IMG/VR virus record: IMGVR_UViG_3300020109_000045
Span: 1-40,912 of that record
Source: a virus
Reading direction: 5' to 3' (one strand)
DNA length: 40,912 nucleotides
The notes beneath the pieces are model-generated. The model was not told the origin of the DNA. It did no database searches and saw only the letters and a program-made list of their open reading frames with translations. A program made the translations under genes and the position numbers. How positions within the stretch are numbered: the first letter of the stretch is position 1; each line of letters begins with the position of its first letter. This document shows, in pieces, positions 1 through 40,912 of the stretch.

Positions 1-152
1 GCGGCGCGGTTGCTACCCATGACGGCGGCGTAGCTGGTGCCGGTTTCTGCGCAGACCTGGCGGGCGATCTCGCGGACGGTCGCGCGGTTGCCGATGTTGG
101 CAATGGCCGCGCGGTCGGCATCGGTCAGGAAGCTGTGGGATTGGTCGGTCAT
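1..152 (-). CDS. DnaA C-terminal-like HTH protein, partial (cut by window edge)
   Basis: The reading frame starts with ATG at 152-150 and is still open at the left edge, so about 50 residues are visible. The start overlaps the stop of the upstream gene in an ATGA. Residues 25-48 (VREIARQV...GTSYAAVMGSNR) have the spacing of the DnaA domain IV helix-turn-helix, with a hydrophobic/Ala helix, a G-S turn and a terminal S-R-like motif. Phages often carry stand-alone copies of this domain near their replication genes. I infer a DNA-binding replication or regulatory protein; another HTH family is possible. If the window ends are joined, the frame closes after 12 more codons, just before the small terminase gene. 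Confidence 0.55.
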   Translation of the reverse strand, partial: MTDQSHSFLTDADRAAIANIGNRATVREIARQVCAETGTSYAAVMGSNRA

Positions 153-886
153 TCCGCAGCCTCCGGGGGCTGGCGGAAGCGTTGGTAGCTGGCGGCGGCA
201 GTTTCAGCGCGCTCCTTGTCGGCTGCTTCCTGTTCCTCAACCTTGGCCTTCATGCCTGCGAGGATGTCAGCAACCGAAGCGACGGCGCGACGACGGGCCT
301 CGCGTTCCTCATCAGCCGTGCGGTGATAGGTGGACTGATCCGGCAAGGCTCTGGCGCGCAGTTCGCGTTCCCTGATCCGGCTGGCCGCGCGATCCAGTTC
401 CGCGCGGACGGCGCGGCGGTGTGCTACCAGTTCGTCGCAAACATCTGCCAGTTCAGCCCACGACGGGAAGAAGCGCCAGCGATGCTGCAAGAGAGCCTCG
501 CGCACCACGTCAGCCGGATAGGCCACGAGCCGCGACAAGTAGGCGTTCATGCGCAGATCGTCATCAGCCGTCGAGGAAGCGCGGCGCGGGGCAATCTGAT
601 CCAGTTCCGCAAGCCATAGTTCCACCTGATCGTCGGACGGCGCGGCGAAGGCACCCTCCATGCGGGCCTGCATAGCTTCGATGGCTTCGGGGGTGCCGTT
701 CACGACAGCCAGCGTCTTGCCGTTCGGCTCATAGCCGAGAAAGGCGCCGTGCTTGTCATACTTCGCTTCCATATCCCTGCTGACGCGCAGCTCTACGCCG
801 CATTGCTGCGCCAGCGAGGCCAGTGAATTGTTGACCGCCTTGGGGCTGCTGGCCGCGAGACGAATTGACGGGACGTGCTGCTGCAT
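149..886 (-). CDS. putative replication accessory / helicase-loader-like protein
   Basis: This 245-aa protein is the last complete gene of the replication operon. The start at 886 is supported by a strong AGGAGG five bases upstream of the ATG. The centre (about residues 85-165) holds helical segments with a W-x-x-E-L, ...YP..VVREAL...W.FFP.W.EL pattern seen in phage replication proteins that sit after an O-like initiator. The C-terminal third is charged, Arg/Glu/Ala-rich and probably coiled coil. No Walker motif is present, so it is not a DnaC-type ATPase. It overlaps the initiator gene by 131 nt in another frame, which is unusual. The helicase-loader or replisome-organiser role is inferred mainly from position. 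Confidence 0.6.
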   Translation of the reverse strand: MQQHVPSIRLAASSPKAVNNSLASLAQQCGVELRVSRDMEAKYDKHGAFLGYEPNGKTLAVVNGTPEAIEAMQARMEGAFAAPSDDQVELWLAELDQIAPRRASSTADDDLRMNAYLSRLVAYPADVVREALLQHRWRFFPSWAELADVCDELVAHRRAVRAELDRAASRIRERELRARALPDQSTYHRTADEEREARRRAVASVADILAGMKAKVEEQEAADKERAETAAASYQRFRQPPEAAE

Positions 887-1490
887 TTGGTCCTCCTACG
901 CTTTCCGGGAAAACCCCGGTCCAGCCCTGAGCAATGGATTGCTCGACCACGGCGTCAGGGTTCGGATGGTTGATGAGTTTCTTGGCGATGAGTTGAGCCG
1001 CATGGGCCGAGAGTTTGGCCCGCTTGATGCGGCGGTGTTCGATGTAGGCGTCAGCGACTTCGGGGCTGAGAACAGTCAGGAGTTCCGCACGCGCGCTAAC
1101 CTCCTTTGACGGTTCAATGGTGTTTCTTGATGGTTTGGGTGCATCTCGTGCGGGGGTTTTGGAACGAGGTGCGGGGGTATCGGCGCATTTGGTGCGGGGG
1201 TGCATCTCGTGCGGGGGTGCATCTGATGCGGGGGTTGCACTGACGAAATACAGGTTCGCCAGCCCCTGCCCCGCGTTCGGAACGATGGTGACGTGACCCT
1301 TCGCGACGAGTGCTTTCAGGTTGTTCTGAACAGCCCGCTCGCCCAATCCTGTCCGCTGGCACAGGCGCGATATGGAGGGGTAGCAGCGCCCGGCATCATC
1401 GGCGTGGTCGGCCAGGGCAAGCATGATAAGCCGCTCGGTCGGGCCAAGGGTCTCGCTTTCAAAGACCGCAGACATGATCTTGATGCTCAT
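756..1490 (-). CDS. lambda-O-like replication initiator with N-terminal winged HTH
   Basis: This 244-aa protein starts with an ATGA overlap to the RusA-like gene. Residues 15-75 form a winged helix-turn-helix of the phage O / DnaD type (LGPTERLIMLALADHAD, then CYPSISRLCQRTG, then a wing near VTIVPN). Residues 85-125 are a Pro/Arg/Ala-rich linker encoded by a 17-bp repeat array. The C-terminal half contains ADAYIEHRRIKRAKLS and a terminal QSIAQGWTGVFP motif common in phage replication proteins. The HTH, repeat-encoded linker and C-terminal interaction domain match the layout of lambda O, where the linker DNA is the origin. The last 43 codons overlap the next gene. Confidence 0.75.
   Translation of the reverse strand: MSIKIMSAVFESETLGPTERLIMLALADHADDAGRCYPSISRLCQRTGLGERAVQNNLKALVAKGHVTIVPNAGQGLANLYFVSATPASDAPPHEMHPRTKCADTPAPRSKTPARDAPKPSRNTIEPSKEVSARAELLTVLSPEVADAYIEHRRIKRAKLSAHAAQLIAKKLINHPNPDAVVEQSIAQGWTGVFPESVGGPNAAARPVNSSRGQQPQGGQQFTGLAGAAMRRRAARQQGYGSEV
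1101..1235. other. putative phage replication origin (iterons plus AT-richer flank)
   Basis: The iteron array is followed, in the direction of initiator transcription, by a stretch at 1101-1140 that is about 55% A+T, clearly higher than the surrounding coding DNA. Iterons followed by an AT-rich unwinding element inside the initiator gene is the arrangement of the lambdoid ori. The sequence shows the repeats and the composition shift; origin function is inference. Confidence 0.55.
1141..1235 (-). repeat. five 17-bp iterons inside the initiator gene
   Basis: On the plus strand the unit is GCATCTCGTGCGGGGGT. Copies lie at 1141-1157, 1162-1178 (degenerate, 12/17), 1185-1201, 1202-1218 and 1219-1235. 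Three copies abut with an exact 17-bp period, and the other two are spaced 21 and 23 bp apart. Copies 1 and 4 are identical. The constant core is GTGCGGGGGT. The array encodes the proline-rich linker of the initiator. Clustered direct repeats inside an O-type gene are the usual binding sites of the initiator itself. Confidence 0.8.
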
Positions 1491-1855
1491 GCTGAAACCT
1501 CATGGATATGCACGATGATGCCGCCATCCTTGCAGACTTGGCCGCGCTCTAAGGTGATGCTGCGCCACTTGCTGTCATCGACGCCGATGGCCTCTGCGAT
1601 GGCGTCAATGCCCTGCTTGATGCGGGCCAGGGCGTTGTCCAAATCGAAGGCGCGGCGGGAAGGCGGGCAGAAGATGATGGTGGCCTCGACGGACTGCGCG
1701 TCGATGGCGCGGACGCCAGCGGCCTTGCAGATGGCCCAGCAGTCGGCCTTGTAACGCTTCGCTGCCTCGGTCTTGCCGCGCCAGTTGCCCTGCCGGGTGG
1801 CATTGGGCGACATGGCAACAGGGGGCCAGGGAAGGATGATCTGGGTGACGATCAT
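1487..1855 (-). CDS. rusA: RusA-like Holliday junction resolvase
   Basis: This 122-aa protein has the length and motifs of the RusA endodeoxyribonuclease family. It has an N-terminal LPWPPVAMSPNATR strand-turn, the acidic DLDN motif (D71, D73), K80 and D84 downstream, and the G-V-D-D pair (D93, D94). These acidic residues bind the metal that cleaves four-way DNA junctions. In phages, RusA processes recombination and replication intermediates before packaging. It lies between the methyltransferase/Cys-His genes and the initiator and is translationally coupled to the latter. Confidence 0.88.
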   Translation of the reverse strand: MIVTQIILPWPPVAMSPNATRQGNWRGKTEAAKRYKADCWAICKAAGVRAIDAQSVEATIIFCPPSRRAFDLDNALARIKQGIDAIAEAIGVDDSKWRSITLERGQVCKDGGIIVHIHEVSA

Positions 1856-1858
1856 GTG

Positions 1859-2098
1859 TCACCCGAACAGGTCTTGCTGGCGAACAGGTTGTGTATCGCC
1901 AGATACCGCTTCCGAACCTCGTTGCTGCGGAAGGTCATGCGCTTGCAGCGGCTGGCGATGATAGCGGTCCTGCCATCGCTGCTCGGCCCAGTCTCGATGT
2001 TCCCGGCAGGCGCGCAGGGGCTTGGTTCGCTCATGGCCGGGAGGGGCGACGAAGCCGAAAGAGCCGATGCCGTTGCAGTCAGGATGGTGGCAGCGCAT
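1859..2098 (-). CDS. small Cys/His protein, possibly zinc-binding
   Basis: This frame gives a 79-aa protein beginning MRCHHPDCNG, followed by a Cys and His at ACREH near residue 30. That is a C-x4-C...C-x2-H arrangement that could hold one zinc ion. The C-terminal half is Gln/Arg-rich. It sits one base after the methyltransferase stop and three bases before the RusA start, as expected for an operon member. A competing frame (1852-2103) lacks any recognisable pattern, so I prefer this one. Similar short zinc-ribbon proteins occur in phage replication operons; the specific role is unknown. Confidence 0.6.
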   Translation of the reverse strand: MRCHHPDCNGIGSFGFVAPPGHERTKPLRACREHRDWAEQRWQDRYHRQPLQAHDLPQQRGSEAVSGDTQPVRQQDLFG

Positions 2099-2099
2099 G

Positions 2100-3089
2100 T
2101 CATGCCGCAGCCCCGAACAAATCGCCGCAGATGCGCTCGGCTTCTTTCAGGTTCTCCCCGGTTGCGTCGTAGTATTCTGGCTTGAGTTCAAAACCGAGAT
2201 AACGACGCCCCATCTTGACCGCTTGATAGCCGGTGCTGCCGATGCCGTTGAACGGGTCCATGACCACATCGCCGGGCTTGCTGTAGAGGCGCAGGCAGTT
2301 CTCGATCACGTCCAGCTGCAATGGGCAGACATGGCGCTCGTCGCCTGCGGCCTTCATGCGGTTCAGGACGTTGCCCTGCTGGATGTTCATCCAGACGGGC
2401 GAGGCGAGGCGCTGCCATTCGTAAACGTCGAACTCGACGTGCTTGAGCATTTCCGCCAGGACGGCATCCGATGGCGTGGCGGATGCCAGGCCGTGCCGGT
2501 GCATCTCTGCCAGCCACTTGCGGGCAATCGGCAGCGCGGCGGCGGTGTCGCCCGGTGCGGCGTGTTCGATCCGATCCGGGTTGTCGCCCGGCGCGCGGAA
2601 GAACAACATATAGTCGGGCATCCCGACGCGGTTCATGCTGCTGTCCTTGCGGATCTGCTTGTAGAGAAGGCCCAAAGCTTTCGTGCGCTGCATCTCGACA
2701 ACCGGGTCTTTCCATATCGTCGTGCGGCCGTGGTAGATCAGCCCGGCATCGGTATGGGCCTTGATCAGATCGCCAGAGAAGTCTTGCAGGCCGATATAGC
2801 CGTGCTTGCCCTTGCGGGTCGGCAGGTCGGTGCAATGGACGCAGACGATGCGGCCCGGCTTCATCACGCGGGTCAGGGCCTCGGCGAAGAACTGGTATTG
2901 CTTGACGAAGGCATGACCTTCGCCCGCATTGCCAAGGTCGCGTTCGCTGTCCGAATAGACGAACAGGTCGCCGAAGGGGGGCGAGAAGATGGCGCAGTCA
3001 ATGCTCTGGCCGGGCATGACATACATGCCTTCGATACAGTCCACATTGTGAACTGCCCACCCGGCGCCTTGATACTTCGGCTGTTTCAT
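2100..3089 (-). CDS. DNA N4/N6-type methyltransferase (SPPF class)
   Basis: This 329-aa enzyme has the two hallmarks of beta-class amino-methyltransferases. The catalytic SPPF motif lies at residues 36-39 and the S-adenosylmethionine motif DPFNGIGST at about 278-286, followed by G-x-E-L-x-P-E-Y-Y. Catalytic motif before the SAM motif is the beta arrangement. SPPF/Y is typical of N4-cytosine enzymes, although N6-adenine activity cannot be excluded. The start at 3089 is chosen because ATG overlaps the helicase stop in an ATGA; an in-frame ATG lies 18 bases upstream. No cognate restriction enzyme is nearby, so it probably protects phage DNA or marks it for regulation. Confidence 0.85.
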   Translation of the reverse strand: MKQPKYQGAGWAVHNVDCIEGMYVMPGQSIDCAIFSPPFGDLFVYSDSERDLGNAGEGHAFVKQYQFFAEALTRVMKPGRIVCVHCTDLPTRKGKHGYIGLQDFSGDLIKAHTDAGLIYHGRTTIWKDPVVEMQRTKALGLLYKQIRKDSSMNRVGMPDYMLFFRAPGDNPDRIEHAAPGDTAAALPIARKWLAEMHRHGLASATPSDAVLAEMLKHVEFDVYEWQRLASPVWMNIQQGNVLNRMKAAGDERHVCPLQLDVIENCLRLYSKPGDVVMDPFNGIGSTGYQAVKMGRRYLGFELKPEYYDATGENLKEAERICGDLFGAAA

Positions 3090-4480
3090 GCGTTGCCCCT
3101 GATCCAATGAGGGAAGGCTAGATCAAGCGGGCGGTCATAGACCACGCGGCGAGAGCCTTCGGTTTGTGCCTGCTTCATGGCTGCGGCCATGCGGCGCTTC
3201 ATTTCGTCGTGCTTGGCCGACTTCTCGGTGATCACCCGCCAGATCGCGGCTTCGGTGTCTGCGATCACCACGTCATTGCGGACGACCTCGGACTGGCCGA
3301 AACGATGCGACCGGCGCACGGCCTGGTAGTGCTGCTCGTAGGAGAAGCTGATGCTGGCAAAGACCGCATGGGCGCAGTGCTGGAAGTTCAATCCGAACCC
3401 CGCCAACTTCGGCTTTGTGACCAGCGCCCGCGTCTCGCCTTTCACGAACGACAGCAGGCGGCGTTCCTTTTCGTCGGCATCCAACGACCCGTGGACCTCA
3501 ACCGCGCCCGGCACCATCTTCGCCAGCAGGTCGCTTTCGTCGTTCGTCTCGCACCAGACCGTGACGGGCTTGTCATGGGTCGCCAGTTCGGCAGCCCGTT
3601 CGCAGCGTTCCCGCAAGGTCAGGCGCTTCTCGTTGTGGAAGCTGGTGGCGGACAGTTCAGGGATGCGGAACAGCATGCCCTGCGCCACGTTCTCCTGGCG
3701 GTCTGCCGCGACCTCATGAATGCGCCGGTCTATCTCGGGCAGGATGTATCCCGTGTCATCGCCGCCCAGGTCAGACGGCAGCGTGGCGCAGCGCGCCCAA
3801 GATGCCACCCACTGCCAGAAGGCTTCAACAGCATGGCCCTTGAGGCGCCATTCCTGCGATGCCGTGGCGGTGTCGTTGATGAACCACTTGGACAGCATTT
3901 CCTGTTGGCGCATGACGCCCAGGAACTCGGCATGATTGCCCAGTTCGGTGTGATCGTTAGGCGAAGGCGTGGCGGTAGCGGCCAGCTTGTAGGGGGTGGC
4001 TTCAAACGCATCTTGAAGGACCGCGCGCGTCTTGCCCGCGAACGATTTCAGGATGCTGCTTTCGTCCAGAACGACCGCGCCGAAGGCTTCCGGGTCCAGC
4101 TTGGCAAGGCGCTCGTAGTTTGCTACCATCACGCCATCGCCGACTTCCGACTGTTCTCTGATCTGGCGAGCATCGATGTTGAACTTATGCCCCTCGCGGA
4201 CCATCTGACCGGCTACTGCGAGGGGTGTAAGGATCAAGGACGGCTTGGCGGTTTCTTCGGCGCACTGCCGGGCAAATTCCAGTTCAATGAACGACTTGCC
4301 CAAGCCGGTATCAAGGAAGGCCGCAGCCTTTCCCTTCGCCAGCGCAAATTCCAGAACCGATGCCTGATGCTTCTTGGCATGGCTGTTTATGGGCTGGTGA
4401 TCAAAGCCAGCTTTCGTGCTTGCGATAGCACGAGACGCGATGAACGCGCGGTATTCCGCAAGACGCGGATGCGCTGTCAT
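3086..4480 (-). CDS. SNF2/DEAD-like superfamily 2 helicase
   Basis: This 464-aa protein shows motif I (DTGLGKS, residues 57-63), motif II (LDES, 137-140), motif III-like ATATPSPND (about 168-175), and in the second RecA-like domain the motif VI pattern AVRRSHRFGQ typical of SNF2-type translocases. It carries no nuclease or methylase domain. The start has an AGGA box, and the gene is coupled by ATGA overlaps to its neighbours on both sides. It is directly followed by the methyltransferase, a pairing seen repeatedly in siphophages. A role in replication fork handling or DNA remodelling is likely. Confidence 0.85.
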   Translation of the reverse strand: MTAHPRLAEYRAFIASRAIASTKAGFDHQPINSHAKKHQASVLEFALAKGKAAAFLDTGLGKSFIELEFARQCAEETAKPSLILTPLAVAGQMVREGHKFNIDARQIREQSEVGDGVMVANYERLAKLDPEAFGAVVLDESSILKSFAGKTRAVLQDAFEATPYKLAATATPSPNDHTELGNHAEFLGVMRQQEMLSKWFINDTATASQEWRLKGHAVEAFWQWVASWARCATLPSDLGGDDTGYILPEIDRRIHEVAADRQENVAQGMLFRIPELSATSFHNEKRLTLRERCERAAELATHDKPVTVWCETNDESDLLAKMVPGAVEVHGSLDADEKERRLLSFVKGETRALVTKPKLAGFGLNFQHCAHAVFASISFSYEQHYQAVRRSHRFGQSEVVRNDVVIADTEAAIWRVITEKSAKHDEMKRRMAAAMKQAQTEGSRRVVYDRPLDLAFPHWIRGNA

Positions 4481-4947
4481 GACTTCCTCCGAATGATGAA
4501 AAGGGCAGCAATGGCCGCGATCAGCAGGCCAGCGGATGCCGGGACGGGAACGGGCGCAGGCTCAGGCAGCGGCGCGGGATAGGTCGGCGTCTCGACACAG
4601 CACGGGAACCACGGATCGGGTTCGCCGGGGATCAGCGGTGCAGCGGGGAACCAGGGGGTGCCATGGACCGGAGTGCCAGGCACCACGCCAGCCAGCGATG
4701 CAGCGGACGGGGTGGCAGGCTGCGGGGCGGGGATCCAGGTGCCCCAGGCATAGCCGGAGGCGGGGATGAACGCCTCAAGCGCGTCATACTTTGCGAGGAA
4801 GGGCAGATCGGCGTCAGGCGCAGGGACCAGACGGGCCGGGTCCACGCCATCGGCGCGGTGCGGGGGCGTCCAGACGGCGGGACGGAAGCCAAGCCCGGCA
4901 AACCAGACGATGCCTGCATCTATGTAAGGCGATGCGACCACGCTCAT
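4477..4947 (-). CDS. proline-rich protein with VPxPA-CTERM-like tail
   Basis: This 156-aa protein is rich in Pro, Ala and Trp. It ends in a tripartite tail: PVPASA, then about 15 hydrophobic residues (LLIAAIAALFII), then RRKS. That layout matches the VPLPA-CTERM family of exosortase-type sorting signals found in Rhodobacterales surface proteins. No N-terminal signal peptide is apparent, so a simple tail-anchored inner-membrane protein is the alternative. The start at 4947 is preferred over an upstream ATG because it has AAGGA and an ATGA overlap with the Cro-like gene. Two adjacent cysteines (CC) lie in the Pro-rich region. Function is unknown. Confidence 0.65.
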   Translation of the reverse strand: MSVVASPYIDAGIVWFAGLGFRPAVWTPPHRADGVDPARLVPAPDADLPFLAKYDALEAFIPASGYAWGTWIPAPQPATPSAASLAGVVPGTPVHGTPWFPAAPLIPGEPDPWFPCCVETPTYPAPLPEPAPVPVPASAGLLIAAIAALFIIRRKS

Positions 4948-5147
4948 TTTACGGTGTCCTTGACCCACGCGGACATGGGAACGCGCCCGCCTGTTGCGGA
5001 TGCTATCTTGCTTGCCTCAAGGATGCTAGGCTCTGCGCCAGCCTTGAGTTTCGACAGGCGCGATTGGGAAATTCCGACCTTCGCGGCAAAGTCCTTCTCT
5101 TTTCTGCGCCAACGGGGTTTTTCCAGATATGCGATCAGCTTTTCCAT
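4944..5147 (-). CDS. Cro/XRE-type HTH repressor
   Basis: The likely 67-aa product starts at 5147 (MEKLIAYLE); a longer frame to 5207 lacks a ribosome site. Residues 19-45 form a Cro/CI helix-turn-helix (DFAAKVGISQSRLSKLKAG), and ATGGRVPMSAWV is the usual last helix of small phage Cro proteins. It is the first gene of the leftward operon, facing the rightward early operon across a short control region. This suggests it regulates one or both early promoters. No larger CI-like partner is present. No clear Shine-Dalgarno precedes the start, so initiation may be weak or leaderless. Confidence 0.75.
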   Translation of the reverse strand: MEKLIAYLEKPRWRRKEKDFAAKVGISQSRLSKLKAGAEPSILEASKIASATGGRVPMSAWVKDTVK

Positions 5148-5313
5148 GAACTGATAATGGCGCAGAATTATTTTTTCCGCAAGGGCATTTTTTATGTTGC
5201 CAAACATTTTCTATCGGCGCAATATCGCCCTATACCCCACGACCACGCACCGCCCGGCAGACCGCCAACAGGTGCAGCCGCTCTGGGGTCGAGCAACAAA
5301 GGAGGACCACACC
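5148..5313. promoter_or_regulatory. divergent early control region with promoter and two inverted repeats
   Basis: This AT-rich gap separates the leftward and rightward early operons. For the plus strand, TTGCCA (5197-5202) and CAATAT (5220-5225) are 17 bp apart and form a plausible sigma-70 promoter. An inverted repeat ATGTT-GCCA-AACAT (5194-5207) overlaps the -35 box, and GGCG-CAATAT-CGCC (5215-5228) covers the -10 box. Both are candidate operators for the Cro-like protein. A strong AAAGGAGGA at 5298-5306 serves the lipoprotein gene. I could not settle on a minus-strand promoter, although the stretch at 5165-5195 is A/T-rich. Confidence 0.5.
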
Positions 5314-5643
5314 ATGAAATTCCCGATCATCGCCGCAGCCGCCCTTTCGCTTGCAGCTTGCGCGCAGAACCCCGCCAGCATCGCGCCCGTGTCCATGGGC
5401 AACGCGTATGCATCCCACGACTGCCGCGCCGCATCTGCGGATCTGGCGTCGGAACGCCAGACCCTCGCCGATCTTGAAAGCAAGCAGAAGGGCGCTGTTG
5501 CCGGTGACGCCATCGGCGTTTTCCTCGTAGGTATCCCGGTATCGTCCCTGACTGGCGGTGATGTTGCCGGTCACATCGCGACCAGCAAGGGCAAGATCAT
5601 CGGCTTGGAAGCGCGGGTTGCCGCATGCGGGGGTGTCAAATGA
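5314..5643 (+). CDS. small lipoprotein, early
   Basis: This 109-aa product has a short lipoprotein signal: basic start MKF, a hydrophobic core, and the lipobox LAAC with the acylated Cys at residue 16. The mature part has a coiled-coil stretch (about residues 45-60) and a glycine-rich hydrophobic segment (GDAIGVFLVGIPVSSLTGG) that may insert into a membrane. The start is fixed by AAAGGAGGA eight bases upstream. As the first gene of the rightward early operon it would be made soon after infection. Similar early phage lipoproteins act in superinfection exclusion, but that role is only a guess here. Confidence 0.8.
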   Translation: MKFPIIAAAALSLAACAQNPASIAPVSMGNAYASHDCRAASADLASERQTLADLESKQKGAVAGDAIGVFLVGIPVSSLTGGDVAGHIATSKGKIIGLEARVAACGGVK

Positions 5644-5855
5644 CCATCCACTTCCTCACTCGCCCTCTCCCCCGCCCGGCCCTTGCGCCGATCCTGTTCC
5701 CCGCTGGCATGGACACGCTTCTGTCCGACCGCAAGGAAACGCTGCGCCTCGCCACCTACTGCGTGGCACAGACGGAGCATCCCTATCGCATGGCTGCCCG
5801 GATCGTGTCGTGGGCTGAACGCATGTCCGCCCGGATCGCGCAGGTGGCGAAATGA
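5640..5855 (+). CDS. hypothetical early protein
   Basis: This 71-aa basic protein is not recognised. It starts in an ATGA overlap with the lipoprotein stop and ends in another with the next gene, so it is very likely translated. The N-terminus is Pro/Leu-rich and the C-terminal half (KETLRLATYCVAQ...RMAARIVSWAERM) is probably helical. Confidence 0.65.
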   Translation: MTIHFLTRPLPRPALAPILFPAGMDTLLSDRKETLRLATYCVAQTEHPYRMAARIVSWAERMSARIAQVAK

Positions 5856-6049
5856 TCGACGTAGATGCCAACCTCGCTGAGTGCATCGTCAAGAAGACCG
5901 GCCTCACCGACGCTATCATTACAAACATCTGCAATGGTGCTGTGACGCTGGTGCCTCATACCGAAGTGGAATACGCATTTGCCGGAGTCATCGCCTTCAT
6001 TCTCACCGGGCTGCTTGTGATGATGGTGAAGATTTGGTGGCTGGAATGA
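5852..6049 (+). CDS. small single-pass membrane protein
   Basis: This 65-aa protein has a clear C-terminal transmembrane helix (about residues 41-62, FAGVIAFILTGLLVMMVKIWW) after a soluble N-terminal half containing two cysteines. It is coupled to both neighbours by ATGA overlaps. No family is recognised. It may act with the lipoprotein two genes upstream, since both would sit in the cell envelope early in infection. Confidence 0.7.
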   Translation: MIDVDANLAECIVKKTGLTDAIITNICNGAVTLVPHTEVEYAFAGVIAFILTGLLVMMVKIWWLE

Positions 6050-6234
6050 GCGCCCCCGGCTTTCACGGCGTCCCAAACGAGATCGTCGCGTCCTGGCTGA
6101 TCGAAAGCATCTACGCAGCCGACCGCCTGTCCCGCGATCTCTGTTCCCCCGCAATCACCCTGCCCTGTGCAGCTTATCACGAAATCCCGCCTGCCCATGT
6201 GGTGGACGCGGCCAGCAAGAGGGGGCTGGAATGA
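6046..6234 (+). CDS. hypothetical early protein
   Basis: This 62-aa protein is coupled by ATGA overlaps on both sides. It contains two cysteines (DLCSPAITLPC) and no recognised motif. The NEIVASWLIESIYAADRLSR stretch is likely helical. Function is unknown. Confidence 0.6.
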   Translation: MSAPGFHGVPNEIVASWLIESIYAADRLSRDLCSPAITLPCAAYHEIPPAHVVDAASKRGLE

Positions 6235-6776
6235 GCTACGCATCCACGACGACGCTCAACGCCATCCGTGCGGCTAACCCCTGCACCGATGGCTGGACCA
6301 AGTTGCTGTCCACTCTCGGCAAGACCCGCGCCGATGACGAGCCGCTGGACCTGCTGACCGTCTTGGACAGCAATGGCCTGGACGACGCACTTTGGGTGCT
6401 GTCCTACGCCATGCCGGATGATCGCTTGGCCCGGCATTTTCAGGCATGGTGCGCGGAACAGGTCGTGCATCATTTTGAGGCCGAGCGACCTGATGACCAT
6501 CGCGTCCGCAACCAGATCGCCATGCTACGGAGCGATGAAGCTTCCGATGAGGAAAGGGCTGCCGCGAGGGCTGCCGCGATGGATGCCGCGAGGGATGCCG
6601 CGTGGGCTGCCGCGTGGGCTGCCGCGAGGGCTGCCGCGAGGGATGCCGGGTGGGATGCCGCGAGGGATGCCGCGTGGGCTGCCGCGAGGGATGCCGCGTG
6701 GGATGCCGCGTGGGATGCCCAAGAACGTCAGCTTCGGCTGATGCTGGCGCCCGTGCAGATGGAGGCCGCAGAATGA
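6231..6776 (+). CDS. repeat protein with (A/D)AA(R/W) tetrapeptide array
   Basis: The product has 181 residues. Residues 1-108 are an ordinary globular domain ([20 protein letters not shown], then an acidic and basic stretch). Residues 110-161 consist of 13 perfect-length tetrapeptides alternating AAAR, DAAR, AAAW and DAAW, which would form a long amphipathic alanine helix with an Arg/Trp stripe. A short tail follows. Proteins with a similar N-terminal domain plus DAAW-type repeats occur in several phages without known function. The DNA repeat is open in other frames too, but only this frame has coupling and an N-terminal domain. Confidence 0.75.
6558..6713 (+). repeat. 13 tandem 12-bp repeats, in frame
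   Basis: The unit is G(C/A)TGCCGCG(A/T)GG repeated 13 times without interruption, with single deviations (ATG at 6579, GGG near 6649). Variation falls only at the first codon (GCT/GAT) and the last codon (AGG/TGG). The 12-bp period keeps frame, so copy number can change by slippage without destroying the gene. Confidence 0.95.
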
Positions 6777-7003
6777 CCCGCCCGACCCCCGAAGAACTGC
6801 ACGACTGGCACACCGACCGCCACGGCTTAGACCGTCAGCGCCGCATCGCCATCGCGATGATAGATCTGTGGGTCGGCGTCCTGATCGCCCTGCTTGCTCT
6901 GGCTTCGGTCTGGTCCGCTACGGATCGCGCCTATGCCCGTCCTGCCGCTTGTGCGGGGCTGAGTGCTGCGGAATGCGGCGCGGCTGTTGCGGAGGGCCGG
7001 TGA
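6773..7003 (+). CDS. small membrane protein
   Basis: This 76-aa protein has a charged N-terminus (TPEELHDWHTDRHGLDRQRR), one transmembrane helix (about residues 26-48, IAMIDLWVGVLIALLALASVW) and a periplasmic-like tail with two cysteines. It starts in an ATGA overlap with the repeat-protein stop. No family is recognised. Confidence 0.65.
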   Translation: MTRPTPEELHDWHTDRHGLDRQRRIAIAMIDLWVGVLIALLALASVWSATDRAYARPAACAGLSAAECGAAVAEGR

Positions 7004-7004
7004 C

Positions 7005-7241
7005 ATGACCTCCGCAGTTGTCGCCACCTATGCCGACGAAGCCTACGACCCGCTGCGCAACTACCTCAAGGCCATGCAGCACGACGACGACCTGATGGAC
7101 GGCGCCGAGGTTCAGTGGGCCAAGCAGCTGCTCATGGCGATGGAACGGCAGATCGACGCCACGGCCTCGCTGCTGGACCCGGCGCAATTGGCCGCGATCC
7201 GCACCCGCCCGGTCCGGCTGATCCGGGAGGAGGACGCATGA
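7005..7241 (+). CDS. hypothetical early protein
   Basis: This 78-aa protein starts at MTSAVVATYADEA; GGAGGG lies nine bases upstream, and an in-frame ATG further upstream overlaps the previous gene. It is acidic in the middle (KAMQHDDDLMDGAEVQWAKQ) and likely all-helical. The stop overlaps the next ATG. Function is unknown. Confidence 0.6.
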   Translation: MTSAVVATYADEAYDPLRNYLKAMQHDDDLMDGAEVQWAKQLLMAMERQIDATASLLDPAQLAAIRTRPVRLIREEDA

Positions 7242-7498
7242 TCCGCCTCATCACCGATTGGCTGTCCTACCGCACTCTGCGCCGCCAATGGTCCTATGAG
7301 CGCGATACAGGCCAATGGACCCGCAACGTGTGGGTGATCGAACAGGGCACCCACGGCTATCGCGTCCGTCGGCGCTGCGGCCCATGGCTGGTCCGTCGCA
7401 CCCTGTATGAGGCGATGCAAGCAGCCGCCGAGTGGGACCGCGCCGTCACCAGCACCATTACGCACTCCGCCCGTCACATGATCCCCGAGGAGGACTGA
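7238..7498 (+). CDS. hypothetical basic early protein
   Basis: This 86-aa protein is Arg/Trp-rich (LSYRTLRRQWSYERDTGQW, then YRVRRRCGPWLVRRTLYEA). It follows GGGAGGAGG, with the start in an ATGA overlap. It could bind nucleic acid, but there is no recognised motif. Confidence 0.6.
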   Translation: MIRLITDWLSYRTLRRQWSYERDTGQWTRNVWVIEQGTHGYRVRRRCGPWLVRRTLYEAMQAAAEWDRAVTSTITHSARHMIPEED

Positions 7499-7500
7499 CC

Positions 7501-7641
7501 ATGCGCGCTATCGTTTTCGTCCACCGTGACACCGGCCAGCGGCATATTTGTGCCTGTATCCAGCAGATCGCGCTGTTCATGGACAGGGCCGACCGTGACG
7601 ACTGGATCTGCTGCCAGCATCGCAAGCGGTGGCGGCAATGA
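7501..7641 (+). CDS. small Cys-rich early protein
   Basis: This 46-aa product contains ICACIQQ and WICCQHRKRW, giving four cysteines plus histidines that might bind a metal. GAGGAGG lies just upstream, two bases past the preceding stop, and its own stop overlaps the next ATG. No family is recognised. Confidence 0.5.
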   Translation: MRAIVFVHRDTGQRHICACIQQIALFMDRADRDDWICCQHRKRWRQ

Positions 7642-7892
7642 AGGACGCCGCCCCCGCGACGGATGAAGCAGCCGTCATGGCGGAAATCTTCGCGGAGATT
7701 GAGCGACTGCACGACTACTGGCGCAACTACAACCCGCCCGCCTCGCGCTGGCGCATACCCGAAGGCGCAACCGCAGCCGACACGATCTGCCACACCTGCC
7801 GAGGCTTCGGCCACCTGACGGACGTGCACGAATACGGCGACCCCACCCATCCCCCATGCCACCGCTGCGGCGGGACCGGCATCAAGCCATAG
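7638..7892 (+). CDS. DnaJ-type CxxCxGxG zinc-ribbon protein
   Basis: This 84-aa protein ends in two zinc knuckles, CHTCRGFGH (about residues 50-58) and CHRCGGTGI (about 74-82). This is the CxxCxGxG pattern of the DnaJ Cys-rich domain. It has no J-domain. Stand-alone CxxCxGxG proteins are frequent in phage early operons and probably act as small metal-stabilised binding modules. The start at 7638 overlaps the preceding stop (ATGA); an in-frame ATG lies nine bases upstream. Confidence 0.7.
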   Translation: MKDAAPATDEAAVMAEIFAEIERLHDYWRNYNPPASRWRIPEGATAADTICHTCRGFGHLTDVHEYGDPTHPPCHRCGGTGIKP

Positions 7893-7896
7893 CCAT

Positions 7897-7960
7897 CCGC
7901 GCGCCCTCCTCCCGCGCGGTCTGCTGGCCCGGGCTCCCCTCCTCATCAGCCCGGGCCAGC
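7897..7960 (+). terminator. two consecutive GC-rich hairpins, possible terminator or processing site
   Basis: The first hairpin pairs CCGCGCG (7897-7903) with CGCGCGG (7913-7919). The second pairs GCTGGCCCGGGCT (7923-7935) with AGCCCGGGCCAGC (7948-7960), a perfect 13-bp stem with a 12-nt loop. No T-run follows, so a simple intrinsic terminator is unlikely. Attenuation, an RNase processing site or mRNA stabilisation are alternatives. It fills the largest gap (103 bp) in the first half of the early operon. Confidence 0.6.
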
Positions 7961-7995
7961 GTCAACCCAACACAACACCGAAAGGATCCGATGAC

Positions 7996-8178
7996 ATGAG
8001 CAACGACCTGGAAAACCACTCGGACGAACACCTGGATCGTGAGTTCGATCGGCTCGTCAAACTGCGCGATGAAGCACAGGAAAGCATTGCCGCGATCCGC
8101 GTTGAGAAAAGCCGCCGTCTTGATGCTGAACTGGCACGGCTGCGCGCGCTTGAGGCGGCTCGGAAGGGCGGGGCCTAA
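7996..8178 (+). CDS. small coiled-coil protein
   Basis: This 60-aa protein is a charged helix with heptad-like Leu/Ala spacing (LDREFDRLVKLRDEAQESI, then RLDAELARLRALEAAR). It starts after AAAGGA and is the first gene after the double hairpin. Its stop TAA shares an A with the next ATG (TAATG). Function is unknown. Confidence 0.65.
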   Translation: MSNDLENHSDEHLDREFDRLVKLRDEAQESIAAIRVEKSRRLDAELARLRALEAARKGGA

Positions 8179-8384
8179 TGCGCGGCACCCCCACCATGTC
8201 CACCTGGGACAACCTCCGCCTGATGCTGACCGAGGCATCCCGCTACGCCCCCGGCGATCCTGACCGGGAATGGCGCATCGCCGCCGCGTGGAAGCTGCTC
8301 CAACTGGCTGACGGCATCCCCGCATGTGATTGGACACCCCCGCCCGCAGGGTTCGGGCCGGGCTATCAGAAGGAGGCCGCGTGA
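8178..8384 (+). CDS. hypothetical protein upstream of annealase
   Basis: This 68-aa protein (MRGTPTMSTWDNLRLML...) starts in a TAATG overlap and stops in a TGATG overlap with the Rad52-like gene. It has two Trp-rich helices and a PPPAGFGPGY tail. It is unrecognised, but its tight coupling suggests it is co-translated with the recombination gene. Confidence 0.6.
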   Translation: MRGTPTMSTWDNLRLMLTEASRYAPGDPDREWRIAAAWKLLQLADGIPACDWTPPPAGFGPGYQKEAA

Positions 8385-9001
8385 TGGACTGGCAGAAAGC
8401 ATCGAGCGAACTGGCGAAGAAGCTGGAACCGGCACACGTCAAACCCGCGAAGCAATTCGGGCCGAAGGGCGACTATCTTGAGGGTTGGCATGTCATGGCC
8501 GAAGCCAATCGCATCTTCGGCTTCGACGGCTGGTCCTACACGCTGGTGGACTGCAAAGTTGTAATGGAACGCGCCCGCAAGATCGGCAAGGCGCCGAACG
8601 AAAAAGACGGCTGGGGTGTGACCTATGTCGCTACCGTCCGAGTGACAGTGGACGGCGTAACACGCGAGGATGTGGGCGCCGGTCATGGCTATGACGTGGA
8701 TCTCGGTTTGGCCCACGAAAGCGCGATCAAGGAGGCTGTAACCGACAGCCTGAAAAGGGGCCTGCGCAGTTTCGGCAATCCGTTCGGCTTGGCTCTGTAT
8801 GACAAGAGCCGAGAGAATGTTGGCGTCAACGTTGACGACAGCGCCGTGCAGGAAGCCGTGGACTGCTTCGCCAAGGCTGACACGCTCGATGCGGCGAATG
8901 CCATCTGGCGCGACCTTCCGGCTGATCTGAAAGCCGATGCGCGCGTCATCGACGCCGCCAAGGCAGCGAAGGCCCGCAACAAGCCGCAGGTGGCAGCATG
9001 A
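8384..9001 (+). CDS. Rad52/22-like single-strand annealing protein
   Basis: This 205-aa protein carries the Rad52/Rad22 N-terminal fold signature. It has GWHVMAEANRIFGFDGWSY (residues 32-50), beta strands VTYVATVRVTV, then GAGHGYDVDLGLAHESAIKEAVTDSLKRGLRSFGNPFGLALYD (about 101-143). These parts match the annealase core, in which the conserved K and R residues bind ssDNA in a ring. It would anneal phage DNA ends or repair forks. AAGGAGG precedes the start. The C-terminal 60 residues are a low-complexity tail that may bind other replication proteins. No partner exonuclease is found beside it. Confidence 0.88.
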   Translation: MDWQKASSELAKKLEPAHVKPAKQFGPKGDYLEGWHVMAEANRIFGFDGWSYTLVDCKVVMERARKIGKAPNEKDGWGVTYVATVRVTVDGVTREDVGAGHGYDVDLGLAHESAIKEAVTDSLKRGLRSFGNPFGLALYDKSRENVGVNVDDSAVQEAVDCFAKADTLDAANAIWRDLPADLKADARVIDAAKAAKARNKPQVAA

Positions 9002-9204
9002 CCGCCCCGGCACTCACCGACGACCGCATCCGTGCTGTCGTCCTTGAACAGTTAGAGCGCGACCCCACGGCCCCTCGGACGCTGTTCATCGACTTCTGCG
9101 CACATGCCCTGACGGATGCGCGGGCTACCAGGCAGCAGCTTGAGGATGCGGCGGAAGCTGTGGCCGACTGGTTGGCCCGTGAGCATGTCGAGAGGGGGCG
9201 GTGA
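8998..9204 (+). CDS. hypothetical early protein
   Basis: This 68-aa helical protein sits between the annealase and the NinB-like gene and is coupled to both by ATGA and TGATG overlaps. It contains LFIDFCAHAL and an Asp/Ala-rich helix. No family is recognised. Confidence 0.6.
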   Translation: MTAPALTDDRIRAVVLEQLERDPTAPRTLFIDFCAHALTDARATRQQLEDAAEAVADWLAREHVERGR

Positions 9205-9656
9205 TGGCGACCCTTATCCTTCGCGACCCTTCCCATATCGACGCCCTTGCCAAGCGGCTGTCTGAACGCAAGTTGCCTCTCACTGTCTCATGGGCACAAG
9301 GGGCCAGCCTGTCAGGACGCCAACAGAGGCTGTCCTTCCGCTGGTATCAGGACATCAGCCGCCAGCTTGGCGACATGGACGTGGAAACCGTCCGCGCCGA
9401 CTGCAAGGTCACGCATGGGGTGCCGATCCTGTCCGGTGACAGCGACGGTTTCCGGGACAGCTGGCAGCGCAGCATCGGACGGTTCGACTACGAGGGGCAG
9501 CGCGAGATCGTCAAGCGCCTGCAAGTGCCGGTCACGTCCCTGATGAGCGTCAAGCAGATGACGGCCTACCTGGACGCGGTTCATCAGCGATACGCGCCGC
9601 AGGGGGTGCGGCTGACTGATCCAGAGGCTCTGAAATACGAGGAAGAATTCGCATGA
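9204..9656 (+). CDS. NinB/Orf-like recombination mediator (tentative)
   Basis: This 150-aa protein has LSGRQQRLSFRWYQDISRQLG (about residues 36-56). It resembles the (R/S)xxQxRLxxxxxxDIAxQ segment of phage NinB (lambda Orf), followed by a MSVKQMTAYLDAVHQRYAPQGVRL C-terminal helix-turn in a similar position. NinB proteins load annealases onto SSB-coated DNA, which fits the annealase two genes upstream. An ATG at 9204 overlaps the previous stop (TGATG); a GTG one codon earlier is also possible. Similarity is by eye and moderate. Confidence 0.5.
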   Translation: MATLILRDPSHIDALAKRLSERKLPLTVSWAQGASLSGRQQRLSFRWYQDISRQLGDMDVETVRADCKVTHGVPILSGDSDGFRDSWQRSIGRFDYEGQREIVKRLQVPVTSLMSVKQMTAYLDAVHQRYAPQGVRLTDPEALKYEEEFA

Positions 9657-10024
9657 GCCGGGCTGTTGACGAATGGATCGGCAAGACTGACGATGCCGCT
9701 ATCCCGCCCCGCGTCCGGCTGCGCATCTTCGAGGCCCATGGCGGCATTTGCCACCTGACAGGCCGGAAGATCCGCGCAGGCGACAAATGGGACTGCGACC
9801 ACATCATTGCCCTTTGCAACGGCGGCGAACACCGGGAAAGCAACCTTGCCCCTGCAATTCGCGAAGCCCACCGGGCCAAGACCGCCGAGGACGTAGCGCA
9901 GCGCGCCAAGGACGACCGAGTGCGCAAGAAGCACCTCGGGATCTGGAAGCCTAAAAGCGTCATGGCTGGATCAAAAGCCAGCAAGTGGAAAAAGCCGCTG
10001 CATGGACCGGCTGTTCCGCGATGA
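9653..10024 (+). CDS. HNH endonuclease
   Basis: This 123-aa protein contains an HNH core: CHLTGRKI, then WDCDHIIALCNGGEH and ESNLAPAIREAHRAKT (about residues 32-80). The D-H pair of WDCDH and the N and H of ESNLAP...AH are the expected metal-binding residues. It follows the recombination genes directly. It could cut DNA during recombination or packaging, or be a free-standing homing-type nuclease. Confidence 0.85.
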   Translation: MSRAVDEWIGKTDDAAIPPRVRLRIFEAHGGICHLTGRKIRAGDKWDCDHIIALCNGGEHRESNLAPAIREAHRAKTAEDVAQRAKDDRVRKKHLGIWKPKSVMAGSKASKWKKPLHGPAVPR

Positions 10025-10152
10025 CACACCCCGACCCCCGCGCCCGCCTTGTCACGTCGGCGGAGCCTCCCAAACAGCGCGGGCACCTGGGCGGCGGCAT
10101 ATCGCTGTGCTGCCGCCCCTTTTCCACACAACCCGGCATAGGAGCCGACTGA
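10021..10152 (+). CDS. hypothetical 43-aa protein
   Basis: This small frame starts in an ATGA overlap with the HNH stop and ends one base before the next ATG, exactly filling the gap. The product is Pro/Arg/Gly-rich with a CC pair (ISLCCRPFST). Coupling supports translation; nothing indicates its function. Confidence 0.45.
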   Translation: MTHPDPRARLVTSAEPPKQRGHLGGGISLCCRPFSTQPGIGAD

Positions 10153-10153
10153 C

Positions 10154-10717
10154 ATGGGACGCGAAATCAGGAAGGTTCCCGCAAACTGGGACCACCCTTT
10201 CAAAGAAGATCGCTATGGTCGCACACACTATCAGCCGATGTATGACAGAACCTACCAAGAGGCTTGCGCAGACTGGCTAAGCGATTTTGACCGTATCCGA
10301 TCCGGTGGAATGGATAAATTCGAGCGGGATTGTTACGCTAATGTGTGCGATTGGGCGAGTGAGAACACTGCCCCATCTCCGGAATATTATCGGCCTTGGT
10401 CAGACGAAGAAGCTATCTGGTTTCAGGTATGGGAAACGGTCAGCGAAGGCACCCCAGTTTCTCCAGCCTTCGAAACGCAAGAAGAACTGATCCAATACCT
10501 CGCAGACCATGGCGATTTCTGGGATCAGAAACGATGCCTTGAACCAAGCTGGCAGGAACTATGGGGTGGAACTCCGGGCGTTTCTGGGTGGGGCCGTGAC
10601 CAAGCAGAGCGATTTGTAATGGGACCGGGATGGGCGCCATCAATGGTCATTGCAGATGGGCGCGTAATGAGCGGCGTCCAAGCCGTGACGCAACCCGCCC
10701 CGGAGGTCCGGCCATGA
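10154..10717 (+). CDS. conserved-type phage hypothetical protein
   Basis: This 187-aa acidic, Trp/Tyr-rich protein has segments often seen in phage early proteins: FETQEELIQYLADHGDFWD and GWGRDQAERFVMGPGWAPSMV. The first half has many aromatic residues (YQPMYDRTYQEACADWLSDF). No catalytic motif is visible. Codon use is slightly more AT-rich than its neighbours, which may reflect later acquisition. Confidence 0.65.
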   Translation: MGREIRKVPANWDHPFKEDRYGRTHYQPMYDRTYQEACADWLSDFDRIRSGGMDKFERDCYANVCDWASENTAPSPEYYRPWSDEEAIWFQVWETVSEGTPVSPAFETQEELIQYLADHGDFWDQKRCLEPSWQELWGGTPGVSGWGRDQAERFVMGPGWAPSMVIADGRVMSGVQAVTQPAPEVRP

Positions 10718-11247
10718 CTGACCGCCCCCGGATCAGCGACGAGGAACTGCGGCGGCTGATGGACAGCGCAACGCCAGGGCCGTGGCGGCTCGGAGCCGAC
10801 CTGACCGCCGTTTGCACCCATCACGGCGGCGATGACGACTTCGTTAAAGGCGGTTGGGCCAAGACGATTGCCAAGACATCGTTCCCGATCCCGAAGTGGA
10901 TGGACCCCAAACAGAGTTTGCCGAACGGAAGGCTAATCGCCGCCGCCCCCGACCTTGCCGCCGAGGTGCTTGCCCTGCGCGCCGAACTGTCCGCTCTCCG
11001 CACCCGTGAGGCGGGATGGCAGACGATGGACACGGCGCCGAAAGGGACGCCATCCAGCTATGGCAGCGGCCCGCACATCTTGGGCGCGATCCGTCGAGAT
11101 TGGGGCATCATCCACCAGATCGTCAGTTACCAATATCACAAGAACGGCAAGACTGGCTCCTGGAAAGGGCATCATGGCGTTTGGGAGCCTGACTTTTGGA
11201 TGCCGCTTCCCGCCCTGTCCCAGCCTACCGGGGAGGGATCGGCATGA
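10714..11247 (+). CDS. Ead/Ea22-like protein with DUF551-like C-terminus
   Basis: This 177-aa protein has two recognisable parts. Residues 1-90 (ISDEELRRLMDSATPGPWRLG, then RLIAAAPDLAAEVLALRAEL) are the Ead/Ea22-like module of lambdoid early proteins. Residues 100-170 (GWQTMDTAPKGTP, ending PDFWMPLPALSQP) match the DUF551-like domain. Both are common accessory modules of unknown function in phages. The start overlaps the previous stop. Confidence 0.75.
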   Translation: MTDRPRISDEELRRLMDSATPGPWRLGADLTAVCTHHGGDDDFVKGGWAKTIAKTSFPIPKWMDPKQSLPNGRLIAAAPDLAAEVLALRAELSALRTREAGWQTMDTAPKGTPSSYGSGPHILGAIRRDWGIIHQIVSYQYHKNGKTGSWKGHHGVWEPDFWMPLPALSQPTGEGSA

Positions 11248-11567
11248 CCGCGACCCGATACCGCACCTTCCTCGGCATCAATGGGCCGATCACCGGCTTT
11301 GAAGCCATGGCCCGATATCCTGATCCGAAGTTCTTCGAGCGCGGCAATCCTCGCATGACGCATGACGAGATCCGGGGGCTGATCCATCGCAATGCCGACG
11401 AGATGGAGCATGTCATCCGCCTGATCCGGTCCATGGCGGGGCCGACACGGTGCGGTCGCATAACGAAGAAGCATCTGCTGTTCAACGCCAACCTTCTGCA
11501 CGACATGCGCGTCATGGTGGACATGCACGGCGGCGAGGCTGGACGGCCTTATCTGTGGGAGAAATGA
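11244..11567 (+). CDS. hypothetical early protein
   Basis: This 107-aa protein starts in an ATGA overlap. It has an N-terminal YRTFLGINGPITGFEAMA segment and two His/Met-rich helices (ADEMEHVIRLIRSM and HDMRVMVDMHGGE). No family is recognised. Confidence 0.6.
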   Translation: MTATRYRTFLGINGPITGFEAMARYPDPKFFERGNPRMTHDEIRGLIHRNADEMEHVIRLIRSMAGPTRCGRITKKHLLFNANLLHDMRVMVDMHGGEAGRPYLWEK

Positions 11568-11569
11568 CC

Positions 11570-12034
11570 ATGACTGACAATCTGGATCGCCGTACGAAAC
11601 GGCTTCTCGAATGGCTCGAAAAGCAGCGCCAGGATCACGCCGACATGGTGACAGACGCTGGTGACGCCTCGCTTTGGAGCAAGGACGAGGCCGAGAAAAT
11701 ACGCGATCACATTCAAACCGTCATCGACATGAACGAAATGCTGATTGAACTGGATTTCCTGCGCCATGAAGGCGGTCCACAGTCTGTAGGGGCTATGGAA
11801 AAATGCTTGCGCGAAGTGTGCCTGCCTGCGCTGCGCAGTTCCGCCGAAGACTTGTTCCGGTGCGTGTCCGTTCGCAACGATCCGGCATCGGTCAGTGGAT
11901 CGGACTGGCGCGATATTGCCCCTGACATGGAAGCTGTTTTGTCAGTGGAAGCATTCGTTGGTCGGCCAGATGACGAATATGGGCGCACCCTAAACCCGAT
12001 CCTTGATACCGCGCCATGGAGGCACCACCAATGA
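11570..12034 (+). CDS. hypothetical early protein
   Basis: This 154-aa acidic, largely helical protein starts MTDNLDRRTKRLLEWLEKQR. ATG at 11570 gives the better spacing from GGGAG; ATG at 11564 in the same frame overlaps the previous stop and is an alternative. The C-terminal half contains RSSAEDLFRCVSVRNDPASVSGSDW. Function is unknown. Confidence 0.6.
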   Translation: MTDNLDRRTKRLLEWLEKQRQDHADMVTDAGDASLWSKDEAEKIRDHIQTVIDMNEMLIELDFLRHEGGPQSVGAMEKCLREVCLPALRSSAEDLFRCVSVRNDPASVSGSDWRDIAPDMEAVLSVEAFVGRPDDEYGRTLNPILDTAPWRHHQ

Positions 12035-12480
12035 CCGGCATCATCGCCCTGCACGTCAGCGCCAGGATGGCAGAGGAAATCCGGCAATGGGCATCCGACG
12101 AGATAAGCCAGTGGCCGAGGGATACCGCCTACCGTGACGATCTGGAAAGCCTGCTAGCGCAACTCTCCACCCCTGCCAATGCCACGAATACGGCGGAACT
12201 TGAACGGCGGTTGCGCAGGGCCGATGAATACGAACCGTTGGGCCATGATGGCTGGGATGCCGCAGACGCCATCGCCGCGCTACAGGCAGAGAACGAGCGG
12301 CTGCAAGCGGAACTGGCGCGGATGCGCGACCGGCTGACCTCAACCGAATTTCTGCGCCCGCTCATTCAAGAGCAATCGGCAGGAGAATGGGACGACAAGA
12401 CGATTGACGCTGACGTGGCGACCTTTGCTGCCGCGATCCATGCCGCCTTCACCGACAGTCAGAAGGAGACGGGGGAGTGA
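12031..12480 (+). CDS. coiled-coil early protein
   Basis: This 149-aa protein contains a clear coiled coil (ALQAENERLQAELARMRDRL, about residues 88-107), preceded by ELERRLRRADEYEPLGHDGWDAADAI. It resembles the helical spacers of Ead-type phage proteins. It is coupled by an ATGA overlap at the start and a GTGA overlap at the end. Confidence 0.6.
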   Translation: MTGIIALHVSARMAEEIRQWASDEISQWPRDTAYRDDLESLLAQLSTPANATNTAELERRLRRADEYEPLGHDGWDAADAIAALQAENERLQAELARMRDRLTSTEFLRPLIQEQSAGEWDDKTIDADVATFAAAIHAAFTDSQKETGE

Positions 12481-13094
12481 CAGAGATGCTAAGCGAACGC
12501 GATCAGCTTATCACCGGCATTGCTCAAATCATCGACCACCCAACCGTCTATATGGGCGGGCCATCGCGCAACGCCCTGCGGATCGCAAAGGTAGTCGTGG
12601 ATGAGTTCGGCGCGCAACTCGACGCCCATCCCGCCCCCGACACGCAAGCGCCCGAGCGGATCGACACGTCGCGGGAGAATATCGAGCGCATCTACTGGCT
12701 GGTCGCAGAAAGCAAGGCAGGCAGGGAAGTCCGCACCGAAGCCCTACGGCTAATTACTGCCCTATCTGCTGAACGGGACCTCGCCTCCGCAAAGACAGCG
12801 GCAGCCGTGATGCGGATGCGGGAGGATGCGCTTGCACGGATCACCCCGGCTGCTCGCGGATGGCCTGATGCCTGCACCAACGCTGCCCTGGCCGCTGCTG
12901 CCCGAGAGATCAAGGCCTTGCCGTTGCCCGACACCACCGCTCTTGACGCCCTGATCGCAGAGCGGGTGCGGGAGGCGAGGGCCGAGGCGTTCAAGGAGGC
13001 GGCGAACATCGTGGACGACCCGAAGATGTGGGGCCTGTCCTGCGAAGAAATCGCCGCCGCTATCCGGGCCCGTGCCAGCAAGGAGGACCGGTGA
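12477..13094 (+). CDS. helical early protein, GTG start
   Basis: The 205-aa product starts with GTG in a GTGA overlap; an internal ATG three codons later is possible. It consists of helices, with SRENIERIYWLVAESKAGREVRTEAL in the middle and ALDALIAERVREARAEAFKEAANI near the end, again Ead/Ea22-like in style. It ends in a TGATG overlap with the next gene. Function is unknown. Confidence 0.6.
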   Translation: MTEMLSERDQLITGIAQIIDHPTVYMGGPSRNALRIAKVVVDEFGAQLDAHPAPDTQAPERIDTSRENIERIYWLVAESKAGREVRTEALRLITALSAERDLASAKTAAAVMRMREDALARITPAARGWPDACTNAALAAAAREIKALPLPDTTALDALIAERVREARAEAFKEAANIVDDPKMWGLSCEEIAAAIRARASKEDR

Positions 13095-13324
13095 TGCCGC
13101 TTCACACCATCATCCCACATGACGGCGGGGAATGCCCCGTCGGGCCTATGGTCCCGGTCTATCCATCATATCGCGGCCCGATTGATCCTGCAAAGGGTGT
13201 TCGGATCGCCTGCGCCCCTGCTTGGCGGCTGGACTGGTCGCACGACGGCAGCGATGACGACATTATCGGCTATGCAATCGCGCGCGATCTGATGCCCGCC
13301 CGCGCAGCAGAAAGGGGGAAGTGA
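13094..13324 (+). CDS. hypothetical early protein
   Basis: This 76-aa protein starts in a TGATG overlap after AGGAGG. The N-terminus is Pro/Gly/Tyr-rich, with a WRLDWSHDGSDDDIIGYAI segment that may form a small beta domain. It is not recognised. Confidence 0.6.
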   Translation: MPLHTIIPHDGGECPVGPMVPVYPSYRGPIDPAKGVRIACAPAWRLDWSHDGSDDDIIGYAIARDLMPARAAERGK

Positions 13325-13325
13325 G

Positions 13326-13457
13326 ATGCCAGCACCCAAGCCAACAGAAGCCGCTGTCGCCCGCGCTGTCAATGGCGTGCGGAAGGCAGGGCGTCAAACC
13401 GCCCCCGGTGGGTCAAGGGCTTGCACCCAGAATGTCAAACCAGTGGAGGTCCGATGA
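13326..13457 (+). CDS. hypothetical 43-aa protein
   Basis: This short frame begins one base after the preceding stop (ATG at 13326) and its stop overlaps the ATGATG start of the next gene. The product has a basic helix (TEAAVARAVNGVRKAGRQ) and ends with VKPVEVR, a pattern common in tiny phage proteins of unknown role. Its second half is encoded by the first copy of a 44-bp DNA repeat. Confidence 0.5.
   Translation: MPAPKPTEAAVARAVNGVRKAGRQTAPGGSRACTQNVKPVEVR
13398..13441. repeat. 44-bp repeat element, copy 1
   Basis: This copy starts with ACCGCCCCCGGTGGGTCAA (19 bp) and ends with ATGTCAAACC. Both blocks are identical in copy 2, and the 15-bp middle is diverged. Overall 36 of 44 positions match. 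This copy lies inside the 3' half of a small gene, where TGGGT..ACCCA arms could also pair. Confidence 0.8.
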
Positions 13458-13771
13458 TGCGAACCTGTGTCGAGTGCTATAAGGAAACGGACGAATGCAC
13501 CTGCCCCGAACCGGGCAGCGAAGCCGACCACTATGGCAGGGTATGGCGGCATTGTGAGCAGGGCCTCACACTGACCAAAGCCAGCATGGCCCGCTTCATG
13601 ATGTTCTGCCTGAGCAACAACGTCCAGATCGGTGACGTTTACGCCATTAATGCGAACTACAAGGGGTCTCAGGTGCTGGCGTCAATCCGGCTCAAGCCGG
13701 AACAGATCGAAGCGTTTGAGGCCGAGACAGGCGGGAAGCTGCGCCGTCCGCCGCGCTTGGTGCTGAATTGA
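13457..13771 (+). CDS. hypothetical protein with N-terminal Cys cluster
   Basis: The 104-aa product begins MRTCVECYKETDECTC, a C-x2-C...C-x-C cluster that may bind zinc, followed by WRHCEQGLTLTKASMARFMMF and a basic tail. The start is one of two adjacent ATGs (13454/13457); 13457 overlaps the previous stop as TGATG and lies seven bases after GGAGG. It is flanked on both sides by the 44-bp repeat. Confidence 0.65.
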   Translation: MRTCVECYKETDECTCPEPGSEADHYGRVWRHCEQGLTLTKASMARFMMFCLSNNVQIGDVYAINANYKGSQVLASIRLKPEQIEAFEAETGGKLRRPPRLVLN

Positions 13772-13814
13772 CCGCCCCCGGTGGGTCAATGGGTTGCGTG
13801 GGATATGTCAAACC
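13771..13814. repeat. 44-bp repeat element, copy 2
   Basis: It shares ACCGCCCCCGGTGGGTCAA and ATGTCAAACC with copy 1, at identical spacing and 373 bp away. This copy starts on the last base of a stop codon and lies in non-coding DNA upstream of a regulated promoter. TTGACC (13768-13773) and GGTCAA (13784-13789) form an inverted repeat here, suggesting a protein-binding site. Confidence 0.8.
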
Positions 13815-13834
13815 GGGAGCGTGAATTATTTATG

Positions 13835-13895
13835 CGCTAGGCGTGTTTTTCCTCTTGCATCCATGCAACGCTAGGCGTATATATAAGACATGCAA
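13835..13895 (+). promoter_or_regulatory. promoter with palindromic operator and direct repeats
   Basis: TTGCAT (13855-13860) and TATATA (13878-13883) are separated by 17 bp, a good sigma-70 promoter. The -35 box is the left arm of a perfect palindrome TTGCAT-CC-ATGCAA (13855-13868). CGCTAGGCGT occurs twice as a direct repeat flanking it (13835-13844 and 13869-13878), and another ATGCAA half-site follows at 13890-13895. This is the only strong internal promoter I see in the early operon. The XRE gene downstream is the obvious candidate regulator. Confidence 0.75.
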
Positions 13896-13923
13896 ACGAG
13901 AAACCCAAACGGAGGAAGCTAAA

Positions 13924-14184
13924 ATGGCTGGATCACCGCAGTTCAAGATTTTCAACCCATCGGGGGAATACGTAGCGGCCTGCAAATATGCCGAAGATGC
14001 CGCCGCACTGACCGCCATTCTTGGTGAAGGGACCAAGATCAAGCATGGGCATAGCCATGTCGTCTGGACCGAAGGCGCAGAGGATATGAGCGCAGGCGAA
14101 AGCTACGATTACGTTGCCGGGGTCGTTTTTGCCCGCATCAAGAAAAAGGGCGAGGACTACATGCGGAGCGTAGGGAGACTATGA
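13924..14184 (+). CDS. 86-aa protein of a regulator-linked cassette
   Basis: The start at 13924 follows GGAGGAAGC and the dedicated promoter. The protein has a compact alpha/beta look: FKIFNPSGEYVAACKYAEDAAALTAILGEGTKIKHGH, then VVWTEGAED, then a helix ending ARIKKK. Similar small proteins are scattered in alphaproteobacterial genomes and mobile elements without assigned function. It is immediately followed, with an ATGA overlap, by an XRE regulator. That layout (own promoter with palindrome, small protein, HTH) is shared by toxin-antitoxin and anti-CRISPR/Aca loci; neither is demonstrated. Confidence 0.75.
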   Translation: MAGSPQFKIFNPSGEYVAACKYAEDAAALTAILGEGTKIKHGHSHVVWTEGAEDMSAGESYDYVAGVVFARIKKKGEDYMRSVGRL

Positions 14185-14399
14185 CCCCCGCTGAAATCCG
14201 CGCTGCCCGCAAGTCGCTGGCCCTTACGCAGGGCCAACTTGCCACTGTGTTGCACCTCGGGAAACGCGGGCAGTCCACGGTCAGCGAATGGGAACGCGGG
14301 GTGAAATCACCGTCGCCGCATATGAAGCTGCTGCTCCGCGCTTATCTCGACGGCTACCGCCCCGCAGACTGGCCGGTCAAACCGATGGAGGGATGCTGA
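14181..14399 (+). CDS. XRE-family HTH regulator
   Basis: The 72-aa protein is essentially one helix-turn-helix domain: IRAARKSLALTQGQLATVL, then HLGKRGQSTVSEWERG, then SPSPHMKLLLRAYLDGY. The Q-x-x-L-A and S-x-W-E-x-G positions match the XRE/Cro family. It overlaps the preceding stop by four bases. The palindrome at 13855-13868 is the likely operator, giving negative autoregulation of this two-gene cassette. Confidence 0.85.
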   Translation: MTPAEIRAARKSLALTQGQLATVLHLGKRGQSTVSEWERGVKSPSPHMKLLLRAYLDGYRPADWPVKPMEGC

Positions 14400-14584
14400 T
14401 GGACCGCTATGCCTCGAACATGGTTGCAGCAGGTGTATGGCTGATGGTCGGACAAGGCACCAATCAGGACACATGGCATGGAATTGCGGCGGCGGTAACT
14501 TGCCTGATCGTTGCAATCGGTTTCTGGTTTCGCGCTTGTTCAAAGCCGCCCGCCCCCACCACAGGAGACACGCCGCATGACTGA
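14399..14584 (+). CDS. small membrane protein
   Basis: This 61-aa protein starts in a TGATG overlap. It has one transmembrane helix (about residues 27-47, HGIAAAVTCLIVAIGFWFRAC) and a Pro/Thr-rich tail. It overlaps the next gene by eight bases. Function is unknown. Confidence 0.65.
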   Translation: MDRYASNMVAAGVWLMVGQGTNQDTWHGIAAAVTCLIVAIGFWFRACSKPPAPTTGDTPHD

Positions 14585-14768
14585 CACCTTCTTCTTCATG
14601 CTCTATGTCGGCGGGATGGCTGGCGCCTGGCATCTGAAACGCGGCTTCTTCGGTATGTTCATGTGGCCGTTTGAGTGCGGCGTAGCGATGATGAAATGGA
14701 CCAATGACAAACTGCGGGAACCAGACGTCGATGCTGAAAATCACCCACGTCAGGAAACGAGCGATTGA
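14577..14768 (+). CDS. small membrane protein
   Basis: This 63-aa protein has hydrophobic, aromatic N-terminal stretches (FFFMLYVGGMAGAWHL and GFFGMFMWPFECGVAMM) that could form two short membrane helices, then a hydrophilic acidic tail. Translation is coupled to the preceding membrane protein. It is not recognised. Confidence 0.6.
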   Translation: MTDTFFFMLYVGGMAGAWHLKRGFFGMFMWPFECGVAMMKWTNDKLREPDVDAENHPRQETSD

Positions 14769-14793
14769 AAACGTCTGCCAAGGAGGCGATGAC

Positions 14794-15318
14794 ATGACGG
14801 AAGCCCTCATCTGGCCCGACCGCCTGCGCATCCGCGACACCGGGCTACACGATGATCTAGGTGGACCGGAGCAGCGCATCTATACGACCGCAGGCCGAGG
14901 CTATGAACGGCAGGAATATGTCCGCGCTGATCTATTCGACGCCCTGACCGCCGAACATGACGCGCTGCGGGCGGCGCGCAAGGAAGACTTCATACGGAAG
15001 GTGGGTAACCTGATCCAGTGGCTCGAAAAAGACCCGGACAACATCTATCTGCTTCCGGCTGATGGCGTTGAAACATTCCGCAAGTGGATCCACGGCCATC
15101 AGCAACCGCAGAAGGATACGCTGCGGGTTTATGCGCGAGAGGCGATCATTCACTCCATCAACGACCTTGCCGCCCACCTAGAACAGCATCACGACAGCGA
15201 GGAAGAGACGCCCGAAGCCAGGAACCTACGCCACATCATGCACCACCTGGAAGGGACGCTGATTGGCATGGACGACGACGCAGACATTTCCATGCCGCAC
15301 GATGAAACGGCCGTTTGA
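14794..15318 (+). CDS. phage early protein, Ead-like N-terminus
   Basis: This 174-aa protein starts after AAGGAGG. Its beginning (ALIWPDRLRIRDTGLHDDLGG, then EYVRADLFDAL) has the W-P-D...EYVRADL style found at the N-terminus of many accessory phage proteins. It continues with helices (DFIRKVGNLIQWLEKDPDN) and an acidic, His-rich end. Function is unknown. Confidence 0.65.
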   Translation: MTEALIWPDRLRIRDTGLHDDLGGPEQRIYTTAGRGYERQEYVRADLFDALTAEHDALRAARKEDFIRKVGNLIQWLEKDPDNIYLLPADGVETFRKWIHGHQQPQKDTLRVYAREAIIHSINDLAAHLEQHHDSEEETPEARNLRHIMHHLEGTLIGMDDDADISMPHDETAV

Positions 15319-15340
15319 AAGCGGCTTTGGAGAAACTGAA

Positions 15341-15448
15341 ATGCTTATTTGCTGGATACTCGGGCACAAATGGGGATTAGGCGGTTGGGACGAACACGCC
15401 CCTCTTTTCGATATGCGCTGCGGAAGATGCGGGAAGAAGTGCCGCTGA
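15341..15448 (+). CDS. DUF1660-like 35-aa zinc-knuckle protein
   Basis: The product reads MLICWILGHKWG and ends RCGRCGKKC. A Cys near the start, G-H-K-W and a terminal C-x2-C pattern match the small phage DUF1660 family, which probably binds one zinc ion. GGAG lies eight bases upstream of the ATG. It is the last convincing gene of the rightward operon. Confidence 0.65.
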   Translation: MLICWILGHKWGLGGWDEHAPLFDMRCGRCGKKCR

Positions 15449-15480
15449 GCCGCCGCGCAGAGAGGGATCTTAGAGGTTGA

Positions 15481-15669
15481 ATGATGATACTCACCCTGCC
15501 GCCGCTCGGGCTGCTATACCCGGCGCAACGTGGATATTGCGACGTCTGCCGACTTGAGGACGTTGCTCGTCTCGCTCTCGAGCAGACGTTCTTAAACGGT
15601 CGGTTGCCCGCATATGAAACCCATAGCGCGGGCAACGTGTCAACTAAACGCCAGAACGCTGACACGTAG
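15481..15669 (+). CDS. doubtful 62-aa frame over a structured region
   Basis: A frame of 62 codons starts at a double ATG with a weak GAGG-like site. Its product (MMILTLPPLGLLYPAQRGYC...) matches nothing, and its second half is built from hairpin-forming DNA. It may be a real terminal gene, but a non-coding terminator region is equally likely. Confidence 0.25.
   Translation: MMILTLPPLGLLYPAQRGYCDVCRLEDVARLALEQTFLNGRLPAYETHSAGNVSTKRQNADT
15568..15665. terminator. cluster of three hairpins between convergent operons
   Basis: CGTCT-c-GCTC-tc-GAGC-AGACG (15568-15588) forms a short stem followed by TTCTTAA. GTTGCCCGC (15603-15611) pairs perfectly with GCGGGCAAC (15628-15636). GTGTCA (15637-15642) pairs with TGACAC (15660-15665). 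The cluster lies between the end of the rightward early operon and the end of the leftward late region, where a bidirectional terminator is expected. None has a long T-run. Confidence 0.5.
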
Positions 15670-15715
15670 CGGCGATCATGTTAAGGAGATGCCGTTAGAC
15701 AATAACCGGCCCCCG

Positions 15716-16276
15716 CTACTGCATGAGCATGGTTTTGAATGCATCGTCCATCCGGCGGAAATCGTCGTGATAGATATGCCCCTTGCCCATGTTGCAGTCA
15801 TTGCAGAGAACTTGGAGGTTGGTCTGTTCTAGGGCTAAGTCTGGAAACGTACGCCGGGGCTTGATATGGTCCACCACCAGATAGCCGTGGGCCGTGTCGC
15901 CCGGCTGCCAGCCGCAGCACTGGCAGCGGTGCGAGAACCGCGCCAGGGCCTCATAACGGGCCTGCTTCCATTCCCATGATGAATAGAAGCCATCCTTTGC
16001 CGCAGTCTTGGCTTTCGGCTTGGGGTCTTTCCGTGCCTTGCTTGCCTGCTTGGCATACTTTTCGCGGTTAGCCTGCTTGAAGTCGGGCAACGCAGACAGC
16101 GGAACCAGACCAGCAGCAACGGCCTGCCAGCCGCGTGGCAAGGGCCATGGCAACCCTAACTCTGTCGCTTTGGCCTTGGTGATGTTTTTTTGGCCCATGC
16201 GCTGCTGGGCCAAGCGCCGGATTTCGGCCTTGTTATACTTGCGCGCAATCTGACGAAGGGATACTTTATCAGTCAT
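15716..16276 (-). CDS. HNH endonuclease with basic N-terminal region
   Basis: The preferred 186-aa product starts MTDKVSLRQIARKY; GGAG lies upstream, and a longer frame begins at 16360. The N-terminal half is Lys/Arg/Ala-rich with a short HTH-like stretch. The C-terminal domain is a zinc-finger HNH: CQCCGWQ, then VVDHIKPRR, then TNLQVLCNDCNMGKG. The D-H pair and the N residues are the catalytic set, and the two C-x2-C pairs bind structural zinc. HNH nucleases often assist terminase in packaging. It has its own promoter with a perfect palindrome. Confidence 0.88.
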   Translation of the reverse strand: MTDKVSLRQIARKYNKAEIRRLAQQRMGQKNITKAKATELGLPWPLPRGWQAVAAGLVPLSALPDFKQANREKYAKQASKARKDPKPKAKTAAKDGFYSSWEWKQARYEALARFSHRCQCCGWQPGDTAHGYLVVDHIKPRRTFPDLALEQTNLQVLCNDCNMGKGHIYHDDFRRMDDAFKTMLMQ

Positions 16277-16339
16277 CGACAGCACTCCAATGCTTCGGTC
16301 AAGACCCCGGATGTTGACGCATCGCGGGGTCACTTTTTC

Positions 16340-16367
16340 ATCATAATCATAATTGCGCAATAATCAA
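16340..16367 (-). promoter_or_regulatory. promoter for the HNH gene with ATTGCGCAAT operator
   Basis: Read on the minus strand, TTGATT (16367-16362) and TATGAT (16345-16340) are 16 bp apart. The spacer contains the perfect 10-bp palindrome ATTGCGCAAT (16352-16361). The region is strongly AT-rich against a GC-rich background. A GCGCAAT half-site also occurs in the divergent early control region near 5217, so one regulator might bind both. Confidence 0.55.
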
Positions 16368-16381
16368 GCAAAAGCATCGAA

Positions 16382-16399
16382 CCAGCCTGCCCTTGCTGG
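16382..16399 (-). terminator. weak hairpin after the lysis operon
   Basis: On the minus strand CCAGC (16399-16395) pairs with GCTGG (16386-16382) around an 8-nt loop, extended by two G-U pairs. It is followed by a T-rich stretch with interruptions. It lies just after the last tiny lysis-region frame and before the HNH promoter, so a weak terminator is plausible. Confidence 0.35.
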
Positions 16400-16402
16400 C
16401 CT

Positions 16403-16492
16403 CTAACGCAGCCACCCCGGCCCGCATCCCCAGGCCGCGCAGGCCCGAAGCCATGCCGCATAGTAAGCCCAGGCGATAACGGCGGGGGTCAT
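16403..16492 (-). CDS. tiny hydrophobic 29-aa protein
   Basis: This frame starts with ATG in an ATGA overlap with the preceding stop. It encodes an aromatic, Ala-rich peptide (MTPAVIAWAYYAAWLRAC...) ending W-L-R. The coupling and the hydrophobic composition suggest a small membrane peptide of the lysis region, but length and lack of family make it uncertain. Confidence 0.4.
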   Translation of the reverse strand: MTPAVIAWAYYAAWLRACAAWGCGPGWLR

Positions 16493-16878
16493 GCCAGGGT
16501 CCAGTCTGCTTCATTCCAGCGGCGTTGCCACATGGCCCCGTCGCGCCACTGGAAGAACCCCGGCTCCTGCACCTTCTCCGTCAGCGGCTTGTATGCCGTG
16601 ATGCAGAAGCCCTCGGGCATGTGGACGATGCGATGGATGCGGTTGAACGGGATCTCGAACTCGTCATCCGTCTTGCGGTGGACCGTCTCGATCAGCCCTT
16701 CCGGCCCATAGATTTCCTCAAGGTAACTGCCCCAAATGATCCGGCTGAAACAGGAATATGGGTGGTCATGGGGATCCCCGAGGTCCGGCAGGGTGAAAGC
16801 ATGGTTTACCCACCCCTCGCCGTGCAGGTGAACCTTCTTCATGCCTTCCCACATGCGTTCCGTGCGTGTGTGGGTCAT
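16489..16878 (-). CDS. cupin-like phage protein
   Basis: This 129-aa protein has the pattern WVNHAFTLPDLGDPHDHPYSCFSRIIWGSYLEEIY, then NRIHRIVHMPEGFCITAY. Conserved His and Glu residues are spaced as in a one-domain cupin barrel (H-x-H...E...H). Proteins of this type are found in phage late regions with no established role. It is coupled to the upstream holin-like gene by an ATGA overlap. Confidence 0.6.
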   Translation of the reverse strand: MTHTRTERMWEGMKKVHLHGEGWVNHAFTLPDLGDPHDHPYSCFSRIIWGSYLEEIYGPEGLIETVHRKTDDEFEIPFNRIHRIVHMPEGFCITAYKPLTEKVQEPGFFQWRDGAMWQRRWNEADWTLA

Positions 16879-17276
16879 ACTGGCGCCCCAGCCCGCTTGA
16901 GCGCCTCTGCCAGCCGGTCCCGGCCCATGATGGCATCCACCTGCTGCTGCAACTTCGCCCTCGCCATATCTTCAAGGTGCGCCCGCGACGGGGCCAGCCT
17001 GCGCAGCGCATCGGGCACGGACCGTTCGACGTAATCCAGCACCGTGCCGATAGCCATGTCAGGCGCGGCAATGGTCGGATGCTTCTGCATCGTGTCAATA
17101 ACAAGGCCGATGCCGGTATCAAGCGCCTTGTGCAGCGCCTCGCGGTGGCGGGCCTCGATATCCAGCCGCCAGCGTTCCGGCAGTTTCCGCATCAGCCATG
17201 CGATGATGGCGAGAATGAGCGTCAGCAGCAGATCCACGATGATCGGCTGGACGATGTTCTGGATGATGTCGATCAA
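16875..17276 (-). CDS. LLH-type holin (holin superfamily 6-like)
   Basis: This 133-aa protein has one N-terminal transmembrane helix (about residues 9-29, VQPIIVDLLLTLILAIIAWL) followed by a basic stretch and a long helical soluble domain containing YVERSVPDALRRL and a C-terminal coiled segment. This matches the LLH holin layout: single membrane pass, cytoplasmic helices, conserved V-P-D-A-L. It lies two genes after the endolysin, supporting a lysis-timing role. Confidence 0.7.
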   Translation of the reverse strand: MIDIIQNIVQPIIVDLLLTLILAIIAWLMRKLPERWRLDIEARHREALHKALDTGIGLVIDTMQKHPTIAAPDMAIGTVLDYVERSVPDALRRLAPSRAHLEDMARAKLQQQVDAIMGRDRLAEALKRAGAPV

Positions 17277-17617
17277 CGGGGTTCTCCCAAATCAGGCAGC
17301 GGCACCGTTTGCCCCGCCAGTTGATGTGTGCAGTCGTTCAGGAACTGGATTTGCCCGTCGCGGACGAAACTGTGACAGGTGCGGGGTTCTGGCTCGACCT
17401 CCTCACCCGCCATCACTCGCGCATGTTCTGCATCAGTGAAGCGTCGGACGCCCTGCACGAGAACAGACGGGTTGAAGGTTGGCGCATCTGCATCGCCGTT
17501 CAATGTCCAGCCGCGCGACCCGTCCACCGTGACGTGGTGCATTTCATCGCAGCCGGGGCACATGAAGGCCACAAGGCCCCCTTGCAGGCGGCGGAGTTTC
17601 TTTCCGATCTGGGCCAT
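17273..17617 (-). CDS. DUF6527-like protein
   Basis: This 114-aa protein reads MAQIGKKLRRLQ, then FMCPGCDEMHHV, a W-x-N-G-D-A-D-A-P-T-F-N-P-S segment, and later CHSFVRDGQIQFLNDCTHQLAGQ. The C-P-G-C knuckle, C-H-S-F and D-C-T-H positions are those of the phage DUF6527 family, probably zinc-binding. It starts at 17617 in a TGATG overlap with the endolysin stop; the longer frame upstream is the endolysin shadow. Function is unknown, although the family often sits beside lysis genes. Confidence 0.75.
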   Translation of the reverse strand: MAQIGKKLRRLQGGLVAFMCPGCDEMHHVTVDGSRGWTLNGDADAPTFNPSVLVQGVRRFTDAEHARVMAGEEVEPEPRTCHSFVRDGQIQFLNDCTHQLAGQTVPLPDLGEPR

Positions 17618-18198
17618 CAGCGCAGTCCTATGAAGGCGGCAACAGCCGCGATTGCAGCGACAACAACGGCGATGACGCCGCCGCCGGGCGGGGTGCCCCG
17701 TGCGGGGGCTGGGGTCGGCTTGGGAACGGGTCGGGGGCTTGCTTCCACAGGCGTCAAGAACAAATCGCGTTCTGCTTTCCGACGCTTGACGAGGCCCGGA
17801 AGAGTTTTCCCTCCCGCTTTTACCCACTGCCCGAACTGATCGGCAGCGCCTGCATAGTCCCGCGCGTTCAGCTTGCGCAGCAGCGTGGAGTTTCGCAGAT
17901 TGCCCGGCCCAAGGTTGAACGTGAAGCTGACCAAGGCATCGAACTGGTTCTGGTTCAGCGGCACGGTGACGGCATCCATCACATACCGCTCGAACTTGCG
18001 CAGATCGGTGCGCAGGATCTCGGTCGCGCCCGCCTCGGTAATCCGCATCCCCTTGGTTACGGGCGGCGATCCTGCGGCAGAGGTATGCCCATAGCCGATG
18101 GTCGGCACAGACCAGCCATGCGCCGGATCTGGGTAGGCTTCCAGACGCAAGCCTTCATGCGCCTTTATTAGGGCAATGCCCTTTTCCGATGTTTGCAT
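17617..18198 (-). CDS. GH24 endolysin (muramidase) with C-terminal membrane anchor
   Basis: This 193-aa protein has the T4-lysozyme-type catalytic triad: E15 in KAHEGLRL, D24 in AYPDPAHG, and T33 in VPTIGYGHT. The rest of the fold is present (VPLNQNQFDALVSFTFNLGPG, about 79-99; GLVKRRKAERDLFL, 135-148). It hydrolyses peptidoglycan beta-1,4 bonds. Residues 150-172 are a Pro/Ala/Gly linker, and 174-192 a hydrophobic helix rich in Val/Ala/Ile. A C-terminal anchor differs from the usual N-terminal SAR anchor, so export may follow a tail-anchored route. Confidence 0.92.
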   Translation of the reverse strand: MQTSEKGIALIKAHEGLRLEAYPDPAHGWSVPTIGYGHTSAAGSPPVTKGMRITEAGATEILRTDLRKFERYVMDAVTVPLNQNQFDALVSFTFNLGPGNLRNSTLLRKLNARDYAGAADQFGQWVKAGGKTLPGLVKRRKAERDLFLTPVEASPRPVPKPTPAPARGTPPGGGVIAVVVAAIAAVAAFIGLR

Positions 18199-18219
18199 GA
18201 TGATGCCTATGATGTTGGT

Positions 18220-18477
18220 TCAGTAACCGGGATCGGGATGGCGCCTGCCGGTGACGGCTTTACCTTCCTGCAAGCAGCACCACTTGCGCCAAACACGTTC
18301 GCAGTGGTGCGGCTCAAAGAAGATCATTTCCATGGCTTCGAGGTAGAGGGTGCGGATGATGCTGCGCCCCCAGAGATACACCCTCGCACAGACTGGCTGG
18401 GTAGGGTCGCCACCTAGTCGGGCGTTCCAGCGGCAGGACCATTCCCAATGCCACTCGTCTGCGCCGCGCTCACTCAT
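18220..18477 (-). CDS. small Trp-rich phage protein
   Basis: This 85-aa protein has W-x-W-x-W-S-C-R-W-N-A-R-L-G-G-D-P-x-Q-P-V-x-A-R-V and ends with paired H-C and C-C residues (EPHHCERVWRKWCCLQ). A W-N-A-x-x-G-G-D-P...S/A-R pattern recurs in short late-region phage proteins. It overlaps the preceding gene by eight bases. Function is unknown; a membrane-surface or metal-binding role is possible. Confidence 0.6.
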   Translation of the reverse strand: MSERGADEWHWEWSCRWNARLGGDPTQPVCARVYLWGRSIIRTLYLEAMEMIFFEPHHCERVWRKWCCLQEGKAVTGRRHPDPGY

Positions 18478-18916
18478 CCCGACGCCCTTTCATTCGTGAC
18501 TGGAATTCAAGTTCTTTCGACAGATCATCAATAGAGGCCCGCAGATCATGGGCTTCTGTCGCCACAGCGTTTGCCGCTGCGGTGTTGGCGCGGATGGTGT
18601 CCAGGTTGCCGCCGTGGGCCTCGATCAACGCCGTCAGGGATTTGGTCAGTGCCTTCTTGGCTTCAACGTCGGTGTTGATGGAATGCGTCATGCCTATGGC
18701 GGCAGCGGTAAAAGCGTCCAAAGACAGGACCATGCGGTCAATGTCCTTGCTGCTGACAATCGCCCCCTTGACCTCGGCGAACTCGGGGGGCTTTTCTGTT
18801 GCGGCCTTCTTGCGTCCGAGAAGCTGGGTGATGGTTCCGCCCCCCATCACCGTGCCAAGCATCGCAAAGAAGGCAATCAGGACTGCTGAGAGGTCAGGGC
18901 TTTCGAGCCATCGCAT
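18470..18916 (-). CDS. single-pass membrane protein with helical domain (lysis region)
   Basis: The 148-aa product starts at 18916 after AGGAGG; the frame extends upstream but without a better site. Residues 8-34 form a transmembrane helix (LSAVLIAFFAMLGTVMGGGTITQLL) followed by GRKK, giving an N-out/C-in arrangement. The rest is helical with a predicted coiled coil at the end (ASIDDLSKELEFQSRMK). A holin or spanin-like role is possible from location, but no motif proves it. Confidence 0.6.
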   Translation of the reverse strand: MRWLESPDLSAVLIAFFAMLGTVMGGGTITQLLGRKKAATEKPPEFAEVKGAIVSSKDIDRMVLSLDAFTAAAIGMTHSINTDVEAKKALTKSLTALIEAHGGNLDTIRANTAAANAVATEAHDLRASIDDLSKELEFQSRMKGRRDE

Positions 18917-19373
18917 CGGCGCCCCTCCTGACTGCCACCATATCACGGCGCGTCAGGATGATATTGCGCCACTCGTGAGGGGCGATGAACGCCCCGTAAG
19001 CTATCGGGCCTGTCGGCAGCCCATACCCGTCTAGCCAAGCATAGAACATGCCCAAGGCGACTGCGCTCCACGCCACAAAAGCGATCATTGACCCGAAGAA
19101 CCGCAAGGTCGGCGTGTAGGGACGCCACGTTGCAAAGGTGCCGTTCAACGCAAGCCCCACAGCGCGGAACACTGCGCCAGCCATCATCAGGTTGGCCCAA
19201 GCAGCCTGATCCGCCCATTGCGCCATGATCCAGAAACTGCGGGATGATGTGAACACATCAGGATTGGAATAGAGGGAATACCCCCACAGAAACAGCGCGG
19301 CGGATCCGACATACTCCGAGAACCTCGCCCCGGCGTGCTGCCATGCGCCCTCGGCTATCCTGACGATAATCAT
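18894..19373 (-). CDS. multi-pass membrane protein, lysis region
   Basis: The start at 19373 overlaps the previous stop (ATGA), giving 159 residues. Hydrophobic segments near residues 18-34, 50-75 and 100-125 (for example SMIAFVAWSAVALGMFYAW) indicate about three to four membrane helices. A conserved-looking loop YTPTLRFFGSM joins two of them. It resembles paired small membrane proteins in alphaproteobacterial phage lysis regions; a holin function is possible. Confidence 0.6.
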   Translation of the reverse strand: MIIVRIAEGAWQHAGARFSEYVGSAALFLWGYSLYSNPDVFTSSRSFWIMAQWADQAAWANLMMAGAVFRAVGLALNGTFATWRPYTPTLRFFGSMIAFVAWSAVALGMFYAWLDGYGLPTGPIAYGAFIAPHEWRNIILTRRDMVAVRRGADAMARKP

Positions 19374-19738
19374 GACCGCTGCCTCCATCCCACCCCCATG
19401 ACAACCAGAGATGCAGTCCAACATATGATCGCGGGTGTTTTGAGGCCGTTCCCAACGCAGGCTGCGGCATAGCACCCGAATGCCACGGCCACGGCATCAA
19501 GCAGGCAATCCCAGAACAGCGCCCAGGTCCTGCGCTTTGCGATGTAGAATTGCAGACCTTCCCAACACACCAGATAGACCAGCGGCACCAGCCATGCGGC
19601 ATCCCACATGTTCCAGTAGATCGCGACCAGACCCCACGGGCCGAGACCGATGTAGGCATGACCGGAGAACACGCTTGCCCAATAATGCGGTTCATCTTGA
19701 CTGTCGGCTTCAAGAAGCGTGGGCAGGGTCATCGCCAT
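19370..19738 (-). CDS. multi-pass membrane protein, lysis region
   Basis: This 122-aa protein has about three membrane helices (around residues 33-58, 72-95 and 100-118), with a polar N-terminus LLEADSQDEPHYWASVFSGH and a central WALFWDCLLDAVAVAFG motif whose acidic residues lie within a helix. AGGA precedes the start. It is coupled to the next membrane gene and may form a complex with it. It is the first gene of the lysis block. Confidence 0.6.
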   Translation of the reverse strand: MAMTLPTLLEADSQDEPHYWASVFSGHAYIGLGPWGLVAIYWNMWDAAWLVPLVYLVCWEGLQFYIAKRRTWALFWDCLLDAVAVAFGCYAAACVGNGLKTPAIICWTASLVVMGVGWRQRS

Positions 19739-19772
19739 GGGATCGTCCTATCGTGTTTCCCGGGGTCATGCT

Positions 19773-19800
19773 GGCGCCCTCGCGTTGATGCGAAGGCGCC
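19773..19800 (-). terminator. hairpin after the structural operon
   Basis: On the minus strand GGCGCCTTCGC (19800-19790) pairs with GCGAGGGCGCC (19783-19773), an 11-bp stem with one G-U pair and a 6-nt loop. It begins six bases after the stop of the beta-helix spike gene. No T-run follows, so it may attenuate or process rather than fully terminate transcription into the lysis genes. Confidence 0.6.
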
Positions 19801-19806
19801 GTCGTC

Positions 19807-22551
19807 TTAGCTGACCGTCAGCACCAGCTTGCCGCCCGTCACGGTCACACCTGCGGGCAGGGATGCGCCGTTATTGACCACGGTGACGCCCGGTCCAGTT
19901 AGGTCGTAGGTGCCCGAGGGCAGGCCTGCGGGGACCACGATCCGGGCGGTGGGTGCCAGCGTCAGGGTCGCGGCCACGGTCGGCTCGGCCAGCCCGTCGC
20001 CCACGGCACCAGAGCGGAAGCACCGGAGCGCGGACAGGCCGAACGTGCCGACCGCCGTCAGAGTCAGGGTGGTAGGGTCATCGGTCCCATCTCCGTTCCG
20101 CTTCGGGGCCACGGTGATCACGTCACCGACAACGGGCGTCCCGGTCACATCATCCAGCCAGATGTTGTAGCGGGTGCCGCGCGAAGTCGTCCGCTCGACC
20201 GCCGCCACGCGGGCGGTGAAGCCGCTGATGCTGCCCGTGACCATATTGCCGATATGCTTATAGACATAGCGGATCGGCCCCATCGAAGCGGGATCCACGG
20301 ACACCATGACGCCGCGCCGGAACTCCAGCGTGCCCGCAATGTCCAAGGTCGCGGTTCCGGTGCCGTCCCAGCCGACCCGCGCCCGCTGGCCGGACAGGAC
20401 CAGCGACCGGCCCGCAGGAACCGTGCAGTCCGGTCCTAGCAGCACCTGGGTTTGACCACCCGCCCGCAGGTCCAGGTTCGTAACTTCGCCCGTCAGCGCC
20501 AGTCGACCGCTGATGGCATTGACGGCCAGGGGCTGCGCTGCCGTTCCGATCCAGACTTGCCCGGACTGCCGGATTTGCAGATCAAATGCATCCAGCAGAG
20601 TACCAACCGTCAGCTTACCCGAGGATGCGTCCAAAAACGCCCCATTGCTTTCCATGGCGGCAATGCTGGCGTTGGTCAGGCCGAAGCGGACAAAGTTGCC
20701 GGACAAGTCCACCCTATCTGCGGCGTTGGTTCCCGGCAGGTCTTTCGTGGACCAGTTGTAGCGGTTGTCCCAGCGGAAGCCGTCGAAATCGGGATCGGGC
20801 ACAAAGGTCAGATCGGCGGGCGCGGTGCGCTGCGGGATCGGGCGCCCGAAGCGGCTCTTGGTCCATCGGACGCCTTCGCGCACGATGGGGCCGATGTCGG
20901 GGGCAGCAGCCGTATCCGCTACGAACTCGGGGATCGTGCGGAAGGTCGTCCCTGCCTTCATCCCGGCAAAGCGCTGGATTGTGGTCTGGTTCAGAACGGC
21001 AGGATCAAGACCATCCACGTTCAGGTTCTGAGAGGAAAACCGCCACGACTGCGTGTCGTTCACCAGCTTGACCGAATTAGACACGCCAGTAACAGCGTCC
21101 CAGTTATCGGGCTTGGCTGCGATCTCGGCAGCATCATCAGGATTGGCCTTGTGGGCAACGATGTTGCCTTTCATCGCCGACAAGGGGCCGTTGACATCAT
21201 AGCCCCAGTTGTAGCCCCCTTCGGAATATGCGACTCTCTTGTAACCTGCTGAGAAGGCCACGTTGTCCAGGACGTTGTTGAACTGTTTGTTGCCTGAGAA
21301 GCTGTTGACGGCGGCGGCAAGGTTGTTGTCCACGAACAGGTTGCCTTCCAGATGCACCCCCGCGCGTAGTTGGACGCCGCAGGACGAGGCCCGCGACAGC
21401 AAGTTGTTGCGGATGGTTACATCTAAAGTCCATTCGCTAAAGTAGATGGCGTGGGAAAACATCGACGTGGGCATTGGCTTGGTAGCGTCGCCGTTGTAGT
21501 CGTAACCGTCCGCCCAACCCGAATGGTCGATCACGCAGGAGTCAACCACGATCCCTTCGGTGCTGGCGTAGATGCCCGGCAGATGGTTGCCGTTGGCCAC
21601 CCACTTGCCGTCGCTGCTGATCTGCTTGGGCGCGTCATACCATGCCTTCAGGATAGTCGTCTCGCGCACCGTCACCATCCAGTTGTTCGACAGCTCCATG
21701 GCTAGGCCGATATCGACATGGTCATATGCCTGGCAGAAGGTGTACCACTGGTTCATCTTCTCGCGGTTGGTCGCCACATCCTGAAAGACGCAGTAGGGCG
21801 AGGCCAGGAAGTTGTTCACCAGCCGGATAACCGGATCGGCGCCCACGCCCCAGGCTCCGATCCGCATGGGATGGATCTCGTCCTCGCCACAAAACCCGCC
21901 CCAACCGAAGGACGTGAAGTCCTGACCACGCTCCAGAAGATGATGGTCGGACCGGCCTGCGACGTTATCCGCCTTGATGGTCGAACCCACCAGACTGAAC
22001 AGGTCGGCATGGATCGCCGTCTGCGGCGTGCCGCCGTATTGCGGGCGGGCCAGCAGCCAGTCTCCGGTAACGGTTGCCTCCGTAACGCCTGCTGCGGCGG
22101 CGATCTGGGCTTTGGTCATGGCAGAGGCCGATTTACCCCAATGCCACTTCCGGTGCCGCTGCCCCGGCTCGCAGATGAAGCGGTTGTTGCCGTCCACCGG
22201 CAGCCAGTAGCCCTCGCCCGAGGGGTGGCCGCGCTTCTGGGCGGCGGCGGACACATGGACCACAGCCGACTGCGCTCCTGGCAGATCACCCGTTACGGTC
22301 TGGGCATCAACGATGTCGAAAAGAGCAAGGGAGGTCTTTCCATCGGGCCGAGGCGCCACGCGTCCAGCGGAGGGATCGGTCACGGTGCCGTCCAGCACAC
22401 TGACTCGCTGCGCCAGCGCGGTCATCTCGACGGTTTCCGGCACCACACCATAGTCGGTGATCGTCACGGTGGGTTGCGGGACGCCGCCCACGATCAGACG
22501 CGCCTCGAAGGTCTGGCCCTCAAGGCCGGGGGATTTGATGTTGACGGCCAT
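19807..22551 (-). CDS. tail spike with right-handed beta-helix domain
   Basis: This 914-aa protein has an N-terminal adaptor (residues 1-110, including TDPSAGRVAPRPDGKTSLALFD) and then a long central region of repeated short strands with Asn ladders (MELSNNWMVTVRETTILKAW, TIRNNLLSRASSCGVQL, VHLEGNLFVDNNLAAAV). That is the pattern of parallel beta-helix pectate-lyase-like folds. The last 300 residues are strand-rich with Thr/Val/Gly repeats. Such proteins bind or cleave host surface polysaccharide. It is the last structural gene and probably a host-range determinant. Confidence 0.8.
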   Translation of the reverse strand: MAVNIKSPGLEGQTFEARLIVGGVPQPTVTITDYGVVPETVEMTALAQRVSVLDGTVTDPSAGRVAPRPDGKTSLALFDIVDAQTVTGDLPGAQSAVVHVSAAAQKRGHPSGEGYWLPVDGNNRFICEPGQRHRKWHWGKSASAMTKAQIAAAAGVTEATVTGDWLLARPQYGGTPQTAIHADLFSLVGSTIKADNVAGRSDHHLLERGQDFTSFGWGGFCGEDEIHPMRIGAWGVGADPVIRLVNNFLASPYCVFQDVATNREKMNQWYTFCQAYDHVDIGLAMELSNNWMVTVRETTILKAWYDAPKQISSDGKWVANGNHLPGIYASTEGIVVDSCVIDHSGWADGYDYNGDATKPMPTSMFSHAIYFSEWTLDVTIRNNLLSRASSCGVQLRAGVHLEGNLFVDNNLAAAVNSFSGNKQFNNVLDNVAFSAGYKRVAYSEGGYNWGYDVNGPLSAMKGNIVAHKANPDDAAEIAAKPDNWDAVTGVSNSVKLVNDTQSWRFSSQNLNVDGLDPAVLNQTTIQRFAGMKAGTTFRTIPEFVADTAAAPDIGPIVREGVRWTKSRFGRPIPQRTAPADLTFVPDPDFDGFRWDNRYNWSTKDLPGTNAADRVDLSGNFVRFGLTNASIAAMESNGAFLDASSGKLTVGTLLDAFDLQIRQSGQVWIGTAAQPLAVNAISGRLALTGEVTNLDLRAGGQTQVLLGPDCTVPAGRSLVLSGQRARVGWDGTGTATLDIAGTLEFRRGVMVSVDPASMGPIRYVYKHIGNMVTGSISGFTARVAAVERTTSRGTRYNIWLDDVTGTPVVGDVITVAPKRNGDGTDDPTTLTLTAVGTFGLSALRCFRSGAVGDGLAEPTVAATLTLAPTARIVVPAGLPSGTYDLTGPGVTVVNNGASLPAGVTVTGGKLVLTVS

Positions 22552-22553
22552 GT

Positions 22554-24737
22554 TTATGCTCCGATGCCGAATTTCGTTGTGCGGAAACCTGTGTTCGCGC
22601 CCTTGGCAATCAGGCCGCAGGCTCCACCGGACAGGGTGGTGTCAGTGCGCTGGAGCAGCAGAGCACCATTCATTTCGACGGTGATCAGACCGGCGCTGGA
22701 TCGCTTCAAATCCCAGCGGAAGGTTTCACCTACGGCCCAGACAGGCCAGTCAGTCGAAATTTTGGTCATGTCGATCAAGGTCGTAGCCGTGCCATCTGCC
22801 GCATACCGGATCAAGGAAATGCGAGTGTCTTCGACGTTCCAGTAATAGGCTCGATAGTCATTCTGCTGCATGCAAATGCCCAGACTGACATTCGGCCAGG
22901 CGTTCACACCACCTGTTCTGAGGATTTCGGCCCAGACGTGCTGCGTGGCTCCGCGATCCAGGGCACCCCGAGCATATCGGATCGGTGGGGTGCTGGCGGC
23001 ATCGGCGCTGGTAACAACTTCGCCATTGGCGTTGACTGTAAGTTTGCCAGGGTTGGTCCCGAACAGGCGCGTCCAGGTTTCGCCGCTTTCCGTGGTCGCA
23101 CCGTGCAGGTCTGCCCGAACCACATCGAAGGTATCAATGCCGGTTGCCGCTGCCGGAACCGCCGTGCCGGTCGCCGTTGCGGTGCGCTCCCCGTGCTGGT
23201 CCGATGCCACGACCTCGAAGCGCAGGGTCTTGCCCTGGTCCGCCGCTGTCAGGGTATAGGCCGTGCCCGTCGCGCCTGCGATCACCACAGGCGTCTCGCT
23301 GGCGTTGGCAGTCGTGCGCCGTGTCCAGCGATAGGTGAGGGAAACATCGTCATCCAGCGTCAGCCATAGCCCCGGATCGCCGGTCAGAACCTGCCCGACA
23401 GCGCCCGTGCCGGTCTGCGTCGGCGCGACATGGGCCACGGGGCCGGTGGTCATCTGCGAGGGGGTGACGGTGCGAGTGCCTGCGTATCGGGCGGGCTGGA
23501 TGATCTGGAAATCGAATGGCGCGCTGGCGGCGTCCACGCCCGTGATGCGCCCGGTATTGGCGCTGGTGATGACCAGGGCCGGGGGCGCGGGCTGCACGTT
23601 CCAGGTCGCGTTATACGGGCTATAACCCGCCTTGATGGCGCTGATAGCTACCGGGTCAGTCGTGAGCGGGGTGAAGTTGTAGCTGTTCGTCACACCGATG
23701 CGGGTCGCGGTCAGGACCACCCCGGATTGTGTGATCGTCACGGTGTCCGGCAGGGCGTTGAAAGCGACGATGGCTTGCTGGCCCTGGGTGATGGACGAGG
23801 TGGGGGCCGTCAGGGCGGGCTGCGTGGCAACAGCCCACGTTATCGGCGCTTCAGCTTCCATGTTGCCGGGATCGCGCGCCCGCAGCACGCCGCTGGCGGT
23901 CTGGCCCGTTACCGTCGCTGTCCCCGAGAACACGGCCCCGTTGCGGGTAATGCCGGTCGGCAGCGTGCCGGTGTAGTCAAAAAGCAGCGTGTCGCCGTCG
24001 GGGTCGCTGAAATAGGAAGCGAGGTTGGACGTGAAGGCCACGTTGGCAACCGGGGCCTGCGTGGGGATGGCCCCGGAGACGACCGGCGCCCGATTGGCGG
24101 GCGCGCCCACGACCAGCGCGAAGCTGTCGGCGGTGTCCTGCCCCGTGGCGTTGGTCGCGGTCACGGTGATCACCACATCGCGCGCAGCGACACGGCTGAT
24201 AACGAGGTTGCCGTTGCTGATGGTCACGCCCTGGTTCGCGGGAGAGACAGCATAGGTCGCAGCACCCGAGAAGTATTCAGCCAATGGCAGCGTGACGGTC
24301 CCGCCGCCGATCAGCAGCGACTGATCCGGGAACGGCTTGAGCAGCACAGGCGACGGGGCGTTGACAGTCAGGGCGAAGGTCAAGGGCGCAGATGCACCGC
24401 CGCCGTTGATACCGCGCACAGTGAAAGTCGTCGCCGTCATCGTCGCAGTTGGGTTGATCGTCAGCGTGTAGTCGCTGATTGTGACGGCAGCATTCGCCGG
24501 GCTGACCGTGTAGCTGGTCGCGCCGGTGAATTTGGTGCGCAAATCGACCGTGGCCGGGGCTGCGCCGATCTCATAGACGCGATCCGCAATCGTGCTGGTG
24601 ACGGTCGGCGCATCCGGCAGGTCGTCGCCCAGAATGACGTTGCCCTGCGCATCCAGAATGCTGACGGGCACCCCGCCGAAGTAGACTGCCGTGGCGCTTT
24701 CCAGCAGCGCGCGGCTGAACGTTCCGATGAAGGCCAT
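22554..24737 (-). CDS. tail fibre protein with Ig-like repeats and lectin-like C-terminus
   Basis: This 727-aa protein starts MAFIGTFSRALLESATAVYFGG. Residues 50-127 and 130-212 are two related beta-sandwich repeats, shown by SYTVSPANAAVTISDYTLTI against TYAVSPANQGVTISNGNLVI. A third (about 214-310) contains the cadherin-like SYFSDPDGDTLLFDYTGTLP motif. Further Ig-type modules follow. Residues 540-727 (TFDVVRADLHG...AYYWNVEDTRISL...FRWDLKR...MNGALLLQRTD) look like a concanavalin/LamG-type jelly roll that would bind sugars. It probably decorates the tail tip and aids adsorption. Confidence 0.75.
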   Translation of the reverse strand: MAFIGTFSRALLESATAVYFGGVPVSILDAQGNVILGDDLPDAPTVTSTIADRVYEIGAAPATVDLRTKFTGATSYTVSPANAAVTISDYTLTINPTATMTATTFTVRGINGGGASAPLTFALTVNAPSPVLLKPFPDQSLLIGGGTVTLPLAEYFSGAATYAVSPANQGVTISNGNLVISRVAARDVVITVTATNATGQDTADSFALVVGAPANRAPVVSGAIPTQAPVANVAFTSNLASYFSDPDGDTLLFDYTGTLPTGITRNGAVFSGTATVTGQTASGVLRARDPGNMEAEAPITWAVATQPALTAPTSSITQGQQAIVAFNALPDTVTITQSGVVLTATRIGVTNSYNFTPLTTDPVAISAIKAGYSPYNATWNVQPAPPALVITSANTGRITGVDAASAPFDFQIIQPARYAGTRTVTPSQMTTGPVAHVAPTQTGTGAVGQVLTGDPGLWLTLDDDVSLTYRWTRRTTANASETPVVIAGATGTAYTLTAADQGKTLRFEVVASDQHGERTATATGTAVPAAATGIDTFDVVRADLHGATTESGETWTRLFGTNPGKLTVNANGEVVTSADAASTPPIRYARGALDRGATQHVWAEILRTGGVNAWPNVSLGICMQQNDYRAYYWNVEDTRISLIRYAADGTATTLIDMTKISTDWPVWAVGETFRWDLKRSSAGLITVEMNGALLLQRTDTTLSGGACGLIAKGANTGFRTTKFGIGA

Positions 24738-24740
24738 GGA

Positions 24741-25196
24741 TCAAACCCCCGGCACGATGATGACAAGATCGTTGTCGCGGCGCTGGCCGGACGGCAGGGC
24801 AAGGTAGTCGGCATAGTTCAGGGCGGTGATGACCCTGACCAAGCTGTTGTCCTTGGCTGCCTTGATGTTGCCCGCGCTGGTGACTTCCAGATCGTTCAGC
24901 AGGGCGTCCACAGCCACCGGGATGAATACGCCCTTGACCTCGAACACCTTGTTCACATCCGGCCCATAGCCGGTGAATGTCCAGGTGGTTGATGCGTTGC
25001 GGCCCTCACCATTCACGGCTAGGTCAAGCGACCATTTGCCGTCCGCGCCGGTCGTGGCGCTTTCGGTGCTGGTGACGATGCGGGCGCCGTCCTCCCAGGC
25101 ATCGGTGCCGACAAGGGTTGCAACGATCTTGCCGCCCGCGACAGCGTTGCCATCGGTATCGACAAACTTTCCGCTCACTGTCGCGGTATTGGGCAT
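24741..25196 (-). CDS. tail-tip associated protein with transthyretin-like fold
   Basis: The start at 25196 follows GGAG at good spacing; a GTG four codons upstream is less likely. The 151-aa product has a carboxypeptidase-regulatory/transthyretin-like opening (ATVSGKFVDTDGNAVAGGKIVATLVG, then TTGADGKWSLDLAVNG) and a C-terminal segment ending DLVIIVPGV. It lies between the esterase and the Ig/lectin fibre, behind a terminator. A role as connector or small fibre is inferred from position. Confidence 0.6.
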   Translation of the reverse strand: MPNTATVSGKFVDTDGNAVAGGKIVATLVGTDAWEDGARIVTSTESATTGADGKWSLDLAVNGEGRNASTTWTFTGYGPDVNKVFEVKGVFIPVAVDALLNDLEVTSAGNIKAAKDNSLVRVITALNYADYLALPSGQRRDNDLVIIVPGV

Positions 25197-25210
25197 AGTC
25201 TTCTCCACAT

Positions 25211-25231
25211 GAAAAATTCGGCCTCAGCCGA
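25211..25231 (-). terminator. intrinsic terminator after the esterase gene
   Basis: On the minus strand TCGGC (25231-25227) and GCCGA (25222-25218) form a stem with a 4-nt TGAG loop, followed by ATTTTT. This has the standard shape of a rho-independent terminator. It would reduce transcription of the three adhesin genes downstream relative to the core tail genes. Confidence 0.6.
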
Positions 25232-25258
25232 TTGGGTCAGGTCAGGTTGTTGGGGGCG

Positions 25259-26806
25259 TCAGATCCAGCGGGGGTTGGGCAGGTTGAACCGGACCCCCGC
25301 CCCGGTGCCAGCGGGGTTGAAGCGCCAGATCGGGGAGAAGTAGCGGGCGTTCGCGCCGAAGCTGCGGTGATTGGTCCGCCCGTTGCCGCTATGCCCGAAT
25401 GTAGCCCAGAAGCGCGCTGTGGTGCCGGGCGCAATCGTCTGCGCGGTCATCACGTTCAGGGTGAGATAGGCCATGGCCGCGTCGTATTCGAGAACGGCGA
25501 GGCTGAAACTGCCATCATCAGTCGGATGATCATTGCGGGCCTCGATGCTCATCAGGAACTGCGCATAAGGATCAACGCGGTAGATCTTGCGCGCTGGCAA
25601 GTTCGTCGTGACGTTCTGCGGCGCGACATAGCACCAGCCAAGGGTCGCATTGTCCTCGATGGTGATGGTGGTATCGGCCAGATAGACCGGCTCTCGGCGC
25701 GAATAGGTCTTGTGGGTCTGCGCCGCGACAAGGCCAGTCGCCCAGCCAAGCCCGCCATCAACGGACAGGTCGCATGATACGGGGTCCATTTCGGCAGGCA
25801 CCTGCTCGGTGAACGCGGCATCGGCATAGCGTTTGCCAAGTGCGGTCAGATCCTCGCCGCTGAAATGCAGGTCGTCGTTGATCGTGACCGGCTGCAAGCC
25901 CGTGCTGCGGGCGATCTTGAAGCGCGGGAAGGCATCCTCTCGGGTGCCCATCTGCAAGCGCCGCAGGGCGTTGAGGTGGCGTTCCCGGTAGCGGCCATTG
26001 TTCGCCCCGACCAGCAGTTCCCCGGCGATGATCTCCGTCTTGTTGCGGACGATGCGACCGTTCAGTTCAAAGCGTTTCAGGACGGTGCGAAGTTTCTTGG
26101 CATAGACCTCGACCTGATCCTCCTTGTTCGCCTCGCCTTGGTGCCAGAGCAGGTAATCGACCGATGTGGGGGCACCGGGAACGAGAGGCAGGGCGGCGGC
26201 AAGCTGAGCCATGACGAAGGTGAACAGGTCGGCGTCCCCGGCGGGCTTGGTCCAGCCGTTGTTGGTCAGGTCGGAAGCGTTCATGAACGCTTCGATGCTG
26301 TGCGACCCAAGGGCGGCAAGGATCAGATAGACCTTCCGCCCGGTGCGGCGCTGCAATTCCTTGCAGAACTGCCACGCCGCGTTGTTCGCCCCCGCCGTGC
26401 CAATGAACGGGTTTTGCCCCGGTGTCGCCGTGACCCATGCCGTGCCATCTGCCATCGGTGCGGCTTGGCTGTTCCATGCCAGCACGGAAGGGTTGACGGT
26501 CAGATCGCCGCCGATCTGCTCGGGGATGGTGCGGAAGTTAGATTGCCCCTCTGCAAGAACCACAATCGGCGGGTTCAGCCGGGACCGAATATCAGCAGCA
26601 TCTGCCGCAACCTGCGTGGCCCATGCCTGAATATCGTCCCACAGGTCGCGGAACTCCTCCATCAGCGCCTCGGCAGCCGGGCCGTCCAGATTGGCGACCA
26701 CAGCCGCATCCCAGATGGCCGCAAGGCAGCGGTTGATTTCCGCGTCATGCCATTGCACCGTCGTCTGCCTGTTGAACACAGGCAGCCCATAGTTGGGTTT
26801 CGGCAT
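25259..26806 (-). CDS. SGNH sialate-O-acetylesterase-like tail protein (CE6 type)
   Basis: This 515-aa protein has an N-terminal helical attachment region (residues 15-75) and then an SGNH hydrolase. The nucleophile motif is GQSN (S89), with LLWHQGEAN (H222, E225) and DDLHFSG (D311/H314) as the catalytic Asp-His. These are the blocks of carbohydrate esterase family 6 / SASA. The C-terminal 180 residues are strand-rich (TITIEDNATLGWCY) and may bind glycans. It likely removes acetyl groups from host surface polysaccharide during adsorption. It follows the tail-tip gene, as expected for a host-recognition enzyme. Confidence 0.85.
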   Translation of the reverse strand: MPKPNYGLPVFNRQTTVQWHDAEINRCLAAIWDAAVVANLDGPAAEALMEEFRDLWDDIQAWATQVAADAADIRSRLNPPIVVLAEGQSNFRTIPEQIGGDLTVNPSVLAWNSQAAPMADGTAWVTATPGQNPFIGTAGANNAAWQFCKELQRRTGRKVYLILAALGSHSIEAFMNASDLTNNGWTKPAGDADLFTFVMAQLAAALPLVPGAPTSVDYLLWHQGEANKEDQVEVYAKKLRTVLKRFELNGRIVRNKTEIIAGELLVGANNGRYRERHLNALRRLQMGTREDAFPRFKIARSTGLQPVTINDDLHFSGEDLTALGKRYADAAFTEQVPAEMDPVSCDLSVDGGLGWATGLVAAQTHKTYSRREPVYLADTTITIEDNATLGWCYVAPQNVTTNLPARKIYRVDPYAQFLMSIEARNDHPTDDGSFSLAVLEYDAAMAYLTLNVMTAQTIAPGTTARFWATFGHSGNGRTNHRSFGANARYFSPIWRFNPAGTGAGVRFNLPNPRWI

Positions 26807-26818
26807 CTGTCTCTCCTA

Positions 26819-28990
26819 TTAGGTGGTGGTGGCGCTGATCGAGGCGCTGAACGGCGACGGCTGGCCGTTCCGGTCAATGGATCGCGCGAAATAGTAGCGG
26901 GTCTGGCCCGCCCCCAGGCCGGTGTGGACTTCGGTGACGGCACTGTTCGGGGCACCATAGACCGGGCCAGCCATCAGGGCGGCGGCGGTGCTGTTGTTCG
27001 TGGCGGATTGCCAGATTTCCATGGCCCGATAATCCGGGTCGTTCGGCGCGCGGAAGGTCACGGCGATCTGCCCTGCCCCGCCGACCGCGCTGACGGGCGT
27101 AGGTGCCGGGGCGAGATAGCCGCCAGCCGATGCGGTGATCAGGGCAGACTCAACCCATTTTGACGCCGTGCCCGGCCCCAAGGTCCGCATCCGAACGCGA
27201 TACGGCTGCCCGACCACGACCGGGGCGACATAGCCGAACACGTCGCCGTCCGCGTCAAGGATCTTGCCGTCGATGGTTCCGCCTGCCTGCCACGGTTCCC
27301 CTTGGCGCTGGTATTGCCATTCGTAGCTAATCGCACTGGCCGAAGGAGACGGGTCAGCCTCGAACCGGATGCGGGGAATGGACGTGTCCCCGCTGGTTAG
27401 GACCGTGCTGGCATCGCTTATCCCCGTGACCGCACCGGGGGGCTGCAATCCCTTGATGGTCGGGTCGAAGTCCTCAAGGGTGATGTCCTGCTCGTCCGTC
27501 TCCGGGTTCCAGGCATAGATGGCCGGGCTTTCCTCGCGCAGCATGGCCGGGCAGCGCATGGCAACCCCGTCCTGCCCCACGGGATCGAAGCCGGGATGGA
27601 TGCTCTCGACCTTGTATGTTCCGTTCCGCCGCGTGTAGGGCGCGGGTAGTTGCAGCGACATGACTGACGCCGCCACCAGATCGAAAGCATCGCCCGGTAG
27701 AACCCCGGACCAGGACCGTTGCATCCGCGTCCTGCGGCCCATGATCGCCGCGACGTATTGCGCCTGCCGGTGATCGGTTACAAAGCCCAGGTCGTATTGA
27801 CCGAGCCGGGGCAAGCCACCGTCCTCTTGCTGCGCCCCGTCCAGGACATAGACCGGCGTGGTCGCATCCTCATACATGCGCTCGGGTGACGTGTAGGTGG
27901 CCGTCACCTCCGTCACCAGTTCACCCAAGGGCCGATTGCGGTTGAACGTCATCGGCTGATCGTCCAGCACGTCGGAAACCGTCATCACCGGCTCTTGCCA
28001 GACTGCCGGGACAAGCCCCAGCCTGCCGCCAACCCGGATGATCTCGGACGCCCCCGCTTCGACCAGCGGGATGATCGTATCCTCCAGTTCCTGCCCCTGG
28101 CTGAACACCAGGACGCCATTTGTCTCGAAGCGCGGGATCGTTCCGCCACCCTTCACCGGGAACGGCACATCCGCCTCATCGGCAGCCCATGCGAAGGTTT
28201 CCAGCCACAGGTTGCGGTCGTCATAGGGCCGCAAGGGGTTCTTGCGCAGGGCGTCCAGCACACACAGCGCCTGATTGGCCGACCATGCCGCAGGGGCGGA
28301 GGGGTTGCGCGGATCGCGGACCAGCGACCAGCGACCGTCCACCATCACCTCGGGCGGGGTGGCGGGCCAGCGTTCCTGCCGGTCGTCGTTGTCGCCAACG
28401 TCCGCCCTTAGCCACAGAACCGTGCGCCCGCGCCAGCCGTCCGTGGCCTTGAAGATATCCCCGGCCTCCGAGAGGAACTGCGCGGGGGGCGAAACCTGAT
28501 CCCCGCGCCCGATCCAGTAGCGGGTGTGGTTCTCGAAGGGATCGTTGGTCGCTTTCGCGCCGTTGCCCGCGAAGTCGTAGGGATTGCCGGTCGCCTCGAC
28601 CTTGCGCTTGTCCAGATAGAGCGTGAACGGCCCCGCGCTCGGGCGGCTGTTCAGGATGAAGCAGCCATATAGGATCCTGCCCTTGACCCTGACTGGCGCG
28701 GGAGTTCCGGGTGCCCAGCATTTCCCATACACGAACCGATAGGCAGGCAGGCTTGTCGGCTGGTGCAGTTCGCGGATTACGTCCTGCTGGCGCGGGCTTT
28801 TCCGGGTTAGCGCCCCGACCGCGAGGTTCAGAATGACGGATGCGCCGATCTTGACCGCAGCCGCCGCCAGAGGCGACAGGGACGCGACCCACGCAGACAC
28901 GGCCTGCACCGCTGCCACGACAGGCCCGGCATCAGCGGGACCGCCCAAGCAGACAAGCGCCGTGGTCGCCAGCAAAAGTTTACGCAGCAC
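26819..28990 (-). CDS. tail tip / host-specificity protein (J-like), GTG start
   Basis: This 723-aa protein starts with GTG overlapping the previous stop. Residues 1-22 look like a signal peptide (MLRKLLLATTALVCLGGPADA), which is notable for a virion protein. A short membrane-like segment follows (about 42-62). The body (LHQPTSLPAYRFVYGK, then a long PxDVxD-type baseplate region) resembles J/GTA gp15-type tip proteins. The C-terminus has fibronectin III-like modules (PDYRAMEIWQS, then GLGAGQTRYYFARSIDRNGQPSPFSAS). It forms the central tip that contacts the host envelope. Confidence 0.8.
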   Translation of the reverse strand: MLRKLLLATTALVCLGGPADAGPVVAAVQAVSAWVASLSPLAAAAVKIGASVILNLAVGALTRKSPRQQDVIRELHQPTSLPAYRFVYGKCWAPGTPAPVRVKGRILYGCFILNSRPSAGPFTLYLDKRKVEATGNPYDFAGNGAKATNDPFENHTRYWIGRGDQVSPPAQFLSEAGDIFKATDGWRGRTVLWLRADVGDNDDRQERWPATPPEVMVDGRWSLVRDPRNPSAPAAWSANQALCVLDALRKNPLRPYDDRNLWLETFAWAADEADVPFPVKGGGTIPRFETNGVLVFSQGQELEDTIIPLVEAGASEIIRVGGRLGLVPAVWQEPVMTVSDVLDDQPMTFNRNRPLGELVTEVTATYTSPERMYEDATTPVYVLDGAQQEDGGLPRLGQYDLGFVTDHRQAQYVAAIMGRRTRMQRSWSGVLPGDAFDLVAASVMSLQLPAPYTRRNGTYKVESIHPGFDPVGQDGVAMRCPAMLREESPAIYAWNPETDEQDITLEDFDPTIKGLQPPGAVTGISDASTVLTSGDTSIPRIRFEADPSPSASAISYEWQYQRQGEPWQAGGTIDGKILDADGDVFGYVAPVVVGQPYRVRMRTLGPGTASKWVESALITASAGGYLAPAPTPVSAVGGAGQIAVTFRAPNDPDYRAMEIWQSATNNSTAAALMAGPVYGAPNSAVTEVHTGLGAGQTRYYFARSIDRNGQPSPFSASISATTT

Positions 28991-29384
28991 GCCAAGACCT
29001 TTCGGCTCCGGGCAGGACCGTATACCCCATCTCGCTCTTTCCCGCCCATTGGCCCGGCTGAATGCAGATCAGCATCGCCCGCCCGTCCGGTCCGCCCGCG
29101 TTGCCGGGCGCCGACAAACCAATCTCGCCCGGCTGCCCGGTTCCCACCTTGAGGCAAGCAATCCGCGCCATGGCCTCGGCCATTTCGGGAAAGCCGCCCC
29201 AGTCACGGATCAGGCGATAAGCGCCCATGGCGTCGTCATACATGCCCCGCACGGGGGCCATGGGGTCAATGCCGTGCAAAGCAGCGAACACGTCCGAAGC
29301 AGAGGCGCAGCAGTCAGCGACGCCCCATTGCCAGCGTGCCGACATGACACGCTCGACTTCTTCCAGCACCTGATCGGGCGTCAT
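28980..29384 (-). CDS. NlpC/P60-like tail protein (DUF6950 type)
   Basis: This 134-aa protein has W-x-W-G-V-A-D-C-C-x-x-A-S-D (C25/C26), the position of the catalytic cysteine in NlpC/P60-type domains, and a G-E-I-G-L segment further on. A clear catalytic His is not obvious. In the Rhodobacter GTA and lambda, a P60 hydrolase gene sits just before the tip protein, as here. It probably cuts cell-wall peptides during DNA entry, or is a degenerate assembly version. Confidence 0.7.
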   Translation of the reverse strand: MTPDQVLEEVERVMSARWQWGVADCCASASDVFAALHGIDPMAPVRGMYDDAMGAYRLIRDWGGFPEMAEAMARIACLKVGTGQPGEIGLSAPGNAGGPDGRAMLICIQPGQWAGKSEMGYTVLPGAERSWRAA

Positions 29385-29995
29385 GTCTCAGGCCAGGTAA
29401 GTCTTTGCGCTCTCGCATAGGCCATCTGCGTCAGCCGCCCCGCTGTGTCGGTCGGGTATTGCCGCCGCTGGTCCTCGTCGCTGTGCGAGATGGACGCCAT
29501 GGACCGCGCCTCCTGCCCGGTCAGCACCGTCACCTGTGCCTCATGCTCCACGCCGGTATCCGATCCCGATGCGGTCAGGGTCAGCATGTCCATGATGCCG
29601 CTGAATAGCTGTATGGGCTGCCCTACGAGGGCATTGCCCTGCCCCGTCGTCTGCTTGCCGTCATGCCCGCCCGGCCTGCCTTTCACGGCGCCGATGTGCA
29701 GCGCCATGCTGCGGTTGCGGATCGTGTCGTCCGCGTAGCCGTCCAGGTCAGCCGCCACACCCGCAAGGGCAAGCACCGCCTCCACAGCCGCTATCTCCGC
29801 GCCTTCCTCGGGGATCTGGACATTGCCGACCATGCCGACCCCCTTCCACGCCTTGCCGCCCCAGGTGATCGGCCCCACGCCGCTGTGCGCCCATACAGGA
29901 TCGTCGGGCCAGTCCAGCCAAGCGAATAGAACCAGATAACCGCCCTGCCGGAAAGCCGCCAAGGTGGCCGGGTCAACGCCGCGCCTCAGTTCCAC
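29381..29995 (-). CDS. distal tail protein, GTA gp13/DUF2163-like position
   Basis: The 204-aa product starts with GTG; GGAG lies eight bases upstream. It contains VGPITWGGKAWKGVGMVGNV and a C-terminal SHSDEDQRRQYPTDTAGRLTQMAYARAQ. The R-R-x-Y/H-x-x-D...Q ending is common in baseplate-hub proteins located between the distal tail and P60 genes. The assignment depends mainly on gene order and this ending. Confidence 0.6.
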   Translation of the reverse strand: MELRRGVDPATLAAFRQGGYLVLFAWLDWPDDPVWAHSGVGPITWGGKAWKGVGMVGNVQIPEEGAEIAAVEAVLALAGVAADLDGYADDTIRNRSMALHIGAVKGRPGGHDGKQTTGQGNALVGQPIQLFSGIMDMLTLTASGSDTGVEHEAQVTVLTGQEARSMASISHSDEDQRRQYPTDTAGRLTQMAYARAQRLTWPET

Positions 29996-30711
29996 GGATC
30001 AATCTCCGTGAAGGGGCCGCGCTCGTCCTCGAAGACCTCTGTGAACGTCCACTGATAGGACCAGTTCTGCCCCACAGGCTGCGCTGAACGGGGCATGGCA
30101 TCAGCCTCGAACACACCGGTTTCCCGTGTCCCGATCTCGATGGTGCCGGATCCCGTCAGCGGCTCCAGCAGATACAGCACCGCCTCGCCGCTACCATCTG
30201 ACCGCGCGGGCCGCATGACCATGGATGTCCTGCCGCCCATTGTGACGAACTCGCCAGGGCGCGCGACAGGCGTGTTCGCGGGCAGGCCAGTGACGCGCAC
30301 TCGATTGCCAGACAGCGCCTCGCCATAGGTGACGCCCGGCCCGGTCCACCAGCCCACATTCGCCGGGGGGATCAGCCAGTCCACATCGGGGGGCGGGATC
30401 AGCCACGATACAGGCTTGGTGCGGGCCGCGTTGTCGGCTCTGTCATCCAGATGCCAGTTAATCGGCGTGGAATGGAGGCGCACCAGATGCACGCCCCCAT
30501 CCAGCAGCCGTTTCAGCACCTCGATATAGCCTGCCCCATTGCGATCTGCCGACAGTGCCGCCACGTCCAGCGATGCCACCCGCCGCCTGCGCTGTGCCGC
30601 GCTGACGTAAGTGGCCCCCGTGATAAGTGACCGGGACCGGCTCACCGGGTCAAGGATTGTCCATTCCGCCGCGACATAATCCACCGGGGGCCATGCATAG
30701 ACGTTGACCAT
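29986..30711 (-). CDS. distal tail protein (baseplate hub component)
   Basis: The start at 30711 overlaps the tape-measure stop (TGATG), giving 241 residues. The protein is strand-rich (VNVYAWPPVDYVAAEWTI, then RVTGLPANTPVARPGEFVTMGG) and has two near-identical strands VSWLIPPPDVDWLIPPANVGW that look like an internal duplication. It follows the tape measure, the place of the Dit/GTA gp12 protein that closes the tail tube. No direct motif proves this. Confidence 0.65.
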   Translation of the reverse strand: MVNVYAWPPVDYVAAEWTILDPVSRSRSLITGATYVSAAQRRRRVASLDVAALSADRNGAGYIEVLKRLLDGGVHLVRLHSTPINWHLDDRADNAARTKPVSWLIPPPDVDWLIPPANVGWWTGPGVTYGEALSGNRVRVTGLPANTPVARPGEFVTMGGRTSMVMRPARSDGSGEAVLYLLEPLTGSGTIEIGTRETGVFEADAMPRSAQPVGQNWSYQWTFTEVFEDERGPFTEIDPWN

Positions 30712-32465
30712 CAGATGCCCCATCCTGTTTTCGATTTACCCATGGACCGCTTGGATGCCTGCACTGACTGGCCGACAATCTGCGGGGCCGACTGCGCCAC
30801 AACCTGCCCGGCTTGATCGCGGACGAAGGCTTGCAGATTGCCGTTGTTATCCACGGACACGGAAACATTCAGGTTCTGCGTTGTTCCGGCCATTATATCG
30901 CGGGTCTTGGACGCGCTGAAATAGCGGGCCGCGCCGGTTGCTTCCAACTCTGGGCCGCTCTCGCCCACGATCCGCAAGCCGCCTGTGTGATAGCCGCCAT
31001 TCGCAAAGCCGGGAATATTGAACGCGCCCATCAGCCCTGAGAAGCCTTTGCTGAACAGGCTGTTTCCCCACCCGCTGAACATATTGCCCAGCATCGACTT
31101 CATGCTGTCCTTGAAGGATGCACCCTCAAACAGCACGGATTGAAAAACGTCAGAGATGCCGCCTGCCATGTCCTGCATGGCCCCTTGGACGCCCTTGCCG
31201 CCAGCCTCGATGCCTTCCTTCAAGCCTTCGGAAATGAACCCGCCGAACCGCATGAACACGCGAGACGGTGACTGGATCTCCATCTCGTCGGTGAACACGC
31301 CCTTGACGGTATCGGCTACACTGGACACAGCACCGCGAACGCGATCCTTTGCCGCATCCAGACCGCTTTTCAGGCCATCCGCGATGTCCCGACCCCAGCC
31401 TAGCGCACGATCTTTCAGGGCGACGAACTCCGCAGCCATCCCGGCCGCAAGATCCTTGACTGCCTGAACGCCCGCCTCGTAAAGCCCTTTCAGCCCCTCG
31501 ATGACATTGGCGACAATCTCCTTGGCGAAGTTCAACGCCTGATGGGCGATGGTCGCAAAGCCCGCCGCAAGACCAGCGGCCAGTGACGAAATGGTCGTGC
31601 TGGCAGCGTTCGGAAGGGACTGGAACCCGGCAATGAAGCGGTCAACGAAATCTCGCGAAGCCTTCCCAGCGATGTCGGTCCAATCCAGAACCGCCTTGAT
31701 CAGCGATCCGATGCCCTCAACCACAGGCATCATGGCCTGCGCCAGTTGCGATAGCGACGGCCCTAGCTTCAAGACGGCTTGGTCGAATTGCGTCCGCAGC
31801 ACTTCCGACACAAGCCGCATCTCGCCCTGCGCCTGTCGTGCCGTCTTGATCAGCCCTTCATCAAGGGCAAGGCCAAGTTCATCGGCCTTCTTGCGCATGT
31901 CCTCAATGGCAAGCCCGCCGTTGCGGAAGGCGGGAACAAGCGCCGTGGCGTCGTTCGCAAGGGCTTCCATATAAAACGTCATTTCCGCTTGGGTGACGTT
32001 CGCCTTTTCCAAAGAGGAAACGTAAAGCGCCAAGGCATCCGACGACGACAGGTTGCGGAAGCTGTCAATCGTCACACCGACCTTGGGCGCGATGTTCTCA
32101 AAAAAGTCTTTCAGTTCCCCGCCGCCTGTCGCGGCGAAGTCACCGAACTTGTCGTTTACGTCCTTGAGGATGTCGGACAGCTTTTCCTGGCTGACGCCGT
32201 ATTGATCCACGGCCAGCGCGGCAATCTTGAATTCTTGCGCCGACAAGCCCGCGATGTCAGCCTGTTTTTGCAGATCCGTCGCGCGGGTTGCGCTCGTATT
32301 GAACGCCGCAAAGGCTGCCGTTCCCGCCGCTGCGATACCTGCGCCGACAGTCGCCATCTGCCGCCCGAACTTGGCGAGGTTCGACTGGCTCTGGCGAAGC
32401 CCCTGCTGGAACTGCGCACTGTCCAGGCCAAGCTGGACGAAAAGCGCACCGATAGCTTGCGACAT
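30711..32465 (-). CDS. tape measure protein
   Basis: This 584-aa protein opens with IGALFVQLGLDSAQFQQGLRQSQ, a typical tape-measure start, and has Ala/Gly-rich hydrophobic segments (VGAGIAAAGTAAFAAF; SLAAGLAAGFATIAHQAL). It also has long coiled helices and a C-terminal motif FANGGYHTGGLRIVGESGPE, which is conserved in siphophage tape measures. It sets tail length; at roughly 0.15 nm per residue a tail near 90 nm is expected. It follows the frameshifted chaperone, as in lambda-type phages. Confidence 0.92.
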   Translation of the reverse strand: MSQAIGALFVQLGLDSAQFQQGLRQSQSNLAKFGRQMATVGAGIAAAGTAAFAAFNTSATRATDLQKQADIAGLSAQEFKIAALAVDQYGVSQEKLSDILKDVNDKFGDFAATGGGELKDFFENIAPKVGVTIDSFRNLSSSDALALYVSSLEKANVTQAEMTFYMEALANDATALVPAFRNGGLAIEDMRKKADELGLALDEGLIKTARQAQGEMRLVSEVLRTQFDQAVLKLGPSLSQLAQAMMPVVEGIGSLIKAVLDWTDIAGKASRDFVDRFIAGFQSLPNAASTTISSLAAGLAAGFATIAHQALNFAKEIVANVIEGLKGLYEAGVQAVKDLAAGMAAEFVALKDRALGWGRDIADGLKSGLDAAKDRVRGAVSSVADTVKGVFTDEMEIQSPSRVFMRFGGFISEGLKEGIEAGGKGVQGAMQDMAGGISDVFQSVLFEGASFKDSMKSMLGNMFSGWGNSLFSKGFSGLMGAFNIPGFANGGYHTGGLRIVGESGPELEATGAARYFSASKTRDIMAGTTQNLNVSVSVDNNGNLQAFVRDQAGQVVAQSAPQIVGQSVQASKRSMGKSKTGWGI

Positions 32466-33091
32466 TCAATGCACCTTCGACATGAACCACGCGCGGACCA
32501 TTTCAGTCTGCACGTCGCGCGGAATTTCCCGCTTCTTGATCGGCTCGAACTTCGGCATCTTCTTCGGGTTGGATATGCCGATGGTGATCCAGACGGCTTG
32601 TTCGTAAGCCATCGCGCGGCGGGCTTCGTGGTCAGCCATCCACGCCTTATCCCGGCCTTCAATGATCGCCGTCATTTCGCGCGGGGTCAGTTCCCAGAAC
32701 TGATCGTAAGGCAGCCCACGCGACAGCCACGCCGCCAGAAACGCGCCGATCAGGTCCGCTTCTGGCGCTTCCCGTTTCCCGCGTCACCCTCAACCGCATC
32801 TGGGAATGCGGCACGTATCGTGTCTCCCAGCAGTTCCGATGCCTTGGTGATGCCAACAGCATCCATCAAGTCGCCCGCTTCCTCTGGCTTCATGCCCGCC
32901 GCAACGGCGAACAGCGCCCGCAGATCGCTGAACCGGACAGTCTTGCCGGTGGGGTCATTCAGCTTGTCGATGATCTGGCCGAACGGCAGGCCAAGCGCAT
33001 CCTCAGCCGCTGCCATCTGGTTAGCGCCGAAGCGAAGGGCATAATCCTTGCCGTCCGCCTTGAATGTGACGTATCCGCGCCGCGCGTTCAT
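32466..33091 (-). CDS. tail assembly chaperone, -1 frameshift fusion (GT-type)
   Basis: Continuing from the upstream chaperone frame by a -1 shift at GGGAAAC (32780-32774) gives a 208-aa fusion. Its extension reads REAPEADLIGAFLAAWLSRG, then LPYDQFWELTPREMTAII. The P-Y-x-x-F-W-x-L-T-P-R-E motif is the hallmark C-terminal segment of tail chaperones in siphophages and gene transfer agents. The ATG at 32675 is internal to this extension and is not the true start. The short and long forms normally chaperone the tape measure during tube assembly. Confidence 0.85.
32733..32780 (-). promoter_or_regulatory. programmed -1 ribosomal frameshift site
   Basis: The heptamer G GGA AAC is in the correct phase of the upstream frame (GGA at 32779, AAC at 32776). 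Six bases downstream begins a perfect 8-bp stem, CGCCAGAA (32767-32760) with TTCTGGCG (32740-32733), enclosing a 19-nt loop that contains the zero-frame stop TGA. Slippery site, 5-9 nt spacer and stem-loop is the standard cassette. Confidence 0.88.
32750..33091 (-). CDS. tail assembly chaperone, short form (G-type)
   Basis: This 113-aa protein reads MNARRGYVTFKADGKDYALRFG, then ALFAVAAGMKPEEAGDLMDAVG. It matches the GTA/phage tail-chaperone N-terminal domain (beta start, then helices, with a G-x-x-x-x-E-A-x-x-L-x-D segment). It overlaps the tail tube stop as TGATG. Most ribosomes should stop at 32750; a minority should shift into the long form. Confidence 0.85.
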   Translation of the reverse strand: MNARRGYVTFKADGKDYALRFGANQMAAAEDALGLPFGQIIDKLNDPTGKTVRFSDLRALFAVAAGMKPEEAGDLMDAVGITKASELLGDTIRAAFPDAVEGDAGNGKRQKRT

Positions 33092-33525
33092 CAGGTCCCC
33101 GCAGTGAAGGTGAAGTCGCCCGTGGTGCGAATGGTGATCGTCATGCCGATGATCGCCCCAGCATCATCGCCGCCATCCAGCGTCGGGGTCGGATAGCCTT
33201 GGAACTCGAACACGTCACCCGTGGTCTTGCCGGGTGCCACAGGCAGCGTCACGCGGTAGAAGATCGCGCCGTTAAAGTTCTGGTCGTCAAGCTGCTGCTG
33301 GAAACCTTCTGCCGTGTAGTTGGCAGGGACCGACAGTTCGCCCGCATCCTTGAGGCCCTTGATATATTCCCGATACCCGTTCGGGCTTTGCAGGTGGGTT
33401 GCTTCCACATACTCCTGCTCAACTTGGGGAATTGCCACGCCTTTCGCCTCTGGGATAGGCGCGAACGTGCTTCCGTCTTGGGATCGCTCGATGAGCGCCC
33501 CATAGGCGATGATTGCCTGCGTCAT
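33091..33525 (-). CDS. major tail tube protein
   Basis: This 144-aa protein has the tail-tube pattern: an N-terminal I-x-Y-G-A-x-I-E strand and loop, QEYVEATHLQSPNGYREYIKGLKDAGELSVPANY in the centre, and a final MTITIRTTGDFTF strand. The Y-x-x-x-x-x-D-G/A-x-x-x-x and L-D-D-Q segments are usual for the tube fold. AGGAGG is present upstream. It forms the hexameric rings around the tape measure. Confidence 0.88.
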   Translation of the reverse strand: MTQAIIAYGALIERSQDGSTFAPIPEAKGVAIPQVEQEYVEATHLQSPNGYREYIKGLKDAGELSVPANYTAEGFQQQLDDQNFNGAIFYRVTLPVAPGKTTGDVFEFQGYPTPTLDGGDDAGAIIGMTITIRTTGDFTFTAGT

Positions 33526-33534
33526 GTGGGCCTC

Positions 33535-33909
33535 CTAGCCGCGATAGACGATTGAGAAATCCATCGAGTAACGATGGGCGGTGACATCGACCTCGGCAGA
33601 CAAGTCCCGCTGCGAGATGATGAACGCGCCAAGGATGCCCCCCGCGCGGTATCCGTTCAGGCAGTCGATGACCGCCCGTGAAAGCTGACGAACCTCCGGC
33701 CGATTGATCGCATAGCAGTCGATCTGCACGCGATAGGTCCAGACCTGATCCGTGCCGCGAAGGGTCGGCTGATCGGCCCCTGACACGATATTCAAGACAA
33801 TGGCAGGGACCGCAGCACCTTGCGGGTATTCGCTCCAATAGACGGCCGTTCCTGCAATGGCCGAAATGCCCGCGTCCTCCGTCAGCGCAGTCCAGAGGGC
33901 TTCATCCAT
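33535..33909 (-). CDS. tail terminator / completion protein (DUF3168-like)
   Basis: The 124-aa product starts at 33909 with an eight-base overlap to the gp10-like gene; the longer upstream frame is a shadow. It contains VYWSEYPQGAAVPAIVLNIVSG and a central DQVWTYRVQIDCYAI strand pair, ending SMDFSIVYRG. This P-x-x-P-A-I-V...Q-I-D-C-Y/W pattern fits DUF3168 tail terminators. It caps the tail and joins it to the head. Confidence 0.8.
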   Translation of the reverse strand: MDEALWTALTEDAGISAIAGTAVYWSEYPQGAAVPAIVLNIVSGADQPTLRGTDQVWTYRVQIDCYAINRPEVRQLSRAVIDCLNGYRAGGILGAFIISQRDLSAEVDVTAHRYSMDFSIVYRG

Positions 33910-34474
33910 TTGCCTTCGCCTTCCTGCGCGCCTGACGCTTCGCCGCCCGGTCGATCTGGTTCCACATTTCCGTGGCGACGATATCCAAGGCCACGTTCTG
34001 CGTTGCGTCCCAAGCCGGGCGGATGAACGGATTGGGCCTGACGCCAGGGTGGCGGGTGCCTGCGAACATGCCAGCGTTGGTGTGCGGGCTGATGCCGAAC
34101 TCCACCCAATGTGCCCGCCAGGACCGTTCGCCCGGCCCCACATACATCAGCACCGGCGGCATCGTGCCCTTGGCTGCGCGGCGGGCGTCTCGCATCGCCT
34201 TGACCGCAGCGCCCTTGTCACCGCGCGTTTCGCGCATGGACGCGGCATAGGCTGCCTTTCCCGCCTCGTTCTTGATCTTGGTGCCGACAATGATGTTGCT
34301 GGCAATCTTCTTGTCCCAAGTCCCGGCAGCACCTGACCGCATCAGGTCAGCCGTGGGTTCAGCTGCCTTCTTCAGCGTGTTCCGCACGACCGTTTTGCGG
34401 GTGGCGCTTTTCTCGATCTCGCCTAGCGCCCGCTCCAACTCGCGCAGGCCGCGCACGTCAACGGTGACAGCCAT
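33902..34474 (-). CDS. HK97 gp10-like tail completion protein
   Basis: This 190-aa protein opens VDVRGLRELERALGEIEK and contains LKKAAEPTADLMRSGAAG, then HWVEFGISPHTNAGMFAGTRHPGVRPNPFIRPAWD. The H-x-x-E-F-G...P-x-P-F-x-R-P-A-x-D motif is the signature of HK97 gp10. It is basic at the C-terminus. It joins neck and tail. Confidence 0.88.
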   Translation of the reverse strand: MAVTVDVRGLRELERALGEIEKSATRKTVVRNTLKKAAEPTADLMRSGAAGTWDKKIASNIIVGTKIKNEAGKAAYAASMRETRGDKGAAVKAMRDARRAAKGTMPPVLMYVGPGERSWRAHWVEFGISPHTNAGMFAGTRHPGVRPNPFIRPAWDATQNVALDIVATEMWNQIDRAAKRQARRKAKANG

Positions 34475-34797
34475 CAGTCAAGCCGGGCTTGCGCCGTGAT
34501 TTCCAGCCAGTCGGCGCGACCCAATTCCTTGATGCCGACAATCTCGAACGTCAGCCGCCCCTCGGTCAGCCGGTCAGCGGGGCGGATGGCGCGCGTGTCA
34601 GGGGTGGACCGCACGACGAAGCGCGATGCCACCGTTGAGATGGCCGTCCCGGATGCCGCCTTCTCGCCGTCGCTGACATCCTTGCGGCTGGCCCAGGTCG
34701 TCACCAACTTTAGCCAAGTCTCAGTCGCGCCAAGAGGTGTATTGCTGACAGTCTTGCGCTCAACTGTTATACGTCGGTCCAGATTTCCAGCTTGCAT
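34474..34797 (-). CDS. head-tail adaptor / head closure protein
   Basis: This 107-aa protein has the phage head-tail adaptor pattern: MQAGNLDRRITVERKTV, W-L-K-L-V-T-T-W-A-S-R-K, then FVVRSTPDTRAIRPADRL and FEIVGIKELGRADWLEITAQ. The L-D-R-R-I-x-I/V...W-A-x-R...I-x-P-x-D-R blocks are characteristic. It starts close to the opposite-strand gene at 34810, whose candidate promoter overlaps this 5' end. Confidence 0.88.
   Translation of the reverse strand: MQAGNLDRRITVERKTVSNTPLGATETWLKLVTTWASRKDVSDGEKAASGTAISTVASRFVVRSTPDTRAIRPADRLTEGRLTFEIVGIKELGRADWLEITAQARLD
34742..34770 (+). promoter_or_regulatory. possible promoter for the plus-strand moron
   Basis: TTGCTG (34742-34747) and TGTTAT (34765-34770) are 17 bp apart on the plus strand, about 40 bases before the GTG start at 34810. 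Each hexamer is a partial match. Its position just ahead of an isolated opposite-strand gene supports it. Confidence 0.4.
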
Positions 34798-34809
34798 TGA
34801 GGACCACCC

Positions 34810-35100
34810 GTGAATTTCAGAACCATCACCATCACCGCTGCCGCCGTCATCTTGGGCGCCGGAGCGTTGCTAAGCCGCAATGATGGCGAAGCCGAAGAAT
34901 GCCGCATCGAAAGCCAAGGCGAACGCATGGCTTCTGACGAACTGATGACCGTGACGGGAACAAGCAACTGCGAAACAGGGACCGTCCTGCTGACCCTTGA
35001 AGGCGTCCCTTTCGAGATTGCCGTCAGAAACGGCCTGTTCGGCGCAGAGGTTGAGATGGACGGCGACAAGCCTGTTAGCGTTCGCGATATGCGGGACTAG
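34810..35100 (+). CDS. moron candidate: small exported protein on the opposite strand
   Basis: This 96-aa product starts with GTG, with GAGGA at good spacing. It begins with a secretion-like segment MNFRTITITAAAVILGAGALLS (positively charged residue, 15 hydrophobic residues, small residues), then an acidic patch. Two cysteines (residues 31 and 54) could form a disulphide in the periplasm. Beta-rich sequence follows (VLLTLEGVPFEIAV). It is the only plus-strand gene in a 25 kb minus-strand block, inserted between connector and adaptor. Its TAG stop shares the palindrome CTAG with the convergent gene's stop. A lysogenic-conversion or superinfection-exclusion role is plausible but unproven. Confidence 0.7.
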   Translation: MNFRTITITAAAVILGAGALLSRNDGEAEECRIESQGERMASDELMTVTGTSNCETGTVLLTLEGVPFEIAVRNGLFGAEVEMDGDKPVSVRDMRD

Positions 35101-35522
35101 ACCCATACCCGCAGCGGCGCCAGCAGCGATTTCACCGCAAGGGGCGCCTCCGACCAGTTTCCTTCAACCGATGCCTGCCGCTGCTCATACCAATAGCCCA
35201 CCAGTAGCAGGATCGCGGCCTTGACGGATGGCAGCTTCTCCGCAGGCATGGCGCAGGTGTAATCGACTGTCCCGTCACCGTTCACCGCGATCAGCAGCGT
35301 GTCATACGGCGCAATGATGCGTTCAGCTTCCAATGCACTGGCCCGCCAGGTCTGTTCCATCACGCACCGGCCCAGAACGCCGTCGAAGCCGTCGATCCAA
35401 GAGGTTGCCGCATCCAGATACGCCTGGATCAGCGCGTCCTCGTGGCTGTGATCCACCCGCAGGTGCGCCTTCACTTCGGGAAGCGAAACGATAGCGGTCG
35501 CGGGCGGCGTGACGCGGATCAT
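35097..35522 (-). CDS. HK97 gp6-like head-tail connector
   Basis: This 141-aa protein has the connector pattern: LPEVKAHLRVDHSHEDALIQAYLDAATSWIDGF, then a central strand region and a C-terminal PSVKAAILLLVGYWYEQRQA helix. The L-x-E-V-K-x-H-L-R-V-D...D...I-x-x-x-L-x-A-A motif is diagnostic of the gp6 family. It forms the ring below the portal. It ends convergently with the moron. Confidence 0.9.
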   Translation of the reverse strand: MIRVTPPATAIVSLPEVKAHLRVDHSHEDALIQAYLDAATSWIDGFDGVLGRCVMEQTWRASALEAERIIAPYDTLLIAVNGDGTVDYTCAMPAEKLPSVKAAILLLVGYWYEQRQASVEGNWSEAPLAVKSLLAPLRVWV

Positions 35523-35716
35523 TTGTCGGCTTTCGCCTTGTTCTGGACGGCAGGCTCGGCCTTGTTCTTGGCCGCAGGCTCTGCCTTGGCCTTCATAGGC
35601 TCAAGGACGCCGTTTGCGACCAGATGAGCCACGTCGCGCTCATCCGCCTCGCGTGTGTCTCCCTCGGCATAGGGTTTATCGCCATGATGCTGGCGAAGAA
35701 CTTTGAACTTTTCCAT
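35519..35716 (-). CDS. small protein with Lys/Ala/Glu/Pro tail
   Basis: This 65-aa protein starts MEKFKVLRQHHGDKPYAEGDTREAD, with AGGAGG upstream, and ends in a repetitive AKAEPAAKNKAEPAV-type tail. Such short proteins with K-V-L...H-x-G-x-x-Y-x-x-G-D-x-R openings often lie between capsid and connector in phages. It may be a minor head or connector-associated protein. Confidence 0.6.
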   Translation of the reverse strand: MEKFKVLRQHHGDKPYAEGDTREADERDVAHLVANGVLEPMKAKAEPAAKNKAEPAVQNKAKADK

Positions 35717-35741
35717 GATTACCTCCTTATCGGCTCATAGA

Positions 35742-35762
35742 TGGGGCGGCAGCACCGCCCCA
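35742..35762 (-). terminator. strong hairpin after the capsid gene
   Basis: TGGGGCGG and CCGCCCCA form a perfect 8-bp stem around a 5-nt loop, 12 bases beyond the capsid stop (minus strand). No T-run follows. It probably stabilises or attenuates mRNA, giving more capsid than connector products. Confidence 0.55.
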
Positions 35763-35773
35763 CTTAGAAACGA

Positions 35774-36973
35774 TCAAGCCACGTTGCCGAAGTCGCCGTA
35801 GATGAACGCCTGCGGGCGATACACCGCCAAGGCAAGCCGTTCTTCGGCCAGGATGGTCACAAGGTTCTTGATGAAGTCGTCGTTGACGTAGCCGACTTCC
35901 ACCCGTGCATCCCAACGGTCGAACACCTGCGCACCCATGCGGAAGGCGCCGGTCAGGAACTTGTCAACGGCGATGGCCGGAGTGGTCACAACCGGCAGAC
36001 CCCAAAGCGTCGGAGCAATGGTGCCCTGCGGGTTGCCGATGATGTAGCGGCCATCGGCGTCCTTGGTCAGTTCGATGCGGCCCCAATCGGCAGGGTTCAT
36101 CACGATGCCGGTGGATGGGAACAGCGCGATTTCTGCTTGCAGCATGGCAAGGCGAATGGCGTCGATTTCCGTCGCGTCGGCGATGGTGATGGGTGCAGTG
36201 TAGGCGGTCGCCTGGGGAATGATCCCGTTCAGGTTCTGGCCGGTGCCGTCACCGTTCAGCAGTTGCTGTTCTTCGACATATTCCAGGCCATACATCAGGC
36301 GGCTGTCGATGACAGAACGAAGCTGCGCGAAATCCGACAGGATTTGCCGCGATGCCTTCATCCAATGGGCGATGACCTTGGCCGAAGTGTTGACCAGATC
36401 AAATTTCAGGTCGCTTTCCGGCTTGGTAGCCAGTTCGGCGACAGGCGCCGCGTTGTTGGTGAAGCCAGTTTCACGCACATATTCCAGCGTATTGCCATCC
36501 ATGCGGCCCTGCGACAGCAGATCGCGCACAGTCATGCGGCGCTGCGGCAGTTCCAGGATGCCCGGCAGGCGGGTCGTGCGGACGCCAGCGCCAGCCGAAC
36601 CGGCGGCGTTGGTGGTCGCGGACGAAATGGTTGCCTTGAAACGCGCATCGACGCGCCCCGAGGTGGGTTCGTTCGCCAGGAAAGCCTTGACGCGATCATC
36701 TTCGACAAAGCGTTCACCGAACGACTTGGCTTCGTCATCGGTGACGCCATCGCGGGCAGCCTTCTGCTCCAGTTCATCGAACCGGGCGCGCAGGCTGTTG
36801 ACGTTCAGAAGCGCCTCGTCGGCCTTCTCCTTTACGCTGGCAGCCAGTTGTTCGCCCGAATTGGCCTTGCCCAGTGCTTCCTCGGCAATGGCCTTCACGC
36901 TGTCGACTGCCTTATCGACAGCCGCCTTCGTTTCCGCTGCCAGTTCGGCAGCCGATTTGGTTTGATCCGACAT
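35774..36973 (-). CDS. major capsid protein, HK97 fold
   Basis: The product has 399 residues. Residues 1-105 are an Ala/Lys/Glu-rich coiled delta domain that acts as an internal scaffold and is normally removed by the protease. The mature region has LPGILELPQRRMTVRDLLSQG, a W-M-K-A-S-R-Q-I-L-S-D-F spine helix, and GIVMNPADWGRIELTKDADG (P-domain). It closes with VEVGYVNDDFIKNLVTILAEERLALAVYRPQAFIYG. GGAGG precedes the start. This is the standard HK97-type capsid following the protease. Confidence 0.95.
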   Translation of the reverse strand: MSDQTKSAAELAAETKAAVDKAVDSVKAIAEEALGKANSGEQLAASVKEKADEALLNVNSLRARFDELEQKAARDGVTDDEAKSFGERFVEDDRVKAFLANEPTSGRVDARFKATISSATTNAAGSAGAGVRTTRLPGILELPQRRMTVRDLLSQGRMDGNTLEYVRETGFTNNAAPVAELATKPESDLKFDLVNTSAKVIAHWMKASRQILSDFAQLRSVIDSRLMYGLEYVEEQQLLNGDGTGQNLNGIIPQATAYTAPITIADATEIDAIRLAMLQAEIALFPSTGIVMNPADWGRIELTKDADGRYIIGNPQGTIAPTLWGLPVVTTPAIAVDKFLTGAFRMGAQVFDRWDARVEVGYVNDDFIKNLVTILAEERLALAVYRPQAFIYGDFGNVA

Positions 36974-36996
36974 GGGAACCTCCAGATTGTCGGGTG

Positions 36997-37686
36997 TCAG
37001 CCCATCAGGGCCTGAAAAGCCGATGCGAAATCGGCTGCACTCGCCGCTTCGGCAGGTTCCCCCTGCCCTTTCAGGTGGAGACGCACGGCACGCTCCGCCT
37101 GCGAGTTGGACAGACCCAAGATCCCCTTGAGCATCTGTTCAAACTCGCGTTCTGTCAGCCGATCCCCGGCTTTCAGACGTTCAATCAGCCCCTCCTGGTC
37201 GCGCGAAGCCTTCACGCTGGCCGTATCGACAAGGGCATTTCGGTTGGCACCGATGGAGACGATGGAAACCTCGAACAAATCCAGCTTTTCAAGCAGCCAG
37301 ACGCCCCGGTCCTTGTCCTCGGTGTGTTTTTTGATGCGATAACCGATGCTCAGACCGTCGATATCGCCCGCTTTCAGCAGTTCGTAGGCTTCCCGCCCCT
37401 GCTGCACGTTCATGTTCAGCCGCCCGCGCATCAGCAGGCCGTGATCGTCCTCTTTGGCGTCCAGCCACTTGCCAATGGGGCGGTGCGGGTCGTGCTGCCA
37501 GAACATTTTCGGCGTCGTGCCGCGCCGGGAATGTTCGGCCAAGCTGTCCTTGTAGGCGCCGGGCATGATAATATCGCCAACGCTGTCCGGTTCGCCGCCG
37601 AATGTGCTGCCATAGCCCTCAAATTCGCCGGTATTGTCGTCCATATCCTTGACTTCAAGGACGGGATCAAAGGCTTTCGTCAGCAT
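36997..37686 (-). CDS. prohead protease, HK97/U35 family
   Basis: This 229-aa serine protease has the herpesvirus-type fold motifs: GYGSTFGGEPDSVGDIIMPGAY, H65 in MFWQHDPHRPIG, and S113 in DGLSIGYRI, with E139 in LDLFEVSIVS. It cleaves the capsid delta domain during maturation. The C-terminal 60 residues are helical and Ala-rich, as often in this family. It overlaps the portal gene by 20 bases. Confidence 0.93.
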   Translation of the reverse strand: MLTKAFDPVLEVKDMDDNTGEFEGYGSTFGGEPDSVGDIIMPGAYKDSLAEHSRRGTTPKMFWQHDPHRPIGKWLDAKEDDHGLLMRGRLNMNVQQGREAYELLKAGDIDGLSIGYRIKKHTEDKDRGVWLLEKLDLFEVSIVSIGANRNALVDTASVKASRDQEGLIERLKAGDRLTEREFEQMLKGILGLSNSQAERAVRLHLKGQGEPAEAASAADFASAFQALMG

Positions 37687-38893
37687 TGGTTGCCTCCGTG
37701 ATCGGCACGTTCTGCATCTGCATCCGCACCTCGTCGCCGCCAGCGACGGGCGGCAAGTTTTCCAGGCGCCGGACCTCGTTGATGGTCATGCCACCGATCT
37801 GCGTCATGGTCTGGTAGAACGACGCCCGCGCCGCACTGTCGCCGCGCAGCAGTCCCTCTAGGTTGAAGTCCACCGAAATACCGCGCGCCCGGTCCTCGGC
37901 GCTCAAAAGCTGCATCATCACCGCCTGCTCAATCCGCTTGAGTCGGCGGCGCAGGGTGAATTTCTGGAACATCAGAACTTGCTGCTCAACGCTAGTCGGC
38001 CATGCCGTTGCGCCCCCAGGGTGCCCGATCATCACCGGGGGCACGCCGAAGAAGCGGCAGATTTCTTCCACCGAGAAATTGCGCGTTTCCAGCATCTGCG
38101 CATCTTCGGGCGATATGCTCAGGGGGGTGATGGTCATCCCTCCCTCAGCAATGAATGGACGACCTGCATTGGTCGCGCCCATGTAATCCCGCTCGATGCC
38201 ATCCTTGGCAATCTTGCGCTGCTCTGGCGACAGCCATTCGGTAAAGCTGACCGACATGGACGGCTTCATGCCGTTGCGGAACATGCCTGCCGCCGCGCGA
38301 TCCGCCGCGATGGCCGAAGAAAACGCCTGCCGACCGAACGTCAGCACCGACATGCCCCCCAACGGATCCCCGCCAGGGCCGCGAATGTGCAGCACGTCCC
38401 GGTCCAGCCGGTCATACTGCCGCCCATCTTTCGACCAGCGATAGCGCAGCGGGCCGCTTTCCGTCCGTGTTACAGACATGGTGTCGGGCTTGACCGGGCG
38501 CAGCGCGATGATCTGGCCATCCCGGGTGCGCACAATGTCCGCATACGCGTTGCCGAACAAGTCAACGCTCATGCTCATGTAGTCCCAGAAATCAACCGCC
38601 GTCTGGTCGTAATTCGGGCTTTCGTGAAGCACCCGATACAGCGGGTGCGTTGCGTAGGCTTCCCGATACCCGTCGCGGCGCTCCCGATAGACCTGGAAGG
38701 GCAGGCTGGAAATCGTTCCGGAAATCAGGTTGGCGCAGGCCCAGACCGCCGACAAGGCCAGTGACGACCCCTCGGTGACGATCTCGCCCGCATCAGGGGC
38801 AGGGCCATACCAGCCGTCAGCATTGACAAGGCTAAGCGGCTTTACCGCGTCAGCCTTCGTTGACATACCCTTGATCCAGGAGAAAAGGCCCAT
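37667..38893 (-). CDS. portal protein, HK97 family
   Basis: This 408-aa protein carries the portal pattern: SALALSAVWACANLISGTISSLPFQVY, then HPLYRVLHESPNYDQTAVDFWDYM, GNAYADIVR, and the clip/crown IGHPGGATAWPTSVEQQVLMFQKFTLRRRLKRIEQAV, ending with INEVRRLENLPPVAGGD. These are conserved in HK97-type portals. It forms the dodecameric DNA channel and starts directly after the terminase stop. Confidence 0.94.
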   Translation of the reverse strand: MGLFSWIKGMSTKADAVKPLSLVNADGWYGPAPDAGEIVTEGSSLALSAVWACANLISGTISSLPFQVYRERRDGYREAYATHPLYRVLHESPNYDQTAVDFWDYMSMSVDLFGNAYADIVRTRDGQIIALRPVKPDTMSVTRTESGPLRYRWSKDGRQYDRLDRDVLHIRGPGGDPLGGMSVLTFGRQAFSSAIAADRAAAGMFRNGMKPSMSVSFTEWLSPEQRKIAKDGIERDYMGATNAGRPFIAEGGMTITPLSISPEDAQMLETRNFSVEEICRFFGVPPVMIGHPGGATAWPTSVEQQVLMFQKFTLRRRLKRIEQAVMMQLLSAEDRARGISVDFNLEGLLRGDSAARASFYQTMTQIGGMTINEVRRLENLPPVAGGDEVRMQMQNVPITEATNADESL

Positions 38894-40450
38894 TTACGCG
38901 GCCCCCAAGGAGGCGAAAAAGCTATTCATGTTCGCCTTCCTCGTCGCGTCATCATCGTATTCGGCCTCGGCCGTCCCGATAGCCATCGCCAAGGCCACAG
39001 CGCCGTCAATCCGGCCCGATGCTTTCGCCTTGTCCAGCTTTCGGTCCCCGGCAGGGTTGGTCGTCACCACAGCGTTCGCCATGCACATCGTCAGGACCGG
39101 GTGCCCACCGTGGGCGATGTTGCCCGTCAGGACGGCACTCTCAAGCGCCCGTAGTGCCGGGGACATGGACGCGAAGCCCTGCCCGAACTCTGCAAAGATC
39201 GCGTCGTCACCGTCCAGTTGTTCCGGTCGGAAACCCGCCTTCGCCAGCCAAGGCTTGAGGTTCTTGTAGTTCCAGCGGTCGAACGCAATCTTGCGCACGT
39301 CCATCCGCTGACAATCCGCGAACAACTGCGCGGCGACGTATTCATATTCGATGGTCCGACCCGGCGTGGTCAGCAGATGCCCTTGCTTGGCCCATACGTC
39401 ATAAGGCACGCGGTCTGCCCGCGACTTCTCTGCCAACCCATCGGACGGCAGCCAGAACTTCGGTCGCGTCTGCCACACCCCGTCCAGCGGCGCGACATAC
39501 ACAAGCCCTGTCAAGTCGCTGACCGCCGAAAGGTCAAGGCCACCGTAAACCGGAAGACCATTAAACTCGGCAGGCGTGGCGTTGCAGGCTTCCCAGATCG
39601 TCCGCGTGATGAACGGGGCGAACATCTCGACACGCCGGTTCAGCACCAGATTTTCGTATTCCGGCTGGCGCGAAGGCATCCGCTTCGCGTCCTCCGACAT
39701 TGCCATGACCTCTTTCTGGTTCATAAACACGTCGAAAGCCGGGTTTGCAGCGCGCAGCGCCTCAACCGAGAAAGGATCCAGCGACATATCCGCCGTCTGG
39801 AACCGTAGAACAACGCGCGGGTCCGCTCCCGTCTTGGCGTCATCAATCAGCGTGGACAGCAGGTCCGCATCTGTAGGGGCCTGCGTGCTGATGATGATTG
39901 ACAGCGGCTGTTCCTGTGCTGCCGTAGCAGTCTCCAATGCCTCGTAAAGCGAGTCGCGCGGACCTTTCACCTGACCCAATTCATCATGGACAACCAGAAC
40001 AGGCGACAGGCCGTAAGCTGTGGCAGCTTCGGCAGACAAGGCGCGGTACAGCGTGCCCAATTCACCGCAGAACAGTTGCTTGCCGCTGTCCCGTACCGTG
40101 ATGACTGCGTTGAGGTCCGGCGACATGCGGACCATCTTGGCCGCAAGCGCGAACAGGATGGCTGCTTGGTCCCTCGACCTCGCTGCCGAAAACAGTTGCG
40201 AGTTATGTTTTGCCTCTGGCCCGGCCAGATGCAGAAGGAGGATCATCGCGCTTTCGGTGGTCTTCGCGTTCTTCCTGCCCCGGCTGATGATCGCGCGCCG
40301 CGTTCCGTGCGGGTTGTCGTAAATTGCCCGGAAGTCGTCCTTCATAAAGTCGGCCATCTTGAGCGGCTGGCCCACAAACTTGCCTTCGGGGATGCGGATG
40401 TATTTTTCGCACCACGCTATGTTGCGCTCGGCCCGCGTCAGTTGTCCCAA
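38894..40450 (-). CDS. terL: terminase large subunit
   Basis: The protein has about 518 residues. The ATPase has a Walker A-like SRGRKNAKTTES (residues 56-67), the HK97-type R-x-x-x-N-x-K-T variant, and Walker B VLVVHDE (D156, E157). The nuclease domain has GGLDLSAVSDLTGL and later acidic residues (D in FDRWNY). N-terminal LTRAERNIAWCEKYIRIPEGKFVGQP is a typical beginning. No ATG lies at the right place: TTG at 40450 is used here, CTG at 40441 overlaps the small-subunit stop, and ATG at 40543 would need a 106-base overlap. It cuts and translocates DNA into the prohead. Confidence 0.88.
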   Translation of the reverse strand: MGQLTRAERNIAWCEKYIRIPEGKFVGQPLKMADFMKDDFRAIYDNPHGTRRAIISRGRKNAKTTESAMILLLHLAGPEAKHNSQLFSAARSRDQAAILFALAAKMVRMSPDLNAVITVRDSGKQLFCGELGTLYRALSAEAATAYGLSPVLVVHDELGQVKGPRDSLYEALETATAAQEQPLSIIISTQAPTDADLLSTLIDDAKTGADPRVVLRFQTADMSLDPFSVEALRAANPAFDVFMNQKEVMAMSEDAKRMPSRQPEYENLVLNRRVEMFAPFITRTIWEACNATPAEFNGLPVYGGLDLSAVSDLTGLVYVAPLDGVWQTRPKFWLPSDGLAEKSRADRVPYDVWAKQGHLLTTPGRTIEYEYVAAQLFADCQRMDVRKIAFDRWNYKNLKPWLAKAGFRPEQLDGDDAIFAEFGQGFASMSPALRALESAVLTGNIAHGGHPVLTMCMANAVVTTNPAGDRKLDKAKASGRIDGAVALAMAIGTAEAEYDDDATRKANMNSFFASLGAA

Positions 40451-40872
40451 GGCTTCCCGCCCCCGGCGCTTGCCTGCTTCGCTGTCCCGCTGGCCTTGTC
40501 CGTATAGCTGGACTGCTGCGTCAGGCGCATCTTCGTCGCGCATGACAGCGCCGCCCGCGTCTGCGTTTCCTTCATCGTGCAAAGCTGCTTGTAGCGGGCA
40601 AAGCACTCGTCGTCCGTCATGGCCTTGCGGCGCACCTTCTCGATCATCAATTGCAGCGCCTCGCCCTCGGCGACGTGTTCGCAGAAAGCCTGGAGCAACG
40701 AAAGCGTTTCGTCGGTGAACCAGTCCGATGGCATCCGGTTAACCACCCGCCGCCACTCGTCCGTAGCGCGATCATTCAGCGACATCGGAGGCTCGGGGCG
40801 ATCCCCCAGGCGAATGACCGGAGAAACGACCTCAATCTCGGCGGCGCTCTTTCGGCCCCGTTTTTGGGTCAT
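40438..40872 (-). CDS. terS: terminase small subunit (P27-type)
   Basis: This 144-aa protein starts MTQKRGRKSAAEIEV, with the basic R-G-R-K-S HTH-like N-terminus of P27-family small terminases. It continues with LNDRATDEWRRVVNRMPSDWFTDETLSLLQAFCEHVA (DNA-binding and oligomerisation helices) and a Gly/Ser/Lys-rich end. It recognises phage DNA and recruits the large subunit. A weak AGGT lies upstream. It is the first structural gene. Confidence 0.8.
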   Translation of the reverse strand: MTQKRGRKSAAEIEVVSPVIRLGDRPEPPMSLNDRATDEWRRVVNRMPSDWFTDETLSLLQAFCEHVAEGEALQLMIEKVRRKAMTDDECFARYKQLCTMKETQTRAALSCATKMRLTQQSSYTDKASGTAKQASAGGGKPWDN

Positions 40873-40912
40873 GCTGGTTTACCTAAATTGTCGCGGTTTA
40901 GCAAAGTCGATT
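40873..40912. other. right window edge, upstream of terS
   Basis: Forty bases lie before the terS start. On the minus strand they hold a short open stretch ending in TAA (40885-40883), ten bases before the terS ATG. This would complete the partial DnaA-like gene at the left edge if the window is circular. No promoter is evident. Confidence 0.35.

Follow-up and report, generated by a model that had tools for sequence, protein, structure and literature searches.

The analysed stretch of DNA, hereafter the window, is a whole contig of 40,912 bases from a fragmented genome bin. Among its genes are those for terminase, portal, protease, major head, tape-measure and tail proteins, by which it is judged to be an HK97-like siphophage or prophage. 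Its replication module is located on the minus strand and comprises a helicase, a methyltransferase, a RusA-like resolvase, the initiator and, in the position of the lambda P gene, a gene which we refer to as P0002:

149–886, minus strand: P0002, conserved gene in the lambda P position
756–1490, minus strand: O-like replication initiator gene P0001, 244 aa (Pfam, PHROG, AlphaFold model)
1487–1855, minus strand: RusA-like Holliday junction resolvase, upstream neighbour (PHROG 34, 6e-20)
2100–3107, minus strand: DNA N6/N4 methyltransferase, neighbour in the replication module (profile matches)
3086–4480, minus strand: SNF2/ResIII-type helicase, neighbour in the replication module (profile matches)

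Searches for a family, sequence or solved-fold match of P0002 gave none; by position only, it is a candidate helicase loader. P0002 shares 131 bp (756–886) with the initiator gene in different frames and is preceded by a good ribosome-binding site, AGGAGG. The tail of the initiator which overlaps P0002 is predicted to be disordered. An overlap of this kind is also found in a Paracoccus relative (L009).

The preliminary description of this DNA had assigned an N-terminal winged helix-turn-helix domain to the initiator, and this was confirmed. Residues 14–67 of P0001 match HTH_36 (Pfam, 2e-16), and the AlphaFold model predicts a winged helix at residues 1–83 (pLDDT about 90 across most of it), a disordered linker at about 91–128 and a helical C-domain at 130–187. 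The profile PHROG 678, ‘replication initiation O-like’, matches the protein at full length (residues 3–236, 3e-25). Lambda O also matches PHROG 678 (residues 1–172, 2e-35) and, in addition, PF04492 (Phage_rep_O, 6e-36). P0001 has no PF04492 match in Pfam, and direct profile comparison of the two proteins (hhalign) detected no similarity (probability 2.4); PHROG profiles tie them only remotely. By its domain matches, the initiator is outside lambda's own Phage_rep_O family and belongs to HTH_36. Comparison with solved structures by sequence yielded LexA-like winged helices and nothing else (best E 0.04). The Foldseek matches were winged helices of a generic kind, among them the DnaD N-domain, and none was below 1e-3. 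The Rep initiator families of iteron plasmids are absent from the Pfam matches with E-values up to 0.1.

The disordered linker of P0001 is encoded by a block of iterons and the stretch after them, which agrees with the location first described for the repeats, the linker-coding region of an O-like gene. The five iterons are located at 1141–1235 on the minus (coding) strand and are followed by a second element:

1219–1235, minus strand: iteron 1, ACCCCCGCATCAGATGC, perfect dyad GCATC-A-GATGC
1202–1218, minus strand: iteron 2, ACCCCCGCACGAGATGC
1185–1201, minus strand: iteron 3, ACCCCCGCACCAAATGC
1162–1178, minus strand: iteron 4, degenerate, ACCCCCGCACCTCGTTC; the left core alone is kept, ACCCCCGCAC
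1141–1157, minus strand: iteron 5, ACCCCCGCACGAGATGC
1107–1135, minus strand: candidate unwinding/strand-capture element (sequence, stability, conservation in relatives), with the copies AACCATCA (1128–1135), AACACCAT (degenerate middle copy, 1117–1124) and AACCGTCA (1107–1114)

The core ACCCCCGCA occurs five times in the gene, at gene positions 255, 272, 289, 312 and 333 (the array spans 255–350). The start-to-start distances of 17, 17, 23 and 21 bp correspond to the reported three tandem copies and two copies spaced by 21–23 bp. The claim of five 17-bp units has to be narrowed: there are five copies of the core, while the 17-mer ACCCCCGCANNARATGC is matched with at most one mismatch by four of them (1219–1235, 1202–1218, 1185–1201 and 1141–1157), 1162–1178 keeping only the core. 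A GCA-N5-TGC dyad is present in four of the five iterons, with perfect five-base arms in one; the individual copies are weak. In the whole 40.9-kb window, ACCCCCGCA is found six times (0.67 expected), a count reached in none of 100 shuffles. The GC content is 66% in the iteron block versus 43% in the stretch beside it, and the 35-mers with the lowest stability in the whole gene begin at the element, as the proposed AT-richer stretch would have it. The cumulative GC skew, which had been suggested as a check of the origin, has its minimum at 40859 and its maximum at 27144; it follows the gene strand and is uninformative either way.

The repeats might be protein-level repeats of a Pro/Ala/Ser/His-rich linker, with the likeness of the DNA as a by-product, and they do lie in sequence coding for a disordered linker. 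However, the codon phases of the iterons are 0, 2, 1, 0 and 0, and the five copies yield five different peptides, which places the repeat at the DNA level. The 17-bp units shift the frame, as do the 10- and 11-bp units of the downstream element described below, and the signal is lost on synonymous shuffling: when the gene was shuffled 2000 times among synonymous codons, no 9-mer attained five copies, and four were attained in only one shuffle. Moreover, the element of one relative (L012) sits on a stop codon which splits the gene. An origin of the repeats at the protein level is thus hardly credible.

To see how general this arrangement is, relatives were picked by protein similarity, not by a DNA motif, and made non-redundant, resulting in 66 genes. 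Iterons were defined as at least three copies of one 7-mer in the linker. They are present in the linker of 65 of these 66 genes, compared with a mean of 19.5 and a maximum of 30 upon synonymous shuffling; the same 7-mer count is attained in the first 300 nt of 24 genes and in the last 300 nt of 13. The iteron blocks are richer in dyads than shuffled sequences (4.61 versus 2.17 per 100 nt; so in 57 of 65 genes), which fits sites for dimers. The letters of the iterons vary, increasingly so with growing protein distance, and their presence is near-universal. The N-domain columns 37, 42 and 51 co-vary most with the GCA-type iteron half-site, a lead only, as the signal is confounded by phylogeny; residue 51 is the start of the probable recognition helix. 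The expectation that the iterons would be conserved in related phages did not hold: the iterons diverge fastest, and the conserved part is the DNA just downstream. The central proposal fared better. The PHROG and winged-helix matches, the repeats in 65 of 66 relatives and the dyad enrichment support a lambda-like origin inside the initiator gene as the best reading of the repeats.

The outer copies of the downstream element in the window are exactly 21 bp apart, equal to two helical turns. In HTH_36 initiators, the element consists of the word AACCRTCA, repeated every 10–11 bp within a conserved stretch of about 30–40 bp after the iterons. The percentile of its instability within its own gene has a median of 0.996 (n = 50 relatives). 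For a test defined by position, we used the 60 nt after the last iteron, a place chosen without any motif. AACC(R)RTMA is found there in 50 of 65 genes on the sense strand and in none on the antisense strand; elsewhere, it occurs in one of the 65 iteron blocks and in none of the 65 upstream N-domain coding regions. Of the 15 genes without the exact form, most have an AACC or A/C-rich variant instead. Within the alpha-type set, no 8-mer in the linker and the 3' portion of the gene is commoner than AACCATCA (31 of 48 genes sense, 0 of 48 antisense), and at least two copies of AACCRTCA are present in 28 of the 48 genes, compared with 0.9 expected (maximum 4) from synonymous shuffling. The copies are spaced by 10 bp in 29 cases and by 11 bp in 29. 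Such spacings shift the reading frame, so that selection acts on the DNA, and they keep the word on one helix face. Curvature as the sole cause of the phasing was judged insufficient, as letters beyond AA are also conserved.

In gene pairs with an N-domain identity below 0.35, the similarity above shuffled sequences is 4.2 in the downstream stretch versus 0.9 in the iterons. Purifying selection on the element and divergence of the iterons are both seen at the sequence level. When a viral collection was scanned for the pattern of phased words, at least 120 matches were obtained, whereas the letter-reversed control gave none; among the 80 loci examined, 60 are O-like initiator genes.

Some loci depart from the common layout. 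In L012 (1501–2204) and L143, the element AACCATCATTGA lies in a frame in which its TGA is read as stop, and the initiator is split into two overlapping ORFs, one for the N-domain and one, starting at TTG, for the C-domain; the DNA word is retained and the continuity of the reading frame is lost. Seven loci (L218, L221, L224, L226, L242, L251 and L280) encode DnaD-like initiators with tandem 11-mers, AACCATCAAGC or AACCGTCAGGC. No further iteron was seen in these loci, whose sampling is motif-biased, and a purine-rich stretch often comes after the 11-mers. The 11-mers may reflect either convergence or a signal shared with the element. In the T7-like Pseudomonas phage Haage (L335), an element-like 10–11 bp repeat, terminal CCCATCAAGGAACCATCAAGGCCCATCAAGGGACCATCAAG, is located at about 30–75, outside the annotated genes.

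Elements of this kind are also found in other branches. The gamma-proteobacterial branch of HTH_36, collected through the protein similarity of its members to Pasteurellaceae/Enterobacteria-type genes, combines variable iterons with the constant element AGAACCAGTCACTCTTTTGAACCAGTCA; AACCAGTCA is present in 15 of 17 genes on the sense strand and in none on the antisense strand. Among 5,426 complete E. coli genomes, 897 contain a version of this element; the 25 E. coli places listed all fall in a ‘helix-turn-helix domain-containing protein’. Lambda's Phage_rep_O family was sampled from 246 genomes of one family together with earlier loci. Its element is ACACAAAAGACA, with ACAAAAGA in 23 of 28 genes sense and 0 antisense, and its iterons differ widely (GTGACA, GGGTAA, ATTAGC, CGGGAA). 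In Phage_rep_O pairs with less than 0.7 N-domain identity, the downstream excess is greater than the iteron excess (5.2 versus 2.7; 9.1 versus 4.2), while in close pairs it is not. Between the HTH_36 and Phage_rep_O elements, cross-family similarity is nil (excess −0.16). The 10–11 bp phasing is clear in the alpha-type HTH_36 genes; the corresponding values are 17 and 12 in the gamma branch and about 15 in lambda's family.

These data bear on another view of the element, namely that of a plain lambda-like origin with iterons and an unstable A+T-rich stretch, the letters of which are irrelevant beyond low stability. The element is indeed the least stable DNA in the gene, and the lambda literature calls the region merely A+T rich (PMC5043065). 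Low stability would not, however, place the same words in distant genes on the sense strand only; these words are not produced by synonymous shuffles, and composition would not yield separate words for HTH_36 and Phage_rep_O. We consider this view unlikely.

What the spelling of the element follows can be seen from a natural swap, as C-domain families are common to both N-domain families. In every combination of N- and C-domain, the element goes with the N-domain. The AACC-type element is found in 114 of 133 HTH_36 genes and in none of 28 Phage_rep_O genes, the ACAAAAGA-type element in 25 of 28 Phage_rep_O genes and in none of 133 HTH_36 genes. Because the 133-gene set was partly fetched by motif, the value of 114 is inflated (the protein-selected figure is the 50 of 65 given above); the zeros are unaffected. 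The host does not explain the spelling, since the E. coli phages lambda (ACAAAAGA) and PhiR47_1 (HTH_36, AACCAGTCA) differ in their words within the same host, and AACCRTCA spans phages of Sphingopyxis, Pseudomonas, Bordetella, Vibrio and Microcystis. In the genes compared, the spelling of the element tracks the N-domain of the initiator, not its C-domain or the host.

The same comparison speaks against the idea that a host factor (IHF, DnaA, HU or similar) binds the element as a series of duplex sites and aids bending or opening. Phasing by 10–11 bp would suit duplex binding on one face, and the needs for DnaA and similar factors differ between lambda and Stx phages (PMC7466680), but within E. 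coli the spelling follows the initiator family, and one word is present in phages of the five genera named above. We regard a host-factor array as improbable. Still less probable is that the element is a recombination boundary at which phages swap cassettes of N-domain and iterons as well as C-domains, its conservation resulting from the shuffling. The C-domain families do occur in both N-domain families, the junction being located downstream of the element, and a contig from the same bin (L002) has the flanks of the window but a different initiator. Joining the two families would, however, need identical letters in both, while their elements are unrelated, and neither the phasing of the repeats nor the instability would be explained. 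Finally, owing to the physical linkage of element and N-domain, their co-inheritance could be hitch-hiking and not recognition. Linkage fails to explain why the element is slow and the equally linked iterons are fast. The repeats and their dyads and placement, the instability, and the co-inheritance of element and N-domain are all taken from the DNA itself.

We therefore favour, with a probability of roughly 0.7, an origin in which iterons bound by the N-domain adjoin a sequence-specific unwinding or strand-capture word read by the same domain family. Dimers of the N-terminal winged helix of the initiator would fill the five iterons. Their assembly would strain the adjacent 30–40 bp or so, the least stable DNA of the gene, leading to its opening. 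A conserved face of the N-domain would read the repeated word, first on the duplex face and/or as captured single strand, and the other strand would be freed for helicase loading by the C-domain together with a partner such as P0002. In this scheme we infer origin activity, binding, the reader of the element, the strand which is read and helicase loading.

Several steps have counterparts in known systems. The iterons of lambda are inverted repeats to which O dimers bind (PMC5043065, PMC7466680), and O opens a neighbouring A+T region of 40 bp (PMC5043065). Lambda O also binds single-stranded DNA, and its binding to the iterons is unaffected when the AT-rich region is replaced (PMC7466680); any reading of the element must therefore follow formation of the O-some. 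Among plasmid initiators, TrfA and RepE bind to a single strand where the origin unwinds; RK2 requires all 13-mers of this region (PMC4081077).

On balance, we lean towards a wider reading in which O-type phage origins carry two independently evolving codes, fast iterons for replicon identity and a slow family word read by the N-domain (AACCRTCA, AACCAGTCA or ACACAAAAGACA). If so, the textbook ‘A+T-rich region’ of lambda would be such a word. Across hundreds of relatives, the letters of the iterons vary freely and the easily melted stretch beside them is almost constant within each initiator family, which suggests a sequence-specific signal for strand opening, so far unrecognised, in phage origins.

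The window resembles the lambda origin in having iterons, with dyads that are weak in the individual copies, in the linker-coding DNA, after which comes the least stable stretch of the gene. As in lambda O (PF04492), an N-terminal DNA-binding domain, a linker and a separate C-domain follow each other, and the replication genes are adjacent. In contrast to lambda, the N-domain is HTH_36 instead of Phage_rep_O, the letters of the iterons differ, the element is AACCRTCA and not ACACAAAAGACA, and the gene in the place of P is not recognisable as P. The HTH_36 O-like proteins (PHROG 678, 391, 270 and 1032) have the same N-domain, with iterons and element placed alike in phages of many hosts; as far as its sequence tells, the window initiator belongs to this group without essential difference. 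Plasmid origins such as those of RK2 (TrfA, 13-mers) and F (RepE) likewise have iterons beside a repeated unwinding element, one strand of which the plasmid initiators read sequence-specifically (PMC4081077). Unlike these, the window has no Rep family match, its putative origin lies within a gene, and its unit is AACCRTCA every 10–11 bp and not a 13-mer. Bacterial oriC (E. coli 13-mers) also has short conserved words in the unwinding region adjoining the initiator sites, and a conserved trinucleotide motif has been mentioned for it (PMC5043065), but the words, their spacing and the initiator class (no AAA+ domain in the window) differ.

A lambda-like origin in one more phage is ordinary; what appears new is the conserved family-specific word. 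Lambda is a founding model, and the step from initiator binding to strand opening is still regarded as unsettled (PMC5043065). Published iterons or an element for the HTH_36 group were not found in the literature searched. Nor did searches by string and topic, covering few of the older papers on lambdoid origins, find a family-specific opening word beside variable iterons, and an earlier mention is possible. If the word is tied to the N-domain and separable from iteron specificity, origin opening could be dissected by swaps; in nature, the same C-domains are already combined with N-domains of two families that differ in their word. The word pattern would then also locate origins in uncharacterised phages.

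Some further features of the window and its bin were recorded. An Rfam search of the window gave no match. At 6555–6719, 12-bp units in tandem (13.8 copies) encode Ala/Trp/Asp/Arg repeats, and 4477–4968 encodes a small protein whose C-terminus has a weak resemblance to PEP-CTERM (E 0.07), which is unusual beside a phage replication module. L002 (contig C223), from the same genome bin, has two short flanks in common with the window, at 1474–1601 and 1848–1959 (98–99%). An unrelated initiator, DUF1376-like by eye, takes the place of the O-like gene there, corresponding to an exchange of the replication module. L016 (contig C303), also from this bin, contains a second O-like initiator with its own iterons and the variant element GAACCTATTCAGGAACCTATCCAAGAACC.
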